Source of the DNA: Trichococcus alkaliphilus
GTDB lineage: Bacteria > Bacillota > Bacilli > Lactobacillales > Aerococcaceae
DNA length: 64,000 bases
Assembly: GCF_003008695.1 (NCBI RefSeq)
Contig: NZ_PXZT01000003.1
Location: forward strand, 65,439 to 129,438
Reading direction: 5' to 3'
Position 1 is the stretch's first letter. Each line of letters opens with the position of its first letter. The notes below the pieces were generated by a model that was not told where the DNA came from, ran no database searches, and saw only the letters and a program-made list of their open reading frames with translations. Positions 1 to 64,000 of this stretch are shown here, piece after piece. A program made the position numbers and the translations under genes.

Positions 1-438
1 TCCTTTTAGTAACAAGTTCCTATAGACTGCAGTTCTATTGATTGCTCATTACTCAACTTGATATCTGAAGTATAAATTCTGGTTAACCAAATATCCAATC
101 AATCATTTTTATCTAAATCATAGGTTTAACTTATGATGATAACGATTACAAACAAACTTCTAATTAGTTAGTCAGAAGTTTATTTTATTTATCCTCAATA
201 TTTCATTGCTTCATTTGCGTATCGCGTAAGTCTATTCAAATAAAAGAGCCCGGAACGTGTTGTCCCGGACTCTTTTTGCATTTCTAATTTGATTTTTCAT
301 TGTTCGCAACCTGAAGCTGTTTCTTCAGGTACTGTTTCCTCATGATCTTACGAAAGCACATATGTACGTTTATTTTCATCTTATTGAGAATCAGCTGTTT
401 AATTGAGAATCATTTCTCCCAATCATTCAGAACTCAAC
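1..438. other. Gene-free left edge
   Basis: No convincing coding region is visible here. The stretch is AT-rich and contains a weak hairpin (AAACTTCT at 154-161 with AGAAGTTT at 174-181), a clear terminator near 242-276, a small hairpin CCTGAA...TTCAGG at about 311-330, and two TGAGAATCA-type motifs at about 384-418. It probably holds the 3' flank of a gene outside the window. Confidence 0.5.
242..276 (+). terminator. Intrinsic terminator
   Basis: An AAAAGAG-CCGG stem pairs with CCGG-CTCTTTTT across a short loop (one C/A mismatch) and ends in a T-run on the + strand. The A-run on the other side lets it also work for ogt transcription coming from the right. Confidence 0.6.
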
Positions 439-951
439 TTAGACAGTGGCATTTTCGATTGCAACCTTTGTCTCATGATTCAGCAAATATTCCTTCAAAT
501 GCAGACCACCAGCATACCCAATCAGTTTCCCGTTCGTGCCGATGACGCGGTGGCAAGGGGTGATGATCGATATCGGGTTGCGGTTGTTTGCCATGCCGAT
601 TGCGCGGACGCCTTTCGGGTTTTCGACAGCGATGGCTATTTCCTTGTAGCTGCGCGTCTCGCCGTAAGGGATTTGGCGCAAAGCTTCCCACACTTTCAAT
701 TGGAAAGGCGTACCGGCTGCATCCAAAGGCAGCTCGAACTCCTGACGCTCACCATTGAAATACTCCTGCAGCTGACGCTCCCCTTCCATCAACAACGGCG
801 TGTCCGCCTCAACCATTTCTCCAGCCGCGATTTCCTTCTCGATCCGCGGATCCAATTCCAATGCAACATGCTCCAGAAACGTGATGCCCTTGCCGTTTTC
901 AGCCAGCAAGTATTTCCCCAGCGGCGTTTGGATATATTTATATGCTTTCAT
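439..951 (-). CDS. ogt: Methylated-DNA--protein-cysteine S-methyltransferase
   Basis: A suicide DNA-repair protein of about 170 residues that transfers the alkyl group from O6-alkylguanine to its own cysteine. The active-site motif PCHRV is at residues 132-136 (Cys133). It is preceded by the recognition-helix region with RAIGMANNRNP, and the N-terminal ribonuclease-H-like domain is short, as in Ogt-type enzymes. An open frame continues upstream to 1020, but family members start at MKAYKY. AAAGGA lies 12 bases before this ATG and only 3 before an alternative ATG at 960, so either start is possible. The gene is divergent from the XRE regulator at 1144, with about 190 bp between them. Confidence 0.93.
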   Translation of the reverse strand: MKAYKYIQTPLGKYLLAENGKGITFLEHVALELDPRIEKEIAAGEMVEADTPLLMEGERQLQEYFNGERQEFELPLDAAGTPFQLKVWEALRQIPYGETRSYKEIAIAVENPKGVRAIGMANNRNPISIITPCHRVIGTNGKLIGYAGGLHLKEYLLNHETKVAIENATV

Positions 952-1070
952 ACTGATCATCAGTCCTTTCTTCGTAATCACAAAATTTCTCTCTTTCATT
1001 ATACACAGCGGTGGCGGCAACAGGAAGCATTCGCACGGTAGCTATGCTATGAATGGTCTTTTGAAATGAC

Positions 1071-1124
1071 TTTACAAACAGAAAAAGTAATATATATTTT
1101 ACATATACGGAAGATATATATTAC
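1071..1124 (+). promoter_or_regulatory. Promoter with overlapping inverted repeat
   Basis: TTTACA (1071-1076), a 16-bp spacer and TATATT (1093-1098) form a plausible sigma-A promoter. An 11-bp perfect inverted repeat, GTAATATATAT at 1087-1097 and ATATATATTAC at 1114-1124, covers the -10 region and the likely transcription start. It is a reasonable operator for the XRE regulator encoded directly downstream, which would give autoregulation. Confidence 0.5.
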
Positions 1125-1143
1125 ACGACAAGGAGACTGCCCG

Positions 1144-1368
1144 GTGGAAAATCATGTGAAAAAATTCAGAATAGAGAAAAATCGTTCACAAAAAGAACTT
1201 GCAGACTATGCGGGGATTACAAGGCAAACCTTAAGTCTTATAGAAAAATCCGAGTACAACCCCTCGCTCAAACTCTGTCTTCAACTCTGCTATGCACTCA
1301 ACAAAACATTGGATGACGTTTTTTGGATCGAACAATTGGAAGGAGCAACTGAAAATGAAAAAAATTAA
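1144..1368 (+). CDS. Small XRE-family regulator (HTH_3)
   Basis: A 74-residue helix-turn-helix protein made almost entirely of one HTH_3 domain (KELADYAGITRQTLSLIEKS region). It ends shortly after the typical LDDVFW segment, as YozG/XRE-type mini-regulators do. The GTG start at 1144 is chosen because AAGGAG (1130-1135) sits 8 bases upstream. The ATG at 1066 lies upstream of the probable promoter and would add AT-rich non-family sequence. The 3' end overlaps the next gene by 14 bp, so the two are translationally coupled. Confidence 0.85.
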   Translation: MENHVKKFRIEKNRSQKELADYAGITRQTLSLIEKSEYNPSLKLCLQLCYALNKTLDDVFWIEQLEGATENEKN

Positions 1369-1762
1369 AGATGAACGGCTTATCCTGAGGAATCTGATGA
1401 ACATACGCATTGCTTGGATAGTTCAAAACTTAGCGATCCTGATTTTTCTGGTTTATCAAATTATCAAGTCACAAGATACAAGCGGCGTCTTTACATATGG
1501 CAACCCGCTCTGGGCCGTCTTTGCGATAGGTACATACACGCTGGTTGTTCTGTCTGTGAATGTAAGTGGTCCTATGAAGGACAAGGAAAAAATGACCCAC
1601 AAAAAAATTGCTTTCATTAGTTTGGGCGTTTTTCTTATCACGACTATTTTTTTCTATTTTGCTTTCCTGCAAGTCCATCCGATATTGGCTTTGATCAGTG
1701 GGACAGTAGTTGCAATTATTATTTACGGACTGCTTAGATACGCGAATCGCTTCAGAGATTAA
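1355..1762 (+). CDS. Four-helix membrane protein of unknown function
   Basis: A 135-residue protein with about four hydrophobic segments (roughly residues 20-38, 50-70, 85-105 and 110-128) and a basic N-terminus. I do not recognise the family with certainty. Mini-XRE regulators are often paired with small integral membrane proteins like this one. AAGGAG lies 9 bases before the ATG at 1355, inside the regulator gene. The two genes overlap by 14 bp and share one terminator, so they work as a unit. A role as membrane partner, sensor or target of the XRE regulator is inferred only from context. Confidence 0.75.
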   Translation: MKKIKDERLILRNLMNIRIAWIVQNLAILIFLVYQIIKSQDTSGVFTYGNPLWAVFAIGTYTLVVLSVNVSGPMKDKEKMTHKKIAFISLGVFLITTIFFYFAFLQVHPILALISGTVVAIIIYGLLRYANRFRD

Positions 1763-1808
1763 TAAGCTTTTATTTTGTACCAAATAAATATCCACTAGAA
1801 TGTTTTGT

Positions 1809-1861
1809 CGCACGCAAGCGCGCGGGGGCTGCCCCGCTGAATCGCTTGCGTGCGTTTTTTT
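1809..1861 (+). terminator. Strong intrinsic terminator
   Basis: A perfect 12-bp stem (CGCACGCAAGCG at 1809-1820 and CGCTTGCGTGCG at 1843-1854) encloses an inner GCGGGG/CCCCGC stem and is followed by seven T residues. It ends the XRE/membrane-protein unit and marks the left border of the repeat block. Confidence 0.85.
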
Positions 1862-1865
1862 GTTT

Positions 1866-2403
1866 CCTCCGGTGAACGCAGGCTTCGCCGGAGTTCGCCC
1901 CGCATTCCGGGTGCTCACCTCCGGGGAGACGGGCTTCCTCGGAGCTGGAGCAATTTTATTTGAGCGCTCCTCCGGCCAGCAGACCCTCGTCGGAGCTGAA
2001 GCCCCTTCCGGCCGCTGTCCTCCGGGGAGCGGTCTATTTTTCTTTTCCTCCGGTGAGCGCAGGCTTCGCTGGAGTTCGCCCCACATTCCGAGTGCTCACC
2101 TCCGGGGAGACGGGCTTCCTCGGAGCTGGGGCAATTTTTTTTGAGCGCTCCTCCTGCGAGCAACCTCTCGTCGGAGCTGAAGCCCCGTCCAACCGCTGTC
2201 CTCCGGGGAGCGGTCTATTTTTCATTTCCTCCGGTGAACGCAGGCTTTGCCGGAGGTCACCCCACATTCCGAGTGCTCACCTTCGGGGAGACGGGCTTCC
2301 CCTGAGGTGGGAAAATTTTTTTGAGCGCTCCTCCGACGAGTGCGCTCTCGCCGGAGCTGAAGCCCCGTCCGGCCGGCCACCCTCCTCCGGCAAAGCGCAC
2401 GCC
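1866..2403. repeat. Three tandem 181-bp GC-rich repeats
   Basis: Units begin at 1866, 2047 and 2228, each with CCTCCGGTGARCGCAGGCTT. The spacing is exactly 181 bp, and the third copy is slightly shortened and diverged at its end. Each unit contains CTCCGGGGAGACGGGCTTCC, an A/T-rich patch followed by GAGCGCTCCTCC, and CGGAGCTGAAGCCCC. The composition is far more GC-rich than the flanks. Because 181 is not a multiple of three, no reading frame is kept from unit to unit, so it is not protein-coding. The surrounding 1763-2605 interval has no gene. Confidence 0.85.
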
Positions 2404-2531
2404 GCAAACATTTCTTATGAAATTATTTCAATCATCTTCATGCTTTCTTCACACTCGCGCTCTATAGTAGGTTCACAACATTCCTGCTGGGGATGATTCT
2501 TTACGATTTACTTAAGAGTAAGTTGAACCGC

Positions 2532-2566
2532 TTGCACAAAGAATAGTTTTGATTTAGAATAGTTTT
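2532..2566 (+). promoter_or_regulatory. marR-ftsH promoter with direct repeats
   Basis: TTGCAC (2532-2537), 17 bp and TAGAAT (2555-2560) form a promoter. The 10-mer GAATAGTTTT occurs twice, at 2541-2550 and 2557-2566, with starts 16 bp apart. One copy lies in the spacer and the other over the -10, a position suited to repression. Confidence 0.55.
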
Positions 2567-2605
2567 ACATCACAACCATTATCCGGAAAAGGAGCGGATT
2601 TCAAC

Positions 2606-3061
2606 ATGAAAATTGATTTTTTAAAAAAAGAGATCTGGGATCTGATGCGGACCATCCAAGTTTCCAAGGATACCGTGATGTGCCCGGTCGCTAAAGACTA
2701 TTGCATCACCCCGCTGCAATTGCGGATTTTGATGGAAATCAAGCTGAGCGAAGATCTGTCACTCAACCGTTTGGCGAAAGTAATGGATATGAACAACGGC
2801 AACGTCTCCACCATCTGCAAAAAACTGGAACAGCAAGGCTATCTCACGCGCGAACGGCGCGCGGATGACGAACGTTTCATCACGCTGAAACTTACCCCAA
2901 ATGGCCAAGCGATCCTTCAGAAAATGGAGCAGGATATTGAAAGTAAATACTGCTTGCTGATGGAAAGCGTGTCCGAGGAGCGGCTTGAAAAAATTGCAGT
3001 CGGCATCAAAGAATTGCAGCTTTTGATACAGGAAATGAACGAACAACAAAGAGAGGATTGA
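2606..3061 (+). CDS. MarR-family transcriptional regulator
   Basis: A 151-residue winged-helix regulator. The DNA-binding part runs from about residue 35 to 105 (LRILMEIKLSEDLSLNRLAKVM, then the wing with RRADDERFITLKLT). Flanking helices form the dimer interface. The start has AAAGGAG 10 bases upstream. Only 10 bp separate it from ftsH, so both are read from the promoter at 2532. The likely role is control of the protease downstream and of itself. The inducing ligand cannot be read from sequence. Confidence 0.9.
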   Translation: MKIDFLKKEIWDLMRTIQVSKDTVMCPVAKDYCITPLQLRILMEIKLSEDLSLNRLAKVMDMNNGNVSTICKKLEQQGYLTRERRADDERFITLKLTPNGQAILQKMEQDIESKYCLLMESVSEERLEKIAVGIKELQLLIQEMNEQQRED

Positions 3062-3071
3062 ATTGACATAA

Positions 3072-4946
3072 ATGGCAGATGACAAAAATAAAAACAATCG
3101 AAAATGGAATGTGAATTTGAACAACGAAAACCCCGATAAACGCAGAACGACAGCCTATTACTTGTTGATGGCATTGAGCGTCCTGATGTTTCTGAACTAT
3201 TTCGTATTGCCTAGCTACATGAACCGAAGCGTGGAGGAAGTGACTTACAGCACGTTCCTGAACCAAGTGTCGACGGGTGACGTATCCGAGGTCAAACTGG
3301 AGGATACCCAAATCACCTTCGTCGCGACCGATGACGCAGGCGACAAACAAGTCTACATCACCGGCCTGATCGATGATCCGACACTCGTCACCCGTCTGGA
3401 AGAAGCCGACGTGACCTTCAGCAAGGATATACCGACCGAAGCCTCCCCGATTCTTTCCATCTTGGTTTCTTGGGTCTTACCGCTCCTGCTGTTCTGGGGA
3501 TTGGGTAGCCTGTTAGGGAAACAGATGGCGAAACGGATGGGCGGCGGAGCCGGTGGCGCATTGTCATTCGGCAAGTCGAACGCCAAAGTCTACGTGAAGG
3601 CAGGCGATTCGAAAACATTCAAGGATGTAGCCGGACAGGACGAAGCCAAAGAAGCGCTTAGCGAAGTCGTCGATTACCTGCATCAACCGAAAAAATACCA
3701 GGATATCGGGGCCAAGAATCCGAAAGGCATCCTGCTGGTCGGACCTCCCGGAACCGGTAAAACCCTGTTGGCCCGCGCTGTCGCAGGCGAAGCCGATGTG
3801 CCGTTCTTCAGCATATCCGGTTCCGAATTCGTCGAAATGTTCGTCGGCCGCGGCGCTGCCAAAGTCCGCGACCTGTTCAAGGAAGCCAACGAAAAAGCCC
3901 CCTGTATCGTCTTCATAGATGAAATCGATACAATCGGTAAGAAACGCGATAACGGCGGCTACGGCGGGGGTAACGATGAGCGTGAGCAGACCTTGAACCA
4001 ACTGCTAGCGGAAATGGACGGCTTTGAAGCCAACAAAGGCATCATCCTCCTGGCCGCCACCAACCGTCCGGAATCCCTTGATGCTGCCCTACTGCGCCCG
4101 GGTCGTTTTGACCGTCGCGTACCGGTTGAACTGCCGGACTTGGCAGGACGCGAAGCCATCCTGAAAGTGCATGCAACGAACTACAAGATGGATCCTTCCA
4201 TCAATTACAATACGATCGCCCGCGCCACATCCGGTGCTTCCGGTGCCGAATTAGCGAACATCATCAACGAAGGTGGCCTGAGGGCAGTCCGTGAAGGCCG
4301 CACCGCCGTCACCCAAAGCGATTTGGAAGAATCTGTGGAAACCGTCATCGCCGGTTACCAACGCAAAAATGCGGTCATTTCTCCGAAAGAGAAAGAAATC
4401 ATCGCCTACCACGAAATCGGGCATGCGCTGATCGCTTCCAAGCAGACGGAATCCGCGCCGGTCCACAAAATCACGATCATTCCGCGCACTTCCGGTGCAC
4501 TCGGCTATACGATGCAGATTGAAGAAGGCGAAAAATCATTGATGACGAAACAGGAACTGTTCAACAAAATCGTCACTCTGGCAGGCGGTCGCGCCGCAGA
4601 AGAGATTGTCTTCGGCAGCATCACAACAGGCGCTTCAAACGATATCGAACAGATGACCAAAATGGCCCGCGCCATGATTACGCGATACGGCATGAGCGAT
4701 GCGTTCGACATGATGCAGATCGAAACCCAGACCAACAAATATCTGGGCGGAGACACTTCCATGAACGTATCCGCAGGAATGGCCGAACAGGTTGACAACG
4801 AAGTGCTGGACATCATCAAGAAAGCCCATGAAAAGGCCGCTGTCCTGCTGAGCGAAAACATCGAAAAGCTCCATGAACTGTCCCGCTTCCTGCTGGTCGA
4901 AGAGACCATCACCGGCGAGGAATTCATGAAAATAGTCGGTGAATAA
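3072..4946 (+). CDS. ftsH: FtsH-family ATP-dependent zinc metalloprotease
   Basis: A 624-residue membrane AAA+ protease that extracts and degrades membrane and regulatory proteins. A transmembrane helix at about 27-47 is followed by a short extracytoplasmic domain and a second helix at about 126-146. Walker A GPPGTGKT is at 224-231, Walker [10 protein letters not shown] about 60 residues later, and SRH ATNRP follows. The M41 zinc site HEIGH is at 447-451. The family's usual housekeeping copy sits beside tilS/hpt. This one is instead coupled to a MarR gene and has variant linker sequence ([15 protein letters not shown]), so it may be an accessory, inducible paralogue. A strong terminator follows. 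Confidence 0.93.
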
Positions 4947-4993
4947 TTTCTCTAAATCAGAGCTACCCGAAATGCTAACCTAAAATAAAAAGC

Positions 4994-5040
4994 AGGACCG
5001 CTACCTAAATCTCACTCGATTTAGGTAGCGGTCCTTTTTT
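4994..5040. terminator. Bidirectional terminator between ftsH and fructokinase
   Basis: A perfect 17-bp stem, AGGACCGCTACCTAAAT at 4994-5010 with its complement at 5019-5035, has an 8-base loop. A T-run follows on the right and an A-run lies on the left, so it can end both the ftsH unit and the convergent sugar operon. Confidence 0.9.
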
Positions 5041-5045
5041 ATGAT

Positions 5046-5999
5046 TTATCCTTCCAAGCTCAACACTTCTTGCAGGGTCGGGATGGATTGCATGCCGCCT
5101 GGTCGCGTCGTCACCAACGCGGCCACACGATTGGCGAAAGTTCCCATCTCGCGTATTTCATCCAGGCTGCAGTCTTCCCAATCGGCTTTGTTGGCTATCT
5201 GATAGAGGAAAGCACCGATGAACGAGTCGCCTGCCCCTGTCGTATCCACTGCTTGGACGCTTAGCCCTTCAACGCTGGCCTTCCCGCCTTTGAAGTACAG
5301 ATCCGCTCCATTTTTCCCTTTTGTAAAGATCAGCAGTTTCGGCTCCGTCTTCAACAATGCCGCTATCCCGTCCTCTTCTGAATCAGCTCCCGTTATGAAC
5401 GCCAATTCATCATCGCTGATTTTCAGGATGTCCGCATACGGAAGGAATTGCTGGATCGTCTGTTTCAGCATTTCCGGATCAGGCCACAGATTCAAGCGGA
5501 CATTCGGGTCGAAAACGATCGTCCCGCCTGCCTGTTTCATTTTTTCCAAGGCTGCAAGATGCGCATACTTTACTGGTGCTTCGATCAGATCGACCGAGCA
5601 AAAATGCAGGATGTCTGCAGCCGTGAAAACAAGCTCATTCAGCTCTTCCTTGTCCAACAGCATATCCGCGCTGGGATTGCGGTAGAAACTAAATTCGCGT
5701 TCCCCATTTTCCTGGAGCGACACAAACGCCAACGCCGTGTTTGCCTCAGCGGTCCTGAAAAGGTGATGAGTATCCACCTGATTCTGTTTGAGGACATCTG
5801 TCAGATAATCACCGAAGGCATCTTGGCCCACTTTGCCGATGAAGCTCGCGTTTCCGCCCAGGCGGCTGACCGTCACAGCCACATTCGCCGGCGCCCCTCC
5901 CGGTTGCTTGGTAAAGCTCTGGACCTCTTTCAAAGGTACGCCGATTTCACTCGGGAAAAAATCAATCAGTATTTCTCCAATCGTATAAACTCTCCGCAT
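5046..5999 (-). CDS. PfkB-family fructokinase
   Basis: A 317-residue ribokinase-fold sugar kinase. It has the N-terminal substrate motif GGAPANVAV (34-42) and the C-terminal PfkB signature with the anion hole and catalytic base GAGD at 255-258 (Asp258). As the last gene of the GH32 operon it most likely phosphorylates fructose released from beta-fructosides to fructose-6-phosphate. The ATG at 5999 has GAAGGAGA 4 bases upstream, and the open frame beyond it lacks family similarity. The gap to the GH32 stop codon is short (about 54 bp), consistent with co-transcription. Confidence 0.9.
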   Translation of the reverse strand: MRRVYTIGEILIDFFPSEIGVPLKEVQSFTKQPGGAPANVAVTVSRLGGNASFIGKVGQDAFGDYLTDVLKQNQVDTHHLFRTAEANTALAFVSLQENGEREFSFYRNPSADMLLDKEELNELVFTAADILHFCSVDLIEAPVKYAHLAALEKMKQAGGTIVFDPNVRLNLWPDPEMLKQTIQQFLPYADILKISDDELAFITGADSEEDGIAALLKTEPKLLIFTKGKNGADLYFKGGKASVEGLSVQAVDTTGAGDSFIGAFLYQIANKADWEDCSLDEIREMGTFANRVAALVTTRPGGMQSIPTLQEVLSLEG

Positions 6000-6053
6000 A
6001 ACGTCTCCTTCATTCCTAAAATATTTGTCCGGCACAGCTAACTGCACACCCGA

Positions 6054-7565
6054 TTAAATGAAGGGCGTAAAAGTCGCTTCCTCAAAAACAGCTTTGCCGC
6101 TGCACTCAAAGGAAATGCCTGTCGCTTTTTCGGTAGGATAAACATTCGCGGTCATGACCGCTTCGCCGTTCTTCTCAAATACTTCAACCGACGAACTGTC
6201 CAAGTAAATGGCGAGTTCAAGATAATCCCGCTCTCCGGACAACACAACTCTCCGGCTGACGGGAGGTGTCGCTTCTTCACCCTTCAGGACGATGCCGCTT
6301 GCTGATCGGTCGATTCCTAATTCATTCTTTGCTTTGTCATAGTAGACTATGGTTCTTTCGTTCTCGTTCTCACGGAGATGGATGGACAGTTTTTCCAATC
6401 CGGACGTGTCCACTTTCAGCGTCAGCAATCCGCAATCCCCTGCGATACCAGGGATTGTTTCTTTGGCATCTGCCATCGTGATCACCGGGCTGATTTCTCC
6501 CTGATTGTCGCTATTCGCTACGATGCCGATCGGATATTGCTTCAACTTGCCATCTTCCCATTTCAGCTCTCTCGGGATCGTCATCGATCCTGTCCAGCCG
6601 TGGCCCAGCTCATCTGTCGGGAAATTTCTTCCCCACATCTGCATCCAACCGATGCAGATCCTTCTGCCTTTGTCGTCCTCAAGGCTTTGGGGAGCATAGT
6701 AATCCAAACCGTGATCCAATTCTTGATAACTTTCCGGGTGGAACTGTTTCGTCGCCCAATCCACCTCGCCGACAGCCAGTACCGACGCATTCAGATTCTG
6801 ATAGTCGTCCCCATCCTGCGGCCATTGCATCGGCGAGAAGATCAGGCAATCTTTCCCATCCAAGTGGAAGAAATCCGGGCATTCCCACATGATCCCTTGC
6901 TCTTTGTTCCCCTTCAGGAAGACGGAGGCAAACTCCCATTCCACCAAGTCAGCAGATTGGTAAAGTAAAATCTGCCCTGTCTCGTCGCCAGCCTTGGAGG
7001 CGACTACCGTATAGTACATGCCTTCGTGTTCAAAAACTTTAGGATCCCGGAAATCGATCTGGGAAGCATCTGCCGGTAAAGCCGCAACCGGGATGACCGG
7101 ATTTTGCTGCACTTTCTCGAAGTGCAGACCATCCTCCGACACCGCCAGACACTGCACCTGGTGATGGACGCCTTCTTCATTGGCTTCGGTCACTCCTGTG
7201 TAAAGCAGATACAGTTTCCCATCTCGTTCGATGGCGCTTCCTGAGAAACAACCGAACCGGTCATACGCCTGATCCGGCGCCAAGGCGACAGGCAAGTCTT
7301 CCCAATGGATCAAGTCCGTCGACTTCATGTGGCCCCAATGCATCGGGCCCCATTTCGCATCATAGGGATGGAATTGATAAAACAGGTGGTACGCCCCTTG
7401 GTACTGGACGAAGCCGTTCGGATCGTTCATCCAGCCCACTGGCGGTGATGCATGGTAGTGATTCCGGTAAAGAGGATTCACTATCCCTTTATTTTCTGCT
7501 ATGTATCGGTTGGCCCGCTCTGTTGAATAGGCCACTTGGCTTTGAATGCTCACGCTATCCCTCAT
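6054..7565 (-). CDS. Glycoside hydrolase family 32 beta-fructosidase
   Basis: A 503-residue enzyme with the GH32 five-bladed propeller and C-terminal beta-sandwich. The nucleophile motif WMNDPNG is at 45-51 (Asp48), the RDP transition-state motif at 173-175, and the acid/base WEC at 227-229 (Glu228). There is no signal peptide, so it acts in the cytoplasm. It cleaves fructose from sucrose, sucrose-6-phosphate or short fructo-oligosaccharides. The neighbouring ABC transporter, rather than a PTS, argues for non-phosphorylated substrate. The ribosome-binding site before the ATG is weak, so expression may depend on coupling to the upstream binding-protein gene 29 bp away. Confidence 0.92.
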   Translation of the reverse strand: MRDSVSIQSQVAYSTERANRYIAENKGIVNPLYRNHYHASPPVGWMNDPNGFVQYQGAYHLFYQFHPYDAKWGPMHWGHMKSTDLIHWEDLPVALAPDQAYDRFGCFSGSAIERDGKLYLLYTGVTEANEEGVHHQVQCLAVSEDGLHFEKVQQNPVIPVAALPADASQIDFRDPKVFEHEGMYYTVVASKAGDETGQILLYQSADLVEWEFASVFLKGNKEQGIMWECPDFFHLDGKDCLIFSPMQWPQDGDDYQNLNASVLAVGEVDWATKQFHPESYQELDHGLDYYAPQSLEDDKGRRICIGWMQMWGRNFPTDELGHGWTGSMTIPRELKWEDGKLKQYPIGIVANSDNQGEISPVITMADAKETIPGIAGDCGLLTLKVDTSGLEKLSIHLRENENERTIVYYDKAKNELGIDRSASGIVLKGEEATPPVSRRVVLSGERDYLELAIYLDSSSVEVFEKNGEAVMTANVYPTEKATGISFECSGKAVFEEATFTPFI

Positions 7566-7594
7566 TTCTTGGATTTGATTTATTTTATTTCTTG

Positions 7595-9208
7595 TTATTT
7601 GTTGTTTGACAAGTATGTATCATAAGCATCTTGTTTGATTTGCATCCATTCTTCCAGTCCTAAACGGTTCAATTCCTCTACGTAGGCATCCCATTCTTCG
7701 GCGATTTTCCCGTTTGCGATCCATTCTGCACGTTTTCTGTTGACGAACGGCATCAAGTCCGCTTCGATCTGTGCGATCCGGTCTGCCTGTTCCAATGACA
7801 AGAATACGCGTGGATAGTTGAATTGATTATGAACATCAGCCAAGTAAGTGTCTTTGAAGATATCCAAACGCCATTGTGCATCATCCGGCATTGTCGTCAC
7901 AGTTCCGTAGTACTCATCCAAGATTGCCAAAGGTCCGCCAGCTTCGGTTTTTTGGCGCAATTCGCCCGGTGCAGTGCCGTCCAACGGCAGGTGCTTCAAC
8001 GAATTTGTGGCTTCTACGTATTCAAAGATATTCTGCTGCGTTTCATCTCCGTAAGTACCCCAGTTGTTCTGCACAGATTGGATCGGCACGTACATTTGAT
8101 CTGCCCATTTGGCAGTCAATTCTAGATTTTTGTTGGCGCTTGTGATGACGAAACGGTCACGGCTGAATCCGAAGCCGTTCGTACGCGTAACGTGTTTTTC
8201 TCCGCTTGGACCAGCCAGTGCAGGAAGCGGCTCGTAGGAATCGTTCGCTCCCGAAACGTTGGCTTTATCCCATGAGAAATACACGCCGAACAGTTGCTCT
8301 TTCCCTTTAGCTACGTAGGCATTCCAATCCTGTTCAAAAGCTTCCACATCAATCAGGTTTTTGTTGTACAGTTCGTTGAAATAAGTGACGCCATTTTTGA
8401 ATTCTTCGTTGTCGGCAGTAAAGTCGATTGTGCCGTCATCATTGACTACCAAGTGATCATCGTTGTCGCCGATGCCAAATGCGCCGAAGAGGAACTTCAT
8501 GTCTTCATTTCCGCCATCGTTGATGAAGGACATCGGGATTTCATCCGCTTTGCCATTGCCGTTCGGGTCTTGGGTTTTGAATGCTTCCAATACAACCATC
8601 AATTCTTCCGTTGTTTGCGGCATCTCCAAGCCCAATGCTTCCAACCAATCCACATTGATCCACGGAATATCATTTACGGTATGGATGGACTCTTTATCCT
8701 GGCCCAATTCTTCGATCCATGGCAACGAGTAGATATGGCCGTCCGGCGCTGTGATCATAGCCAGGTATTCCGGGTTTTCGTCCAATACTTTTTTGAAGTT
8801 CGGCATATGTTCATTGATCAGGTCTTCCAAGGGAATGATGATGCCGTCTTCCGCCCAGGAAAGCAGATCATAGTCGCTGGCGCCGGCATTCCACATGGCA
8901 TCAGGCAAGTCGCCGCTGGAAATGTCCAGATTCCGTTTTTCAATGTAATCCGACGAATAGTTTTTCCATTCGACTTGGACGCCCGATTGCTCCTGCAAAC
9001 GCTGGAAGATCAACTTCTCATTCGGATCAGCCGGTGCCAACGGAGAACTGGAAGTGGACATCTTCAAGGTCACTTCTTCCTCCAAAGGGAACGAGACATT
9101 GGTCAATTCGTAATCGGGGGAAGAGGCCCCGCCGGAAGAACCGCATGCTGCTAAAGTCAGGACTGTTGCTGTGGATAATAGTGCTGTGCCAAGGTATTTT
9201 ACTCTCAT
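7595..9208 (-). CDS. Sugar ABC transporter binding lipoprotein
   Basis: A 537-residue extracellular solute-binding protein. The signal peptide ends in the lipobox LAAC (Cys at about 22), followed by a Gly/Ser-rich linker. The long type-1 binding-protein body resembles LplA/YtcQ-like proteins that serve permease pairs of the LplB/LplC type. The GH32 and fructokinase genes downstream suggest it binds fructo-oligosaccharides or sucrose. AAAGGAG lies 7-8 bases before the ATG. A calcium-binding-like DPNGNGKADE loop at about residue 215 is typical of this subfamily. Confidence 0.92.
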   Translation of the reverse strand: MRVKYLGTALLSTATVLTLAACGSSGGASSPDYELTNVSFPLEEEVTLKMSTSSSPLAPADPNEKLIFQRLQEQSGVQVEWKNYSSDYIEKRNLDISSGDLPDAMWNAGASDYDLLSWAEDGIIIPLEDLINEHMPNFKKVLDENPEYLAMITAPDGHIYSLPWIEELGQDKESIHTVNDIPWINVDWLEALGLEMPQTTEELMVVLEAFKTQDPNGNGKADEIPMSFINDGGNEDMKFLFGAFGIGDNDDHLVVNDDGTIDFTADNEEFKNGVTYFNELYNKNLIDVEAFEQDWNAYVAKGKEQLFGVYFSWDKANVSGANDSYEPLPALAGPSGEKHVTRTNGFGFSRDRFVITSANKNLELTAKWADQMYVPIQSVQNNWGTYGDETQQNIFEYVEATNSLKHLPLDGTAPGELRQKTEAGGPLAILDEYYGTVTTMPDDAQWRLDIFKDTYLADVHNQFNYPRVFLSLEQADRIAQIEADLMPFVNRKRAEWIANGKIAEEWDAYVEELNRLGLEEWMQIKQDAYDTYLSNNK

Positions 9209-9254
9209 TTTGTATTTCTCCTTTATAGTGTATTTATTTTGTGTTGCGTATTGC

Positions 9255-10136
9255 CTAACCTTTGAGTGAACCTGCCATCATCCCTTTATCGAAGTACTTC
9301 TGGAAGAATGGATACATGATCAGAAGCGGTAAGCTGGAGATGACGATTGTTGAGTATTTAATCAGTTCGGCCAACTGGGCCATTTCCGCCATTTGAGTCG
9401 CCGATCCGATCATATCTTGTTGTGGTTGATTTTGAATCAGTATTTTTCGCAGCACAATTTGGAGTGGCTGCAGGTCCGCATCATTCAGGTAAATCATGGC
9501 ATCGAAGTAAGAATTCCACTGACCCACGAAAGCGTAGAGGAACAGCACGAAAATGATTGGTTTCGCCAATGGCAGCATGATCTTAAAGAATATTTGCAGT
9601 TCATTCGCGCCATCAATGATGGCTGCTTCCTCCAACTCGGCGGGTAGTTGTTGAAAGTACGTCCGGGCCAAGATAATGTTCCAAACATTGATTGAGCCTG
9701 GAAGGACAATTGCCCAGACGGTGTTCAACATGCCCAGGTTTTTCACTAATAAATAAGTAGGAACCAACCCGCCACCTACGAACATCGTGATTATAAAAAA
9801 GATTGTTAGCGGTCGTTTGCCTACCAGTTTTTTTCTTGATAAAGGATAGGCAGTCAAGATCGATACCCCCACGGTCAATGCACTGTAAGTGAACGAATAG
9901 AAAATCGAATTCACAAAACCTCTTATGATTGCCGGGTCCTTCAGCACCCGATTATAGCCATCCAAACTCCAATTCGCAGGATTCAGACTCAGGCCTTGCG
10001 AGCGGAGGATGAAGGGATCCATGAAGGAAGCAATCAATACATACAGCAACGGCGATAAGGTGATCAGGACGAGTAACCCTATCAGGATACGATTCAGCAG
10101 CAGGACGCTGCGGTCAAATTTTGTCAACGTTATCAT
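9255..10136 (-). CDS. Sugar ABC permease (LplC/YtcP type)
   Basis: A 293-residue membrane protein with six hydrophobic helices. The ABC permease EAA loop with ELEEAAIIDGANELQIFFKI is near residues 160-185, where it contacts the ATPase. It belongs to the carbohydrate uptake MalG/LplC group. It lies between the first permease and the binding protein with gaps of 15 and 46 bp, so it is one operon. GAGGAG precedes the ATG. The operon contains no ATP-binding subunit. A shared MsmK-type ATPase encoded elsewhere would be needed. Confidence 0.93.
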   Translation of the reverse strand: MITLTKFDRSVLLLNRILIGLLVLITLSPLLYVLIASFMDPFILRSQGLSLNPANWSLDGYNRVLKDPAIIRGFVNSIFYSFTYSALTVGVSILTAYPLSRKKLVGKRPLTIFFIITMFVGGGLVPTYLLVKNLGMLNTVWAIVLPGSINVWNIILARTYFQQLPAELEEAAIIDGANELQIFFKIMLPLAKPIIFVLFLYAFVGQWNSYFDAMIYLNDADLQPLQIVLRKILIQNQPQQDMIGSATQMAEMAQLAELIKYSTIVISSLPLLIMYPFFQKYFDKGMMAGSLKG

Positions 10137-10151
10137 TTTGTTCTCCTCTCT

Positions 10152-11093
10152 CTATAAAGCCGCGTCATCATTGTTTACTTTGTTTGCTATCATGTTTACG
10201 GCCAACAGCAAGATGACATTGATGACTGTATTGAATAACCCGACTGCCGTTGAATATCCGTAATCCCCCATTTGCAACCCGACTTTGTAGACGTAGGTCG
10301 ATATGATCTCCGAAACAGGCAGGTTCATAGATGTTTGCATCAGGAAAGCTTTCTCATAACCAACGTTCATGATTCCCCCGACAGAAAGGATGAACTGGAT
10401 GACCATGATCGGGCGCAGCGCCGGAAGATCGATGTACCAGATCCGGTACAAGATATTGGCGCCGTCCATGTGAGCTGCATCGATCAGATCTTGGCTGACG
10501 TTTGCCAGTGTGGCTGTGTAGAGGACCGATGCCCAGCCCATTCCTTGCCAAATGCCGGATAGGATGTACAAAGTCCGGAAATAATTCGGGTCGGTCATGA
10601 ACGTGATTCGCGAACCGGTGATGGTTTCAATTAATCCGTTAATCGGGCCATCCGCGGCCAGGAACATGAACAACATCCCCACAACAATCACCAAGGAAAT
10701 AAAGTTCGGTGCATACAGAATCAGTTGGAATCGCTTCTTCCATTTTGTGCTGATCAGATGATTCAAGGATAATGCCAAGAGGATCGGCGGGAAGAACCCC
10801 AAGATCAGTCCGTAAATACTTATTTTGAGCGTATTCTCCAATAACACTGAGAAGTTCGGTGAGTCGATGAACTGTACGAAGTTTTCCACTCCCACCCATT
10901 CGCTTCCCATGATCCCACGCAGCGGGTTGTAATCCTTGAAAGCCAAGAGAATGCCGTACATCGGGAAATATTTAAATACCAGTGTGAGTAACAGTCCCGG
11001 CAACAGCATATAGTAGAGCATTCGGTGCTGTTTGATGAATTCCCATTTTGTTTGTGTGCCCTTTGGTTTGATGCTTGTCTGGCTTTTTTTCAT
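10152..11093 (-). CDS. Sugar ABC permease (LplB/YtvP type)
   Basis: A 313-residue membrane permease, the first structural gene of the fructoside operon. The N-terminal cytoplasmic lead is basic and precedes about six helices. The EAA-loop segment DLIDAAHMDGANILYRIWYID identifies it as a carbohydrate ABC permease of the MalF/LplB group. The ATG at 11093 has AAAGGAGGAG 11 bases upstream. An in-frame ATG at 11135 lies inside the first operator repeat and is rejected. Transcription is expected to be controlled by the LacI regulator through the repeats at 11121-11334. Confidence 0.93.
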   Translation of the reverse strand: MKKSQTSIKPKGTQTKWEFIKQHRMLYYMLLPGLLLTLVFKYFPMYGILLAFKDYNPLRGIMGSEWVGVENFVQFIDSPNFSVLLENTLKISIYGLILGFFPPILLALSLNHLISTKWKKRFQLILYAPNFISLVIVVGMLFMFLAADGPINGLIETITGSRITFMTDPNYFRTLYILSGIWQGMGWASVLYTATLANVSQDLIDAAHMDGANILYRIWYIDLPALRPIMVIQFILSVGGIMNVGYEKAFLMQTSMNLPVSEIISTYVYKVGLQMGDYGYSTAVGLFNTVINVILLLAVNMIANKVNNDDAAL

Positions 11094-11120
11094 GACTGAT
11101 CTAACTCCTCCTTTTGGAAA

Positions 11121-11334
11121 TTGAAACGTTTCCACTTTGCTTCAAAAAAATGTGGAAAGATTCATGCTCGATAATTGAAACGTTTCCACTTTAGTTCAAA
11201 AAAATAAATTCTGAAGAATCGGCATGCTACTTTTGAAATCGGTGCGGTTGATGGATCATCAAACTGCCCGCGATTTCAAAAATAGGGAAACGTTTATTCG
11301 ATAATTGAAACGTTTCCACTTTGCTTCAAAAAAA
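11121..11334 (-). promoter_or_regulatory. Triplicated LacI-type operator/promoter module
   Basis: A 30-bp sequence, TTGAAACGTTTCCACTTTGC plus TTCAAAAAAA, occurs three times at 11121-11150, 11175-11204 (two changes) and 11305-11334. A fragment GGGAAACGTTT is at about 11287. Each copy centres on the palindrome GAAACGTTTC, typical of LacI/GalR operators. On the - strand each copy also reads TTGAAg/c-17 bp-AATTAT or AATTTC, promoter-like. The copies lie directly between the lacI-type gene and the first permease, with the last one touching the permease ribosome-binding site. The sites only partly match a cre consensus. Confidence 0.8.
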
Positions 11335-11396
11335 TATGTTTTTGATTTAAACATATAATAATTCAGTAACCGTTTTCTGTCAATACCAAAAACATA

Positions 11397-12380
11397 TTAT
11401 TTTAAAATTTCATTTTTCGTCGTCGGTCCTTCTATGTAATGGACAGGCAAAGTGATCTTCGTTTTGACGGGTTCGCCATCGATCACCTGGATGATTTTTT
11501 CGACTGCGGCTTTGGCCATCAAATCCACAGGCTGACGGATTGTCGATACGATCTGTTTGCGCCCTGCTTCCATCTTGATGCCATCGCACCCGATGATCTG
11601 CACCTCTTCCGGTACTTTGCGATTCATTTCCTCCAAAACTTCCAGAATGTCCAAAGCAATAAAATCTGTGTGGGCAAATACGCCATCCACATCCGGATTT
11701 TCTTCGAGAAAGGTTCGTATCTCCTGCTTGAATTCCACAACAGGGTCTTCCCCATCGTAGATGGCATAAGGAATTCCCATAAGCTCAGCTTGCTCTTCGA
11801 AGCCCACTCTTCTTTTTGTCGTCTCGCTCGGAAAGCGTGAATGGGTTCCGATATACCCGAGTTTTTTGCAGCCCTTCTCAACCAACTTTTCTACAGCTAA
11901 TTGACCTGCATGAAGGTTGTCCGAGGTGACACAAACCGTTTCTTCCTTGAAATGACGGTCAATGGTGACGAAAGGCAAATGCGACGAGACAAAATTATCC
12001 AAATCCGAATAGGTGATGCCGATGATGCCGTCCACCTTGTTTTCTTGGACCATCTGAATATATTCCAGTTCCTTGTCATTGCTGACATCAGAGTTGCACA
12101 ACAGCATCTTGTACTTATGTTCAGACAAATTCCGCTCCACATAGTAGGCGAACTCCGAAAAAAACGGATGCCAGATTGTCGGAATGATCAATGCGATCGT
12201 GTGCGTCTTGTTCATCTTCAGGCCGCGTGCATAGGCATTCGGAATATAATTCAACTCTTTCATCGCCGCTTCCACTTTTCTGCGGGTCGATTCTTTTACG
12301 GCTCCGGAATTGTTCAGCACACGCGATACGGTTCCGACGCCCACCTTCGCTAAAGCAGCTACATCCTTCATTGTTCCCAA
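11397..12380 (-). CDS. LacI-family transcriptional regulator of fructoside operon
   Basis: A 327-residue regulator with an N-terminal LacI helix-turn-helix (KDVAALAKVGVGTVSRVLN, residues 5-23) and hinge helix. A periplasmic-binding-protein-like sensor domain follows, beginning at HTIALIIPTIWHPFFSE. The start is TTG at 12380: AAAGGAGG (12389-12396) is 8 bases upstream, whereas the next ATG at 12371 is 17 bases away. It is upstream of, and co-directional with, the ABC/GH32/fructokinase genes, with the operator repeats in the 303-bp gap. It likely represses them until a fructoside or its phosphate binds. Confidence 0.93.
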   Translation of the reverse strand: MGTMKDVAALAKVGVGTVSRVLNNSGAVKESTRRKVEAAMKELNYIPNAYARGLKMNKTHTIALIIPTIWHPFFSEFAYYVERNLSEHKYKMLLCNSDVSNDKELEYIQMVQENKVDGIIGITYSDLDNFVSSHLPFVTIDRHFKEETVCVTSDNLHAGQLAVEKLVEKGCKKLGYIGTHSRFPSETTKRRVGFEEQAELMGIPYAIYDGEDPVVEFKQEIRTFLEENPDVDGVFAHTDFIALDILEVLEEMNRKVPEEVQIIGCDGIKMEAGRKQIVSTIRQPVDLMAKAAVEKIIQVIDGEPVKTKITLPVHYIEGPTTKNEILK

Positions 12381-12507
12381 ATGGATTACCTCCTTTCCTG
12401 TATACACTTACAATCTAATTATCATGATAGCAGAGTCAACAAAATAAGTATAGCTGCAGTTTAAATGCTAATTCCTTTCCGGTTCCATAGCAGAATCACA
12501 AAAAATA

Positions 12508-12545
12508 GCCCACCCAATGACCGTTTGAACGGTTATTGGACGGGC
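12508..12545. terminator. Terminator downstream of the SixA-CHAD gene
   Basis: A stem GCCC-CCAAT-ACCGTT pairs with AACGGT-ATTGG-GGGC with single mismatches. It is flanked by an A-run on the left, giving a T-run for - strand transcription. Confidence 0.8.
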
Positions 12546-12556
12546 TTCTTTTATAT

Positions 12557-13927
12557 TCAATCTGCTTCGTCGTTCAATATCGCTTCCCTGCGCTGGAACT
12601 GATGTTCGCTGATTTTTCTGAAGTCGTTCTGCAGATCGGAATCGTCTGTCTTATCTGCCATCTCCAACAGCAGGTGTCCGTTGATGTCGAGGTCACAGAG
12701 CGTACCGAGTGCAGTCTGGACTTTCTTCATCTCTTTGATAGTATCCTTGTCCTTTTCACCAAGGATTGGGGCAAGGTAAGTTGCGGCATAGCGTAGTTTT
12801 TTGGCATTGATGCGCAGGCTGTGGGTCTGTTCATGGTTTGAGAAATCGACTTCTTCCCACTTGCGCATCAGGCGTTTCTTCATTTTTTCCAGCTTTTTGA
12901 TTGTCGCTTTTTTCTGCTGGTCATCATCCAAGTTGATGGATTTCAAGTAATGAGCCGTAGCGGCTTCCGCATCGAGAATGCGTTCGGTGAGAGCACCGCT
13001 TGTGATCAATTCATGAATGCTGGCCTGTTCGCCTTGGCGTTCTTCCATCAACCAAGTCATGACTTGGCCATCCTCGGCAAGCATTTCAGGATACAACCCG
13101 CGGAGCTCACGGCACTCTTCCATCAGCACATCCAGCTCGCGCAGGTATCCGAAGGTGATTGCGATGTCGCGCCAGTCTTCGCCCGCTTCCCGGTAATATT
13201 TCTCCTCGCCGTTCGCTTTGTTGAAATTCAACAAAGCCCGCAGTTGGCGGATTGCGACTCGCAGTGCATGGGCCGATTCCGGATCGACGGGATCCTGTTG
13301 ATAAGCGGCATAGGCATGCTGGACCCCGGCTATTTGTTCGTTGATGATGCCGGCATATAATGTATCTTCGCCGTCGCACGGGCCCCAATCCGCGGTCCCT
13401 TCGTGCTTATCAGCCGCATGCTTTTTGTCAGCGGCATCTTCATGTTTGCGTTTCGCCGATTCGCCCGGCGCCAACAGCCACTCCAGATTGCCGATCGGGT
13501 CTGCGGTCATGTCGACCGTAAAGAAGGCGACTGCCCCTTTTTTGAACGGAATCGCGGCACCGATCAATTCTTTCGTCCAGATGCTCATATAAGGTTCGTG
13601 CCCGACAAGCGCCAAATTGAAGCCATCGTCCTCCTGGTTCAATGCCTCCATAAAAGCGACATAATCACCGGTCTCCAAAAATTCTTGCGGTTGGATCACT
13701 TTGACGGCAGTGGCCTCAGCCACCAATTCAGCAGTCTGACGCGCCCGGACCAATGGGCTTGTCCATATCTTCAGGTTTCCGCTCTCGGTCAGTAAGGGTG
13801 CGATGTCGGGCAGAAACGCAGTCAGTTCCTCCACTCCTGCTTCCGTCAGTTTTCTGTAGAAGTCATCCCCTTCAGGCGTACGCTCTTCCGCGATTCCATG
13901 CCGAATTAGTATCAGTTGTCCTCCCAT
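12557..13927 (-). CDS. SixA-like histidine phosphatase fused to CHAD domain
   Basis: A 456-residue two-domain protein. Residues 1-160 form a SixA/phosphoglycerate-mutase-type phosphatase with the RHG motif at 9-11 (phospho-His10), SPLVRARQTAE and VGHEPYMS. A charged Lys/Asp/His-rich linker at about 160-185 leads to a CHAD domain (about 200-450), a helical bundle with conserved basic residues and histidines (HALRVAIRQLRALL, LRELDVLM). CHAD domains bind polyphosphate or other polyanions. The fusion suggests a phosphohydrolase directed to polyphosphate or a phosphohistidine protein. AAAGGAGG is 9 bases before the ATG at 13927. Confidence 0.85.
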   Translation of the reverse strand: MGGQLILIRHGIAEERTPEGDDFYRKLTEAGVEELTAFLPDIAPLLTESGNLKIWTSPLVRARQTAELVAEATAVKVIQPQEFLETGDYVAFMEALNQEDDGFNLALVGHEPYMSIWTKELIGAAIPFKKGAVAFFTVDMTADPIGNLEWLLAPGESAKRKHEDAADKKHAADKHEGTADWGPCDGEDTLYAGIINEQIAGVQHAYAAYQQDPVDPESAHALRVAIRQLRALLNFNKANGEEKYYREAGEDWRDIAITFGYLRELDVLMEECRELRGLYPEMLAEDGQVMTWLMEERQGEQASIHELITSGALTERILDAEAATAHYLKSINLDDDQQKKATIKKLEKMKKRLMRKWEEVDFSNHEQTHSLRINAKKLRYAATYLAPILGEKDKDTIKEMKKVQTALGTLCDLDINGHLLLEMADKTDDSDLQNDFRKISEHQFQRREAILNDEAD

Positions 13928-14036
13928 ACTGCTCATCCTCCTTTATATTGGCCTCTTCTTTACGGCTAACAGATCATAATTTGTAACCGCTCTCTCATTG
14001 AACAGTATACCATTTTTCGCCAGTTCATGTGAAAAA

Positions 14037-14067
14037 AATCCGCCTCTTTTTCAGAAAGAGGCGGATT
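14037..14067. terminator. Terminator downstream of MATE gene
   Basis: A 13-bp stem AATCCGCCTCTTT/AAAGAGGCGGATT with a 5-base loop has an A-run on its left, so it ends - strand transcription of the MATE gene. Confidence 0.9.
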
Positions 14068-14100
14068 AGCCGAGGCTTGTTGAATTATTTTGGGATGAAT

Positions 14101-15483
14101 TTATGCCAGTTTCATCTTTTTCCATTTGCCGGATCGGAACCGCATTGCAATCAGGAACCAACGGATGATCTGATCCAGCATAACGGCCAACCAGGCTCCG
14201 AGGATGCCGAGTCCGAGCACCTGAACAAAGAATGTGGCGGCTGCGACACGAATGATCAAAATCCCAAGGAAAGTCGAGATCAGCGGGAAAATCGTATCCC
14301 CTGCCCCTCGCAACGAACCCGCGACGATCAGCTGGTGCGACTGGAAAGGCTGTGTAATGGCCGCAACCCGGATGGCGATTGAGGCATTCCGGATGATTTC
14401 CGGATCGCTGGAATAGAAGCCGACGATGTATTCGGCTCCGAAAAAGAAGGCTACTCCGAGGATCGCACCCCACAGGCTGCCAATTTTACCGGTCCGCGAG
14501 GCATATTTTTCGGCCAGATTCGCGTCCCCGGCCCCCAATGCCCTGCCGACCAAGGCTGACGCCGCAATACCGAAGGCTTGTCCGAGCGTGAATGACAGCG
14601 TCAGGATATTCATGCCGATGTTGTGGGCGGCAAAGACGACGGTCCCCAAGCCTGACACGATCTGGATGAACAGAATCATCCCGGAACGCAGCGCCAATTG
14701 TTCCAACGCTGAAGGCAGTCCGATTTTCGCCAAACTTTTCATCGTTTTCATCGAAAAGTGGAAAGGATGCGCGAAAGAAAAATTCAGCTTACTCTTGCCG
14801 GAACGCAGGTAACGGATCAGCAGGAAGTTGGCCACTAGGTTGGCGATGACTGTCGAAAACGCCGCGCCCTCGATGCCCAAAGCCGGAACCCCGAAAAGTC
14901 CATAAATCAGCAAGGCATTGCCGATGACATTCAGAAAATTCGCTTGCAAATTCACGCCCATCGGAATCTGTGTTTCGCCGATCCCGCGCAAGGAACCGGA
15001 AATGCTGAAATTGAAGGATTGCAACAGGTAACTGATGCAGATGATGCGGAAATAGAGCCTCCCGACTTCGACTGTATCGGGCTGTGCGCCCATAAAGGCC
15101 ATGATCTGATCGGAATAGACAAAGCCGGCTAGGGCCAATGGGGCGGAAAGAATCATGCTGATGATCATGACATGCTTCATGACGTTTTCCATCCGGTCGT
15201 GTTTTCCGGCTCCGAAATAGCGGGCGATCAAGGCTGTGCCTCCTATATTCAACGCCTGTACTACGGCCAGCCCGAGGAATAGCGGTTGGTTCGTCACCCC
15301 GACCGCCGAAACGGCCGCTGCAGCATAGGCATGATCCGCGATATTCCCCAGCATCATCATGTTGATCATCCCGAACAACGAACTCAGGACCAGTTCGATC
15401 AGAACCGGCCACGCAATGTTCATGATTTCCTTGTTGATCGGACTTTTCAGCTGTTTTATGTCCGTTTGCTTCTCTTCCCCCAT
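14101..15483 (-). CDS. MATE family efflux transporter
   Basis: A 460-residue, twelve-helix transporter of the multidrug and toxic compound extrusion family, normally driven by Na+ or H+. Two homologous halves are visible. Each has the MATE-type Gly-rich segments, for example AFGIAASALVGRALGAGD in the second half and ALNIGGTALIARYFGAGK in the first. TAGGAGG is 6 bases before the ATG at 15483, and an upstream in-frame ATG has no ribosome-binding site. The gene stands alone between terminators. The exported substrate cannot be deduced. Confidence 0.92.
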   Translation of the reverse strand: MGEEKQTDIKQLKSPINKEIMNIAWPVLIELVLSSLFGMINMMMLGNIADHAYAAAAVSAVGVTNQPLFLGLAVVQALNIGGTALIARYFGAGKHDRMENVMKHVMIISMILSAPLALAGFVYSDQIMAFMGAQPDTVEVGRLYFRIICISYLLQSFNFSISGSLRGIGETQIPMGVNLQANFLNVIGNALLIYGLFGVPALGIEGAAFSTVIANLVANFLLIRYLRSGKSKLNFSFAHPFHFSMKTMKSLAKIGLPSALEQLALRSGMILFIQIVSGLGTVVFAAHNIGMNILTLSFTLGQAFGIAASALVGRALGAGDANLAEKYASRTGKIGSLWGAILGVAFFFGAEYIVGFYSSDPEIIRNASIAIRVAAITQPFQSHQLIVAGSLRGAGDTIFPLISTFLGILIIRVAAATFFVQVLGLGILGAWLAVMLDQIIRWFLIAMRFRSGKWKKMKLA

Positions 15484-15727
15484 AATCAACCTCCTACGAC
15501 TCGTGCTCTGATGCAAAGTACCCAACACTCACTTGTCCATCCTCATTCTTTCTTCAAGTATAGCATATTTTTGAGCAACTATTCTTCTCAAAAATTTATG
15601 TTCAACAAAGTTGCATAAACTGCCTATCCTTTTCATACAGGCAACAAGCGATCAAACAGCATGTAATTTGCTTATAAATCTGCGATGCTCTCTTCTCCGA
15701 TTCCGCTGCAAATTCGACAATCGAAAA

Positions 15728-15768
15728 AAGCATGCCACTGATCCGCTTCGGGACCAGTAGCATGCTTT
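15728..15768. terminator. Terminator downstream of sstT
   Basis: AAAGCATGC-ACTG-TCC pairs with GGA-CCAGT-GCATGCTTT. Six A residues on the left give the T-run for - strand transcription. Confidence 0.85.
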
Positions 15769-15791
15769 GGTGCAGACTATTTTGTTCTTTT

Positions 15792-17012
15792 TTAGGCAAT
15801 CTTGCCTTCTTTGCGTCGTTTCGCGAATTCGGCAGTCGCAGTGAAGAGAACATCTGTCGATGAGTTGAGGGCTGTTTCGAATGAATCCTGCAGGACTCCG
15901 ATGATGAAACCGACACCGACTATTTGCATAGACACATCGTTCGGGATGCCGAACAGACTGGCCGCGAGCGGGATAAGTAGCAGGGAACCACCGGCAACAC
16001 CCGATGCCCCGCAGGCGCTGATGGCTGCCAGGATGCTGAGGATGAAGGCTGTCGCGAAATCCACCGGGATATTCAAGGTATTGACCGCTGCCAAAGTAAG
16101 GACGGAAATCGTTACCGCCGCGCCGGCCATGTTGATGGTTGCCCCAAGCGGAATGGATACGGAATAAGTATCCCTATCCAATCCAAGGTCCTCGCACAGC
16201 GTCATGTTCACGGGGATGTTCGCAGCAGAACTTCTTGTGAAGAAGGCTGTGATGCCACTTTCCCTTAAGCATCTGAAGACGAGCGGGAACGGATTGGAAC
16301 GGATATAGATGTAGACGATGATCGGGTTGACGACCAAAGCGACGAACAGCATGCATCCGATCAGGACCGCAAGCAGTTTCCCATAGCTAAACAGAACGCC
16401 GATTCCGCTTGTCGCGATGACATCGAACACAAGCCCCATGATCCCTAAAGGTGCGAAGGCAATGACGATCCTGACCATTTCCGTCAGCGCATCAGAAACA
16501 TTGGACAGCATCAGCTTGGTTGAAGCTGCGGCATTCTTCAGAGTAAAGCCGAGCATAAGGGCCCATGACAAAATGCCGATATAATTGGCATTGTAGAGCG
16601 CCTTGACCGGATTGTCCACGACGTTCAGGAGCAACGCCTTCAGGACTTCCACCACACCGCCTGGAGCGGCGATATCCTCAGCCCCGGCGCCCAATGTCAA
16701 AGTAACCGGGAAGATAAAGCTGGCGACCACGGCTACGAGTGCCGCCAAGAATGTCCCCAAAAGGTAGAGCACGATGACAGATTTCATGTTCGTCTGTTGG
16801 CCTTTTTTGTGCTGCGAAATCGCGGATGCAACCAAGAAAAATACCAGCATCGGCGCGATCGCTTTCAGAGCGCCGACAAACAGTGATCCAAAAATGGTGA
16901 CCGGCTTTGCTGCATCCGGAATGGTTACCGCAAGAATAATACCTATGATAAGACCGGCGATGATACGTTTGACAAGACTCAGCTTGTACCAGTGATTCAT
17001 TAGTTTATACAA
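15792..17012 (-). CDS. sstT: Serine/threonine:Na+ symporter SstT
   Basis: A 406-residue DAACS-family symporter. It has the [12 protein letters not shown] substrate/ion-binding hairpin, the [10 protein letters not shown] motif of transmembrane helix 7 and [15 protein letters not shown] of hairpin 2, all typical of SstT. It imports serine and threonine with sodium. The start is TTG at 17012, with AGGAGG (17021-17026) 8 bases upstream. The in-frame ATG at 17000 is too far from that site. Monocistronic: a terminator follows and a tRNA gene lies divergently upstream. Confidence 0.93.
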
Positions 17013-17191
17013 TTCAAATTCCTCCTGATGTATGTAAAAGTGATAGATAAATGAGTACGCAGAATTTTATACTACCATAATTTAATCTACCGAGGAAGAA
17101 AACCTTAATATTTCCGTTTTAGCGCGCTTCATCGACAGGATCCCTTTTCAAAAATTTTTCTGCCTTTTTAGGTACTTTTTGAAAAATCTTC

Positions 17192-17220
17192 TTTTCTGAT
17201 TGTTCGAAAAGCGGTATAAT
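17192..17220 (+). promoter_or_regulatory. tRNA-Ser promoter
   Basis: A consensus -10 TATAAT (17215-17220) lies 10 bases before the tRNA 5' end. The -35 (TTTTCT, 17192-17197, 17-bp spacer) is weak. Confidence 0.6.
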
Positions 17221-17229
17221 GTCATTTAT

Positions 17230-17319
17230 GGAGAATTACTCAAGTCCGGCTGAAGAGGACGCACTCGAAATGCGTTAGGTGTCGAAAGGCGCGCGGGGGT
17301 TCGAATCCCCCATTCTCCT
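17230..17319 (+). tRNA. tRNA-Ser (anticodon CGA)
   Basis: A class II tRNA of about 90 bases. The acceptor stem GGAGAAT pairs with ATTCTCC. The anticodon stem ACGCA/TGCGT holds the loop CTCGAAA with anticodon CGA (codon UCG). A long variable arm is typical of serine tRNA. The T-arm is GGGGGTTCGAATCCCCC. CCA is not encoded. The base in the discriminator position appears to be T rather than the G usual for bacterial serine tRNAs. It has its own promoter and terminator. Confidence 0.93.
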
Positions 17320-17344
17320 TAAAAACTTTTAAATATTGTCCGAC

Positions 17345-17386
17345 AAAAGGCCAGCACTCCCGAAATGGGGTGCTGGCCTTTTGTTT
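17345..17386 (+). terminator. Terminator after tRNA-Ser
   Basis: AAAAGGCCAGCAC pairs with GTGCTGGCCTTTT through a short loop and is followed by TTGTTT. Confidence 0.88.
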
Positions 17387-17503
17387 GGTGCAATAATCAG
17401 TTTAATCTGTATTCGATATTGACTTGGAGTCCACTTCAAGTGCTAGTCTGAATACAAAAGCTGATTGATTCCGTTGCAAAGACTTGCGAAAGAAGTTGAT
17501 CCG

Positions 17504-17872
17504 ATGACGAATACTATGAAATTACTGATTGATGGGATCGCATATACAGTTAACCTGAAGGAAGAACATACTATTGAAACATTCGCTCTGCAAGATCCCA
17601 TCGAGCTGACGTTCAAAAGATATGCCAATCAGGAATATTATGCACCGTTGCCGAAGCTGCTCCCGATTTCGGGAATGCCTACAACAAACATTGTCCATGC
17701 GGGCGGACTCTATTGTTATGCAGGATTCGGTGTTTTCGCCATTCCATTCGAGGATGCGCCCTTACATCCCTATGAAGCTATGCACCTTGGCGACATTAAT
17801 GAAGATATCAGCTCCCATTTGGCAATGGCGGGCAATACCGTCATCGCCAACGTAGAAATCGTTGTTACTTGA
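17504..17872 (+). CDS. Cyclophilin-like fold protein
   Basis: A 122-residue protein resembling the small bacterial cyclophilin-like family. The strand KLLIDGIAYTVNL opens the protein, followed by the segment DPIELTFKRYANQEYYAPLPKL and the core HAGGLYCYAGFGVFAIPFEDA. The closing segment HLGDINEDISSHL is the usual end of the fold. The family has no proven activity here, and proline-isomerase residues of true cyclophilins are not evident. A partial ribosome-binding site (GAAAGAAG) precedes the ATG at 17504; ATG 17516 is an alternative. It stands alone after the tRNA. Confidence 0.7.
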   Translation: MTNTMKLLIDGIAYTVNLKEEHTIETFALQDPIELTFKRYANQEYYAPLPKLLPISGMPTTNIVHAGGLYCYAGFGVFAIPFEDAPLHPYEAMHLGDINEDISSHLAMAGNTVIANVEIVVT

Positions 17873-18007
17873 AAGCAATATACCCGCGGTTAGGATTGAA
17901 ATCGATACACCGGAAAATGCTGCTGTATCAAGGTTAGTAATAGTCATTTGAGACTGTATGAATTATTCAGGTGAGGTATAGCCTATTAATACAAGTACGG
18001 TAGAAGT

Positions 18008-18035
18008 CGTTTATAGTCCTATAAGACTATAAACG
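18008..18035. promoter_or_regulatory. Perfect 11-bp inverted repeat upstream of sortase operon
   Basis: CGTTTATAGTC and GACTATAAACG flank the 6-base centre CTATAA. There is no T-run after it, so an operator is likelier than a terminator. It lies about 125 bp upstream of the sortase-like gene, in a stretch (17873-18162) that otherwise shows no gene. Confidence 0.5.
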
Positions 18036-18162
18036 GTAGGGATCATGATATCCATGGAATAATATAATTACATTCGAAAGTAAAACGTCGTTTTCTGTTT
18101 CCTTGTATTTTTCGCGGAAACTACATACTCTCTGAATCACCTTAAATGAATGGAGTGGAATG

Positions 18163-18846
18163 ATGAAAAAAAAAATAAGTCAAAAAAATCGGGCAAAGCA
18201 ACGGAGAATCGCTACGCTGATTGGCATCCCGGTACTGCTATTCGTATCCGGCATTACGCTGCTTTCCTTGGCTTTTTTTGATAATGTCTCCTACGCTCTT
18301 AACATATCTCGGATGTTTTTCCCACAAGAAGTCGCCATCAATCAGACTAATCTGAGCGACAGCAGTGTGATTGTGACAGAGACAACCACAGTGAACCAAC
18401 TCTCTTTCCCGAAATATGGGGATGAATATGGGACGCTGAACGTGGATGCGGCAGGCATCGTCTCGCCTGTTTTCGTTGGCGACGGTGCAACCCAATTGTT
18501 AGATGGTGCCGGTCAATATTATGGTTCAGTTTTTCCGGGGGATATCGGAAACACAGTCATCACCGGGCACACCAATTCGGTCTTCAAGACGCTGGATGAA
18601 GCGCAGATTGGTGATGAAATCCGCCTCGAGCTGACCTACGGAACCTATATGTATGAAATCAGCAACATCGAAATCAAGAGCAGTACCGACGAAAGTATAC
18701 TGGCACCTTCCGAAGAACAAATTTTGACTTTGTACACTTATTATCCTTTCGACTACATCGGTAACACACCTGACAGATATGTCGTGACCGCAAAATTGGT
18801 CGAAGGTAAGCCACTGTCGGAAATCAATTTTCAAGGAGAATCGTGA
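18163..18846 (+). CDS. Sortase-like protein lacking the catalytic cysteine
   Basis: A 227-residue, membrane-anchored protein with a basic N-terminus, a transmembrane segment at about 16-38 and a sortase beta-barrel. The catalytic His is present (ITGH, His136) and so is the Arg (DRYVV, Arg205). The active-site TLxTC motif, however, reads TLYTY: residue 193 is Tyr (TAT at 18739-18741) where Cys (TGT/TGC) is required. The residues after His are also atypical (GHTNSVF instead of GHRDTxF). Transpeptidase activity is therefore not expected. It may be a structural or regulatory pseudo-enzyme, or be decaying. The start at 18163 is 7 bases after GGAG; ATG 18160 is the alternative. It overlaps the next gene by one base. 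Confidence 0.85.
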   Translation: MKKKISQKNRAKQRRIATLIGIPVLLFVSGITLLSLAFFDNVSYALNISRMFFPQEVAINQTNLSDSSVIVTETTTVNQLSFPKYGDEYGTLNVDAAGIVSPVFVGDGATQLLDGAGQYYGSVFPGDIGNTVITGHTNSVFKTLDEAQIGDEIRLELTYGTYMYEISNIEIKSSTDESILAPSEEQILTLYTYYPFDYIGNTPDRYVVTAKLVEGKPLSEINFQGES

Positions 18847-19763
18847 TGCGAAACATAAAAAAAATCGGCAGAGTGATCCTCAGCTTTCTCCTGATGTTTG
18901 TAGTGGTTACCTTGATCGGAGTCATTTTCATGAAGCTAGTCCTGCTGAACGCAAGCGACCTCAATCAGCAGTTGGAAGATAGCTCCTATTACACTCAAAT
19001 AGAGGAAAGCCTGTCCGCTAAATTCAAGACGTTGAGCCTGGAAACGTCCATACCTGAGGAAGTCTTCATCGAAGCTGCGATGGACCCATATGGCTTGCGA
19101 CAGCTTGTCCGCACGAACAATGAACAAGCGCTCAATTATCTGATTGACCCCGACGCAACTTACGCAATGAAGATTGATCGTAGCCTATTCGAGGAACCCG
19201 TGACGGCTTATGTTGAGAATTATGCCGCAGAGCACAACCAACCGTTCGATAAAATCTTGCAAGCGCAGACCGGTGCTATCATTGATGAAGCCACCGCCAT
19301 TGTCGGCAGCCATACAATGCTGTTCAATCTGGATAACGTCATTGCTTACCCGCAATTCCAGACCTTCAGAAAAATGCTGCAAACCGTTCTTGCTTATTTC
19401 TATCTCGTACCGTTGACCTTCTTTTTGATTGCCGGGACACTCGTCTGCCTGAATTGGAAACTGCCTTACCGCTCCCTGATTTGGATCGGCAGCAGCTTGG
19501 TTTCCGGATCTGCCTTCATCATCATCCCAGCAATCGTGGCGTTGAGCCTTAAGATTCCGCAACGCATCACTGTTTCAGCGGATTACATCAACACTGCCCT
19601 GCGCACGTTGGCAATGCATTATACTGCATTTTTGCTGGCAACCGGGGCACTGGTCTTCTTTTTGGGGATAGCCTGCCTTGTGGGCTACAGTCTAATCAGC
19701 AAGGCCAAGCGAGCTGCCTACCGCCAAAATCGTGCCAGCACGGCCGAAATGGAACAATACTGA
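18846..19763 (+). CDS. Membrane protein of sortase operon
   Basis: A 305-residue protein I cannot assign. A transmembrane helix at about 10-32 is followed by an extracytoplasmic domain of about 150 residues (acidic, helix-rich, with EESLSAKFKTLSLETSIPEEVF). Three further helices follow at about 180-200, 210-235 and 257-280, and a basic cytoplasmic tail. The ATG at 18846 shares its A with the TGA of the sortase-like gene and has AAGGAG 7 bases upstream. Co-transcription with the degenerate sortase and the small secreted protein suggests a shared cell-envelope role. Confidence 0.75.
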   Translation: MRNIKKIGRVILSFLLMFVVVTLIGVIFMKLVLLNASDLNQQLEDSSYYTQIEESLSAKFKTLSLETSIPEEVFIEAAMDPYGLRQLVRTNNEQALNYLIDPDATYAMKIDRSLFEEPVTAYVENYAAEHNQPFDKILQAQTGAIIDEATAIVGSHTMLFNLDNVIAYPQFQTFRKMLQTVLAYFYLVPLTFFLIAGTLVCLNWKLPYRSLIWIGSSLVSGSAFIIIPAIVALSLKIPQRITVSADYINTALRTLAMHYTAFLLATGALVFFLGIACLVGYSLISKAKRAAYRQNRASTAEMEQY

Positions 19764-19803
19764 TTTAGCATCGGGACAGATGCATTGAAAGGAGGTGAAA
19801 AAT

Positions 19804-20217
19804 ATGAAAAAAATCATCGTATCTCTTTTGTTTGCATTCGTGTTGTTCTTCGGAGCGCAAGCGAATGTTGCTGCTGCAACTGAAAATGATATCATCAAAA
19901 CTTTGGTAGCCACCAACTTACCATCCAATTATGTGCAGCAAGCAAAAAATTATTTAAGGTCCAATGATGTGACTGCTGAAGAAGCGAATCAAATCATTGT
20001 CCACATAAATAATGCACAAGCTATCGTGAATGCACGTGGAGCGAAAAGCATGAATCAACTTACGAAAGCTGATAAACAAGCCATCTTAGCTGAGCTTACT
20101 GCAACTGCTGCTGTGTTGGATATTACTGTTACTGTGACTTCAAAAGAAGTTGTTTTTAGTGGTGCAGACGACACTATTGTCGCTGCTTTCCCGACAAAGG
20201 GAAATGGCGTAAAATAG
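19804..20217 (+). CDS. Small secreted protein of sortase operon, no sorting signal
   Basis: A 137-residue protein with a clear signal peptide (MKKIIVSLLFAFVLFFG, cleavage near ANVAAA). A helical domain (about 30-100) and a beta-rich tail follow. It resembles, from memory, secreted proteins found beside class D-type sortases that normally end with an LPXTG motif, a hydrophobic segment and basic residues. Here the protein stops at KGNGVK, and no sorting signal appears in any of the three frames just downstream. The ribosome-binding site AAAGGAGGTG is very strong, so it may be highly expressed and simply released. Confidence 0.75.
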   Translation: MKKIIVSLLFAFVLFFGAQANVAAATENDIIKTLVATNLPSNYVQQAKNYLRSNDVTAEEANQIIVHINNAQAIVNARGAKSMNQLTKADKQAILAELTATAAVLDITVTVTSKEVVFSGADDTIVAAFPTKGNGVK

Positions 20218-20262
20218 TGTGGAAGCTTAAGCGCACGTCGCTGAGTTTGCATAATCGATTGT

Positions 20263-20326
20263 AAAACACCCTTGGATAGACGGAGACCCCATCATGGGCC
20301 CTCGGCTGTGCAGGGGTGTTTTTTTG
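20263..20326 (+). terminator. Terminator after sortase operon
   Basis: AAAACACCC and GGGGTGTTTTTTT close a long, partly structured loop (GGGCCC/GACCCC region), followed by seven T residues. Confidence 0.75.
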
Positions 20327-20364
20327 CGCGGTAAGTTCCAGTCTGTTGTCATTACTCCGCTCAG

Positions 20365-20757
20365 TCAGAAGAGACCTCCAGAAAAATCCCGGTAAGCTGC
20401 CTTCACTTCCGCATAGAAATCTGGGTAGGTCTCGCTCAATGAGGACAGGATCCCGATCGCAAGCTGTGAGCTGTGGATCGTCTGGATTTTATGGATGCGG
20501 ATGTAGGATATGTCTGCATTTAGGCTCAATTTGGGGTAGCGTTCCTTTTCGACTTTGATGTCGTGGATGGGGTCGATGTTTTGGCTCGTCGACACTTTCG
20601 AAATCGGAAAGGCCGTGAAGTCGCACGGCAACGTATCGTATTCTGCACCGATGATCAGGAATGGCCGCGATTTGAAGGCAATTTTGTCCATTTCAAGGTC
20701 ATGATAGGCAAACCGGGTCTTCACGATGGCCCCGATGAAGGCTTTCGTTTCGTTCAT
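20365..20757 (-). CDS. PemK/MazF-like toxin of Panacea pair
   Basis: A 130-residue protein with the small beta-barrel pattern of PemK/MazF ribonuclease toxins. The strand with RPFLIIGAEY is followed by TAFPISKVS and the late ISYIRIHKIQTIHSSQL segment, which matches the place where MazF/PemK have their I-x-T-I dimer strand. The family is recognised by pattern only, and catalytic residues are not fully conserved. The ATG overlaps the stop of the upstream Panacea-domain gene by 4 bp (ATGA), the organisation expected for an antitoxin-toxin operon. The predicted role is mRNA cleavage when antitoxin is lost. Confidence 0.65.
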   Translation of the reverse strand: MNETKAFIGAIVKTRFAYHDLEMDKIAFKSRPFLIIGAEYDTLPCDFTAFPISKVSTSQNIDPIHDIKVEKERYPKLSLNADISYIRIHKIQTIHSSQLAIGILSSLSETYPDFYAEVKAAYRDFSGGLF

Positions 20758-21269
20758 CGTTCCAGCACCTCCCCTTCGAAATCCTCCAACTCATCCAGAT
20801 AAACATCAAAAACGGAATCATAGATCCGCACTTTTTTCGCGTCTTCGCGGATGTCCGCAAGTGCCATAAGTTTGGGTTCGGCAGATTCTGCTGGGATTGC
20901 CGTTCTGCTGTTGCGCCAGGAATTTTCGCGGCGCGCCAAATCCGCCAGATACCAACCTTCGTATTGTCCGTACGCAAAGACGATGAGGTCCAGTATGTAC
21001 TGTTCGCGCTCCGTCAACTTTTTCATCTCCAATGGTTCGAAGGGCTCGTAGCCTTCCTCGAAGAAGAAATGCAGTTCCGGCAACACCGGTCCCTCTTCCC
21101 AACCTTCAAAGCTTTCTTCGAACAACGGCTCTCCGACCACCGCCAGGCATTCCCGCTGCGCGAAATAAAGCATCGTTTGCAGCTTCAGCTCGTTGTCGCC
21201 GAACCGAGCTGCCGTATGGTTTTCGTAGGAATAGACCAAATACCTCGCCAGCTGACTCAGTTTGGGCAT
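20754..21269 (-). CDS. Panacea-domain (DUF4065/SocA-like) antitoxin
   Basis: A 171-residue protein with the Panacea domain. The signature LKLQTMLYFAQRECLAVVGEPLFEE is followed by FEGWEEGPVLPEL (about residues 28-67), then a helical part with LTEREQYILDLIVFAYGQYEGWYLADL. Panacea domains act as antitoxins for many unrelated toxins and also occur as phage GepA/SocA proteins. It precedes a PemK-like gene with a 4-bp overlap, so the two form a candidate type II toxin-antitoxin pair. A GGGGAAG ribosome-binding site precedes the ATG at 21269. The C-terminal 40 residues are acidic and may be the toxin-neutralising part. Confidence 0.8.
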   Translation of the reverse strand: MPKLSQLARYLVYSYENHTAARFGDNELKLQTMLYFAQRECLAVVGEPLFEESFEGWEEGPVLPELHFFFEEGYEPFEPLEMKKLTEREQYILDLIVFAYGQYEGWYLADLARRENSWRNSRTAIPAESAEPKLMALADIREDAKKVRIYDSVFDVYLDELEDFEGEVLER

Positions 21270-21317
21270 AACGACTTCCCCTTTCCCACATCTTTTTTTG
21301 TTAATGCGCCCTGTTTT

Positions 21318-22064
21318 TCATTTTTCAAAAAATTCTTTCCAGACGTCCGCCAAAAAGGCGCCCGCATCGGTCTGGACGGCCAATTGGAAGGCCAGCGACT
21401 GCGGCACAGGCGTACGGTTCAGCAGGACGGCGTATGGGCCTTTGAAATAGTGGACGAAGCTCGCGGCCGGATAGACGGCCAACGAGGTACCGATGACGAC
21501 CAGCATGTCTGCTGCGCCGATTGCCGCGGCTGCGCGCTCCATCGCTTCCTCATCGAGCATTTCGCCGTAGAGCACGATATCGGGGCGCACCATCCTGCCT
21601 TGGGGATCGCGCTGGATGCCTTCCGCATCCATGCTGATTGCGGTGGCATCGGCGGGTTCGCCCGTGTCGAACGTCCGCCATCTCGTCCCGTTGCCGTGCA
21701 GCTCGATGATTGCGCTGCTGCTGGCGGACTGGTGCAGATTGTCGATGTTCTGGGTGACGACGGTGACTTCTTTGCCTATCTGCTCGAGGGCCGCAAAGAA
21801 GCGGTGCGCGGCGTTCGGGAGCGCCTGCGTAAAATCGAAATGCGCCGCATAATTGCGGAAGAAAAGCTCGGGATACGTCTCCAAAAAACCGATGCTGAGC
21901 GTTTCCTCGCCAGTAAAATGGCGGCCGCTCAGCCTGTCGAACATCCCGCCCGCCGAACGGAAATCCGGGATGCCGCTCTCTGTGCTGATGCCCGCCCCTG
22001 TGAAGGCGACGATGCGTTGCGAATTGCGGATCATGTCCGCGAAGCGTTCTTTATCGTTATTCAT
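21318..22064 (-). CDS. Sirtuin (NAD-dependent deacylase) without zinc cysteines
   Basis: A 248-residue Sir2-fold protein. NAD-binding motifs GAGIS (23-27), IPDFRS and TQNID (104-108) are present, as are the catalytic His123 (ELHGN) and the C-terminal GTSLAVYPA. The usual zinc ribbon, two CxxC pairs between ELHG and VRP, is replaced by a cysteine-free stretch (residues 126-158); in fact the whole protein has no cysteine. NIDGLHQ is changed to NIDNLHQ. It should still bind NAD, but substrate binding and stability of the small domain must differ from standard CobB. AAAGGAG lies 7 bases before the ATG. Confidence 0.88.
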   Translation of the reverse strand: MNNDKERFADMIRNSQRIVAFTGAGISTESGIPDFRSAGGMFDRLSGRHFTGEETLSIGFLETYPELFFRNYAAHFDFTQALPNAAHRFFAALEQIGKEVTVVTQNIDNLHQSASSSAIIELHGNGTRWRTFDTGEPADATAISMDAEGIQRDPQGRMVRPDIVLYGEMLDEEAMERAAAAIGAADMLVVIGTSLAVYPAASFVHYFKGPYAVLLNRTPVPQSLAFQLAVQTDAGAFLADVWKEFFEK

Positions 22065-22454
22065 GCTCGAGCTCCTTTCATTTGTTGTTCTTTCTGCCTA
22101 TATTATAGCTTTCGCGAGGGCTGACCGGGTACTATTTCGCATTCTGGGCGGGGACGGATTTGTTGGGGTGTTCGGATTTGGATAATTGCTTGCCCTCTCG
22201 GCTGTTCGGCATTCATTCTCTCCGCATAAGCCGACTTCCCTATCCCGACGCACAACGACCTCTTCTTATTGGCCGATATATTCTTATAAACGCATCCCCT
22301 TCCACCCAAACAACGTTTTCATCCGTTTGCATACTCCGACTTACCGTCTGTTCCCCTTGATTTATCTGGTGAACAGAATTAATATATATGGTATGAGAAA
22401 CAAACCGATAGCACAACATCTAGTGTTTTCGCCATAAATGAAGGAGTGATTATT
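22065..22454. other. Sirtuin-nrdJ intergenic region
   Basis: A 390-bp divergent spacer without a convincing gene. The right end holds the nrdJ promoter and NrdR-like boxes. No cobalamin riboswitch (B12 box GCCACTG-type core) is seen even though nrdJ is B12-dependent. The middle (about 22140-22350) is unremarkable. Confidence 0.5.
22357..22426 (+). promoter_or_regulatory. nrdJ promoter with tandem NrdR boxes
   Basis: TTGATT (22357-22362), 17 bp and TAATAT (22380-22385) form the likely promoter. GCACAACATCTAGTGT (22411-22426) matches the NrdR box consensus ACACWATATnTtGTGT at nearly all positions. A weaker copy, TTAATATATATGGTAT (22379-22394), starts exactly 32 bp earlier. That is the three-helical-turn spacing usual for NrdR box pairs, and this copy overlaps the -10. 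The arrangement predicts repression of the reductase by NrdR. Confidence 0.7.
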
Positions 22455-25028
22455 GTGGATGCAACAAAGACCACATTTAAAGCAGGATTCGAAAAATTGA
22501 ACAAGGACATCGAGCAGTTCCCGCATGTGTTTCCGATCACGGATGATATGCACGTGACTTATGAGGGAGTGTCCCGCCTCGTCATGTTGGATCGCTACTC
22601 CTACAAGGATTCCACCAAGGAGACCCTGTCGGAAGGGGATCTCGTGATTCTGACGGTCAAGGAGGACCCGAAATATCCGGCCCGCGGAACCGGCACCGTC
22701 CTTTCCGTAAACCACAAGGAACAGACTGTCCGCATCAAAGTTTCCGAGGAATACCAGCACAATATCGATGATTTCGAAGTCGAGGAAGGCGGCATCGTGA
22801 CGCGCCGGATCCTGACGCTGGACAAACCGCTGGAGCTTTTCTACGAACAGATCGCGATGCGCAATGCGCATGGTCTTGCCGAGGTCGAAATCACGCCGGA
22901 ACTGCGCCATGAAGCGTTCCTGAAGTTCTACGAAGAACAGAAAGCCCTGAACTTCATCCCGGCCGGGCGCGTGCTCTACGGCGCAGGCTCCGGTACTGAT
23001 GTTACCTATTTCAACTGTTACGTCATGCCTTTCGTGCCCGACTCGCGCGGCGGCATTTCCGATCACCGCAAAAAAGTCATGGAAATCATGAGCCGTGGCG
23101 GCGGCGTCGGTTCGAACGGTTCGACGTTGCGCCCGCGCCACACAGGAGTGAAAGGCGTCAACGGCCGCTCTTCAGGCTCCGTCTCCTGGATGGATGACAT
23201 CGCCAAGCTGACGCATTTGGTTGAACAAGGTGGATCACGTCGCGGGGCACAGATGATCATGCTGGCCGACTGGCATCCGGATATCTTCGAATTCATCATT
23301 TCGAAGATGCAGAATCCGCGCATCCTGCGCTACATCATCGAAAACTTCGAGGATGAACAGATCCGCATGCTGGCGAAGGAAAAGCTGCATTTCACGCCGT
23401 TTTCATCAAAGGACATCAACATGTATACAGGCATCGTCAACTACAAGCACATTCCCGGACATGGCGGTTTTGACGCCTCGGTCATCCATGAAGCCGAAAA
23501 GAAACTGCGCGACGGTGGCACTTACACCGTCAACAATCCTGAATTCCTGACCGGCGCCAACATTTCCGTCTGCATCACCGACGACTTCATGGACGCCGTA
23601 ATGAGGAATGAAGAGTATGCGCTGCGTTTCCCGGATGTCGAACATTACGACGCGGACGCGATGGCGCACTATGACGCCGAATGGACCAACTGCGGCGATG
23701 TCCGCGATTGGGAAGCTGCCGGCAACGCCGTCCGCACCTTCCGGACCGTCAAAGCCCGCGAATTGTGGCGGCTGATCAATGTCTGCGCCACTTACGCGGC
23801 AGAGCCTGGCATCTTCTTCATCGACAACGCCAACAAAATGACGAATGCAGTCGCCTATGGTCAAAAGGTCGTTGCGACCAATCCATGCGGCGAGCAACCA
23901 TTGGCAGCCTATTCCGTCTGCAACTTGGCCGCCGTCAATCTGGCTGAAATGGTGAACAAGGACCTGCAGATGGTCGATTTCGCCAAATTGGAACAGACTG
24001 TCCGCACCGGCATCCATATGCAGGACAACGTCATCGATTCCACCCCTTACTTCCTTGAGGAGAACAAAAAACAAGCCCTTGGCGAACGCCGGATTGGCTT
24101 GGGGATCATGGGCTTGGCGGACATGCTGATCTATTGCGGCGTCCGCTACGGTTCACTGGAAAGCCTGCAGCTGATCGATCAAGTATTCGAAACGATCGCA
24201 GTGGCGGCCTACGAAGAAAGCATCGAATTGGCGAAGACGCGCGGCAGCTTCCCGTTCCTGGTCGGACAGACCGGAAAAGAGACGCAGATCCTGCGCGAGC
24301 GTTTCATCAACACTGGCTACATGAAAAAAATGCCGGAGCATGTCCGTGAAGGCGTCCTGAAATACGGCATCCGCAACTCGCATCTGTTGACGGTGGCGCC
24401 TACCGGATCGACAGGCACGATGGCCGGCGTTTCCACGGGTTTGGAGCCCTACTTCTCGTTCACGTATTTCCGAAGCGGCCGTCTCGGCAAATTCATCGAA
24501 GTGAAAGCAGATATCGTCCAAGAATATCTGGATCGTCATCCGAATGCCGATCCGAACCAGTTGCCTGATTATTTCGCGACCGCCATGACGCTTGCTCCTG
24601 AAGAACACGTCGATGTGCAGACGACGATCCAGCGCTGGGTCGACAGTTCCATTTCAAAAACGGTGAACACGCCGAAAGGCTATACCGTCGATCAAGTCGA
24701 GAAAATCTACGAACGCCTTTACCTAGGCGGAGCCAAGGGCGGTACGGTCTACGTCGACGGCAGCCGCGATTCGCAAGTGCTGACGCTGAAAGCCGAAGAA
24801 AACGTTTGGGATGACGAAGCCAAGCTTGAGGAAGAGAAAGAGCACGTCAAAATCAACAAGGACAAAACTTTCCTGGTTGATTCGATAGCCAGTCTCGCGT
24901 CCACCGATGTCACAATCGGCAACGAAATCGGCGATACCTGCCCAATCTGCCGACAAGGTACGGTCGAAGATCTGGGTGGCTGCAACACATGCACGAACTG
25001 CGGCGCGCAACTGAAATGCGGCCTCTGA
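22455..25028 (+). CDS. nrdJ: Adenosylcobalamin-dependent class II ribonucleotide reductase
   Basis: An 857-residue enzyme making deoxyribonucleotides with or without oxygen, using a B12-derived thiyl radical. It has the catalytic-barrel motifs FNCYVMP (first redox Cys), NPCGEQPL (radical Cys) and APTGSTGTMAG. The C-terminal redox/zinc tail is CPICRQGTVEDLGG followed by CxxCxxC-type CNTCTNCGAQLKCG. The N-terminal 130 residues form an extra domain typical of the long NrdJ form. GTG at 22455 is preferred because AAGGAG ends 8 bases upstream. It lies alone between promoter and terminator. NrdR boxes upstream indicate dNTP-linked control. Confidence 0.95.
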   Translation: MDATKTTFKAGFEKLNKDIEQFPHVFPITDDMHVTYEGVSRLVMLDRYSYKDSTKETLSEGDLVILTVKEDPKYPARGTGTVLSVNHKEQTVRIKVSEEYQHNIDDFEVEEGGIVTRRILTLDKPLELFYEQIAMRNAHGLAEVEITPELRHEAFLKFYEEQKALNFIPAGRVLYGAGSGTDVTYFNCYVMPFVPDSRGGISDHRKKVMEIMSRGGGVGSNGSTLRPRHTGVKGVNGRSSGSVSWMDDIAKLTHLVEQGGSRRGAQMIMLADWHPDIFEFIISKMQNPRILRYIIENFEDEQIRMLAKEKLHFTPFSSKDINMYTGIVNYKHIPGHGGFDASVIHEAEKKLRDGGTYTVNNPEFLTGANISVCITDDFMDAVMRNEEYALRFPDVEHYDADAMAHYDAEWTNCGDVRDWEAAGNAVRTFRTVKARELWRLINVCATYAAEPGIFFIDNANKMTNAVAYGQKVVATNPCGEQPLAAYSVCNLAAVNLAEMVNKDLQMVDFAKLEQTVRTGIHMQDNVIDSTPYFLEENKKQALGERRIGLGIMGLADMLIYCGVRYGSLESLQLIDQVFETIAVAAYEESIELAKTRGSFPFLVGQTGKETQILRERFINTGYMKKMPEHVREGVLKYGIRNSHLLTVAPTGSTGTMAGVSTGLEPYFSFTYFRSGRLGKFIEVKADIVQEYLDRHPNADPNQLPDYFATAMTLAPEEHVDVQTTIQRWVDSSISKTVNTPKGYTVDQVEKIYERLYLGGAKGGTVYVDGSRDSQVLTLKAEENVWDDEAKLEEEKEHVKINKDKTFLVDSIASLASTDVTIGNEIGDTCPICRQGTVEDLGGCNTCTNCGAQLKCGL

Positions 25029-25039
25029 TCACATAAAGC

Positions 25040-25088
25040 AAAAAACGAGCGCAGCTCATCCGATTTGGATGAGCCGCGCTCGTTTTTT
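25040..25088. terminator. Bidirectional terminator nrdJ/MFS
   Basis: AAAAACGAGCGC-GCTCATCC pairs with GGATGAGC-GCGCTCGTTTTTT. It is symmetrical, serving the convergent genes on both sides. Confidence 0.92.
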
Positions 25089-25100
25089 GTATTCAGTTGA

Positions 25101-26330
25101 TTATTCTCCGTCCGAAGGTTCCGGTTTGCCGGCTTCCAACAGGACCCGGTCGCGGATGGCGAAGAATGCCACGACCATAAGGAACACGCCCGATACGGCC
25201 ATCAGGATTTCGATCGCCATGCGATCCGCTAGCGGTCCGAAGATCAGCATCCCTAAAGGCATCATCGAGCTTGCGACCATGCTTTGGACGCCGAAGACGC
25301 GGCCGAGGAAATCTTCCTCGACCTTTTCCTGCAGCAGCGTCATGCTCGGCGCGTTCAGGAGCGGGATGACGAGACCGACGAGACCCATCAGGAAGAGGTA
25401 AATCCAGAAATTCGGAATCACACCCATCCCGAAAGTGCAGAAGCCCATAGCCCCGATCGCAAAAGCGATAGAATGGATCCGGTTCTTGAAGCCGCCCCAT
25501 GACGCGATCCAGAGCCCTCCTCCAATCATCCCTATGGAAAAGGCGATTTCGATCGCCGTCAAGCGCCAAACATCCTCGCCGAACGAACGCGCGACCTGCA
25601 GCGGGGAAAGGAAGGAGACCGGAGCGGCCATGAAGAAGGCAAGCGAAAAATACAGGAACAGCCTTTTGATGAAGGCGTGATTTTGGATGTAGCGGAAGCC
25701 GAGCTTCATGTCCTGCAGGTAATTGCTGACCTGTTCATGGCTGGCTTTTTCATGCGTAGGGACTTTCAGCAGGAATACCATGATGGCGATCGCCAAAGCC
25801 GCTGTCACGATATCAATCATGAATATTTCTTCCATCGGTGCAAACTGGTAAAGCGCGCCGCTGATCATCGGTGAAACCAGCATGACGACGGCCTGGATGC
25901 TGCCGTTGAGACCGTTGATCCGGGTCAATTCCTTTTCCGGCACGATCTGCGGCAGGATGGCGCCGACAGCGGGCATCTGGATGCCCGCCCCGACCGCACG
26001 GATGGCCGATGTCGCCAGCAGGATCCAGATCGAACGCTGCCCCGCCAAGAACAGTAGCACCAGCACCAAGGTCGAGAGCGCGGTGATGCCGTCGGAAAGC
26101 ACGATCAGGCGTTTCCGGTTATAGCGGTCAGCCCACACACCGGCAAATGGCGAGATGAAGAAAGTCGGCAGAAAGCCGAAGATGGTCGATAAGGTCATGA
26201 TGACGCCGGATTGCGTTTCCAAAGTCAGGTACCAGAATATCGCGTATTGGACAAGCGACGAGCCGAATAGGGAAATCGTCTGGCTGCCCAAAAAGAGAGC
26301 GGTTTGACGCTGCCACTTTTCATATTTCAT
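25101..26330 (-). CDS. MFS transporter (enterobactin exporter-like/macrolide efflux type)
   Basis: A 409-residue, twelve-helix major facilitator. The first helix FLGSQTISLFGSSLVQYAIFWYL and loop GVWADRYNRKRLIVLSD are typical of the MFS_3/MefA-like drug exporters. The substrate is unknown. The start is uncertain. ATG 26330 is given because it begins the family-like sequence, but no good ribosome-binding site precedes it. GTG 26342, with AAGGA about 12 bases upstream, is possible, and the frame is open to 26441. The gene is divergent from uvrC. Confidence 0.85.
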   Translation of the reverse strand: MKYEKWQRQTALFLGSQTISLFGSSLVQYAIFWYLTLETQSGVIMTLSTIFGFLPTFFISPFAGVWADRYNRKRLIVLSDGITALSTLVLVLLFLAGQRSIWILLATSAIRAVGAGIQMPAVGAILPQIVPEKELTRINGLNGSIQAVVMLVSPMISGALYQFAPMEEIFMIDIVTAALAIAIMVFLLKVPTHEKASHEQVSNYLQDMKLGFRYIQNHAFIKRLFLYFSLAFFMAAPVSFLSPLQVARSFGEDVWRLTAIEIAFSIGMIGGGLWIASWGGFKNRIHSIAFAIGAMGFCTFGMGVIPNFWIYLFLMGLVGLVIPLLNAPSMTLLQEKVEEDFLGRVFGVQSMVASSMMPLGMLIFGPLADRMAIEILMAVSGVFLMVVAFFAIRDRVLLEAGKPEPSDGE

Positions 26331-26424
26331 TTTGTTGACCACACTGTTTTCACATCCTTGCTGTGGGGATGGGGATGCCCCCAAAAATGACTGTGTCCGC
26401 CGGTCCTTTTCGGAATCAAACGGC

Positions 26425-26453
26425 TGAACGTATGTTTCCATTCATGGTATACT
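26425..26453 (+). promoter_or_regulatory. uvrC promoter
   Basis: An extended -10 element TGG-TATACT (TATACT at 26448-26453) lies 17 bp after a weak -35 TGAACG (26425-26430). Transcription would start about 26 bases before the uvrC ATG. Confidence 0.5.
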
Positions 26454-26485
26454 ATTCTCAACAAAAAGTAAAAGGATTGAAACGG

Positions 26486-28270
26486 ATGAGCAGAGAAGAA
26501 ATCAACCAAAAATTGGCGCTGCTGCCCGACTTGCCCGGTTGCTACATTATGCGGGACAAGGATGACGAAATCATCTACATCGGCAAGGCCAAAAATTTGA
26601 AGAACCGCGTGAAATCCTACTTTCACAGCAGGCACGAAGGCAAGACGCAGCTATTGGTCGAGGACATCGACCGTTTCGAAACGATCGTCACCAAAACGAA
26701 TAAAGAATCGCTGCTGCTGGAGATCAACCTGATCAAGCGTTACCAGCCCAAATACAACATCAAGCTGAAGCAAGGGACGATGTATCCTTATCTGAAGGTC
26801 ACGAACGAAAAGGATCCTCAGCTAATCATCACTTCGACGGTCGAAGATGACGGCGGCCTCTACTTCGGCCCCTATCCGCACGTCTACGCGGCGACTGAGA
26901 CGCAGGAGTTCATCCAGAAGATCTATCCGCTGCGCAAGTGCGCCAAGAATTCCAAGCGCGCCTGTCTCTATTACCATATGGGCCAATGCATCGGTTGTTG
27001 CGATCATGAGGTATCAAAAGAGGAATACGATGCCCAGATCAAACGGATTGCCGCTTTCCTGAACGGCGAAGTCAGGGACATCAAGAAGGATCTGCGGGAA
27101 AAAATGCACCGTGCCGCCGACATCCTGAATTTCGAACAGGCTGCCGATTACCGCGACCAGATCAGCTACATCGAGGCGACCGTCGAAAAACAAACGGTCA
27201 TGTCCCGCGACTACACGAACCGTGATGTCTTCGCCTTCCATATGGACAAAGGCTGGCTGTCGATCCAAGTCTTCCTGTTGCGTCAGTCCTCGATCATCAA
27301 ACGCGAAGCCGCCCTTTTCCCCTGCTACGATACGCCTGAGGAAGAGTTGGCTTCCTTCATTATGCAGTTCTATCAGGATCCCAATCACATCCTGCCGCAG
27401 GAAGTCCTCGTACCGAAAGGCGTCGACACGGAATTGCTGCAGGAAGCGCTGGGAACGAAAGTGCACACCCCTGTCCGCGGCAGCAAGCGCAGCATCCTTG
27501 AACTGGCGATCACGAACAGCGAACTGGCGCTGACTGAGAAGTTCATGCTGATCGAGCGCGACACCCACAAGACGGTCGGCGCCATCCAGGAACTTTCCGA
27601 GGCGCTTGGCATCGAATACTTGGAGATAATCGAGTCGTTCGACCATTCGAACATTCAGGGAACCAATCCGGTCTCGGCGATGGTCGTCTACAGGGACGGC
27701 AAGCCCGAACGCAAAAACTACCGGAAATACAAAGTCAAAACGGTCGAAGGCAGCAACGAATTCGCGACGACGCAGGAGGTCATCCGCCGCCGCTATAGCC
27801 GGCTGCTGCGCGAAGGACGCGCCATGCCGGATCTGATCCTGATGGACGGGGGCAAAGTCCAGGTGCATGCCGCCAAGGAAGTGCTGGAGGACGAGCTCGG
27901 ACTGGACATCCCGGTGGCGGGCATGGTCAAGGACACGAAGCACAAGACGTCCTCGCTCATCTTCGGCGAGAAGGATGAAATCGTGGAGCTCAGTCCGAAC
28001 AGCCAAGCCTTCCATCTCGTGCAGCGGATCCAGGAAGAGGTCCACCGCTTCGCAATCACCTTCCATCGCCAAGTGCGCGCCAAGAACAGCATCTCTTCGC
28101 AATTGGACGAGATCGAAGGCGTCGGACCGAAAACCCGCACGAAGATCCTGAAGCATTTCAAGACGATGAAGAACATCCGCGAAGCCAGTTACGAAGACCT
28201 CAAAGCGTTGGGCATCCCAGAAAAGACTGCATTGCTGATCAAGGAGGAACTCGGCGAACTGAACGATTGA
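26486..28270 (+). CDS. uvrC: Excinuclease ABC subunit C
   Basis: A 594-residue nucleotide-excision-repair nuclease that makes both incisions around UvrAB-marked damage. The GIY-YIG domain is at about 15-90 (GCYIMRDKDDEIIYIGKAKNLKNRVKSYF region), with a Cys-rich segment CAKNSKRACLYYHMGQCIGCC after it. The UVR motif is near 205-235, the RNaseH-like endonuclease domain in the C-terminal half (LILMDGGKVQVHAA), and a terminal helix-hairpin-helix (IEGVGPKTRTKIL). AAAGGA is 9 bases before the ATG at 26486, and the frame is open further upstream without family similarity. Confidence 0.96.
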   Translation: MSREEINQKLALLPDLPGCYIMRDKDDEIIYIGKAKNLKNRVKSYFHSRHEGKTQLLVEDIDRFETIVTKTNKESLLLEINLIKRYQPKYNIKLKQGTMYPYLKVTNEKDPQLIITSTVEDDGGLYFGPYPHVYAATETQEFIQKIYPLRKCAKNSKRACLYYHMGQCIGCCDHEVSKEEYDAQIKRIAAFLNGEVRDIKKDLREKMHRAADILNFEQAADYRDQISYIEATVEKQTVMSRDYTNRDVFAFHMDKGWLSIQVFLLRQSSIIKREAALFPCYDTPEEELASFIMQFYQDPNHILPQEVLVPKGVDTELLQEALGTKVHTPVRGSKRSILELAITNSELALTEKFMLIERDTHKTVGAIQELSEALGIEYLEIIESFDHSNIQGTNPVSAMVVYRDGKPERKNYRKYKVKTVEGSNEFATTQEVIRRRYSRLLREGRAMPDLILMDGGKVQVHAAKEVLEDELGLDIPVAGMVKDTKHKTSSLIFGEKDEIVELSPNSQAFHLVQRIQEEVHRFAITFHRQVRAKNSISSQLDEIEGVGPKTRTKILKHFKTMKNIREASYEDLKALGIPEKTALLIKEELGELND

Positions 28271-28357
28271 GCCTTTGTTCCGGCATCCACTTCGAACACA
28301 CTTCGTTCCACTTCATGAAGCTGTAGCGCTGAAATTTTCTAAATGGACGAAACGTGC

Positions 28358-28363
28358 TATACT
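28358..28363 (+). promoter_or_regulatory. degV -10 element
   Basis: An extended -10, TGC-TATACT, lies about 57 bases upstream of the degV start. The -35 region (TTTTCT, 17 bp upstream) is poor. A small hairpin CACGG/CCGTG follows at about 28376-28391. Confidence 0.4.
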
Positions 28364-28420
28364 GTAGAGTAGTCCACGGAATATCCCGTGATAGAACTCG
28401 CGCTAGAGGAGGCGTTTATT

Positions 28421-29272
28421 ATGAAAATATTTACCGATAGTGCTTGTGATCTGGCTTATGCCTATCTGCAGGAGAATGATGTGGAAGTCTTCCCGTTGAC
28501 CACTTTGCTGGATACCGGCGAATACGAAGACATGATCGAAATCCAAGCCGACAAAGTCTATGAAATGATCGCGCGCGGCGGTAACCCGAAAACGAGCCAA
28601 GTGTCCCTGGAAAAATTCCTTTCCGGTTTCCGGAAAGCGGCCGAAGCCGGCGAATCGGGCATCTACATTTCCCTTTCCGCCAAGCTGTCCGGCACCTACC
28701 AAGCGGCCAACTTGGCTTACCAGCAACTGCAAGAGGAGTTCCCAGACTTCGATCTGCGGTTGGTCGACTCAATGAGCGCCTCCGTCGGTGAAGGCTTGTC
28801 CGTCGTCGAAGCGATTGAAATGCGCGAGGCCGGTTTTACTTTGGATGAGATCGAATCGCGTGTCCGTTTCACGGCTTCCAACGTCGTGTCTCTGTTTACG
28901 GTCAAGGATCTGAATTATCTTGCCGAAGGCGGCCGACTTTCGAAATCCAGCGCCTTTTTTGGGGGATTACTGAATATCCAACCTTTGCTTGAAGTGGTGA
29001 ACGGCGAACTGATCCCCGTCGAAAAACTGCGCGGACGCAAAAAAGTCATGAACCGGATGTATGAACGCTTGCGCGATGAAGCGGATATGATCCAGGAACA
29101 AAACGTCTTCCTTTGCCATAGCGACGATCCCGAAGCCATAGAGGAAATGCGTCAATACATCGAAGATCATTTCCATCCGCGCCGCATCTATGTGAACACG
29201 ATCGGTTCCACGATCAGCTCGCATACCGGCCTAGGAACGCTGGGATTGTTCTTCCTGAAGAAATACGAATGA
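28421..29272 (+). CDS. DegV-family fatty-acid-binding protein
   Basis: A 283-residue two-domain DegV (EDD fold) protein. The N-terminal domain begins KIFTDSACDLAYAYL. The TSQVSLEKF segment and the IYISLSAKLSGTYQAA motif line the acyl-chain site, and the C-terminal domain has GGRLSKSSAFFGGLLNIQPLL. Members bind fatty acids, and some (FakB) present exogenous fatty acid to FakA kinase for phospholipid synthesis. No fakA is nearby. AGAGGAGG precedes the ATG at 28421 by 8 bases. Confidence 0.92.
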   Translation: MKIFTDSACDLAYAYLQENDVEVFPLTTLLDTGEYEDMIEIQADKVYEMIARGGNPKTSQVSLEKFLSGFRKAAEAGESGIYISLSAKLSGTYQAANLAYQQLQEEFPDFDLRLVDSMSASVGEGLSVVEAIEMREAGFTLDEIESRVRFTASNVVSLFTVKDLNYLAEGGRLSKSSAFFGGLLNIQPLLEVVNGELIPVEKLRGRKKVMNRMYERLRDEADMIQEQNVFLCHSDDPEAIEEMRQYIEDHFHPRRIYVNTIGSTISSHTGLGTLGLFFLKKYE

Positions 29273-29284
29273 CAGCATTTATAC

Positions 29285-29338
29285 AAAAAAATAGTGAGGC
29301 GGAGAATCCGATTCGGATTTCCCGCCCCACTATTTTTT
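29285..29338. terminator. Bidirectional terminator degV/AbrB-type gene
   Basis: AAAAAATAGTG-GGCGG-GAATCCG pairs with CGGATT-CCGCC-CACTATTTTTT. It is symmetrical between two convergent genes. Confidence 0.92.
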
Positions 29339-29340
29339 GC

Positions 29341-29844
29341 TTACTTGTTGATATACGTGCTGATGATCCTGACAAAAATCGGCATCAACAGAATGACCGA
29401 GAACAGCCGGACGAGGTGAATGGAGGAGACGATAATCGTGTCCGCTTCGAAGGCCGCCGCCAAGATGGTCATGTCCGTCAATCCACCCGGGGAGGTCCCC
29501 AGCAAGGCCGTGATCAGATCGATTCCGGCCACTTTATGCAGGATGTAGCCTGCAATCACTCCGACGGTCAACAAAATCAGTACGGAAGTGACGGCAGGGA
29601 AAAACACCTGCTTCATTTCAGCCAAGCTGCTTTTCGTGAAGTTCATGCCGATAGTACCGCCGATGATGATCTGGCCGATGATCTTCAGATTGGCCGGCAT
29701 GTAGCCCATCTGCGAAAAATAATTGTAGATGGCGACTGCGACCAGCGAGCCAATCATCCCCCCAGCGGGAACACGAAATCGGATCCCTGCCCAACCACCG
29801 ATGAATGCCACGATCAATGTACCCAATAGTTTCCCAAAATTCAT
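29341..29844 (-). CDS. Half-size AbrB-family membrane protein
   Basis: A 167-residue, five-helix membrane protein of the AbrB (ammonia monooxygenase-like, unrelated to the DNA-binding AbrB) family. It has GGWAGIRFRVPAGGMIGSL near the start and LGTSPGGLTDMTILAAAFEAD in the second half, both hallmarks of the AbrB duplicated domain. Typical members have about 340-380 residues with two such domains; this one has a single copy. It might assemble as a dimer or need a separately encoded half. AAGGGAG precedes the ATG at 29844 by 9 bases. The function is unknown. Confidence 0.82.
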   Translation of the reverse strand: MNFGKLLGTLIVAFIGGWAGIRFRVPAGGMIGSLVAVAIYNYFSQMGYMPANLKIIGQIIIGGTIGMNFTKSSLAEMKQVFFPAVTSVLILLTVGVIAGYILHKVAGIDLITALLGTSPGGLTDMTILAAAFEADTIIVSSIHLVRLFSVILLMPIFVRIISTYINK

Positions 29845-29974
29845 ATATTTATGCTCCCTTATGTCAGAATGACCCTCTCTCCTCATTTTCGACTTTCTGC
29901 CGAAATAGTCAAGTTCATTTCCGCGCAAAAAGAGGAACACCATGTTCTTTCGATGTTCCTCTCAGCTTTTCTTC

Positions 29975-31975
29975 TCATTCGTATTTCTTTTTCTTGGGCG
30001 GCGGGAACGGCAAGATGATGCCTTGGCCCTGTTCAGTCGGCTGCGCCTGGAAAAAGGTGCGTTTCAGGACAATGGTGATTTTCGGGCGTTCCATCTCGAC
30101 TGTCGGCGATTCGAGGATTGCGTATAGACGCTCCTCGGCATCGAGCAGACTGGCCAGGACGGGATTCTCCGAGCGCGGCACATAACCCAACATATAGCCG
30201 GCTTGCGTCGCAACGGCGATGGCATTCGCGTCATAAGCATTATCGGCCTCCCGGACGAGCTGCAGCAGGTCCCCCGGTTTCAGGAAATCGGCGACTCCGC
30301 TCAGCTCATGGAACTGCGTGCCGGCGATATACGTATGCAGCAATTCCTTGTCGGTATGGGCATGGCTCAAAGGCGGCTGCTTTATCTTCAAATAACGGTT
30401 TTCTTTTTGGTTCTTCAGATTTTCCGGCTGCAACAGTCTGTCGATTTGCCGCTTCAGTTTGATGTTCGGCTCCTTTTCAAGCGCAATCTGGAGTTCGGAT
30501 TCCACTTGGTCTGACCATTTTTTTCTGTGCTGTTGTAGCACCTGCACTGCCTTTTTGCGCACGCCGGCATGACGGTAATGGATACCGCGGATGCACCAGG
30601 CTTCATTGTATTTGCGTTTCTCGCTCATCACTTCGAACAGGCGCAGCAACCATTCGTCGGCGCGCATCAGGTCCGTAACGCTGGGATTTTCCGGCTCTTC
30701 GGTTTCCAGAGGGAGCATGTAGAGATCCGGGTTCAGGATCGCTTCCAGGTATTCGCAGACATCGTCGAAATAGAATTCGGGATTGATTTTCAGGAAGAAA
30801 TCGAGCATGTTGAATCCCAACGGTTGCCTACTCAGCACTTCCATGAAAGCCGGAAAATCGGGATGCATGTTCAGATAGACGAGCACTTTCATGATCAGGT
30901 TATCCGATTCATTCGGGGCGGAAATTTCTTGATAGACGATGTGGCGCCATTTTGGCTGGTGCAAGAAACTTTCGACTTTATGCACCAGCTTTTCGTAGCG
31001 GGCGATGCGGGTATCCCACATTGTTTTGGTGCGGCGGTATTTCGTTTCATTTTGACTGATGAAGTCGTAATCCTGTTGCCAATAATCGACTACCTGATAC
31101 CAGATGCTGACGAGCGCCCCCAGATCGATGAAGCTTGTCGCATAGTCACGCTTATCGATGAACTTATAGAGGAAATCCAGCTGGGTATCGATGGTCACGC
31201 TATCATTGTTGTAATCGGCATAACAGATCAGGTAAGCGAAATCCGTGAAATTGGCGGCCGTGATCTCCGTCTTTTTGAAATAGGCGCGCATATCCGTTTT
31301 CTGGATGCAAAGATTGGCATAGATGTTGGCGAGGAAATCGCTCTTGATGCCTTCATGCATCATCCAGTGCTGCTGTTCCCACCTGACCGGCTTCAGCAAG
31401 AACATGGCTGCCAGCTTCCCGTAACCGACCGTGTGCTTGGCCAGTTCAAAGATGAAATTGTTCTGCAAAGGGAAAATGAACTGGATGCTCTCGAGCACAT
31501 ACAAGGTATACTCGCTGTGGTAACCCAGTGTGCGCATGATCTGTTTGGTCGTATCATACGGAAAGAAGCCCAAAAGGATGATGCCCAATTTTACCTGTTC
31601 CGGATCGGTACCGCTGCGTGCGAGCCGCATTCCGAGGTGATAAAGACGCTCCCTCGCTCCTGATTCCGCTTCCAAAGTAATGCGCACCCTTTCGCGCAAT
31701 TCCAGGAAATAACTGCAGATCGGATAATGCTCCAGAAAATGGTGCAGGACAGGATCTGTCAGGATCGCTTCTTCTTTGTTGACGAGGTCCTTGAGGATGC
31801 CGCAGCACTCCTTCGCCAAGTCCTCTTTCCGCCAAAAAGGGATCCCTTCAGATGCGAGTACATATAGCACATCTTTTTGCCCAGCCGTCCGCTCATCCTG
31901 GAATCGATAAGGCAGGCCAGGCTGTTCGTCCCGCAGCCGGCAAATCGTATCGAAAATGCTCTGGTTATTCTCCAA
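29975..31975 (-). CDS. Large helical protein with C-terminal HIRAN domain
   Basis: A 666-residue protein. Residues 1 to about 540 are predominantly helical, with no catalytic motif I can recognise; repeated helix pairs could be HEAT-like. A HIRAN domain occupies about 547-637 (YIAGTQFHELSGVADFLKPGDLL, then NAYDANAIAV and LGYVPRSENPVLASLL). It ends in a Pro/Lys tail. HIRAN domains recognise DNA 3' ends in SNF2-type remodellers such as HLTF. Here the domain is attached to neither helicase nor nuclease. TTG 31975 is the start, with AAGAAGGG 7 bases upstream. No operon partner. Confidence 0.8.
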   Translation of the reverse strand: MENNQSIFDTICRLRDEQPGLPYRFQDERTAGQKDVLYVLASEGIPFWRKEDLAKECCGILKDLVNKEEAILTDPVLHHFLEHYPICSYFLELRERVRITLEAESGARERLYHLGMRLARSGTDPEQVKLGIILLGFFPYDTTKQIMRTLGYHSEYTLYVLESIQFIFPLQNNFIFELAKHTVGYGKLAAMFLLKPVRWEQQHWMMHEGIKSDFLANIYANLCIQKTDMRAYFKKTEITAANFTDFAYLICYADYNNDSVTIDTQLDFLYKFIDKRDYATSFIDLGALVSIWYQVVDYWQQDYDFISQNETKYRRTKTMWDTRIARYEKLVHKVESFLHQPKWRHIVYQEISAPNESDNLIMKVLVYLNMHPDFPAFMEVLSRQPLGFNMLDFFLKINPEFYFDDVCEYLEAILNPDLYMLPLETEEPENPSVTDLMRADEWLLRLFEVMSEKRKYNEAWCIRGIHYRHAGVRKKAVQVLQQHRKKWSDQVESELQIALEKEPNIKLKRQIDRLLQPENLKNQKENRYLKIKQPPLSHAHTDKELLHTYIAGTQFHELSGVADFLKPGDLLQLVREADNAYDANAIAVATQAGYMLGYVPRSENPVLASLLDAEERLYAILESPTVEMERPKITIVLKRTFFQAQPTEQGQGIILPFPPPKKKKYE

Positions 31976-32097
31976 TTGGCAACCCTTCTTTCCCGTTGAC
32001 TCCGATGCTCTCTTTCTTCAATATTACCATATATTATTGGGTGTCACTATGTTAGTTTTAAAAATTATTAAATTAACGTGAGCAAAATGCGCAAAAA

Positions 32098-32119
32098 AAC
32101 TCCCCGGTTAAAGGGAGTT
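32098..32119 (-). terminator. Terminator after alcohol dehydrogenase
   Basis: AACTCCC/GGGAGTT stem with 8-base loop. The A-run at 32093-32099 provides the T-run on the - strand. Confidence 0.75.
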
Positions 32120-32139
32120 CATGCAGGATAAACATAATT

Positions 32140-33339
32140 TTAAAGCGCCGCTGTGTAAACAGCTCTAGCATCCTCGGTAGTGAAGTCGCCGCGCTCGGAA
32201 ATGTTCTCTTTCTTGTGGCGGACAAGTGCTTCCACAAGACCCGGAATGTCGGTTTCATCCAGCTCGACATCGGAGAAGCGGATCGGTGCGCCAAGACTGG
32301 CAAAGAAGTCTTCGGTCTTTTTGATCGCCAAATCGATTTTTTCTTCATCACTAGTCAGGCCGGAGTCCGCGCGGATATCCCACACGCGTTCCGCATATTG
32401 AAGCAGTTTGTCCCATTTCTGCTGCTTGCGGACTTTCATCATGGCCGGAAGGACGATCGATAAAGTACGGGCATGGTCGATTCCGAATGCCAACGTCATT
32501 TCATGGCCCAGTTGATGCGTCGCCCAGTCCTGGGGAACACCTGGAGAAATGAAACGATTCAGCGCATTCGTCGCTGTCCACATGAAATTGGCGCGGGTCG
32601 CATAGTCGTGGTTGTCCTCATCGACTACGTCCGGGCCGATTTCGATCAATGTCTGCAGCAGCCCTTCCGCCCAACGGTCCTGTACTTTTGCGTCAATCGG
32701 ATACGTCAGATAAGCTTCCATAACATGGATGAAGGAATCAATGACACCGTTGGCCAGTTGGCGTTTCGGTAACGTGTAAGTCGCTTCCGGTTCCAAAATG
32801 GAAAATTGTGGATAAGTATGTGGACTGGCGAAACTGATCTTCGCTTGCTTTTCCACAAAGGTGACAACCGAATTGTTGTTCATTTCCGATGCCGTGGCCG
32901 GCAGCGTCAAAACAGTTCCGAAAGGCAGAGCTTTTGTGACCGGCAAGCCTTTGCCTACGCCGCTGCCGAACATATCAACAGGATCGCCATCGAACACCGC
33001 ACCTGCCGCAACGAATTTCACGCCGTCGATAACGCTGCCGCCGCCGACTGCCAATAAGTAGTCGTAGCCTTCTGCTTTGATTTTTCCGACTGCTTGAATC
33101 AGCGTTTCGTAGGTCGGATTCGCCTCGATGCCGCCGAATTCAGCCCATTCGCGGTTGCCCAAGGCTCCGACTACGCGATCGAAGGTCCCAAATTTCTTGA
33201 CGCTGCCGCCGCCGTACAAAATCAATACTTTCGCGTCCTGCGGAATCAGGCCGTCGATACGCTTGATCTGGTCCTTGCCGAAAACTATTTTTGTCGGATT
33301 TTGAAACTCAAAATTACGGATTCCGTTTTCCAATCTCAT
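32140..33339 (-). CDS. Iron-containing alcohol dehydrogenase (YqhD/butanol dehydrogenase type)
   Basis: A 399-residue NAD(P)H-dependent enzyme reducing aldehydes to alcohols. It has the dinucleotide-binding GGGSVIDGVKFVA loop. Metal-ligand motifs are GVIDSFIHVMEAYLT (Asp and His) and THQLGHEMTLAFGIDHARTLSIV (two His), as in YqhD and clostridial BDH. The ATG at 33339 is chosen, with GTG 33342 an alternative; the ribosome-binding site is weak (AGTGAG). A likely role is disposal of reducing power in fermentation or aldehyde detoxification. Alone between a terminator and the GC-rich block at 33360. Confidence 0.92.
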   Translation of the reverse strand: MRLENGIRNFEFQNPTKIVFGKDQIKRIDGLIPQDAKVLILYGGGSVKKFGTFDRVVGALGNREWAEFGGIEANPTYETLIQAVGKIKAEGYDYLLAVGGGSVIDGVKFVAAGAVFDGDPVDMFGSGVGKGLPVTKALPFGTVLTLPATASEMNNNSVVTFVEKQAKISFASPHTYPQFSILEPEATYTLPKRQLANGVIDSFIHVMEAYLTYPIDAKVQDRWAEGLLQTLIEIGPDVVDEDNHDYATRANFMWTATNALNRFISPGVPQDWATHQLGHEMTLAFGIDHARTLSIVLPAMMKVRKQQKWDKLLQYAERVWDIRADSGLTSDEEKIDLAIKKTEDFFASLGAPIRFSDVELDETDIPGLVEALVRHKKENISERGDFTTEDARAVYTAAL

Positions 33340-33359
33340 CACTCACTTTTCGTATGTTA

Positions 33360-33617
33360 TTTTTTCATTGTAGCACAGCCTTGCGGATAAACCGCTTGGG
33401 ACGCTTCGGTAGGCGCAGCCGCTAGCGTCGGCTTGCCTGAACTCCGGGGAACAGGGCTCTCGCCGAAGGACAGAAGCCCCGTTACGGCCCCAACTCCGAT
33501 GAGGACAGCCTTCCCGGAGTTCAGCCTGTTTTGCTTCATCCAACTTCGGTGAGCTATACGCTCATCGGAGCTGACACCCGTTTGCAACGCGGTGCTCCGG
33601 CGGACGCCTGAGCTGAC
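33360..33617. repeat. GC-rich intergenic block related to the 181-bp repeats
   Basis: A non-coding stretch of about 250 bp rich in CTCCGG/CCGGAG elements. It shares phrases with the block at 1866-2403, for example CTCCGGGGA followed by GGGCT, and CTCTCGCCG...GAAGCCCCGT...CGGCC, in the same order. Several short inverted repeats are present (for example GATGAGCG-like arms around 33550-33572). No reading frame looks coding. Confidence 0.6.
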
Positions 33618-33642
33618 AAAAAAAGGGGCCGCTAGCGGCCCC
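33618..33642 (-). terminator. Terminator after Zn/Cd ATPase
   Basis: The palindrome GGGGCCGCTAGCGGCCCC (33625-33642) is adjoined by a run of seven A, giving a T-run for - strand transcription. Confidence 0.85.
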
Positions 33643-33654
33643 ACATACTAACAA

Positions 33655-35871
33655 TCATTTTTTCAGGATACGGATACTGTTGAGGACAGCCAACACGGTC
33701 ACGCCGACATCGGCGAAGACGGCTTCCCACATCGTGGCGACGCCGAACGCACCGAGAATCAGGAACACCCCTTTGACTGCCATGGCGAAAATGATGTTCT
33801 GCCAGACGATTTTGCGTGTTTCCTTCGCCACATCCATTGCGGTCAAAATCTTGGATGGCTGATCGTCCATGATGACGATATCCGCAGCTTCGATGGCGGC
33901 GTCGGATCCCAATCCGCCCATCGCCATCCCGATATCGGAACGGGCCAGCACCGGAGTATCATTGATGCCGTCGCCAACGAAGATGACTTTTTCGCCTTTT
34001 CGTTTGCTTGCCAACACTTCCTCCAGCTTTGTCACTTTGTCCTGCGGAAGCAATTCCGCATGGACTTCATCGATGCCGATTTCTTTGGCGACCGCTTCAC
34101 CAACCGCACGTGAATCCCCGGTCAGCATGATGGTGCGGATGCCTCTCGCCTTCAAGCCGGTGATTGTGGCTTTCGCATCAGCTTTGATGGCATCAGCGAT
34201 CAGGATGTATCCTGCATATTGTTTATCCACAGCGATATACACAACCGTCCCGGTTTCATGAGCCGGCGTATGGATGATGCCGAATTTCTCCATCATTTTG
34301 GCATTGCCGACCAGGATTTCTTGCCCATCGACGACGACCTGCAAACCGTGACCTGGGATATCATTTGTCGTGGCAATCCGGTCTTCAGCTATTGGTTTTC
34401 CGTATGCTTCCTTGATGGAATCGGCAATCGGATGGCTGGAATGCAGTTCTGCATAGGCCGCCAGTTCCAGCAAAAGATCCTCCGTCAGATCGCCGGCGCT
34501 TTCGATCTGGGTTACGGCGAATTTGCCTTCCGTCAAGGTACCGGTCTTGTCCATCACAACCGTTTTGACATCATTCAGGCCTTCGAGGAAGTTGCTGCCT
34601 TTGACGAGGATGCCTTGGCGCGAGGCTGATCCGATGCCGCCGAAGAAGCCGACAGGAATCGAAACGACCAAAGCGCACGGACACGAGATGACCAGAAAAA
34701 TGCTGGCCCGGTAGAGCCATTCATTGAAGCTTTCGCCCGGGATGACGAGCGGCGGCACGACCGCCAGCAAAACGGCTGCGATGACGACAACCGGTGTGTA
34801 ATAGCGGGCAAATTTGGTGATGAAGTTTTCCGTCGGCGCTTTCCGGCCGCTGGCATTCTGCACCAAATCCAAAATTTTTACGACGGTGGACTCAGCAAAC
34901 GGCTTTTCGACAACTACTTCGATGACGCCGTTCTTGTTGATGAACCCGCTCAAAATATTGTCGCCGACTTTGATGCCACGCGGAACCGATTCGCCTGTCA
35001 AAGCTGAGGTATCGACTGCGGAGGTACCGCTCACGACTTTCCCGTCCAACGGCACTTTTTCGCCGGGCCGGATCAGGATGATGTCGCCGATTTTGACGGT
35101 TTCCGGAGCGACTTTCTCGATGCCGGCAGCTGTCTTCACGTTTGCGTAATCAGGGCGGATGTCCATCAGTTCGGCGATGGAGCGGCGGGATTTGTCGACG
35201 GCGATGTCCTGGAACAGTTCCCCCAGCTGATAAAACAGCATGACCGCCACCGCTTCCGGATACTCCTGAATGTAGAAAGCGCTCAGGGTTGCTATCGTCA
35301 TCAGGAAGTTTTCGTCGAACAGCTGACCGTTCTTGATGTTCAGGAGCGCGCTCCAAACGATGTCGTAGCCCGCAACCAAGTACGCGGTCACAAACAATGC
35401 CAACGAAACAGTTCCGCTGACCGGTGCGAAGATCGCCGCCAACAAAATCCCAAAGCCGACGATCAGGCGGATGAAGGATTTCCGGATTTCATCCTTGTCG
35501 CCTTCGCCGTGCGCATGCGTGTGTTCATGTGCAGCATTATGGTCGTGATGTTCGTGGCCATTTTCTGTGGATGTCGCTTCAGCCGCTTGGGCCGCTACTA
35601 TCGGAAATCCATCCACTCCGATCGATTCACCGCTTTTTTTCAGAGTCGGATGGATATCCGGTTCAAGTATACTGAGTTTTTGTTTCACTTTCGGTAAAAT
35701 ATCCGCCTCTTGATCCCCTTCGATTTCGATCCGCAAAGTCTTCGTCATGAAGTTCACGTTGCTTTCCAGGATCCCTTCTATTTTCGCGATGCCGGTCTCA
35801 ACCTTGTTGGCGCAATTGGCGCAATCCAATTCGTCCAAATACCATTCGATCTGCTTCACTTTCTCAGACAT
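33655..35871 (-). CDS. Heavy-metal P1B-type ATPase (Zn2+/Cd2+/Pb2+ exporter)
   Basis: A 738-residue exporter. An N-terminal HMA domain has the metal motif CANC (Cys17, Cys20). A His-rich linker at about 108-125 (HEHHDHNAAHEHTHAH) follows. The eight-helix core has the CPC metal site in ISCPCALVV, the phosphorylation loop DKTGTLTEG, the TGES actuator loop and GDGINDTPVLARSDIG. The CPC plus HMA pattern with His linker fits ZntA/CadA. AAGGAG is 8 bases before the ATG at 35871. Transcription starts at the consensus promoter at 35966-35994, with an ArsR-type operator just downstream, so induction by Zn or Cd is expected. Confidence 0.95.
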   Translation of the reverse strand: MSEKVKQIEWYLDELDCANCANKVETGIAKIEGILESNVNFMTKTLRIEIEGDQEADILPKVKQKLSILEPDIHPTLKKSGESIGVDGFPIVAAQAAEATSTENGHEHHDHNAAHEHTHAHGEGDKDEIRKSFIRLIVGFGILLAAIFAPVSGTVSLALFVTAYLVAGYDIVWSALLNIKNGQLFDENFLMTIATLSAFYIQEYPEAVAVMLFYQLGELFQDIAVDKSRRSIAELMDIRPDYANVKTAAGIEKVAPETVKIGDIILIRPGEKVPLDGKVVSGTSAVDTSALTGESVPRGIKVGDNILSGFINKNGVIEVVVEKPFAESTVVKILDLVQNASGRKAPTENFITKFARYYTPVVVIAAVLLAVVPPLVIPGESFNEWLYRASIFLVISCPCALVVSIPVGFFGGIGSASRQGILVKGSNFLEGLNDVKTVVMDKTGTLTEGKFAVTQIESAGDLTEDLLLELAAYAELHSSHPIADSIKEAYGKPIAEDRIATTNDIPGHGLQVVVDGQEILVGNAKMMEKFGIIHTPAHETGTVVYIAVDKQYAGYILIADAIKADAKATITGLKARGIRTIMLTGDSRAVGEAVAKEIGIDEVHAELLPQDKVTKLEEVLASKRKGEKVIFVGDGINDTPVLARSDIGMAMGGLGSDAAIEAADIVIMDDQPSKILTAMDVAKETRKIVWQNIIFAMAVKGVFLILGAFGVATMWEAVFADVGVTVLAVLNSIRILKK

Positions 35872-35938
35872 ATCTACCACTCCTTAACTATATGCATTCG
35901 GATTATTTATCCGAAAACGGAATGATTCCGCATTACAT

Positions 35939-35954
35939 ATGAATAACCGTTCAT
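35939..35954 (-). promoter_or_regulatory. ArsR/CzrA/CadC-type operator
   Basis: The near-palindrome ATGAATAACCGTTCAT (arms ATGAA/TTCAT, extended flanks CAT.../...GTG) resembles the TGAA-n6-TTCA operators of zinc/cadmium-responsive ArsR-family repressors. It lies immediately downstream of the predicted transcription start. The repressor gene itself is not in the window. Confidence 0.65.
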
Positions 35955-35965
35955 GTGTTGATTAT

Positions 35966-35994
35966 ATTATAATCCTACAGACTGCTTGTGTCAA
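35966..35994 (-). promoter_or_regulatory. Consensus promoter of the metal ATPase
   Basis: Reading leftward, TTGACA (35989-35994), exactly 17 bp, and TATAAT (35966-35971) give a perfect sigma-A consensus. Such a strong promoter only makes sense with tight repression, matching the operator next to it. Confidence 0.85.
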
Positions 35995-36026
35995 TCGGAT
36001 GGAAGTACATTGAATGCCCCCAAAAA

Positions 36027-36052
36027 AAGCCTGCCGCAGCGCGACAGGCTTT
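36027..36052 (-). terminator. Terminator after metallopeptidase
   Basis: AAGCCTG-CGC/GCG-CAGGCTT stem with a three-base loop. The A-run at 36022-36028 gives the - strand T-run. Confidence 0.8.
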
Positions 36053-36069
36053 ACCAAATTCATCATAAA

Positions 36070-36954
36070 TTACAGTTCATCATAAGGGATAGCGAACGTA
36101 TCCCCGCCGCTCAGATCACCTTTTTCGAAGCCTTCCGTGAACCAGCGCATGCGTTGCTCGGAAGTGCCGTGCGTAAAGCTGTCCGGTACGACGTAGCCTT
36201 GATGCTCTTTCTGCAAGGTATCATCCCCTACAGCATGTGCTGCTGTTAAGGCTTCCTCGAAGTCGCCTTCCTCCAGGACGCCCTGCTCCTGGACATAATT
36301 TGCCCAGACACCGGCCAGGTAATCGGCCTGCAGTTCCAACCGCACATTCAGCTCATTGTATTCCGTTTCGCTTAACTGATTACGACTGCTTTGCACCTGA
36401 TCCATAATGCCCAGCAAGTTCTGGACATGATGTCCGACCTCATGAGCGACGACATAGGCCATCGCAAAGTCGCCGGACGCGCCGTATTCTTGCGAAAGCT
36501 GATCGTAGAAACTCAAGTCGATGTATAATTTTTGATCGGCTGGGCAGTAGAACGGTCCGACTTGGGAACCAGCTACACCGCAAGCAGATTGCACCTGACC
36601 TGTATAGAGCACCAACGTCGGTGCCACATACTCCATGTTATTGTTAGCAAATTCTTGTGTCCAAGCATCTTCAGTATAGGCCAATACAACGGATACAAAT
36701 TCTGCCATCTCGTCCTCGGTCTTGTTGCTAGTTTCAGTGACACCTGTCTGTGGCGTTTCAGTCGGCGTGCTGCCGCCGCCACCGCCAAAAAGGTCGCCCC
36801 CTCCGAACAGGGCAATGATGATCATGATGATGATCCCAAAAATTCCGCCGCCTGCCATACCGCTCACGCCTAGTCCGCCGCCACCCGTCGAAAAGCCGCC
36901 ACTGCCGCGTCGATCTTCCACGTTGGAACTTCTTCTTCCACCCTTCCATTTCAT
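36070..36954 (-). CDS. Neutral zinc metallopeptidase (YpfJ family)
   Basis: A 294-residue membrane-anchored putative peptidase. A Gly/Ser/Arg-rich cytoplasmic lead (about 1-35) is followed by a transmembrane helix (about 37-52), a Gly/Thr linker and the catalytic domain. The zinc motif HEVGHH is at about 169-174, with a downstream ELQADYLAGVWA helix that supplies the third ligand. The CGVAGSQVGPFYCP cysteine pair is typical of the family. The active site faces outside. Substrates are unknown. GGAGG precedes the ATG by 7 bases. Confidence 0.92.
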   Translation of the reverse strand: MKWKGGRRSSNVEDRRGSGGFSTGGGGLGVSGMAGGGIFGIIIMIIIALFGGGDLFGGGGGSTPTETPQTGVTETSNKTEDEMAEFVSVVLAYTEDAWTQEFANNNMEYVAPTLVLYTGQVQSACGVAGSQVGPFYCPADQKLYIDLSFYDQLSQEYGASGDFAMAYVVAHEVGHHVQNLLGIMDQVQSSRNQLSETEYNELNVRLELQADYLAGVWANYVQEQGVLEEGDFEEALTAAHAVGDDTLQKEHQGYVVPDSFTHGTSEQRMRWFTEGFEKGDLSGGDTFAIPYDEL

Positions 36955-37451
36955 ACGAATACCTCCAATATTCTATTTTTCGCATCGCTGGCTCTGGTTC
37001 TGCCAACCCCACCCAGACTTTTACTGCAATCCGAAAATCGATTTCATCCATACACTTATTATATATTATTGGCCGATAATTTAAAAAAAATACACCTGAA
37101 CCCGACCGTTCCTTAAGTTGATTTCACGCGCAACAACGCTGTCCGCAACCAGACAAGTCCGTGCTCTGCAACCTCGACTGCATTCATATTGATCAAATTA
37201 TTCCATTGTCGGCATAAAGGACATTTGTTCATTTTCTGTTCAAATGTTTAAATATGCCTAAACGCGCGTTAATAATGCAATGTTCACAACCACTCACGAA
37301 TTTTATGAAAGCACTTCGTTTGTGAATAGATAAATATACTGCAGTAATATTGATTCCGACCCATTATAGGAATAACATGTTTGTAAGCCTATACAAGTTA
37401 TCCTAATCTATTAGGAAGCGGCAAAAAAAGAATCCAAAGGAGCAATCTGCA
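36955..37451. other. Divergent intergenic region with nested inverted repeats
   Basis: About 500 bp without a gene, between the divergent metallopeptidase and SDR genes. It is AT-rich and contains TTCTGTTCA-type repeats near 37226-37247 and TTCACAA (about 37283) facing TTGTGAA (about 37320). The inverted repeats at 37368-37416 are just upstream of the SDR gene. TATACT at 37335-37340 is a possible -10. Confidence 0.5.
37368..37416 (+). promoter_or_regulatory. Overlapping inverted repeats upstream of SDR gene
   Basis: AGGAATAACATG (37368-37379) and ACAAGTTATCCT (37393-37404) form a near-perfect inverted repeat. Its right arm overlaps a second perfect one, TCCTAAT-CT-ATTAGGA (37401-37416). They lie 35-85 bases before the SDR start, consistent with a regulator or leader structure. 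Confidence 0.45.
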
Positions 37452-38195
37452 ATGGGAAAATTAGACAACAAAGTAGCGATCATCACAGGTGCGGCGCAAG
37501 GAATGGGTGCCATGCACGCACGCAAATTCGCGGAGGAAGGCGCCAAAGTAGTCGTAACCGACATCAACGAAGAGGCAGGTAAAGCTTTGGTTGAGGAAAT
37601 CGGCGAAAATGCCGTCTTCATGAAGCTGGATGTTTCAAAATCAGCCAATTGGGAAGAAGTTATCGCACTTACAGAGGAAAAATTTGGACCGGTTACGGTG
37701 CTCGTCAACAATGCAGGCGTCGGTATCTTCAAAACATTGGATCAATTGACGGAAGCTGATTTCCGACTGACATTCGAAATCGACGAGCTGGGCGTGTTCC
37801 TTGGCATGAAAACTGTCGTGTCTTCCATGAAAAAAGCAGGTGTCGGCTCGATCGTCAACATTTCCTCCGTTGACGGACTGGTCAGTGCGCCTACCGCCAT
37901 CGCCTACAGCGCATCCAAGCACGCAGTAACCGGGATGACGAAAGGAGCCGCTGCAGAGCTTGGCCAATTCAACATCCGCGTGAATTCCGTCCACCCTGGC
38001 ATCATCGAAACGCCGATGGCTGAACAAGGTGACGTCTATGAATACATCAAACAACTGGAAAAGGATATTCCTTTGAGACGGACCGCTAAACCGGAGGAAG
38101 TCTCCAATCTGGTCATCTACCTTGCATCCGATGATTCGAGCTACTCGACCGGTTCGCAATTCGTCGTCGACGGCGGCATGATATCCGATCTGTAG
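37452..38195 (+). CDS. SDR family oxidoreductase
   Basis: A 247-residue classical short-chain dehydrogenase/reductase. The cofactor loop TGAAQGMG is at about 12-19, and Asp39 (VVTDIN) favours NAD(H). NNAG is at 87-90, the catalytic triad is Ser with YSASK, and the NSVHPGIIETPM segment follows. The C-terminal DGG motif is present. The sequence is of the type annotated as 3-oxoacyl-ACP reductase, glucose dehydrogenase or 3-alpha-hydroxysteroid dehydrogenase-like; the substrate is uncertain. AAAGGAG is 9 bases before the ATG. Single-gene unit with a terminator and a repeat-rich promoter region. Confidence 0.9.
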   Translation: MGKLDNKVAIITGAAQGMGAMHARKFAEEGAKVVVTDINEEAGKALVEEIGENAVFMKLDVSKSANWEEVIALTEEKFGPVTVLVNNAGVGIFKTLDQLTEADFRLTFEIDELGVFLGMKTVVSSMKKAGVGSIVNISSVDGLVSAPTAIAYSASKHAVTGMTKGAAAELGQFNIRVNSVHPGIIETPMAEQGDVYEYIKQLEKDIPLRRTAKPEEVSNLVIYLASDDSSYSTGSQFVVDGGMISDL

Positions 38196-38232
38196 TAATC
38201 TTTTTAACAAAAGAAGTCTCGTGATACCGAAA

Positions 38233-38286
38233 AAAAACGCGCAAGCAGCTGCCAGACTGTCCTGGCAAACTGCTTTCGCGTTTTTT
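38233..38286. terminator. Bidirectional terminator SDR/TIM-barrel gene
   Basis: AAAAACGCG-AGCAG-GCCAG pairs with CTGGC-CTGCT-CGCGTTTTTT, serving the convergent neighbours. Confidence 0.9.
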
Positions 38287-38293
38287 CAATAGG

Positions 38294-39043
38294 TTAATCT
38301 CTGTGATCTTCCAAGTCTTCGACTTCTTCGATTGTCATGCCTTGATGCTCCTGCATGTAGCGTTCGCGCTCTTTATTGCGGTACTTGTCCATCTTGCGTC
38401 GGAACAATTCGCCGTTGGAAGGCGGGGTCCAGCTGATGGCATTGGCTCCGGCATTGATCGCATCCAGGATCGTTTCATCCGTCGGGCCGCCAGTCGCGAT
38501 GATCGGAACATCAGGGAAATTTTCACGGATTCGACTCACGATATAGGCCGTATCCTTCCCTCCGCTGACGTTCAGGATGTCGACGCCGGCATCCAATCGT
38601 TCCTGAATATCCATGTATTCCGTCACGATCGTACAGACGATCGGGATATCAACAGTTTCTTCTATTTGTCTGATGGTATCGATCGGTGTAGGCGCATTGA
38701 CGACGACTGCCAACGAACCCTGCGCCTCCGAAAACAAAGAGATGTTGGCGCTGCGCTTGCCTTGGGTCGTCCCCCCGCCGACACCGGAAAGGATCGGAAT
38801 GGTTGAGACGTTGGCTATGCTTTGGATGACCGCCGGATGCGGGGTAAATGGATAAACCGCGATGACGGCATCCGCATCGTTATTCAGGATAATCGCAATA
38901 TCCGTCGTAAAGATCAGGGATTTGATTCGTTTCCCAAAAATCCGGATTCCCGAGCAGTTCCGGATCACGCTAGGGACTTGCACTGTATCACTGCGCAAAT
39001 CGGTTGTGATGCTTGGTGCTTCTCTTTTAATTCTTGGTTCCAT
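38294..39043 (-). CDS. TIM-barrel protein of unknown function
   Basis: A 249-residue protein I cannot name with certainty. Repeated strand ends such as DAVIAVYPFTPHP, IPILSGVGGGTTQGKRS, SLAVVVNAPTP, DIPIVCTIVTEY, DILNVSGGKD and PIIATGGPTDETILDAINAGANAISWTPP suggest a (beta/alpha)8 barrel. A C-terminal phosphate-binding site is likely (IATGG plus the NAISW strand), as in flavin- or phosphate-dependent barrels. Relatives in Lactobacillales are simply called hydrolase. The charged tail ends in EDLEDHRD. AAAAGGAG precedes the ATG by 7 bases. It is followed by a terminator and preceded by the DUF975 gene in the same direction. Confidence 0.75.
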   Translation of the reverse strand: MEPRIKREAPSITTDLRSDTVQVPSVIRNCSGIRIFGKRIKSLIFTTDIAIILNNDADAVIAVYPFTPHPAVIQSIANVSTIPILSGVGGGTTQGKRSANISLFSEAQGSLAVVVNAPTPIDTIRQIEETVDIPIVCTIVTEYMDIQERLDAGVDILNVSGGKDTAYIVSRIRENFPDVPIIATGGPTDETILDAINAGANAISWTPPSNGELFRRKMDKYRNKERERYMQEHQGMTIEEVEDLEDHRD

Positions 39044-39089
39044 TATTTCGCTCCTTTTCTGAAAATTTAAATCATAAGGTATGTGCCGA

Positions 39090-39917
39090 TCAGCCGACGA
39101 TAAGGTTTTCTTCCTTCAGGACTTCCGAATAGAAGACAGCACGCGCGGATTTCCTTCTCGGCTCAACAATGAAGGTCAGGATGCCGAAGACAGCGAATGC
39201 CGCCAACATCAATCCTACCAGCAACAATGCTTGATACAATAACGCATCGGAATCAGCCGTTGCCGCTCCGGCATACATGTTGAACGCAGCAATTCCGACA
39301 CCAAAGAACAATGCCACAGGAATCAGGTAAATGACAAAATAAGTCAGATCCAATTGGAAAAGTCTCATCTTTTTGCCCTTCATGAAGGCTTCACTTTGTC
39401 TCAGGATGTCCGTCGTTTTCATATCCGGATTATCGAAATAAATGAAGTTCGATAATGCCAAGGCGTATAGCTTCATGATGCCCGGTATGATCAGCAACAC
39501 AGACCATAGAATGACATAGAAAGCCTGCAGCGCCAGAACGCCCAACGTCTTGAACAACTGGTTTTCAAATGGTTTGAGCAGATGGCCCGACGAAAGCGGC
39601 GTACCGTCCAGCATATCCAGGTACCCCCATTCGTTCCCCATTTGCATGGAGCCGATGATCAGCGCCACGATGATCGAAAGAACCACATTCAGGGTCGTTT
39701 GGAAAGGCGAGTATTGCATTGAGAAGACGGAATCCCAATTCGGCAAGGTTTCCCCTGTCATCTGCATGTTCAAGGCACTTTCGCCCGTCAGCGTTCTGAC
39801 TACCGATTGCATGGTGCTGTTCGCGATAGTGATAAGGATCAGGTTGATGACCGCCATTTTATAATTGCCGCGTAAATATTCTCTAGCCGTGGATCTGATT
39901 TCTTTATTCGTTAACAT
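39090..39917 (-). CDS. DUF975 family membrane protein
   Basis: A 275-residue integral membrane protein. It starts with the DUF975 signature MLTNKEIRSTAREYLRGNYK and has about six hydrophobic helices. A conserved LLIIPGIMKLYALALSNFIYFDNP loop and EPRRKSARAVFYSEVLKEE at the end are typical. No biochemical function is established for the family. AAGGGGTGG lies about 10 bases before the ATG. It lies 47 bp upstream of the TIM-barrel gene, and co-transcription is possible. Confidence 0.88.
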   Translation of the reverse strand: MLTNKEIRSTAREYLRGNYKMAVINLILITIANSTMQSVVRTLTGESALNMQMTGETLPNWDSVFSMQYSPFQTTLNVVLSIIVALIIGSMQMGNEWGYLDMLDGTPLSSGHLLKPFENQLFKTLGVLALQAFYVILWSVLLIIPGIMKLYALALSNFIYFDNPDMKTTDILRQSEAFMKGKKMRLFQLDLTYFVIYLIPVALFFGVGIAAFNMYAGAATADSDALLYQALLLVGLMLAAFAVFGILTFIVEPRRKSARAVFYSEVLKEENLIVG

Positions 39918-40024
39918 ATAATTATGACCACCCCTTACAATTTTCGATAGTGATAGTATACCATAATTGAACTATTTGTAACGCTTTCAGAAAATCCTCT
40001 TTCATTTATTTTCCAAGTGATTTT

Positions 40025-40408
40025 TCAGCGTTCCATTTCATCCACTTTCGCTCCGCAATTCGGGCAAAAATGCGCGCCTTGAGGATAGGAGGCACCGCAG
40101 TTGGGGCATCTGCTTTCAAGCGGTTCGCCGGTTTGATACAGCTGCAGATCGCTGTCCCGGATCGTGATCGTTTCTTTTCGTTCGATTGCTTTGCCAATTT
40201 GCGGATCCAGCAAATACCACGTGTCGCAACAGGTCGTGCGCACAAGGTATTTTTTCCCGAAGGTGATGACCGGGATGAAAAACAGACGGAAACGATTGCC
40301 CACGAGATAGACCTCATAGCGCCCAAAGTGGCCGCAGCGGCTGCACGTGATCGTCTGGTTGTATTCCAGTTGCTTGCGGAACGGCAATACGTCAAAAAAT
40401 AAAAACAT
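40025..40408 (-). CDS. Double zinc-ribbon protein
   Basis: A 127-residue protein with an N-terminal CSRCG ribbon half-site (about 22-26) paired with a CC in RTTCCDTWYLLD. The classic C-terminal zinc ribbon CPNCG...CPNCGA is at about 101-121. Between them lies a stretch with hydrophobic strands (YEVYLVGNRFRLFFIPVITFGKKYLVR) like that of zinc-ribbon family proteins seen with membrane or stress genes. Its ATG shares one base with the stop of the macro-domain gene (TGATG), with GGGGAA just upstream, so translation is coupled to it. Confidence 0.78.
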   Translation of the reverse strand: MFLFFDVLPFRKQLEYNQTITCSRCGHFGRYEVYLVGNRFRLFFIPVITFGKKYLVRTTCCDTWYLLDPQIGKAIERKETITIRDSDLQLYQTGEPLESRCPNCGASYPQGAHFCPNCGAKVDEMER

Positions 40409-40959
40409 CAGTCAGTTCCCCTTTCCAATTCTTCGAATGCCTGCTCGTATACGTGCACTGTCGCATCGTCAAAGCAGACAAAGGTTATTTCGGTGATGTC
40501 GGATCCCGGATGATTTTCCAGATATTTCCGGACGGTTCCGACAGCGATTGCGGTCGCCTGTTCCAGCGGATACCCGTAAATGCCGGTGCTGATTGCCGGG
40601 AAAGCAAGCGTGCGGATTCCGTTGGCGTCGGCCAATTCCAATGATTTTTGGTAGCACGAGGCCAGCAAATCTGCTTCACCGTGCGTTCCGCCCCGCCAGA
40701 TAGGACCGACAGTGTGGATGACATTAGCGGCCTTGAGCCGGAATCCTGGCGTGAGCTTCGCCTCACCGGTTCGGCACCCGTTCAAAAGACGGCAGGCGGC
40801 CAACAATTCCGGCCCGGCGGCTCGGTGGATGGCGCCGTCGACTCCTCCGCCGCCTAACAGGCTCTCGTTTGCGGCATTAACTATGGCATTGACTTCGCAC
40901 TGGGTGATGTCGCCTTTCGCCAAGGATAATGTTGTTTGATTGATCTGCAATCTGTTCAT
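40408..40959 (-). CDS. Macro-domain protein (YmdB-like ADP-ribose hydrolase)
   Basis: A 183-residue macro domain that binds ADP-ribose derivatives and hydrolyses O-acetyl-ADP-ribose or ADP-ribosylated targets. It has [25 protein letters not shown] (Asn and Asp of the active site), [12 protein letters not shown] and [13 protein letters not shown], all diagnostic of the MacroD/YmdB group. GGGAGGA precedes the ATG. It is coupled to the zinc-ribbon gene downstream. A sirtuin that would make O-acyl-ADP-ribose is encoded at 21318-22064, but not linked. Confidence 0.93.
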
Positions 40960-41148
40960 TCCGATTCCTCCCTCATAAGGTGTTCAGTCCGGACATCTCA
41001 ATATGTACACTTTACCAAAATTTCATTTGATTATCCATTTGGCCGAATCGCGCGGAATGGTCGTGTGAGCGTGGGCGCTCTGCTAGACTTTTGGCCGGAA
41101 AAGGAATTAAATGGAGATGAAGAAATAACCGGAAAGAAGGTTTTCGAG

Positions 41149-42354
41149 ATGGCGGATAATCAGAAGAAGAAAAAGCGGATACTCGGCGTCGAAAGCAATA
41201 TTTTCTTTGTCGGCTTGACCAGTTTCCTGACGGATACAACGACAAAGATGGTCTACAGCATCCTACCTTTGTTCCTTACGACATTGGGCGCCTCGAAAAC
41301 CGAAATCTCCCTGATCGAAGGGATCGCCGAAAGCACCGCTTCCGTCCTCAAATCCCTCTCTGGCTGGTGGAGTGACAAAATCGGCCGCAACAAACCTTTC
41401 ATGATCATCGGTTACGGCATCACCGCCCTGCTTTCTCCGCTCTTCGCTTTCGTGACGACGCCTTTACAGGTCCTGTCGATCCGCTTTGTTGAACGCGTCG
41501 GAAAAGGCATCCGCACCGCTCCCCGGGACAGTCTTGTGGCCGGTTCTTCAGAGGAAAACAACAATGCCGGCCTGAATTTTGGCTTCCATAAAGCGATGGA
41601 CAACAGCGGCGCCATTGTCGGCCCACTGATCGCCTTTGCCGTTTTGGCCGCTTTCCCCGGCGACTACCGGCGCGTCTTCCTGTTTGCGGCTATCCCTGGA
41701 TTTTTGGGGCTTTTGTCGATCATCTTTTTTGTGAAGGAAGCCAAACGCGCCAAATCGGAACGGCTCGGAAAACTGGCCTTCCGGGATTTCCCCAAGGACT
41801 TCTATCTTTTTCTAACCATCGTTTTCCTGTTCACACTAGGGAATTCGACGGATGCCCTTCTCCTGATCAAGGCGAGTGACGTCGGCGTCAGCGATGCGTT
41901 CATCCCGATCATGTATCTGGTATTCAATGCGGTTTCGGTCGCCTTTGCCGTTCCGCTCGGGAAACTGTCCGACAAAATCGGCCGCAAAAGGATCATCATC
42001 GGCGGCTACCTGACGTTCTCGCTGATCTATTTCGGTTTCGGCAAGGCCGCGACCCCCTTCGCCATCGTCGGCCTGTTCGCCTTTTACGGATTGTACAGTG
42101 CCGCCACGGACGGCATCCAGAAAGCGCTAGTATCCGACATCATCGGCAAGGAAAAGAAAGGCACCGGTCTGGGACTCTACAACATGATCCTTGGGATGAC
42201 GTTGCTGCCGGCCAGTCTGATCGGAGGATGGTTGTATGATACCTTCAACAACCAGGTGCCCTTCTACTTTGGTTCCGCCACCGCCTTGCTTTCCGCTTTT
42301 TTGATGTTCCTTTTCTATCGGCGCGGGAAACGCAATGGCACAGCCCATACTTAA
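41149..42354 (+). CDS. MFS transporter
   Basis: A 401-residue, twelve-helix major facilitator. The motif A loop SGWWSDKIGRNKPFMIIGYG lies between helices 2 and 3, and its counterpart LGKLSDKIGRKRIIIGGY in the second half. The RVGKGIRTAPRDSLVAGSS segment is characteristic of a subfamily of uncharacterised MFS exporters. AAGAAGG is 8 bases before the ATG at 41149. The frame is open upstream to 40936 but lacks family similarity and overlaps the divergent promoter area. It is divergent from the macro-domain gene. Confidence 0.88.
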   Translation: MADNQKKKKRILGVESNIFFVGLTSFLTDTTTKMVYSILPLFLTTLGASKTEISLIEGIAESTASVLKSLSGWWSDKIGRNKPFMIIGYGITALLSPLFAFVTTPLQVLSIRFVERVGKGIRTAPRDSLVAGSSEENNNAGLNFGFHKAMDNSGAIVGPLIAFAVLAAFPGDYRRVFLFAAIPGFLGLLSIIFFVKEAKRAKSERLGKLAFRDFPKDFYLFLTIVFLFTLGNSTDALLLIKASDVGVSDAFIPIMYLVFNAVSVAFAVPLGKLSDKIGRKRIIIGGYLTFSLIYFGFGKAATPFAIVGLFAFYGLYSAATDGIQKALVSDIIGKEKKGTGLGLYNMILGMTLLPASLIGGWLYDTFNNQVPFYFGSATALLSAFLMFLFYRRGKRNGTAHT

Positions 42355-42371
42355 TAAAATGCTGCAATCGA

Positions 42372-42407
42372 AAAACCAGCTGGAGCGTATTCGCTTCAGC
42401 TGGTTTT
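42372..42407. terminator. Bidirectional terminator MFS/ydbC
   Basis: AAAACCAGCTG-AGCG/CGCT-CAGCTGGTTTT stem with a TATT loop, between convergent genes. Confidence 0.9.
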
Positions 42408-42411
42408 CTGG

Positions 42412-42621
42412 TTATTTCAACAGTTTGGCGAGGGCCGCCATTTCTTCTTCGCTCAATGTCAGTCCTTTGCCCATCTTTTCGTGTTCCGGACTCCATTCGC
42501 GGATATCGTATTTTGGCGGTCTGCCGTTCCAGCTGACCAGGTTCAATTCTTTCGTCCAACCTTTTGCGGATGTGGACAGGACGCCGAGTTCCTCGACGAT
42601 TTCAAAGGTGATGTCTGCCAT
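42412..42621 (-). CDS. YdbC/PC4-like single-stranded DNA-binding protein
   Basis: A 69-residue protein of the YdbC family (PC4-like fold). It has the four-strand sheet pattern FEIVEELGVLS-KGWTKELNLVSWNGRPPKYDIREWSP followed by a C-terminal helix LSEEEMAALAKLLK. The Lactococcus YdbC homologue binds single-stranded DNA as a dimer. AAAGGA precedes the ATG by about 8 bases. It is a small gene of its own, convergent with the MFS gene. Confidence 0.9.
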   Translation of the reverse strand: MADITFEIVEELGVLSTSAKGWTKELNLVSWNGRPPKYDIREWSPEHEKMGKGLTLSEEEMAALAKLLK

Positions 42622-42772
42622 AGGGAGGATCCTTTCTTTTTTGGAGTTTGAGGTTCGCTGCTTGGTTGCCTTTCGGATCGGCAGCTTACCTCTTTATTAT
42701 AACGTAAATTGGGGTTCATTTAAAATATCCGCTGGAACACTCTCGGAGAAGCAAAGCTGACAAGCTTTCCTG

Positions 42773-43621
42773 TCACCACAAAGCCAATGGTTGTTTAGAA
42801 ACAGGTCGACCATATATGGAGTCGATTTGATTGAATTCTTCATCGGTCAGCCGTATGTTTGCAGCGGCCGCATTATTGACGACATGCTTGCGGTTACTTG
42901 ATTGAGGGATCGCAATTGTTTCTCCGTCCCGGATGCACCAAGCCAACAATAACTGAAAAATATCACACTGATGGTTACTGGCTATTTCGAGCAATACCTT
43001 TTGTTTCGCAAAGTTTGATCCGAGCTTATCGCCTTTCGCGACAGGTGCATAAGCAATCAGAGGGATATCATGCTGTCTCATAACAGGCAACAAATCATAT
43101 TCGATTCCCCGATCACCTAAATTATATCGGACCTGATTCGAAGCGCAGTTCCTTCCGTTTTCCATCTTTATCACGGTGTTTAATTCATTCATATCCAGAT
43201 TGGACACACCCCAAGATTTTATTTTCCCTTTTCTTCTCTCTTTTTCCAACGCTTGGATAGTTTCTTCTAATGGAATATTGCCTTGCCAGTGAAGTAGATA
43301 TTGATCCAGATAATCCACTTTCAGTCTTTTTAAACTATTATCCAAACTGACAGGCAGTTTTTCTCTTGAGGCGTTCATTGGATGGACTTTCGAAACGATA
43401 AACAACTTATCGCGATCATACGGGGTAATGGCCTCTGCAACTAAGCGTTCGGCATTTCCATCCCCATACATTTCCGCTGTATCAATCATCTGGATTCCCT
43501 TTTCTATTCCTGCCATTAAAGCTTCTATCTCTTTGGCGCGCATGTATGCTTTATCACCCATACTCCATGTACCAAAACCGATCGGAAAAACTTCTTTATC
43601 CGCAATTCTCACTTTTTTCAT
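42773..43621 (-). CDS. Aldo/keto reductase
   Basis: A 282-residue (beta/alpha)8 NADPH-dependent reductase. The catalytic tetrad is seen as DTAEMYG (Asp, Tyr), VSKVHP (Lys) and LLHWQG (His). The cofactor part has IPQSSNRKHVVNN. The fold begins KKVRIADKEVFPIGFGTW. ATG 43621 is used because the sequence from here fits the family; the ribosome-binding site is imperfect (AAAGAAAG, 12 bases). It directly follows the LysR gene (gap 27 bp), so it is probably co-transcribed with it. Confidence 0.9.
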   Translation of the reverse strand: MKKVRIADKEVFPIGFGTWSMGDKAYMRAKEIEALMAGIEKGIQMIDTAEMYGDGNAERLVAEAITPYDRDKLFIVSKVHPMNASREKLPVSLDNSLKRLKVDYLDQYLLHWQGNIPLEETIQALEKERRKGKIKSWGVSNLDMNELNTVIKMENGRNCASNQVRYNLGDRGIEYDLLPVMRQHDIPLIAYAPVAKGDKLGSNFAKQKVLLEIASNHQCDIFQLLLAWCIRDGETIAIPQSSNRKHVVNNAAAANIRLTDEEFNQIDSIYGRPVSKQPLALW

Positions 43622-43648
43622 AACTTGTGCCAACTTTCTTTCCCACAA

Positions 43649-44551
43649 TCAAAAATTATCCGAAGCAATAGCACTATTTTTGATGATTTCTTCAATCTCC
43701 TGCAATAATATTTTTACTATGGGGCTGAATATTTGATATTTTTTCCAAATGACATACATGCTTGTCTCTAATGCAGGTTCGAGAGGCCTGAAGCATAAGT
43801 CACTTTCATTTCCCGTATTGACGATCTTATCAAAACTCAAAGCATAACCAAGCCCTTCTTTGACCATGAAGGAAGCGTTGTAGATCAGGTCAAATGTTGC
43901 AACAATGTTCAAGTCATCGATGTGATCGCCGAACCATTTTGGATAATCTTCAGTTATTCCTTGCCTTGATACAATTAATGGAATATGCAGCAAGTCTTTT
44001 TGAGAAATAGTTTTTTTAGCCGCAAGCAGGTTATCTTTTCTCATAATGAGTCCCCAGGTGTCTTTAGAAGGCAGCTTTATGGAATTATATTTTATTGAAT
44101 CAACTTCTTGAGCAATGATAGCAAAATCCAGTAGACCTTTGTCCAGCCTTTCTGTGACTGTTTCAGTATTCCCGCTGTAAAGATGGAAGCAGACACTTGG
44201 ATGTTTATCCTTCAATTTTTTTGCGGCTCTGGCAAAGTATTTGATTGATTCGGACTCAGCACTCCCTACGTAAATATCCCCTCCGCTAATATCTTCCAGC
44301 GCTCGGAATTCATCCAACGTTTTATCGACCATTTCAACAATATCTTCCGCTCTTTTTTTAAGAAGCAGACCCTCGTCCGTCAGTTTGATTGCATAGTTGG
44401 TGCGTAAAAATAGTTTTTTCCCGACAGTCTCCTCTAATGATTTAAGTTGCCTCGAAAGTGTCGGTTGCGTGACATGTAGGCGATCAGCAGCTCTGGTCAT
44501 GTTTCCTTCCCGAGCAACCGCCAAAAAATAACGTAGCACTCTAACATCCAT
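43649..44551 (-). CDS. LysR-family transcriptional regulator
   Basis: A 300-residue regulator. An N-terminal winged helix-turn-helix (MDVRVLRYFLAVAREGN, then TQPTLSRQLKSLEETVG) is followed by a linker helix. The substrate-binding-like effector domain begins DIYVGSAESESIKYF. ATG 44551 gives the standard LysR start with GGGAAG about 8 bases upstream; an earlier ATG at 44566 would add five residues. It sits between an SDR gene (upstream, with its own terminator) and the aldo/keto reductase, both on the same strand, and likely controls them. Confidence 0.92.
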   Translation of the reverse strand: MDVRVLRYFLAVAREGNMTRAADRLHVTQPTLSRQLKSLEETVGKKLFLRTNYAIKLTDEGLLLKKRAEDIVEMVDKTLDEFRALEDISGGDIYVGSAESESIKYFARAAKKLKDKHPSVCFHLYSGNTETVTERLDKGLLDFAIIAQEVDSIKYNSIKLPSKDTWGLIMRKDNLLAAKKTISQKDLLHIPLIVSRQGITEDYPKWFGDHIDDLNIVATFDLIYNASFMVKEGLGYALSFDKIVNTGNESDLCFRPLEPALETSMYVIWKKYQIFSPIVKILLQEIEEIIKNSAIASDNF

Positions 44552-44681
44552 AAATTCACTTCCCATCTCTAAAATACGCGTTTCGGATAACAAAAATTTA
44601 TATTTATTTTGAATTGTACCTGTTTCGTTTAGCTGGTGAAAACTTTGATATTGCAGATTCAATGATTGGGATTTTTATAAA

Positions 44682-44733
44682 AAAATCAGTGTGCAAGGAC
44701 ATCAACCCACGTTGACTCTTACACACTGATTTT
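44682..44733 (-). terminator. Terminator between SDR and LysR genes
   Basis: AAAATCAGTGTG (44682-44693) and CACACTGATTTT (44722-44733) form a perfect 12-bp stem, with an inner ATCAAC/GTTGA pairing. The flanking A-run at 44679-44685 makes the T-run on the - strand. Confidence 0.85.
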
Positions 44734-44748
44734 CAATGTTGGCTACTT

Positions 44749-45597
44749 CTAGTTTACGACGTCATCATGATTTAGGGAAATAGAAAGGTCTCTATAAGCT
44801 TCTGTTTGCTTTTTCAGGGTATCTATTTTATTCTCCACTATTGCGACAGCATCTTTGCCGGCTATGAATCGGAGGGGTGGCTGTTTCTCGTCAACAATGT
44901 TGACAAGTGCACGAGCCAGTTTGGCAGGATCTCCAGCTTGATTGCCATTCTGACTTTCATATGCCTCTTGATTTAATTTTCGGCGTTCCGAATAATCTTC
45001 AATGGATGGGCTGGCATAAGTCGTAGAATTTTGCGTGAGAAATTCCGTACGGAACATCCCTGCATTTACAATTGTGGTGTTTATACCGAATGGCGCAACT
45101 TCCGGCTGCAGCGATTCCATCCATCCTTCAAGTCCAAACTTGGCTGCAGCATAAGCAGAATTGAATTCAAAACCGGAAATCCCTGCACCTGAAGAAATGG
45201 AGATGATGTGACCAGAATGTTGTTTGCGCATTACGGGCAGAATAGCCCGTGGAACGTTCATCGGTCCAAAAAGAGCTGTGTTGATTTGCGCTTCAATTTG
45301 TTCTTGACTCAACTCTTCAAAGAACCCACCGTAGAAGTTTGCGGCATTATTGACCAGTACATCGATTCTGCCGAACTTTTCAACAGCTTTTTGGACAGCC
45401 TCCAAAGCCTCGTCTGAATTCGTGATATCCAATTTTATAACTAATAGGTTTTCCTCTTTGCCGAGTACTCTGGTAACTTGCTCGATGTTTCGACCAGTAG
45501 CTACTACTTTATTTCCGGCAGCCAATGCCGCCTTTGCGATTTCCGATCCCATCCCGCGACCAGCTCCAGTAATGAACCAAACTTTGTTATTCATCAT
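44749..45597 (-). CDS. SDR family oxidoreductase
   Basis: A 282-residue short-chain dehydrogenase. The cofactor loop is TGAGRGMG (about 10-17), Arg after strand 2 (ATGRN) favours NADP(H), and NNAAN plus catalytic SSGAG and YAAAK are present. The substrate is unknown; long C-terminal parts like this are common in SDRs acting on bulky carbonyls. The start has GGGGGAA 5-6 bases upstream; ATG 45594 is an alternative. A strong terminator separates it from the co-directional LysR gene. The promoter region has a palindrome that could bind that LysR protein. Confidence 0.9.
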   Translation of the reverse strand: MMNNKVWFITGAGRGMGSEIAKAALAAGNKVVATGRNIEQVTRVLGKEENLLVIKLDITNSDEALEAVQKAVEKFGRIDVLVNNAANFYGGFFEELSQEQIEAQINTALFGPMNVPRAILPVMRKQHSGHIISISSGAGISGFEFNSAYAAAKFGLEGWMESLQPEVAPFGINTTIVNAGMFRTEFLTQNSTTYASPSIEDYSERRKLNQEAYESQNGNQAGDPAKLARALVNIVDEKQPPLRFIAGKDAVAIVENKIDTLKKQTEAYRDLSISLNHDDVVN

Positions 45598-45934
45598 GAT
45601 ATTTCCCCCATCTTATTTGCCATCAGTATTTACTAGGCCATTCTAAACCGCCGCCATAAATAAGTACAATAGTTATATTTCATATCTAGATATACTATTT
45701 TGTAATAACTGAGCGATTTCCTGTTTAGATGCAATTAAATGCAACAGGATACTGTAAGGTAGAGCAATTTTAATCTGGATTTCACGTGTGAACTGAAAAA
45801 GAGACCCGAAACCACTTAGAGAACAATGCTTGGATGGTCGATTGCCTTCTTTTGCATATCCTATTCAAGGTTTTGAGTCTGATAATTCTGTTTTCGATAA
45901 TCTTATTCAAATGAATATGAGTTGGCAAATCCCG
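45598..45934. other. SDR promoter region with palindrome
   Basis: A 337-bp gap. The palindrome ATATCTAGATAT is at 45682-45693, nested inside AATAGT (45668-45673)/ACTATT (45694-45699), upstream of the SDR gene. The rest (45720-45934), which lies downstream of the PrpD gene, shows no gene and no clear terminator. Confidence 0.5.
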
Positions 45935-47296
45935 TTATAACCATTTTTCCAATTCGCTCGCCTTGGCATTTTCCAGACCGCGGATCGTCTGCAGGATCCG
46001 CTCGGCTTTATCCTGATCCGGGGCGGACTCGCGCCATTTGCTTTCGAGTTCCGTATCCGTCAACGGCGCTTGCGGCGAACCCTTCGGAACACTCACTTCG
46101 CGGCTATGGGCGGAACCGTCCGCCAGTGTTATCCGAACGATCGTGAAGCGGCCTTTTGGGATGGCTTGCGCGTCCGGCTTGTGCTCTGCGTCATAGCTTC
46201 TGGATATTTTTCCCATCAGCTTTTCGGCCTCAAGCGAAACAGCTGCAGTCCCGAAATTTCCGAGCGTGAATGGCTGCCCCAACAACGCCAAAGCAACGAC
46301 ATATTCGATGCTGAAGCGGCCATGTTCGCCAGTCTTCGGGCGAGTATGGATCAAAGCCGCATCGCCGCCGGGCGGAAAAACGATGTTTATCTTTTGGATA
46401 GTTGCGATATTCAAATGCAGTTGCGCCAACTCCAGCGCGGCATCTGCGCCATGCGAAGCGGCAGAACAGAACGGATTGCGTTTGAACCAGAGACCAGGAT
46501 CGGCTATTCGCCACGATTTCCCCCAGTCCTCGGTCAAGGCCGTCCGGACGGGTTCATCCGCTTCTTTTCCGCCATAAACTTGCAGAAGACCGATTTTTGA
46601 ATCAAGCGTCGCATCGCTTCCGTGAAAATCCTGCTGGGTCCATTCGACCGACTGGACAGCTTGCTGCGCAGCAAGTCCGGCATGCAACGGCTTCATTTGC
46701 GTACCGAACTGCACCCGCAGTCCGCCAGCCTGACTGACGGCGATTCCGACAGCATTCTGCGTTTCGGTAGCTGTGAATCCGAGCAATCGTGCACCCGCGA
46801 AGGTGGCGGCGACACCGCCAAGCAAAGAGGTGTTGTGCCACCCCTTCAGATAGCTGGAAGTCCCGACCGCTTGGCCAAGCCGGGACATGACTTCAACACC
46901 GATGATGTAGGCGTCCAAAAAACTTTTTCCGGAAATTTCCCGACCCGAAGATAAAGCAAATAGCGCGGGCAAAATGACCGAGCTGGGATGGCCGCGGACG
47001 TCGGAATGGACATCGTCATAATCCAGTGCATGGCCCATAAAGCCATTCAGGAGTGCCGCTTGGCGCCGGTTCGCCCGTTTATTTTGGCCGATCAGTGGCG
47101 TGATGGAATGGCCGCCTTCTGCTTCGATTGCCTGCAGAAGCTTGATTATCCCGGCATCTTCCCGGCCAGCAAAAGCGCTGGCAAGAAAGTCAAGTATTCC
47201 CCGTTTGGCTTCCCGCAAAGCTGCTTCATTGTCTGTCGGGGTTGCCTTCAAAACTTCAGCCGCCATCATTTCAGTGAATGCGGTCAGGCTTCCCAT
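45935..47296 (-). CDS. MmgE/PrpD family protein
   Basis: A 453-residue protein of the MmgE/PrpD fold. The helical domain carries GHALDYDDVHSDVRGHPSSVILPAL, and the KGWHNTSLLGGVAATFAGARLLG and QFGTQMKPLHAGLAAQ segments line the active site. The family includes 2-methylcitrate dehydratase, cis-aconitate decarboxylase and iminodisuccinate epimerase. The operon contains a fumarase/aspartase-type lyase but no methylcitrate synthase or lyase, so the epimerase-like role is the better guess. The ATG at 47296 overlaps the end of the M20 gene by 13 bp, with AAGGTG about 8 bases upstream. Confidence 0.9.
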   Translation of the reverse strand: MGSLTAFTEMMAAEVLKATPTDNEAALREAKRGILDFLASAFAGREDAGIIKLLQAIEAEGGHSITPLIGQNKRANRRQAALLNGFMGHALDYDDVHSDVRGHPSSVILPALFALSSGREISGKSFLDAYIIGVEVMSRLGQAVGTSSYLKGWHNTSLLGGVAATFAGARLLGFTATETQNAVGIAVSQAGGLRVQFGTQMKPLHAGLAAQQAVQSVEWTQQDFHGSDATLDSKIGLLQVYGGKEADEPVRTALTEDWGKSWRIADPGLWFKRNPFCSAASHGADAALELAQLHLNIATIQKINIVFPPGGDAALIHTRPKTGEHGRFSIEYVVALALLGQPFTLGNFGTAAVSLEAEKLMGKISRSYDAEHKPDAQAIPKGRFTIVRITLADGSAHSREVSVPKGSPQAPLTDTELESKWRESAPDQDKAERILQTIRGLENAKASELEKWL

Positions 47297-48450
47297 CGGT
47301 CCAGCACCTTGATCGCCAAAGCCGAAAAGTAATCAGCGGCGACCGACAAGGCTTCCTCCTTGAGGTTGAACTCAGGGTGGTGCCATTCGCGCGTGCCTTC
47401 GACGCCCATGAATACGAAGAATCCGGGGATGAGCGTCTGGTAATGCGCGAAATCCTCCCCGCCGGCGACCGGTTTCGGCTCAACGAAACGATAGCCCTGT
47501 TCGGTAGCCGTTTCCTCCATGATGTCTTTGAAGCGGACATCATTATCCACGATGGAAACGTAAGGGTGCCAACGGAAATCCGCTATGGCGCCGAAACCGG
47601 CTGCGATCCCTTCAGCTGCCCGGCGCATCAAGGCCGGTATCTTCTCACGGTCTTCCTTCTGGAAAGCGCGGACCGTCCCTTCCATGTAGGCTTTCTCAGG
47701 GATTACGTTCCACGAATTGCCGCTGTGGATCTGCGTGATGCTGATGACGGCGTTGTGGAAAGGGCTCGTGTTGCGGCTGATGATTGTCTGCAACCCGGTG
47801 ATGATCTGGCTGGCGATGACGATCGGATCGATGGTCGAGTCGGGAATGCCGGCATGTCCTCCAACTCCGTGGATTTCCAGTTCAAAACGATCCGCACTGG
47901 CCATCAGTCCGCCTTCACGGATGCCGATCGTGCCGACCGGAAGATCCGGCTTGTTGTGCATCCCGAAGATGGCAGAAACGCCCTCCAAAGCGCCGGCTTT
48001 TTCGACCCACTTCGCGCCTTGCGCAATCTCTTCGGCAGGTTGGAAGATGAAACGGACAGTCCCTTTCAATACCGCTTTCTTCGCTTGAAGCAGGATCGCC
48101 GCCCCTATCATGGAAGCGGTATGATAATCATGACCGCAAGCATGCATAAGACCTTCCGTTTCGGAAACGAACGGCAAATTGGTCGCTTCCTTGACCGGTA
48201 AAGCGTCGATGTCCGCACGCAGCGCGATGGTCGGGCCAGGCAGTGCGCCCACGACCTCCGCAATCAGGCCCGTCTCCAGCGGGTAATCAAGAATCGTAAT
48301 CCCTTCCTCCGACAGCCAGCGGCGGATGCGCTCGGTCGTCGCGAATTCTTTTGCGGACAATTCCGGATGCGCATGCAGTTCACGCCGGTAAGCGACCAAT
48401 TTTTCGTAGAAGCCTGTTTTGGTTTGTGTTTCCGTTTGCGTTGCAGTCAT
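47284..48450 (-). CDS. M20-family amidohydrolase
   Basis: A 388-residue metal-dependent hydrolase of the M20D (HipO/ILL-type) group. It has RRELHAHPELS near the start, metal ligands in LRADIDALPV and HACGHDYHTAS, FQPAEEIAQGA with the catalytic Glu, the dimerisation domain with GVGGHAGIP, and the final PVAGGEDFAHY. Members cleave N-acyl amino acids, indole conjugates or related amides. AAAGGGAGA is 8 bases before the ATG at 48450. It overlaps the PrpD gene by 13 bp and follows the GNAT gene by 153 bp. Confidence 0.92.
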   Translation of the reverse strand: MTATQTETQTKTGFYEKLVAYRRELHAHPELSAKEFATTERIRRWLSEEGITILDYPLETGLIAEVVGALPGPTIALRADIDALPVKEATNLPFVSETEGLMHACGHDYHTASMIGAAILLQAKKAVLKGTVRFIFQPAEEIAQGAKWVEKAGALEGVSAIFGMHNKPDLPVGTIGIREGGLMASADRFELEIHGVGGHAGIPDSTIDPIVIASQIITGLQTIISRNTSPFHNAVISITQIHSGNSWNVIPEKAYMEGTVRAFQKEDREKIPALMRRAAEGIAAGFGAIADFRWHPYVSIVDNDVRFKDIMEETATEQGYRFVEPKPVAGGEDFAHYQTLIPGFFVFMGVEGTREWHHPEFNLKEEALSVAADYFSALAIKVLDRWEA

Positions 48451-48603
48451 GGTATCATTCTCCCTTTGTTTTGTGCAAGCCAGCAGCAGATTGCCATCAA
48501 GCTTTCCGCCAGCCTTTTCAACTACTATAGCGATTCCGTCCACAACGGTCAACTCATTGAAGCGTATCTTTAGAGCTTTCATTTCGACCTTCTGAGCACT
48601 GCT

Positions 48604-49104
48604 TTATTTAAATTCTTGGATGATTATTTTTTTGAAATAAGCGGTGATGTGCCCCAAACCGAGGTCGGTCTCCGCGAATTTTTCGTAGCCTCTGTTTTCA
48701 TAAAGCTGCGGCAGCCACGGATGCTCGACTGCCGTGCCCAAAGTGACTGCCGGACATTTCAGTTGGTCGCGCGCGATATCCTGTTCGATGAAATCCAACA
48801 ACAAGCTGCCGATCCCTTTTTTTCCTGCAGTCGGCGAAACGGCCAGCCAACCGATGTGCGGCACCCCTGACGCACCCGGATTCGGCCCCCAAGGCATCCG
48901 CAATGAGATCGTCCCCAACAATTGTCCATCCTCCTCCAAAAAGTAGCAGACATTGTTGGTTATGTGTTTTTCCGCGGATTCCGTGTCCGCATGCGCAGCG
49001 GCGAAATGGATGCCAAGCTCTGTATTCGAAACATAGGCTTGGCGGAGCAGTTCCGCCAGTTCGGGCGCATCCGCTTCCTGCGCCAAACGGAAAATCTGCG
49101 TCAT
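48604..49104 (-). CDS. GNAT family N-acetyltransferase
   Basis: A 166-residue acetyltransferase. The central strand is LLGTISLRMP, and the acetyl-CoA loop is WLAVSPTAGKKGIGSLLLDFIEQD (a V-x-P-x-x-x-x-x-G-I-G-S form of motif A). The late YENRGYEKFAET is typical. The acceptor is unknown; its place in this operon suggests an amino-compound metabolite. The ATG overlaps the stop of the lyase gene by 4 bp. Confidence 0.9.
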   Translation of the reverse strand: MTQIFRLAQEADAPELAELLRQAYVSNTELGIHFAAAHADTESAEKHITNNVCYFLEEDGQLLGTISLRMPWGPNPGASGVPHIGWLAVSPTAGKKGIGSLLLDFIEQDIARDQLKCPAVTLGTAVEHPWLPQLYENRGYEKFAETDLGLGHITAYFKKIIIQEFK

Positions 49105-50486
49105 TGTGCATCCGCTCCTTCTGCGCTGTTGTCCAGGCCGGTTGCTGCGAATCGCTGCAGCACCTCATCGACTTTTTGAGGAGCCGAGCCGAGATACGTT
49201 TCCGGATCCAGCAAGGTATCGATATCAGCTTCGGTCAGATGTTGACGGACCGTTTCGTTTTCGACGAGCACGTCGCGGAAGGAACGTTCCTCTTCGACCG
49301 CCGCCATCGACAACTCGTAGACAAGATGGTGCGCCGTCTGTTTACCCAATTGTTCGGACAGGACGAACATGACCCGTTCCGACAAGAGCAAACCGCCTTG
49401 CAGATTCAAATTGCGCAACATATGCTTCGGCTTCACGACCAAGCCTTTCAGGACGGCCTTCGTATTGGCCAATTGAGAGGAAAGATAAATGCTGATTTCC
49501 GGCAGAGCGATCCATTCTCCCCTCCAGCTCATCGCATCGCGTTCATGTTCGACAATTGTGGATTGTTGGATTAACGAGACGTTCGCCAAAATCGGACGCG
49601 TCAAGCTGGCGATTCCTTCGAATGCCGCCGGGTTGCGTTTGTGCGGCATCGTTGAGGAGCCGATTTTGCCAGCTGAGAACGGCTCTTCGACTTCGTCGAT
49701 TTCCGTCCGCATCAGGTTGTAGAATTCATTGCCAACTTTTCCCAATGTTCCGCTGATGAGGCCGATGATGCTGGCGTACTCCGCAATCCGATCGCGCGAG
49801 GACTGCCAGCAGATGTCCGGTGTGTTCAGGCCCAAGCGCGTCAATGCGGCGGCTTCGATAGCCGGACCTTGCTCCCCGAAGGATGCATAGGTTCCGACTG
49901 CTCCGGCGATGCCGCCCACGAAAATCCTCTCTTCGGATTCCTTTAAGCGATCCAAATGGCGCAAGGTTTCGCTGAGCACGACCGCCATCTTGAAGCCGAA
50001 TGTCGTCGGCAAGCCTTGCATCCCGTGCGAGCGTCCGGCCATTGGTGTCGTGCGGTATTCAGCCGAAAGCCGCGCCAATTCACGCGCGATTTCTTCCAGT
50101 TCGCTGATGAAGATCTGATGCGCTTCTTTCAATTGCAGCATCGTTCCCGTGTCCACGATGTCCTGCGTCGTAGCCCCGAAATGCACATATTCGCCGTCCT
50201 CCCCGCTCAACTCCTGCAAGGCATTGATCGTCGGCATCAACGAATGCTTCAGCTTCGCCCCGCTGGCTGCCAACGCCTCCAGATTGATGTATTCGCTCTT
50301 CGCTTTCGAGGCGATCGTTTCGGCTGCAGCTTGAGGGATCAATCCCAACTCCCCTTCCGCGAGCGCCAACGCTGCTTCGACGTCCAGATGCTTCTGCAGC
50401 CGATTGTCCTCCGACCAGACCCCGCGCATCGCTTCCGTTCCGAAATTGTTCCTCATCATAATCATGTCTATCACGTGTGATGCCAT
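49101..50486 (-). CDS. Adenylosuccinate lyase/fumarase-superfamily lyase
   Basis: A 461-residue lyase with the superfamily signature GSSTMPHKRNP (about 272-282), HFGATTQDIVDTG (about 101-113) and the AGRSHGMQGLP region carrying the catalytic His. It resembles the group with 3-carboxymuconate cycloisomerase and iminodisuccinate/EDDS-type C-N lyases more than true PurB, which is normally with purine genes. GGGAGGA precedes the ATG. It is the first gene of a - strand cluster continuing with GNAT, M20 and PrpD genes, which suggests breakdown of an N-substituted amino dicarboxylate. Confidence 0.88.
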   Translation of the reverse strand: MASHVIDMIMMRNNFGTEAMRGVWSEDNRLQKHLDVEAALALAEGELGLIPQAAAETIASKAKSEYINLEALAASGAKLKHSLMPTINALQELSGEDGEYVHFGATTQDIVDTGTMLQLKEAHQIFISELEEIARELARLSAEYRTTPMAGRSHGMQGLPTTFGFKMAVVLSETLRHLDRLKESEERIFVGGIAGAVGTYASFGEQGPAIEAAALTRLGLNTPDICWQSSRDRIAEYASIIGLISGTLGKVGNEFYNLMRTEIDEVEEPFSAGKIGSSTMPHKRNPAAFEGIASLTRPILANVSLIQQSTIVEHERDAMSWRGEWIALPEISIYLSSQLANTKAVLKGLVVKPKHMLRNLNLQGGLLLSERVMFVLSEQLGKQTAHHLVYELSMAAVEEERSFRDVLVENETVRQHLTEADIDTLLDPETYLGSAPQKVDEVLQRFAATGLDNSAEGADAQ

Positions 50487-50684
50487 TTTTCTGATTCCTC
50501 CCCCAATTTATATCCGCAATTCTGATGCTGTGCGTGCCTTGTTAAGGCTACACATGCATTATTTTTCTGTTTAAAATGCACAAAAAATAGCTTATGCTAG
50601 CTTATCATTTCATAGTGAATCGGCATATCCCGCATTTCCGAACACTTTTGATAGGGAAAACCGAACACCCGAACAAAACAAAAA

Positions 50685-50725
50685 AAAGCCGCAAAACACC
50701 CAATTTTTCAGTGTCTTGCAGCTTT
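50685..50725 (-). terminator. Terminator after murE
   Basis: AAAGC-GCAA-ACAC pairs with GTGT-TTGC-GCTTT (three one-base mismatches). A long A-run at about 50676-50687 gives the T-run on the - strand. Confidence 0.82.
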
Positions 50726-50734
50726 ATAACCATT

Positions 50735-52186
50735 TTATTTTTCTGAATTTTTCAGATACAGCACCGTTTCCTTGTCGGAAGCAGTCGGCAAAGCATAGGC
50801 GGTCTTGTATTTCTCATGGCCTTTGCCGGTCACCAGAATCCAATCGCCTTCGCTAGCCTCATTCATGGCTGTTTGGATGGCCAATGTCCGGTCCATCATG
50901 ACGTCGATTTGATGCATCCCAGCAAATTTCTGCTGATAATCCATGTATTCTTGCTTCATCGCCTCTTCTGGAATGCTGTTCAGATCGTCGGTCGTCAAGA
51001 TCACACGCGCACTCTGAGCAGTCGAAGCCGCGATCATTTCATCCCGCTTCGTCGCATCCCGATTGCCGCGGAAGCCGAAAATATGCGTGATCCTTTGCGC
51101 CCCGTCCTTATGCATCGATGTCAGAATCGAGCTGACCGCTTCCGGCGTATGCGCGTAATCGACGATACAGTGGATCCCATTCTTCAGATGGACAATTTCG
51201 TACCTACCCGGCACGCCCGCAAAAGAACGCATCTGTTCCGTGACATCCGCCAACGGATAGCCGAGATCCTGAATCACAGCACTAGCCATCGCAATATCGT
51301 AAAGGTTATGTTCACCCGGCATATGCGGATCCAACGCCGACGTCTCATCCGAAACATCCAATGTGACCACTTGGTTCGTCATCTTTTTGATGGACAGAAC
51401 GGCATCTTCCTGATGGCCCACGGTGATGACCGCAGTCCCCTTGGCTACAAGACGCTGCGCCAGTTTCATCCCCCAGGCATCATCAGTATTGACGACAGCT
51501 TTCCCATCCGGCTTCAGCTTGTCGAACAGCAATGCCTTGGCTTCGAAATAAGCCTCCATTGTTTTGTGGTAATCCAAATGGTCGTGCTGCAGGTTCATGA
51601 ACAGGGCGTAGTCGAAAGCGACGCCCTCAAGACGGTATTGCGTCAGCCCATGCGACGACACTTCGATGACGACAAAGTCATCTTGGGAAGCCGCAATCAA
51701 CTCATGCACCTTTTCGGCATTCGGCGTCGTGTTTGGCGTCGAATATTGGATCCCGTTGATTTCATTGTAGATGGTGCCGATCATGGAAACGGAAAAACCT
51801 TGCTGCTCCAGCAAATGCTTTAGGAAAAAAGCGGTAGTCGTCTTCCCGTTCGTTCCGGTTATGCCGATGACGCGTTTCCTGCCGGAAGGATGTTGATAAA
51901 ATTTATCCGCCAGCTGTCCCAGCGCTTGGCGACTATTGGCGACTTTTAGGTAAGGAATCGGTAATGCCTCTGGGTAATCGTGTTCGCCGACGATCAAAGC
52001 GGCACCTTGTGCGATTGCATGCGGGATATAATCATGGCCATCCTGTTCAAAGCCAGTGATGGCGACAAATACCATTCCTTCCGTGATTTCCCTGGAACTA
52101 TCGGTAATGCCGGTGATTATTTGTTCTCCATCCCACATCGGCTGCTCTCCCAGCTGATAATCAGACAGCATTTCTTTCAGTTTCAT
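50735..52186 (-). CDS. murE: UDP-MurNAc-tripeptide ligase (MurE), atypical specificity motif
   Basis: A 483-residue Mur ligase that adds the third, diamino residue to UDP-MurNAc-Ala-Glu. The N-terminal domain binds UDP (ITDSSREITEGMVFVA). The ATP loop GTNGKTTTAFF is at 111-121, HDHLDYHKTMEAYFEAKALLF follows, and the C-terminal domain has GRYEIV and DYAHTPEAV. The mesoDAP motif DNPR is replaced by DDLN (residues 400-403), so mesoDAP is unlikely and lysine or ornithine more likely. The gene stands alone, outside a division cluster. AGGAGC-type ribosome-binding site upstream. Confidence 0.9.
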   Translation of the reverse strand: MKLKEMLSDYQLGEQPMWDGEQIITGITDSSREITEGMVFVAITGFEQDGHDYIPHAIAQGAALIVGEHDYPEALPIPYLKVANSRQALGQLADKFYQHPSGRKRVIGITGTNGKTTTAFFLKHLLEQQGFSVSMIGTIYNEINGIQYSTPNTTPNAEKVHELIAASQDDFVVIEVSSHGLTQYRLEGVAFDYALFMNLQHDHLDYHKTMEAYFEAKALLFDKLKPDGKAVVNTDDAWGMKLAQRLVAKGTAVITVGHQEDAVLSIKKMTNQVVTLDVSDETSALDPHMPGEHNLYDIAMASAVIQDLGYPLADVTEQMRSFAGVPGRYEIVHLKNGIHCIVDYAHTPEAVSSILTSMHKDGAQRITHIFGFRGNRDATKRDEMIAASTAQSARVILTTDDLNSIPEEAMKQEYMDYQQKFAGMHQIDVMMDRTLAIQTAMNEASEGDWILVTGKGHEKYKTAYALPTASDKETVLYLKNSEK

Positions 52187-52407
52187 GGAATTGCTCCTTT
52201 AATGATGTTATAGCGGGTTTCAGTATACTTTTCAAATGCGAAGTTTTTATGAATTTTTGTAAGAAACACGCTTTGCTTTGTATAGGATATAACATCACGG
52301 CATTTTCCGGTACTGTTATGTTGCAGAATTCATTGGAACTGGACAGAAATATTATGATAGACATCGGACTTTCAAGTATACCTTATTCAGTATGGAAGAA
52401 TTGCCCG

Positions 52408-53073
52408 TCAAGCCTTTTGCGGATTCAGTATTTCCCACACGACCGTCACGGTATCGCTGTTGCTGATGTCTTCGGGCTCGAGATCGATCATCGGGGCGCT
52501 GTCGTAGGCCATCTTCGATGAGGCCTCGTAGACGCGGGAGCGCACTTCGATTTCGCCCCAATCGTAATCGATCGCCAAGATTTTCCCGAGTATGACTCCA
52601 CCCGCAGCAGCCAGTATCTGTGCCTTCGCCTTGGCGTCACGCACGGCATCCTCCAGCAAGTCCTGTTCGACCTCCTGACGATCCTTCAGGAAAAAATAGA
52701 CCGAGAATTCCGGATCCGCTTCGCAGGCCGACAGCGCCAACAGGATTTCGCCCAGCCGCTTGCTGTCGTTTCCGAAGGTGATCTTCAGATCGTTCCGGTA
52801 GCGGTAGCCAAGGAAATAGCGCTTGTTTTCGCCGCGGAAGTCGTTCCTGTGCTCATACGCGCTGTCGATCGAAAAATGCGTGGAGCGGATCTCCTTTTTC
52901 GGGAATCCGAGCGGCAGCAACGTTTCCCGAACTTGCTCCAACGCCAAAGCGGCATGCTGCATCGCCAATTCATACGTGTCCTTGATGTCCTCCAACTGCA
53001 ATGATATGGCAATCGCATCTGGTGGCGCGCTGGCGAAACCTTTGCCTTTGACAGTCATTCTTGAAATTTCCAT
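52408..53073 (-). CDS. SIMPL-domain protein (DUF541)
   Basis: A 221-residue protein of the SIMPL/DUF541 family. It begins RMTVKGKGFASAPPDAIAISLQLE, the typical strand 1. It continues with IRSTHFSIDSAYEH, the YRYRNDLKITF strand, and DAVRDAKAKAQILAAAGGVILGKILAIDY. Many relatives are exported (BP26 of Brucella), but no signal peptide is present, so this one is cytoplasmic. No enzymatic role is known. AAGGGGAT precedes the ATG. Downstream lies the murE promoter area; upstream the 52-bp repeat array. Confidence 0.88.
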   Translation of the reverse strand: MEISRMTVKGKGFASAPPDAIAISLQLEDIKDTYELAMQHAALALEQVRETLLPLGFPKKEIRSTHFSIDSAYEHRNDFRGENKRYFLGYRYRNDLKITFGNDSKRLGEILLALSACEADPEFSVYFFLKDRQEVEQDLLEDAVRDAKAKAQILAAAGGVILGKILAIDYDWGEIEVRSRVYEASSKMAYDSAPMIDLEPEDISNSDTVTVVWEILNPQKA

Positions 53074-53225
53074 GTTGGTTATCCCCTTTTTGAATGGATC
53101 TTGTGCATTTTCCTTAAGCCTAGCACGAGGGGAGCGGTTTCACAAAAATTAAGGACTTATTACCGGAAAAAAACTAAGGTAAGAGGCGGCTGACTTAGTT
53201 TTATGGTGGAATCGTGGGCTGCTGT

Positions 53226-53450
53226 CGACTGTTGTGCATTCGGATTTTTGCTAACAGCCGACGCTTGCGGATTGTTTCGACTGTTCCGTCTTTGGCTTTT
53301 TTCTAACAGCCGACGCCTTCGCATTGTCTCGGCTGTTCCGTATTCTGTTTATTTCTAACAGTCGACGGCAAAAGATTATCTCGACTGTTCCACATTCCAC
53401 TTTTCTCTAACAGTCGACGTATGTGGCTTATCTCGACTGTTACGGTATCG
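53226..53450. repeat. Tandem 52-bp repeats with alternating inverted arms
   Basis: Four units start at 53251, 53303, 53355 and 53407 with CTAACAGYCGACG, exactly 52 bp apart, preceded by a partial unit from about 53226. Each unit contains AACAGTCGA and then TCGACTGTT (minor variants), so a hairpin can form inside every unit and also between neighbours. The connecting pieces (about 15 and 20 bp) vary, apart from a conserved pyrimidine-rich TTTTT-like stretch. Non-coding. The surrounding 53074-53528 interval has no gene. Confidence 0.85.
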
Positions 53451-53528
53451 TTTCCTCGGAATTTACCGGATGAGCACCTGTTATTCGTTAATCCCATCAT
53501 CTGTCACTCCAAAAGAAAAAACAGTCGT

Positions 53529-53999
53529 TCATGACGACTGTCCGGTTTCTTCAGTATTCTGTTCCTTTGCCGAGAGCCAATCGACAAATCTACGCACACC
53601 ATACGTTAAAGGGATCGAAAGGTGCAAGGCTACCTGCAGACCGTGCAGCATCACAAATTCCACCGTATTGATCGGTTCTGGGAGATCCATGCCTAGCTGA
53701 TACAGCTGATACGCCTGCTGCGCCTGTAGCCCAGCCATCGCCAAAAAGAAAACGTTGCTCCAAAAAGGTCGGCGCGTATATTGGTCAAAAAAAGCATGCC
53801 GATAGACAACGTTCACCAAAAAGAATAAGGACGTGGTCATGATGATGATCATAATTGCATTTTGGTAAGAAATCCCGCCAACTCTATCATCTGGCATAGC
53901 GATGTACACAAGAAGCAATGCTGTCATGATCAACAAACTGTAAAAGCCGAATTTGTAGCGAACCTTCTTTTGATCCTCATCGTAAAATTTCAAATTCAT
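53529..53999 (-). CDS. Four-helix membrane protein of unknown function
   Basis: A 156-residue membrane protein with hydrophobic segments at about 17-35, 46-66, 80-98 and 112-132. A charged N-terminus (NLKFYDEDQKKVRYK) and acidic tail flank them. I do not recognise a family. It overlaps the upstream nucleotidyltransferase-like gene by 4 bp (ATGA), which indicates translational coupling and a joint role. Confidence 0.72.
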   Translation of the reverse strand: MNLKFYDEDQKKVRYKFGFYSLLIMTALLLVYIAMPDDRVGGISYQNAIMIIIMTTSLFFLVNVVYRHAFFDQYTRRPFWSNVFFLAMAGLQAQQAYQLYQLGMDLPEPINTVEFVMLHGLQVALHLSIPLTYGVRRFVDWLSAKEQNTEETGQSS

Positions 54000-54763
54000 C
54001 CCTCCAAATCTTCCGAATAAGATCTTACCAACGCAGCCATCTCCTGCTCAAGCATTTCGATTTCGCAATAAGCAAGCGTCGGATTGTTCACAGCAAAATA
54101 GCGATATACTTGGTTCACGCGCACGCGGAATTGTTTCGGGCTGATCGGCAACTGATTCGCTCGCTTCAAGCCGCCCTTCTCGCTCAAGAGGAACTGCCGA
54201 TTCAATGCATGGATGACCTGAACCCAGGAACAGGCAGCTTGGAAGAAGCTTCCGCTGGCGTAATGGATGCCCCCCTGCATAGCTGCACTATGGCCATTTT
54301 CGAGCGCCAGTGTCGCCTCCTCCATGAAATAAGCAATCGTCGCTTGGCGCAGCTTTTCCGGATACGGTCCTTGCGCTGAAACATTTCCCTTCAACGCCGT
54401 AACCAGCTGGTCCGGTGCTTCCCAGAGAATTCGGCCATAATGGATTTCCGCCGCGTAGCTGCTGTTCACGACGCCGAAAGGCTGGCCGCTCTGATGCTTG
54501 ATCGTAATCTTCCCGTCAAGACAATCAGAAATGGCGTGCATAACGGGATCGATTTCCCTTAGTTTGTAATGTATGGACACCCCGATATCATCCATCCGGC
54601 AAACCACCTGTTCCAGATCCTGATCGGACAGGCCTCCAGCGACCTGGTACAGCAAGATGGCTGATTCCGTGATATTATCTCCACCACCGTACCCCACGAT
54701 GCCTTTCAATCCGGGAATGCTTTTCAGTTCGCTCACAATCTTCTCTCTGTTCACTTCGTTCAC
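53996..54763 (-). CDS. Nucleotidyltransferase-like protein with degenerate active site
   Basis: A 255-residue protein whose layout resembles small nucleotidyltransferase-domain proteins. There is an N-terminal helix, a glycine-rich turn GIVGYGGGDNITESAILLYQ where the GS...D-x-D motif would be, then strands. A helical C-terminal half carries GRILWEAPDQLVTALKG and PYPEKLRQATIAYFMEEATLALEN. The catalytic Asp pair is not seen (ESAILLY replaces DIDLxxx), so catalysis is doubtful. GTG 54763 is used because GAGG is 6 bases upstream. It is coupled to a membrane protein. The assignment is tentative. Confidence 0.55.
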   Translation of the reverse strand: MNEVNREKIVSELKSIPGLKGIVGYGGGDNITESAILLYQVAGGLSDQDLEQVVCRMDDIGVSIHYKLREIDPVMHAISDCLDGKITIKHQSGQPFGVVNSSYAAEIHYGRILWEAPDQLVTALKGNVSAQGPYPEKLRQATIAYFMEEATLALENGHSAAMQGGIHYASGSFFQAACSWVQVIHALNRQFLLSEKGGLKRANQLPISPKQFRVRVNQVYRYFAVNNPTLAYCEIEMLEQEMAALVRSYSEDLEG

Positions 54764-54982
54764 ACACGTCACCTCGTATTTTTCTGATGGAAAAACTTAT
54801 CGGAGCGCCGGTCGGGAAATTTCATATGCCCATAATCACTGGTTCCCGGCCTTGGATCGTGCAATCTATTTGCTTTTACCATATCATTTTTTGAGAATTA
54901 TCGCAATTTTGACAATGTCTCCGATATCAGAAAAAATGCTTTGGAAACAGCGCCAAAACATTGATGCGATTTCTGATTCCCC

Positions 54983-55011
54983 TTGTCCGTCTTCTGAAAA
55001 CATGCTATCAT
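54983..55011 (+). promoter_or_regulatory. Antiporter promoter
   Basis: TTGTCC (54983-54988), 17 bp and TATCAT (55006-55011). Transcription from about 55018 would make a leader of roughly 125 bases before the antiporter start. Confidence 0.6.
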
Positions 55012-55017
55012 TCTATC

Positions 55018-55144
55018 TATAACAAGGGAATGAATGTCTCCCCTAGCAAATCGCTTAAACCGCTTATACAAGCTGATGACTTCTGTGCAATAGGCGCAGT
55101 CCGTCATCAGCTTTTTTAGTGGAAAAAATTTGGAGGTGCAGCTT
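55018..55144 (+). promoter_or_regulatory. Structured leader with terminator (putative attenuator or riboswitch)
   Basis: The leader has a small stem GGGA/TCCC (about 55025-55042) and AGC-rich segments (CGCTTAAACCGCTTATAC). A strong intrinsic terminator follows, AAGCTGATGAC (55070-55080) with GTCATCAGCTT (55103-55113) and a T-run to 55117. It ends only 14 bases before the antiporter ribosome-binding site. The loop holds an inner CTGTGC/GCGCAG stem. The only promoter seen lies upstream, so expression needs readthrough. The leader matches no riboswitch class that I can confirm. Confidence 0.6.
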
Positions 55145-56338
55145 TTGATATACAGTATCGCGCTTATTCTTATTCTTGGTTTTCTGCTCAGTTCGCTCTT
55201 CACCCGGCTCCAACTTCCAGGCTTGTTGGGCTTGATTTTGACCGGTATCCTGTTGGGGCCTTACGCAATGGATCTGATGGCGCCGGAATTGCTGGCCATT
55301 TCCGCGGATATCCGAAAAATCGCTTTGATCGTCATTCTCGTGCGCGCCGGCTTGACGATGGACTTGGGCGATCTCAAGAAAATCGGCCGTCCCGCTGTCC
55401 TGATGACATTTTTACCAGCGACCTTTGAGATTCTGGCGGTCATCCTATTGGCGCCGAAATTGCTGGGCATCACTTTACTGGAGGCTGCCATCCTCGGTGC
55501 CGTTCTTGGGGCTGTTTCGCCGGCGGTCGTTGTTCCGCGCATGATCATGTTGATCGAGAGCGGCTACGGCAAAGCCAAAGGGATCCCGCAGATGATTTTG
55601 GCTGGCGCATCCGTCGATGACGTCTATGTCATCGTCCTGTTCACCTCGTTCATGGGCATGTACACAGGCAGCGGGTTCCAGGCAATCACACTTCTTTCCG
55701 TTCCGGTTTCGATTGCCTTGGGTCTGCTCGGAGGTTTACTGGTCGGCTTGGGTCTGGTTTTTCTCTTCAGAACATTCCACATCCGCGACACGATGAAAGT
55801 CATGCTGGTGCTGAGCGCTTGTTTCTTGTTGGTGACTGCTGAGGATTCCTTGGCCAAGTTCATTCCGTTCTCCGGCCTGTTGGGCGTCATGGCTGTCGGA
55901 GCGACCTTATTGAAAAGACGCCCGGAATTGGCCAAACGTCTGAATGATAAATTTTCAAAAATCTGGTCCGCAGCCGAAATCTTCCTGTTCGTGCTGGTCG
56001 GGTCGGCTGTCGACATCACAGCTTTGGGCGGTGCCGGTTTTGCGGCCGTTGCCTTGATTTTCGGCGCTTTGATTTTCCGGATGGTCGCGGTCTTCCTGGC
56101 CGTTTCAGGAACAAATCTGAATACGAAAGAACGCATTTTCTCCGCGATGGCGTACGCGCCGAAAGCCACTGTCCAAGCGGCCATCGGTTCGATCCCTTTG
56201 GCTGCCGGAGTCGAAGCCGGCAGCGTCATTTTGAGCGTCGCCGTTTTGGCGATCATCTTGACCGCGCCGATCGGAGCCACCTTCATTGACCGAACCTACA
56301 AAACATTATTAATGAAGGATGCCTCATCAAGAAACTAA
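55145..56338 (+). CDS. Cation:proton antiporter
   Basis: A 397-residue membrane transporter of the CPA superfamily with about 11-13 helices. Diagnostic segments are RLQLPGLLGLILTGILLGP, VRAGLTMDLGDLK, the discontinuous helix AVLGAVSPAVVVPRM, and ILAGASVDDVYVIVLF with the ion-binding Asp pair. MAYAPKATVQAAIG is in the C-terminal half. No TrkA domain is present, so it is NhaP/KefB-like without regulatory tail. TTG 55145 is the start because GGAGGTG lies 6 bases upstream. Its gene is convergent with kdpE and controlled by a leader containing a terminator. Confidence 0.88.
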   Translation: MIYSIALILILGFLLSSLFTRLQLPGLLGLILTGILLGPYAMDLMAPELLAISADIRKIALIVILVRAGLTMDLGDLKKIGRPAVLMTFLPATFEILAVILLAPKLLGITLLEAAILGAVLGAVSPAVVVPRMIMLIESGYGKAKGIPQMILAGASVDDVYVIVLFTSFMGMYTGSGFQAITLLSVPVSIALGLLGGLLVGLGLVFLFRTFHIRDTMKVMLVLSACFLLVTAEDSLAKFIPFSGLLGVMAVGATLLKRRPELAKRLNDKFSKIWSAAEIFLFVLVGSAVDITALGGAGFAAVALIFGALIFRMVAVFLAVSGTNLNTKERIFSAMAYAPKATVQAAIGSIPLAAGVEAGSVILSVAVLAIILTAPIGATFIDRTYKTLLMKDASSRN

Positions 56339-56386
56339 GAAAAGATACGCCCTCAAGCGCTTATGCGCTAAAGGCGTATCTTTTCT
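56338..56386. terminator. Bidirectional terminator antiporter/kdpE
   Basis: AGAAAAGATACGCC and GGCGTATCTTTTCT form a perfect 14-bp stem enclosing a second AGCGC/GCGCT stem. Confidence 0.92.
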
Positions 56387-57093
56387 TATTCATCCAATTC
56401 TTCGACCATGCGGTAACCGACCCCGATTTCGGTCAGAATATATTCCGGTTCCGCTTGGTTTTTTTCTATTTTCCGGCGGATATTTGCCATATTGACCCGC
56501 AACGTCCGGTTCTCATCCATATAAGGTCCCCAGACCGCCTTCGTGATGAAGTCATGCGTCAGGACCCTTCCCGCGTATTGCGACAGCAGGACAACGATTT
56601 TGTATTCGTTGGGAGTCAAATGGACCTCTCTCTTCTTGACGGTCACTTTCCTCTTTTCATAATCGATCATCAATTCTCCGACACTGAAACTGCCCTCTGG
56701 CAATGCCGAAGTGTTCACCTGGTGCTGGCTATGCCGCAAGGCAGTGCGGACGCGCGCCAGCAGTTCCGAAGTGCTGAATGGTTTGGTGACATAGTCATCC
56801 GCCCCGCAATCCAACGCCTCCACTTTTTCCCGTTCATTCCCGCGAGCGGATACGACCATGACGGGCACAGCGGAGAAGGTACGGATTTTTTTCAGGACCT
56901 CCATCCCATCCACATCCGGCAAGCCCAGATCCAACAGAATCAAGTCCGGATTGTAGGAGGTCATCAGCGCCATCCCTTCCTTGCCGCTCGCCGCTTTCAG
57001 GAGGGTATAATCATTCGAAAGCAGGATGGCGGTCAAAAAGTCGGTAATGTGCTGCTCATCCTCGATCAAAAGTATCGTAAGTTTATTTTTCAT
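56386..57093 (-). CDS. kdpE: Response regulator KdpE
   Basis: A 235-residue OmpR-type response regulator. The receiver domain has the acidic pair in LLIEDEQ, the phospho-Asp in LILLDLGLPDVDG (about residue 52) and the Lys in YVTKPFS. The winged-helix effector covers about 135-230 (HLTPNEYKIVVLLSQYAGRVLTHDFITKAVWG). It activates the kdp operon when potassium is scarce. It overlaps kdpD by 11 bp, with GAAGGAGA upstream of the ATG. It is last in kdpABCDE. Confidence 0.96.
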   Translation of the reverse strand: MKNKLTILLIEDEQHITDFLTAILLSNDYTLLKAASGKEGMALMTSYNPDLILLDLGLPDVDGMEVLKKIRTFSAVPVMVVSARGNEREKVEALDCGADDYVTKPFSTSELLARVRTALRHSQHQVNTSALPEGSFSVGELMIDYEKRKVTVKKREVHLTPNEYKIVVLLSQYAGRVLTHDFITKAVWGPYMDENRTLRVNMANIRRKIEKNQAEPEYILTEIGVGYRMVEELDE

Positions 57094-59818
57094 GCCCTTC
57101 TCCTTCTGTCAGCGGCAGTGTGAATTCGAAGACAGCACCACCTTCAAGACGGTTTACTCCCTTCATCTTCCCGCCATGCGCCTGTACAATCGTCATACAG
57201 ATGGACAGGCCTATTCCCATCCCTCTGGATGAATCCGAACTTTTTTGGTTTGCTCCCGTATTCGTTTCAAATAGGAAAGGAAATTGTTCATCCGAAATCC
57301 CTTCTCCGTAATCGACTACGGCAAAGACTGCCTCATCTTTCTTTTCATGCAAATAAAGATCGATTACAGAATCATCCGGGGAATGCGTAATGGCGTTCTC
57401 CATCAGATTGATCAGTACCTGCATGATCAATGTGGCATCCATAGGCACAAACAAGGCCTTTTCGGGAATGCTGACTCTGAACTTGCGGTTCGGGAACCTC
57501 TTCTTGATTCGGCTGAGCGCATCGGAAATCACCTCTTCAGCAATTTCATCCGTTTTGTTGACGGACACGGAACCTTCTTGAATGCGCGTAACCGACAGTA
57601 GGTTTTCTACAAGTCGAATCAGCCACTGCGCCTCGCTCTGGATCGAAGACAGCAGCTTATGCTGCGTCTCCTTGTCGAAACGTTCTTCGTTTTCCAGCAT
57701 GGCGGAGCTTGCCCCAAAAATCCCTGTCAACGGCGTCCGCAAATCGTGGGAAATGGAACGAAGCAAATTGCTCCTCATCTTTTCCCTTTCATTTTCCACA
57801 ATCGTTTCCCTTTGTTGATCGGACAACTGTTGTCGTTCAATGGCCAAGGCTATCAGCGAAGATATCATCTGGAGTGTCGAACGGCTCTCATGGTTCACTA
57901 CGCCTTCTTTGGAGCCGATGCCAACTACGCCCAGCACGTTCCCTTCGGATGCAATCGGCATGTAAAAGCCATCCGCTCCGCTCAGGGTATCTGTACCTGA
58001 TCCGGCAATCTTATTGTTCAAAAACACCCAATTGGCGACCGCTTCTTCATCCCGGGTAAGCAGGTAGTCCGCCTCTGCCTTGTTTGAGCTGCTGACTGTG
58101 GTCTTCGGGATGCCTTCCTCTTCGTCGATGGCATAAAAAACAACCGGGCGATTGAACGAACGGCTAATATAGTCATTCACAATGGCTACGATACTGTCGT
58201 GACCCCGCGTTCTTAGCAACTGTCTGTTGATATCATACAGGACCTGCAGACGTTGCTCCCGCTCCACTATCAGACTGGCCTGGATCCGCGAACTCGTGAT
58301 GAGGCTTGAAGTGATCAAAGCGATAATCAATAATATCAAAAAAGTGACCAGATATGATGGATCATCGGTTTTGAAATGGAAAATCGGATCTACGAAAAGG
58401 ATATCGAACAAAAGTACACTTACTACAGAAGCAACAATTCCATAAGCATAGCCATCTGTCGCCCGCGAAGTCAGGATGACCGCAAGCAGATAAATCATTG
58501 CCAAATTATGCTGTTCCACTCCCCAGGACTTCAACAGATAAGAAATTACGGTTGTCACAAATAAGATGCCCAACATCTTGCTCGTCTGCGTGCTGGACAT
58601 TGTCCACCAACTCAACCATCGCTTGAATGGAAAGCTGCGGAGGGCCGTACCTTGGGAACCATCTGGGTCGTTGTTGGAAAGGATATGAATCTCGCTTTTG
58701 TCCAACAAGGAGATGAGTCTGTCCTCAAAATCATGTTCCCATAAACTGCGGAAGCCTTTTTTCTTTTTGCTTTTTCCGATGACGATGTTCGTAATCCCCG
58801 ACATATTGGCAAATTCCGCCAATGCTTCAGCAACATCACTCCCATGCAAGATCAATGTTCTGGCACCCAACTTGTCCGCCAGCTTCATATTTTCCTCTAA
58901 GTCATCCTGCTGTTGCGGAGACAGCCTGCTCTCGTCTCCGGTCGCAACATGGACGGCTGTCCATTTGCAATGAAAAGCCTCCGCCGTACGTGCAGCCCAA
59001 CGGATATTTTGCGCAGAAAAAGGCGATGCGGTGACGCATGCCAAAATGTTTTCGTTCACTTGCTTATCCAAGGAACCAGCAGTCGCCTGCTGCTCAGCGC
59101 TGATCCGGTCAGCCAACTTGCGCATGGCGATTTCACGCAGTAGGCGCAGATTTTCTTTCGTGAAAAAATTCTGTTGGGCCAGCTTCACCTTGTCTTCCCG
59201 ATAGATTTTGCCTTCCTTCAACCGTTGGATCAGTTCTTCAGAATCGATATCGATCAGCTCGATGCTGTCTGCTCGTTCAAAAATATAGTCAGGGATTGTT
59301 TCATTCACGATTACATTGGTAATTTGAGCCACCACATCTTTCAGGCTCTCGATGTGCTGAACATTTACTGTCGTATAGACATCGATGCCGGCCCTCAGCA
59401 GTTCCTCGACATCCTGATATCTTTTTTTGTTCCGAACACCGATTGCATTCGTATGCGCCAATTCGTCGACCAAAATCAACTCCGGGTTCCGTTTCAACGC
59501 GGCATCCAAATCAAACTCCTGAAGCTTGATGTTCTTGTAGTTGATTTGCTGCGGCGCAAGGACCGGCAAACCCGGCAAAAGGAGATTCGTCTCAGGACGG
59601 GTGTGCGGTTCGACGTATCCGACGACGATATCCACACCTGCAGCCAATTGATCATGGGCTTCTTCCAGCATCGCGTAGGTCTTCCCTACTCCAGCCGCAT
59701 AGCCAAAAAATATCTTCAGTTTGCCGAAATTTTGGCTATCCCGTTCTTCAGTTTGCTTGATCATTTTCAATAACTGCTCCGGATCAGGGCGCACATCCTC
59801 CTGTCTTCTCATTGCCAT
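57083..59818 (-). CDS. kdpD: Sensor histidine kinase KdpD
   Basis: A 911-residue potassium sensor. The N-terminal KdpD domain has Walker A GYAAGVGKT (39-47) and the following DELAHTN. A universal-stress-protein-like domain covers about 250-370. Four close transmembrane helices at about 400-500 are followed by a GAF-like domain, the HisKA motif SISHDLRTPLTGIFG (about residue 690) and HATPase_c (LMENAITHSP, DYGEGI, GMGIGLSI). This is the full-length form. ATG 59818 has AAAGGA 8 bases upstream. It lies 25 bp after kdpC and overlaps kdpE, so the whole set is probably one transcript. Confidence 0.96.
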   Translation of the reverse strand: MAMRRQEDVRPDPEQLLKMIKQTEERDSQNFGKLKIFFGYAAGVGKTYAMLEEAHDQLAAGVDIVVGYVEPHTRPETNLLLPGLPVLAPQQINYKNIKLQEFDLDAALKRNPELILVDELAHTNAIGVRNKKRYQDVEELLRAGIDVYTTVNVQHIESLKDVVAQITNVIVNETIPDYIFERADSIELIDIDSEELIQRLKEGKIYREDKVKLAQQNFFTKENLRLLREIAMRKLADRISAEQQATAGSLDKQVNENILACVTASPFSAQNIRWAARTAEAFHCKWTAVHVATGDESRLSPQQQDDLEENMKLADKLGARTLILHGSDVAEALAEFANMSGITNIVIGKSKKKKGFRSLWEHDFEDRLISLLDKSEIHILSNNDPDGSQGTALRSFPFKRWLSWWTMSSTQTSKMLGILFVTTVISYLLKSWGVEQHNLAMIYLLAVILTSRATDGYAYGIVASVVSVLLFDILFVDPIFHFKTDDPSYLVTFLILLIIALITSSLITSSRIQASLIVEREQRLQVLYDINRQLLRTRGHDSIVAIVNDYISRSFNRPVVFYAIDEEEGIPKTTVSSSNKAEADYLLTRDEEAVANWVFLNNKIAGSGTDTLSGADGFYMPIASEGNVLGVVGIGSKEGVVNHESRSTLQMISSLIALAIERQQLSDQQRETIVENEREKMRSNLLRSISHDLRTPLTGIFGASSAMLENEERFDKETQHKLLSSIQSEAQWLIRLVENLLSVTRIQEGSVSVNKTDEIAEEVISDALSRIKKRFPNRKFRVSIPEKALFVPMDATLIMQVLINLMENAITHSPDDSVIDLYLHEKKDEAVFAVVDYGEGISDEQFPFLFETNTGANQKSSDSSRGMGIGLSICMTIVQAHGGKMKGVNRLEGGAVFEFTLPLTEGEGHEK

Positions 59819-59843
59819 CCTCACTTTCCTTTGTTATTGCTTC

Positions 59844-60401
59844 TTATTCCACGGCGGATGCTTCATCCAGTGCTAAATTCACTTCCAGCACATTCACTGC
59901 AGGTTCGCCGAAAACAAACAAAGCCCGTCCGGACGTCTTTTCATCGATTATGGTTTGTACCCGTTCTGGATCCATTCCACGTTCCACAGCTATACGCTCC
60001 ACTTGGTAAGCGGCTGCCTCCGGTGAGATATGCGGATCAACACCGCTTGCTGACGCCGTCACTAGCTCCATCGGGATATCTGCTTCATTCAAAAGATTCA
60101 ACTCTTTCCAAAAGTCGATCCTTTCCGCGACTGCTACCGCCTGCTCCCCGCTTGAAGGGGATGCGTTGCTGACGGTCTGAGGACGTCCAATCAGATATTG
60201 CGGTTCCGTAAATACTTGCCCCAGCAAGCTGGAACCCACAAGTGCTTCTGAACCCTCCTGTGTTTCTATGGTTATCATACTACCATTTGCTTTGTCTTGA
60301 AAGAGCAACTGTGAGATCCCCGTTACAGCGGTTGGATACAATACCCCGCAGATGACGATGAAGACAGCCAACACTCGGATGCTTGTACTAAATTTCTTCA
60401 T
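59844..60401 (-). CDS. kdpC: Potassium-transporting ATPase subunit KdpC
   Basis: A 185-residue single-pass membrane subunit. A hydrophobic N-terminal helix (VLAVFIVICGVLYPTAVTGISQLLF) carries the YP-x-V-TG motif. The soluble domain has NGSMI, GSSLLGQVF, then PxYLIGRP, the SASGVDPHISPEAA signature and VNVLEVNLALDE. It stabilises the KdpA-KdpB complex and ATP binding. Only 9 bp separate it from kdpB, with AGGAGG before its ATG. Confidence 0.96.
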   Translation of the reverse strand: MKKFSTSIRVLAVFIVICGVLYPTAVTGISQLLFQDKANGSMITIETQEGSEALVGSSLLGQVFTEPQYLIGRPQTVSNASPSSGEQAVAVAERIDFWKELNLLNEADIPMELVTASASGVDPHISPEAAAYQVERIAVERGMDPERVQTIIDEKTSGRALFVFGEPAVNVLEVNLALDEASAVE

Positions 60402-60410
60402 GATTTCCTC

Positions 60411-62468
60411 CTATACTAATCCGAATAACGTTATGACGAAGTCGATCAGTTTGATCGCGATGAACGGCGCCACCAAGCCGCCTAGTCCATAGATCAAGAT
60501 GTTGCGCTTCAGCAGTTTCCCGGCAGGTATCTCTTTATAAGGTACCCCTTTTAACGACAACGGGATCAAGAAAATGATGATCAGCGCATTGTAGATGATC
60601 GCCGACAGGATAGCGCTGTTTGTGCTTGTGATGTTCATGAAGTTCAGCACGCCCAACTCCGGGTAGATGTTCAGGAACAGCACCGGGATGATGGCGAAGT
60701 ATTTCGCAACGTCATTTGCGATGCTGAACGTGAATAAAGCTCCGCGTGTCATCAGCAATTGCTTCCCGATACGGACAATTTCGATTAACTTGGTCGGGCT
60801 TGAATCCAGATCGATCATGTTCCCGGCTTCTTTGGCTGCCTGCGTCCCGGAATTCATCGCCACGGCCACATCGGCTTGCGCTAATGCAGGAGCATCATTG
60901 GTGCCGTCGCCCGTCATGGCTACCAGATGGCCTTCCCGCTGATATTCGCGGATCAGGTTCATCTTATCTTCAGGTGTCGCTTCCGCCAAAAAATCATCCA
61001 CTCCTGCTTCGGCTGCAATCGCCGCAGCGGTCATCGGATTGTCACCGGTGATCATGATAGTCTTGATGCCCATGCTGCGCAAATTATGAAATTGCTCCTT
61101 CACGCCGTTCTTCACGATGTCCTTCAAGTAGATGACGCCCATGACTTTGTAGTTCTTCGCTACCACAAGCGGTGTCCCGCCTTTTGTGGCGACTTCCCTG
61201 ACGATTGCGTCGCACTCTTCGGGGAAGGATTCGCCGTGGTCAAGCACATAGGTCTTGACGGTATCGGCTGCTCCCTTGCGTATTTCATTTCCTTGGTAAT
61301 CGATTCCGCTCATCCTAGTCTTCGCGCTGAATTCGATGAATTCTGCCTGCAGCTCGCCCATATTGCGGCCGCGGATATTGAACTTTTCTTTCGCCAAAAC
61401 GACGATGGATCTGCCTTCCGCTGTTTCATCCGCCAGTGACGACAGTTGTGCAGCATCCGCCAAATCCTCGATGCTGACGCCGGCAACCGGATAGAATTCA
61501 GCGGCTTGGCGGTTCCCCAAGGTGATGGTTCCGGTCTTATCCAGCAGCAAGACATCGACATCCCCAGCCGCCTCTATGGCGCGACCGCTCATCGCCAGTA
61601 CATTTGCTTGATTCAAACGGCTCATCCCGGCGATACCGATCGAGGACAGGAGCGCACCGATCGTCGTCGGAGCCAAACAGACAAGCAAAGCGATGATGTT
61701 CGTGATGGTAATGGCATTCCCTTGACCAGTTTGCTGAGCTGAAAAGGCGGTGAACGGAAAGAGCGTGCCGCTAACGACCAAGAAGATGATTGTCAGCGTG
61801 ACCAGAATGATCTGCAGAGCAACCTCGTTCGGAGTCTTCTTGCGCGAAGAGCCTTCAACCATTGCAATCATCTTATCCAGGAAACTTTCTCCGGCCTCCG
61901 CAGTCACTGTAATGACTAGCCAGTCGGACAAGACCGTTGTCCCGCCTGTCACGGCGCTTCTGTCGCCGCCGGATTCACGGATAACCGGCGCTGATTCGCC
62001 AGTAATGGCGCTCTCATCAACGGATGCAGCCCCTTCAACGACATCACCGTCCATAGGTATTTGACCATTGACTTCCACGAAGACCAAATCGCCTTTCTTC
62101 AGGCTGCTCGAGATGACCCACTCAAATGTGTCATGGTCTTCTTTCGTCAATAACCTTTTCGCTTGGACATCGGAGCGGGCACAGCGTAATGTATCAGCTT
62201 GGGCGCGACCGCGTCCTTCGGCTATCGCTTCCGCAAAATTCCCGAAGAGCACAGTGAACCACAGTATCAGCGTGATGATGAACGTGTAACCTGAAGATTC
62301 ATCCTTTGTTCCCGTCAACGACAGGAAAAACAGGATGGTCGTGAAAATGGCACCTAAGTAAACAACCAACATGACCGGATTGCGCACTTGTATTTTCGGT
62401 GACAGCTTCTTGAAGGACTGTTTGACCGCATCCAGCAATATATCTTTTGATATGGCATTATTTTCCAT
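60411..62468 (-). CDS. kdpB: Potassium-transporting P-type ATPase subunit KdpB
   Basis: A 685-residue P-type ATPase subunit powering K+ uptake. The actuator loop TGES is at 157-160 and the phosphorylation site DKTGTIT at 310-316. The [29 protein letters not shown] region and [18 protein letters not shown] hinge follow. The length equals the family norm. GAGGGG is upstream of the ATG, and 20 bp separate it from kdpA. It couples ATP hydrolysis to ion movement through KdpA. Confidence 0.97.
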
Positions 62469-62488
62469 TTTTTAGTTTCCCCTCATCA

Positions 62489-64000
62489 TTATCGTGTGAC
62501 AAAAAAATCTGCAATCGGGCCTAGCGTCAATGCCGGCAAGTAGCTCAGCGCCCCAATGATGAGGATGACACCTAAAAGGAACGCCGTGAACAGGCCATCG
62601 CTTGTGGAAAGCGTCCCTTCGGTTACAGCGACCTGTTTTTTCACGGCAAAATTCCCGGCTAAATAGATGGCTGCAATCATCGGCACGAATCGCGCAATCA
62701 CCATCATGCCTGCACCCACCAAATTGGTGAATAACGTATCCGACTCAAATCCCGCAAAGCTGCTCCCGTTATTGTTGGCTAGTGAGGTGTAATTATAGAG
62801 CGCTTCTGTAAAGCCGTGCGCACCAGAAGTATTGAGCCAATCAGTGATCATCGGCAGCATAATGGCGACAGCCGTTCCGATCAAACTCAACAGCGACGGC
62901 GTCAAGATGATAACACTCGCCATCTTCATATCGAATGGTTCGACTTTCTTGCCCAGATATTCTGGCGTCCGTCCTACCATCAATCCCGCTATGAATACGG
63001 TCAGCAACACAAAGGCCAACATCCCATATATGCCTGAGCCGATGCCGCCGAAGACGATTTCGCCTAACTGCATCAAGAACAAGGGCGCTAGGCTTCCCAA
63101 TGCGGTATAGCTGGACAAGCTGGAATTGGTCGCTCCCGTGGAAGTCGCCGTGGTTGCTGCTGTCCACAGCGCCGATCCGCCAATTCCATGGATCACTTCT
63201 TTTCCTTCCATATTTCCGCCTGCCCGAACGCCTTCAAATATCGGTCCCAACGACCATTCACTGTAGGTCACCAAAGCCAGCAGACCTACGAATAATGCCG
63301 CCATTGTGATGAAAAGGGCCCGCGCATGCAATCTGTCCTTCACGGCTTTTCCGAAAGTGAAGAGCAAGGATACCGGGATCAGCAAGATTGCAAGCATCTG
63401 CAGTACATTCGATAAGGCTGTCGGATTTTCCAAAGGATAGGCTGCATTCGTTCCGAAGAAACCTCCCCCATTTGTCCCCAGTACCTTAATGGCTGCTTGA
63501 CTCGCTACCGGTCCTAAAGAAATAGAGAACAGCTCTCCGGATTCCAAAGCGGTTGCTTGTTGTACTCCTTGAAAAGTCTGGATGACGCCCTGCGATGCAA
63601 GTAAAACAGCCAAGACGGTAGCCAATGGCAGCAGGACGTATAGGACGGCCCGCGTCAAATCCTTCCAGAAATTGCCGATCGCTTTACTTTCCTTTAAGAC
63701 CAACCCGCGGATCACTGCAAAAAGAACGGCAAGTCCGACAGCTGCAGAAAGAAAATTCTGCACCGTCAAGCCCAACATCTGCGACAGATAGGACAAACTC
63801 ACTTCCCCGGCGTAGGCTTGCCAGTTCGTATTGGTGATGAAGCTGGCCGCGGTGTTCAACGCCAAGTCCCAGGACATCCCGGCTTTCCCTTCCGGATTCA
63901 ACGGCAGGAAGCCTTGGAACATCAAGAGCATCCATAAACCGACAAACCCAGCTAGCGAAAATTGGACGACTGCAAGGGCATAGGACTTCGCATCCATCTG
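62489..64000 (-). CDS. kdpA: Potassium-transporting ATPase subunit KdpA (5' end outside window)
   Basis: Partial: the frame is open to the right edge, and 503 of about 560 residues are present. The pore-forming subunit shows the repeated selectivity-filter segments [23 protein letters not shown] and a fourth near [10 protein letters not shown]. An internal Met at 63997 precedes sequence aligned to about residue 57 of typical KdpA, so the gene starts beyond 64000. Any kdpF or promoter is also outside. Confidence 0.96.

What the first reader, a model, noticed from the sequence alone, without database searches (positions are those of the whole stretch)
18163..20217. Sortase operon in which enzyme and substrate have both lost their key elements
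The sortase-like protein keeps the catalytic His136 and Arg205 but has Tyr193 (TAT, 18739-18741) in place of the obligatory Cys in TLxTC. The small secreted protein in the same operon, of a type that usually carries a C-terminal sorting signal (recalled, not verified), ends without LPXTG, hydrophobic segment or basic tail in any frame. Reading frames, ribosome-binding sites and the terminator are intact. This suggests either recent joint loss of anchoring or a new non-catalytic role, with the middle membrane protein as partner.
Basis: partly seen in the sequence, partly recalled or inferred. Interest (0 to 1): 0.7.

Follow-up and report, generated by a model that had tools for sequence, protein, structure and literature searches.

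The report
Conserved dead sortase, unanchored partner protein
In the bacterium Trichococcus, an enzyme that normally fixes one small protein to the cell wall has lost its essential cysteine while that protein lost its attachment tag, yet the disabled enzyme has been kept by natural selection in six species, so it probably has a second, non-enzymatic job.

Summary
Confirmed. The 227-residue protein is a class D-like sortase with Tyr193 where the 48 other homologues that reach this site all have the catalytic Cys; it has no cysteine at all. The small secreted protein ends at a TAG standing where relatives have the Gln codon of a VKQTG sorting signal; copies beside a Cys sortase keep signal, hydrophobic segment and basic tail. 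It is not a strain error: six Trichococcus genomes share Tyr193, and T. collinsii has a Tyr and a Cys operon in tandem. 4 of 4 anchored forms lie beside Cys; 8 of 8 truncated forms beside a Tyr, broken or missing sortase. The Tyr sortases are one clade, and their sortase domain is still under strong purifying selection (omega 0.11 vs 0.08; omega=1 rejected, 2dlnL 75.6). Outside the genus the three genes form a conserved unnamed operon whose substrate ends in [VIM]KxTG, Lys replacing Pro (44 of 44). Best reading: an old joint loss of anchoring in one operon copy, then retention of a non-catalytic pseudosortase with a soluble partner. Its present role is not shown, and two lineages have lost it.

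The parts
18163..18846 (+). pseudosortase: class D-like sortase with N-terminal membrane segment (read by eye) and C193Y
   Evidence: PF04203 81.1 bits; aligned to 2ln7; Tyr193 = TAT, no Cys in protein; omega 0.11 in residues 84-215 of the Tyr clade
18739..18741 (+). codon 193, TAT (Tyr) at the catalytic Cys site (TGT in the Cys copies)
   Evidence: codon alignment of 6 Tyr and 4 Cys genes
18846..19763 (+). middle membrane protein, about 4 membrane segments with an extracellular part (topology read by eye); no Pfam/NCBIfam family
   Evidence: homologue beside the sortase in all 44 out-of-genus loci examined
19804..20217 (+). small secreted protein, former sortase substrate, ends at TAG in place of the Gln codon of VKQTG
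20215..20217 (+). TAG stop where the anchored copies have CAG/CAA (Gln) of KQTG; tail DNA deleted after it
   Evidence: 12-copy alignment
20262..20325 (+). intrinsic terminator of the operon, in the same place in most relatives (by eye)
   Evidence: fold -34.5 kcal/mol, z -4.27; alignment

Best explanation
The ancestral operon made a small exported protein, a dedicated class D-like sortase that (by homology) cut its VKQTG signal through Cys193 and fixed it to the wall, and a multi-pass membrane partner. The operon was duplicated in tandem in Trichococcus. In one copy lineage Cys193 became Tyr (TGT to TAT) and the Gln codon of the sorting signal became a stop; which came first is not resolved. 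The product is now released instead of anchored, and the sortase cannot form its thioacyl intermediate. Since then the sortase domain, with its His, Arg and the other conserved residues, has stayed under selection not distinguishable from that on the active enzymes, so it is most likely a working pseudosortase: a membrane-held, extracellular, sortase-shaped binding domain that acts without catalysis, probably by holding or handing over the exported protein or by acting with the membrane partner. Shown by sequence: the two losses, their co-occurrence, a single Tyr clade and continued selection. Inferred from family knowledge: loss of transpeptidation and release of the protein. Inferred only: the binding role and its partner.
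For: Tyr193 in 6 of 10 full-length Trichococcus copies, Cys in 4; the 48 other homologues that reach the site (44 out of genus, 4 Trichococcus) all have Cys. Pairing: 4 of 4 secreted proteins with VKQTG tails lie beside a Cys sortase; 8 of 8 truncated ones beside a Tyr (6), truncated (1) or absent (1) sortase. T. collinsii has both operon copies in tandem. The Tyr genes are one clade in both parts of the gene, codon 193 left out of the second: 100/98 and 99/99 support. Codon model: sortase domain omega 0.109 in the Tyr clade vs 0.083 elsewhere (2dlnL 0.64, not significant), omega=1 rejected (75.6); truncated secreted protein 0.293 vs 0.294, omega=1 rejected (51.5). About 77 amino-acid changes inferred in the Tyr clade against 303 expected if neutral.
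Against: Two of the eight truncated-type loci have lost the sortase (T. flocculiformis truncated, T. ilyis deleted) while the secreted protein remains, so the pseudosortase is dispensable there. Omega of the whole Tyr gene is higher than elsewhere (0.253 vs 0.134, 2dlnL 9.3), mainly in the linker; the membrane partner is relaxed too (0.334 vs 0.167), most in its extracellular part (0.474 vs 0.177), and T. collinsii copy 1 keeps only a fragment of it. Selection against misfolded membrane protein could also hold omega below 1. No usable structure (pLDDT 42). No expression data. Flanking genes group Tyr and Cys species together, so recombination or differential loss has acted. The joint loss is one event on one lineage, not a repeated pattern; the truncated-substrate clade has modest support (83/87).
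Confidence: 0.7

Rival explanations
1. Slow-dying relic: the sortase has had no function since the joint loss, and persists only because too little time has passed or because misfolded membrane protein is costly.
For: Two truncated-type loci already lost the sortase and one Tyr copy lost most of the membrane gene; linker and membrane-partner omegas are raised.
Against: Sortase-domain omega 0.109 is not distinguishable from the active enzymes and far from 1 (2dlnL 75.6); about 9 nonsense mutations would be expected if neutral and none is seen in the six copies, although those were picked as intact.
Confidence: 0.17
2. Recently spread dead allele: the Tyr/stop version arose lately and was moved between species by recombination, so that the low omega reflects selection before the loss.
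For: Flank tree joins G005 (Cys) with G012 (Tyr) at 100/100 and G002 (Cys) with G003 (Tyr) at 84/92.
Against: The other Tyr copies differ from the window's by 8-11% in the protein, with synonymous differences along the whole gene, also near codon 193; Tyr monophyly in both parts of the gene; T. collinsii has both copies in tandem and G002 keeps a remnant upstream of its Cys copy, which lets differential loss explain the discordance.
Confidence: 0.09
3. Still an enzyme: Tyr193 or another residue serves as nucleophile, or the protein catalyses another reaction.
For: His136, Arg205 and the other conserved columns are kept; substitutions were raised on the stem leading to the Tyr clade (domain omega 0.30 vs 0.06 background, 2dlnL 6.1).
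Against: No sortase with a Tyr nucleophile is known to me (recalled); the protein has no Cys; the neighbouring substrate has lost its signal.
Confidence: 0.03
4. Sequencing or assembly error, or a single-strain mutation.
For: None found.
Confidence: 0.01

Closest known systems
Class D sortase (SrtD; solved structure 2ln7)
   Same: Same domain by profile, same TLxTxYPFDYIG and DRY blocks; NCBIfam SrtD model 134.4 bits (cut-off 140), Cys siblings 140.9 and 145.5.
   Different: Catalytic Cys replaced by Tyr; the operon's own substrate has no sorting signal; in the parent operon the signal is VKxTG, not the LPXTA attributed to class D (PMC5148588, passages seen).
Unnamed sec-srt-mem operon of Lactobacillales with a VKxTG signal (described here)
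   Same: Homologous sortase, membrane protein and secreted protein side by side in 43 of 44 out-of-genus loci examined.
   Different: Those have Cys and a full sorting tail; gene order there is sec-srt-mem, in Trichococcus srt-mem-sec.
Class E sortase / LAXTG signal
   Same: Another case where the P3 Pro of the signal is replaced (PMC5148588, passages seen).
   Different: Ala, not Lys, at P3; actinobacterial; an active-site Cys is present.
SipA of the group A Streptococcus pilus cluster (signal-peptidase-like protein without catalytic Ser and Lys)
   Same: An enzyme-like protein of a surface-protein assembly cluster that lacks catalytic residues, reported essential for pilus assembly and proposed to be a chaperone (PMC2797073, passages seen).
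   Different: Signal peptidase family, not sortase; the S. suis counterpart keeps its catalytic residues and is not needed for polymerisation (same passages).

Membership tests
Sortase (class D) | sortase domain by profile | tested here: met
   PF04203 81.1 bits vs 26.6; best solved relative 2ln7, E 1.3e-21
Sortase (class D) | class D curated cut-offs | tested here: not met
   SrtD model 134.4 bits vs 140, class D 120.2 vs 165; Cys siblings 140.9 and 145.5 on SrtD, 128.9 and 136.4 on class D
Sortase (class D) | catalytic Cys in TLxTC | tested here: not met
   Tyr193, no Cys in the protein
Sortase (class D) | catalytic His and Arg | tested here: met
   H136 and R205 in all six Tyr copies
Sortase (class D) | transpeptidase activity on a sorting signal | not testable with these tools
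   needs purified protein
sec-srt-mem operon with VKxTG signal | three homologous genes together | tested here: met
   own-built profiles find srt, mem and sec in 43 of 44 out-of-genus loci; the profiles were built from Trichococcus genes and 4 of those 44 loci
sec-srt-mem operon with VKxTG signal | substrate with [VIM]KxTG + hydrophobic + basic tail | tested here: not met
   window copy ends at VK; met in 44 of 44 out-of-genus proteins and in 4 Trichococcus copies
Pseudoenzyme | loss of an essential catalytic residue with the domain's other conserved residues kept | tested here: met
   of 34 columns conserved in at least 90% of 48 homologues, only C193 is changed in the Tyr clade alone
Pseudoenzyme | retention under purifying selection after the loss | tested here: met
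   domain omega 0.109; omega=1 rejected with 2dlnL 75.6
Pseudoenzyme | a non-catalytic function | not testable with these tools
   no binding, expression or knock-out data

The most novel reading that the evidence does not exclude
A sortase lineage has become a true pseudosortase: a membrane-held, catalytically dead domain kept by selection that now works by binding a soluble form of its former substrate or its membrane partner. Its parent system is a separate, undescribed anchoring module in which a Lys-containing signal, VKxTG, replaces LPXTG.
Probability: 0.5. Interest if true: 0.75.

Novelty: new variant of a known kind. Interest (0 to 1): 0.6.

Why it matters
Sortases are defined by their cysteine; a lineage that lost it yet stays under enzyme-level selection would be a kind of sortase pseudoenzyme that the searches did not find described (open-access papers only). 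T. collinsii carries a Cys copy and a Tyr copy side by side, a ready-made natural comparison. The parent operon suggests an anchoring module in which Lys stands at the P3 site, although a 2016 paper states that all sortases characterised till then use a PXT core, with class E and its LAXTG as the odd case (PMC5148588, passages seen).

Tried and rejected
Structure: AlphaFold2 on A2 (7 close rows) gave pLDDT 42.3, pTM 0.36; not used, no fold search made. A scan of viral contigs with the sortase alignment, made to find more relatives, found none. The second structure job was not used. A plasmid search with the sortase gave 29 records, all under 60% identity, mostly Bacillus and Priestia (the rows listed are mostly annotated class D sortase); not pursued. 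The sec and mem proteins gave no convincing Pfam or NCBIfam match (best E 0.0018); one out-of-genus sec gave no solved relative and one mem only a chance-level hit at E 0.095; PADLOC gave one weak hit, AbiEi E 0.0099, on the mem homologue of L068. Readthrough of the TAG was considered because T. ilyis keeps the tail in frame after it; rejected because the tail is deleted in five Tyr genomes and broken or mostly deleted in two other copies. A new active-site Cys was rejected: no Cys in any Tyr copy. Strain error was rejected.

Literature: nine searches. Those with 'inactive sortase', with 'pseudosortase', 'pseudo-sortase', 'sortase pseudoenzyme', 'VKXTG', 'VKNTG', 'VKQTG', with 'lacks the catalytic cysteine', and with 'non-catalytic' plus 'class D sortase' returned no paper; 'pseudoenzyme' + 'sortase' one unrelated paper; Trichococcus + sortase one unrelated; some searches were seen as listings, apart from the passages of two papers. 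Subscription journals and preprints are not held, so absence from print is not shown.

Rows dropped: codon models on srt leave out the G002 fragment and truncated G010; mem leaves out the T. collinsii copy 1 fragment; G001 (remnant of sec only) and G007 (51% complete, no hit) are in none. The flank tree leaves out the sir2 row of G003, whose match is in two frames. Of 48 out-of-genus places above 190 bits, 45 were fetched; G182, G261 and G308 were not read. Of the weaker out-of-genus sortases (about 90-112 bits) and the second one of G002 only two were read (L069, L071); both have Cys, and no sec or mem was seen beside them. In one search the script's last match for L127 is spurious (GVASSTG); PVVKTTG, listed first, was counted by eye.

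Full report
What is there. The window is from a Trichococcus genome (by its relatives). The three genes at 18163-18846, 18846-19763 and 19804-20217 encode a sortase, a multi-pass membrane protein and a small secreted protein (topology by eye). The sortase matches PF04203 at 81.1 bits and is class D-like, below the class D cut-offs. Against the solved class D sortase 2ln7 the block TLTTCYPFDYIG reads TLYTYYPFDYIG, so Tyr193 takes the place of the catalytic Cys; His136 and Arg205 are kept. There is no Cys in the whole protein. The terminator is real by folding (z -4.27).

Close relatives. Of 13 genomes of the genus, 12 match the secreted protein; one of these, G001, has only an internal remnant; G007, 51% complete, has no match. 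Locus context was mapped. The sortase has Tyr193 in G000, G003 (Trichococcus sp. K1Tr), G006 (T. paludicola), G011 (T. pasteurii), G012 (record named Sedimentibacter sp. SX930) and the upstream copy of G004 (T. collinsii), and Cys in G002, G005, G009 (T. palustris) and the downstream copy of G004 (names matched through contig lengths). G010 (T. flocculiformis) has the sortase truncated by a deletion into the membrane gene; G008 (T. ilyis) has neither sortase nor membrane gene, the upstream region being joined directly to the secreted-protein gene.

The substrate side. Beside every Cys sortase the secreted protein continues GNDVKQTG(A/S)NN(L/V)YLAGGI...VVAKKRF..., a signal followed by a hydrophobic segment and basic tail. 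In all eight other copies it ends KGNG(V/I)K followed by TAG, the stop standing where the anchored copies have the Gln codon (CAG in three, CAA in T. palustris) of KQTG. After the TAG the tail DNA is deleted (five Tyr genomes), mostly deleted (G010), broken (T. collinsii copy 1) or still in frame (T. ilyis). So 4 of 4 anchored forms go with Cys, and 8 of 8 truncated forms go with Tyr (6), truncated (1) or no (1) sortase. These are not independent events: the truncated forms are one clade, with modest support (83/87), and the Tyr sortases plus G010 are one clade with 98/97. G010 and T. ilyis no longer have codon 193, so it is open whether the stop or the Tyr came first. The co-occurrence rests on one lineage, with later losses of the sortase in two truncated lines.

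Order of events. T. collinsii has both operons in tandem, Tyr upstream and Cys downstream; G002 keeps a broken sortase remnant upstream of its Cys operon. Flanking genes join G005 (Cys) with G012 (Tyr) at 100/100 and, less firmly, G002 (Cys) with G003 (Tyr) at 84/92; the rest of that tree is poorly resolved. I read this as a tandem duplication followed by reciprocal loss; recombination between species would also fit and is listed as a rival. The Tyr genes are monophyletic in the first 120 codons (100/98) and in the rest without codon 193 (99/99).

Selection. I wrote a codon model (GY94-type, F3x4, branch classes) and fitted it to 6 Tyr and 4 Cys sortase genes. Within the Tyr clade omega of the whole sortase is 0.253 against 0.134 elsewhere (2dlnL 9.3); omega=1 is rejected (74.3). 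By region: N-terminus and membrane segment 0.387 vs 0.245 (1.0, not significant); linker 0.464 vs 0.140 (7.8); sortase domain 84-215 0.109 vs 0.083 (0.64, not significant; omega=1 rejected at 75.6). The stem of the Tyr clade has domain omega 0.30 (2dlnL 6.1 against equality with background; not distinguishable from 1, 2dlnL 1.6), with Tyr-clade differences such as Y114D, A134T, G145D and Q177(E/D); net domain charge is -12 to -15 in Tyr copies against -11 to -12 in Cys copies. Membrane protein: 0.334 vs 0.167 (14.5), most raised in its extracellular part (0.474 vs 0.177). Secreted protein: 0.293 vs 0.294. Over the Tyr clade about 113 synonymous and 77 amino-acid changes are inferred; neutral expectation is 303 amino-acid changes and 9.2 nonsense mutations. 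The six copies were chosen as intact, so the nonsense count is only indicative. The likelihood tests assume one tree along the gene, which recombination could disturb.

Wider family. A search of 395 Lactobacillales genomes gave 69 with a match at 1e-20. I read 44 out-of-genus loci (4, 40), picked as strong sortase matches: sortase and membrane gene are together in 44, with the secreted protein in 43 (L106 has the membrane gene in two frames, L142 is decaying; 4 of the 44 loci also went into the search profiles). Of 45 sortase genes in them, 44 have Cys; in L142 an in-frame TAA precedes a still-present TGT. All 44 secreted proteins have [VIM]K[NQTAK]TG near the end: 44 of 44 have Lys at the place of Pro (L127 counted by eye), followed by a hydrophobic segment and tail. 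In a phylum-wide draw of 398 genomes only the own genome and G773 matched the membrane protein at 1e-6; G773 has a Cys sortase beside it, and no secreted-protein ORF of 90 or more residues was seen on the 3.8-kb locus. Neither sec nor mem has a convincing Pfam or NCBIfam family. A published statement gives LPXTA for class D and a PXT core for all sortases characterised by 2016, with class E and LAXTG as the odd case (PMC5148588, passages seen). That VKxTG is the real recognition signal of this sortase is inferred from operon partnership and conservation, not shown.

How it most likely works. Before the loss: export, cutting between T and G of VKQTG through Cys193, wall attachment (by homology). 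After the loss: export and release of the secreted protein; a membrane-held sortase domain without nucleophile, kept in shape by selection, most likely as a binding or hand-over domain. The nearest precedent I checked is SipA of group A Streptococcus, a signal-peptidase-like protein lacking catalytic residues, reported essential for pilus assembly and proposed to be a chaperone; the S. suis counterpart is not such a case (PMC2797073, passages seen). The main doubt is that two lineages did without the sortase while keeping the secreted protein, and that the membrane partner is drifting.

The other sortase found in this genome is a class B enzyme (TIGR03064, 182.5 bits over 153.75) with a Cys in TLMTCN, beside a fasciclin-domain protein that ends in VAQTG and a membrane tail. 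No match in this genome passes the PF00746 cut-off (two below it).

Noticed in passing
L002 (own genome, G000:C18), 1489-2999: Class B sortase with a Cys at its site next to a divergent fasciclin-domain protein whose C-terminus has a VAQTG signal, hydrophobic segment and KKK tail: a likely enzyme-substrate pair with another non-Pro signal.
   Followed up: partly
L104-L143 and L065-L068, out-of-genus loci: Conserved, unnamed three-gene operon with a [VIM]KxTG sorting signal (Lys 44 of 44), a possible new sortase substrate class.
   Followed up: partly
L037 2523-3100 (T. ilyis): The TAG is followed by the whole sorting tail still in frame although the operon sortase is gone; looks like recombination between the tandem copies or a later, separate event.
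   Followed up: partly
L142 (G102) 2414-3776: Decaying srt-mem pair in another family of the order: in-frame TAA in the sortase, truncated membrane gene, no secreted protein found; another lineage losing this system.
   Followed up: partly
L124 (G143) 2461-6888: Tandem duplication of the whole sec-srt-mem operon in another genus, both copies with Cys and VKATG.
   Followed up: no
L034, record MUZD01000004.1: Record labelled Sedimentibacter sp. SX930 carries this Trichococcus locus with neighbour proteins 89-99% identical to the window's; the label is probably wrong or the assembly mixed.
   Followed up: no
window 17498-17869 (+): Cyclophilin-like protein gene (PF18050, E 5.4e-14) just upstream of the operon; shortened or not found in several relatives, so the region is prone to rearrangement.
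   Followed up: no
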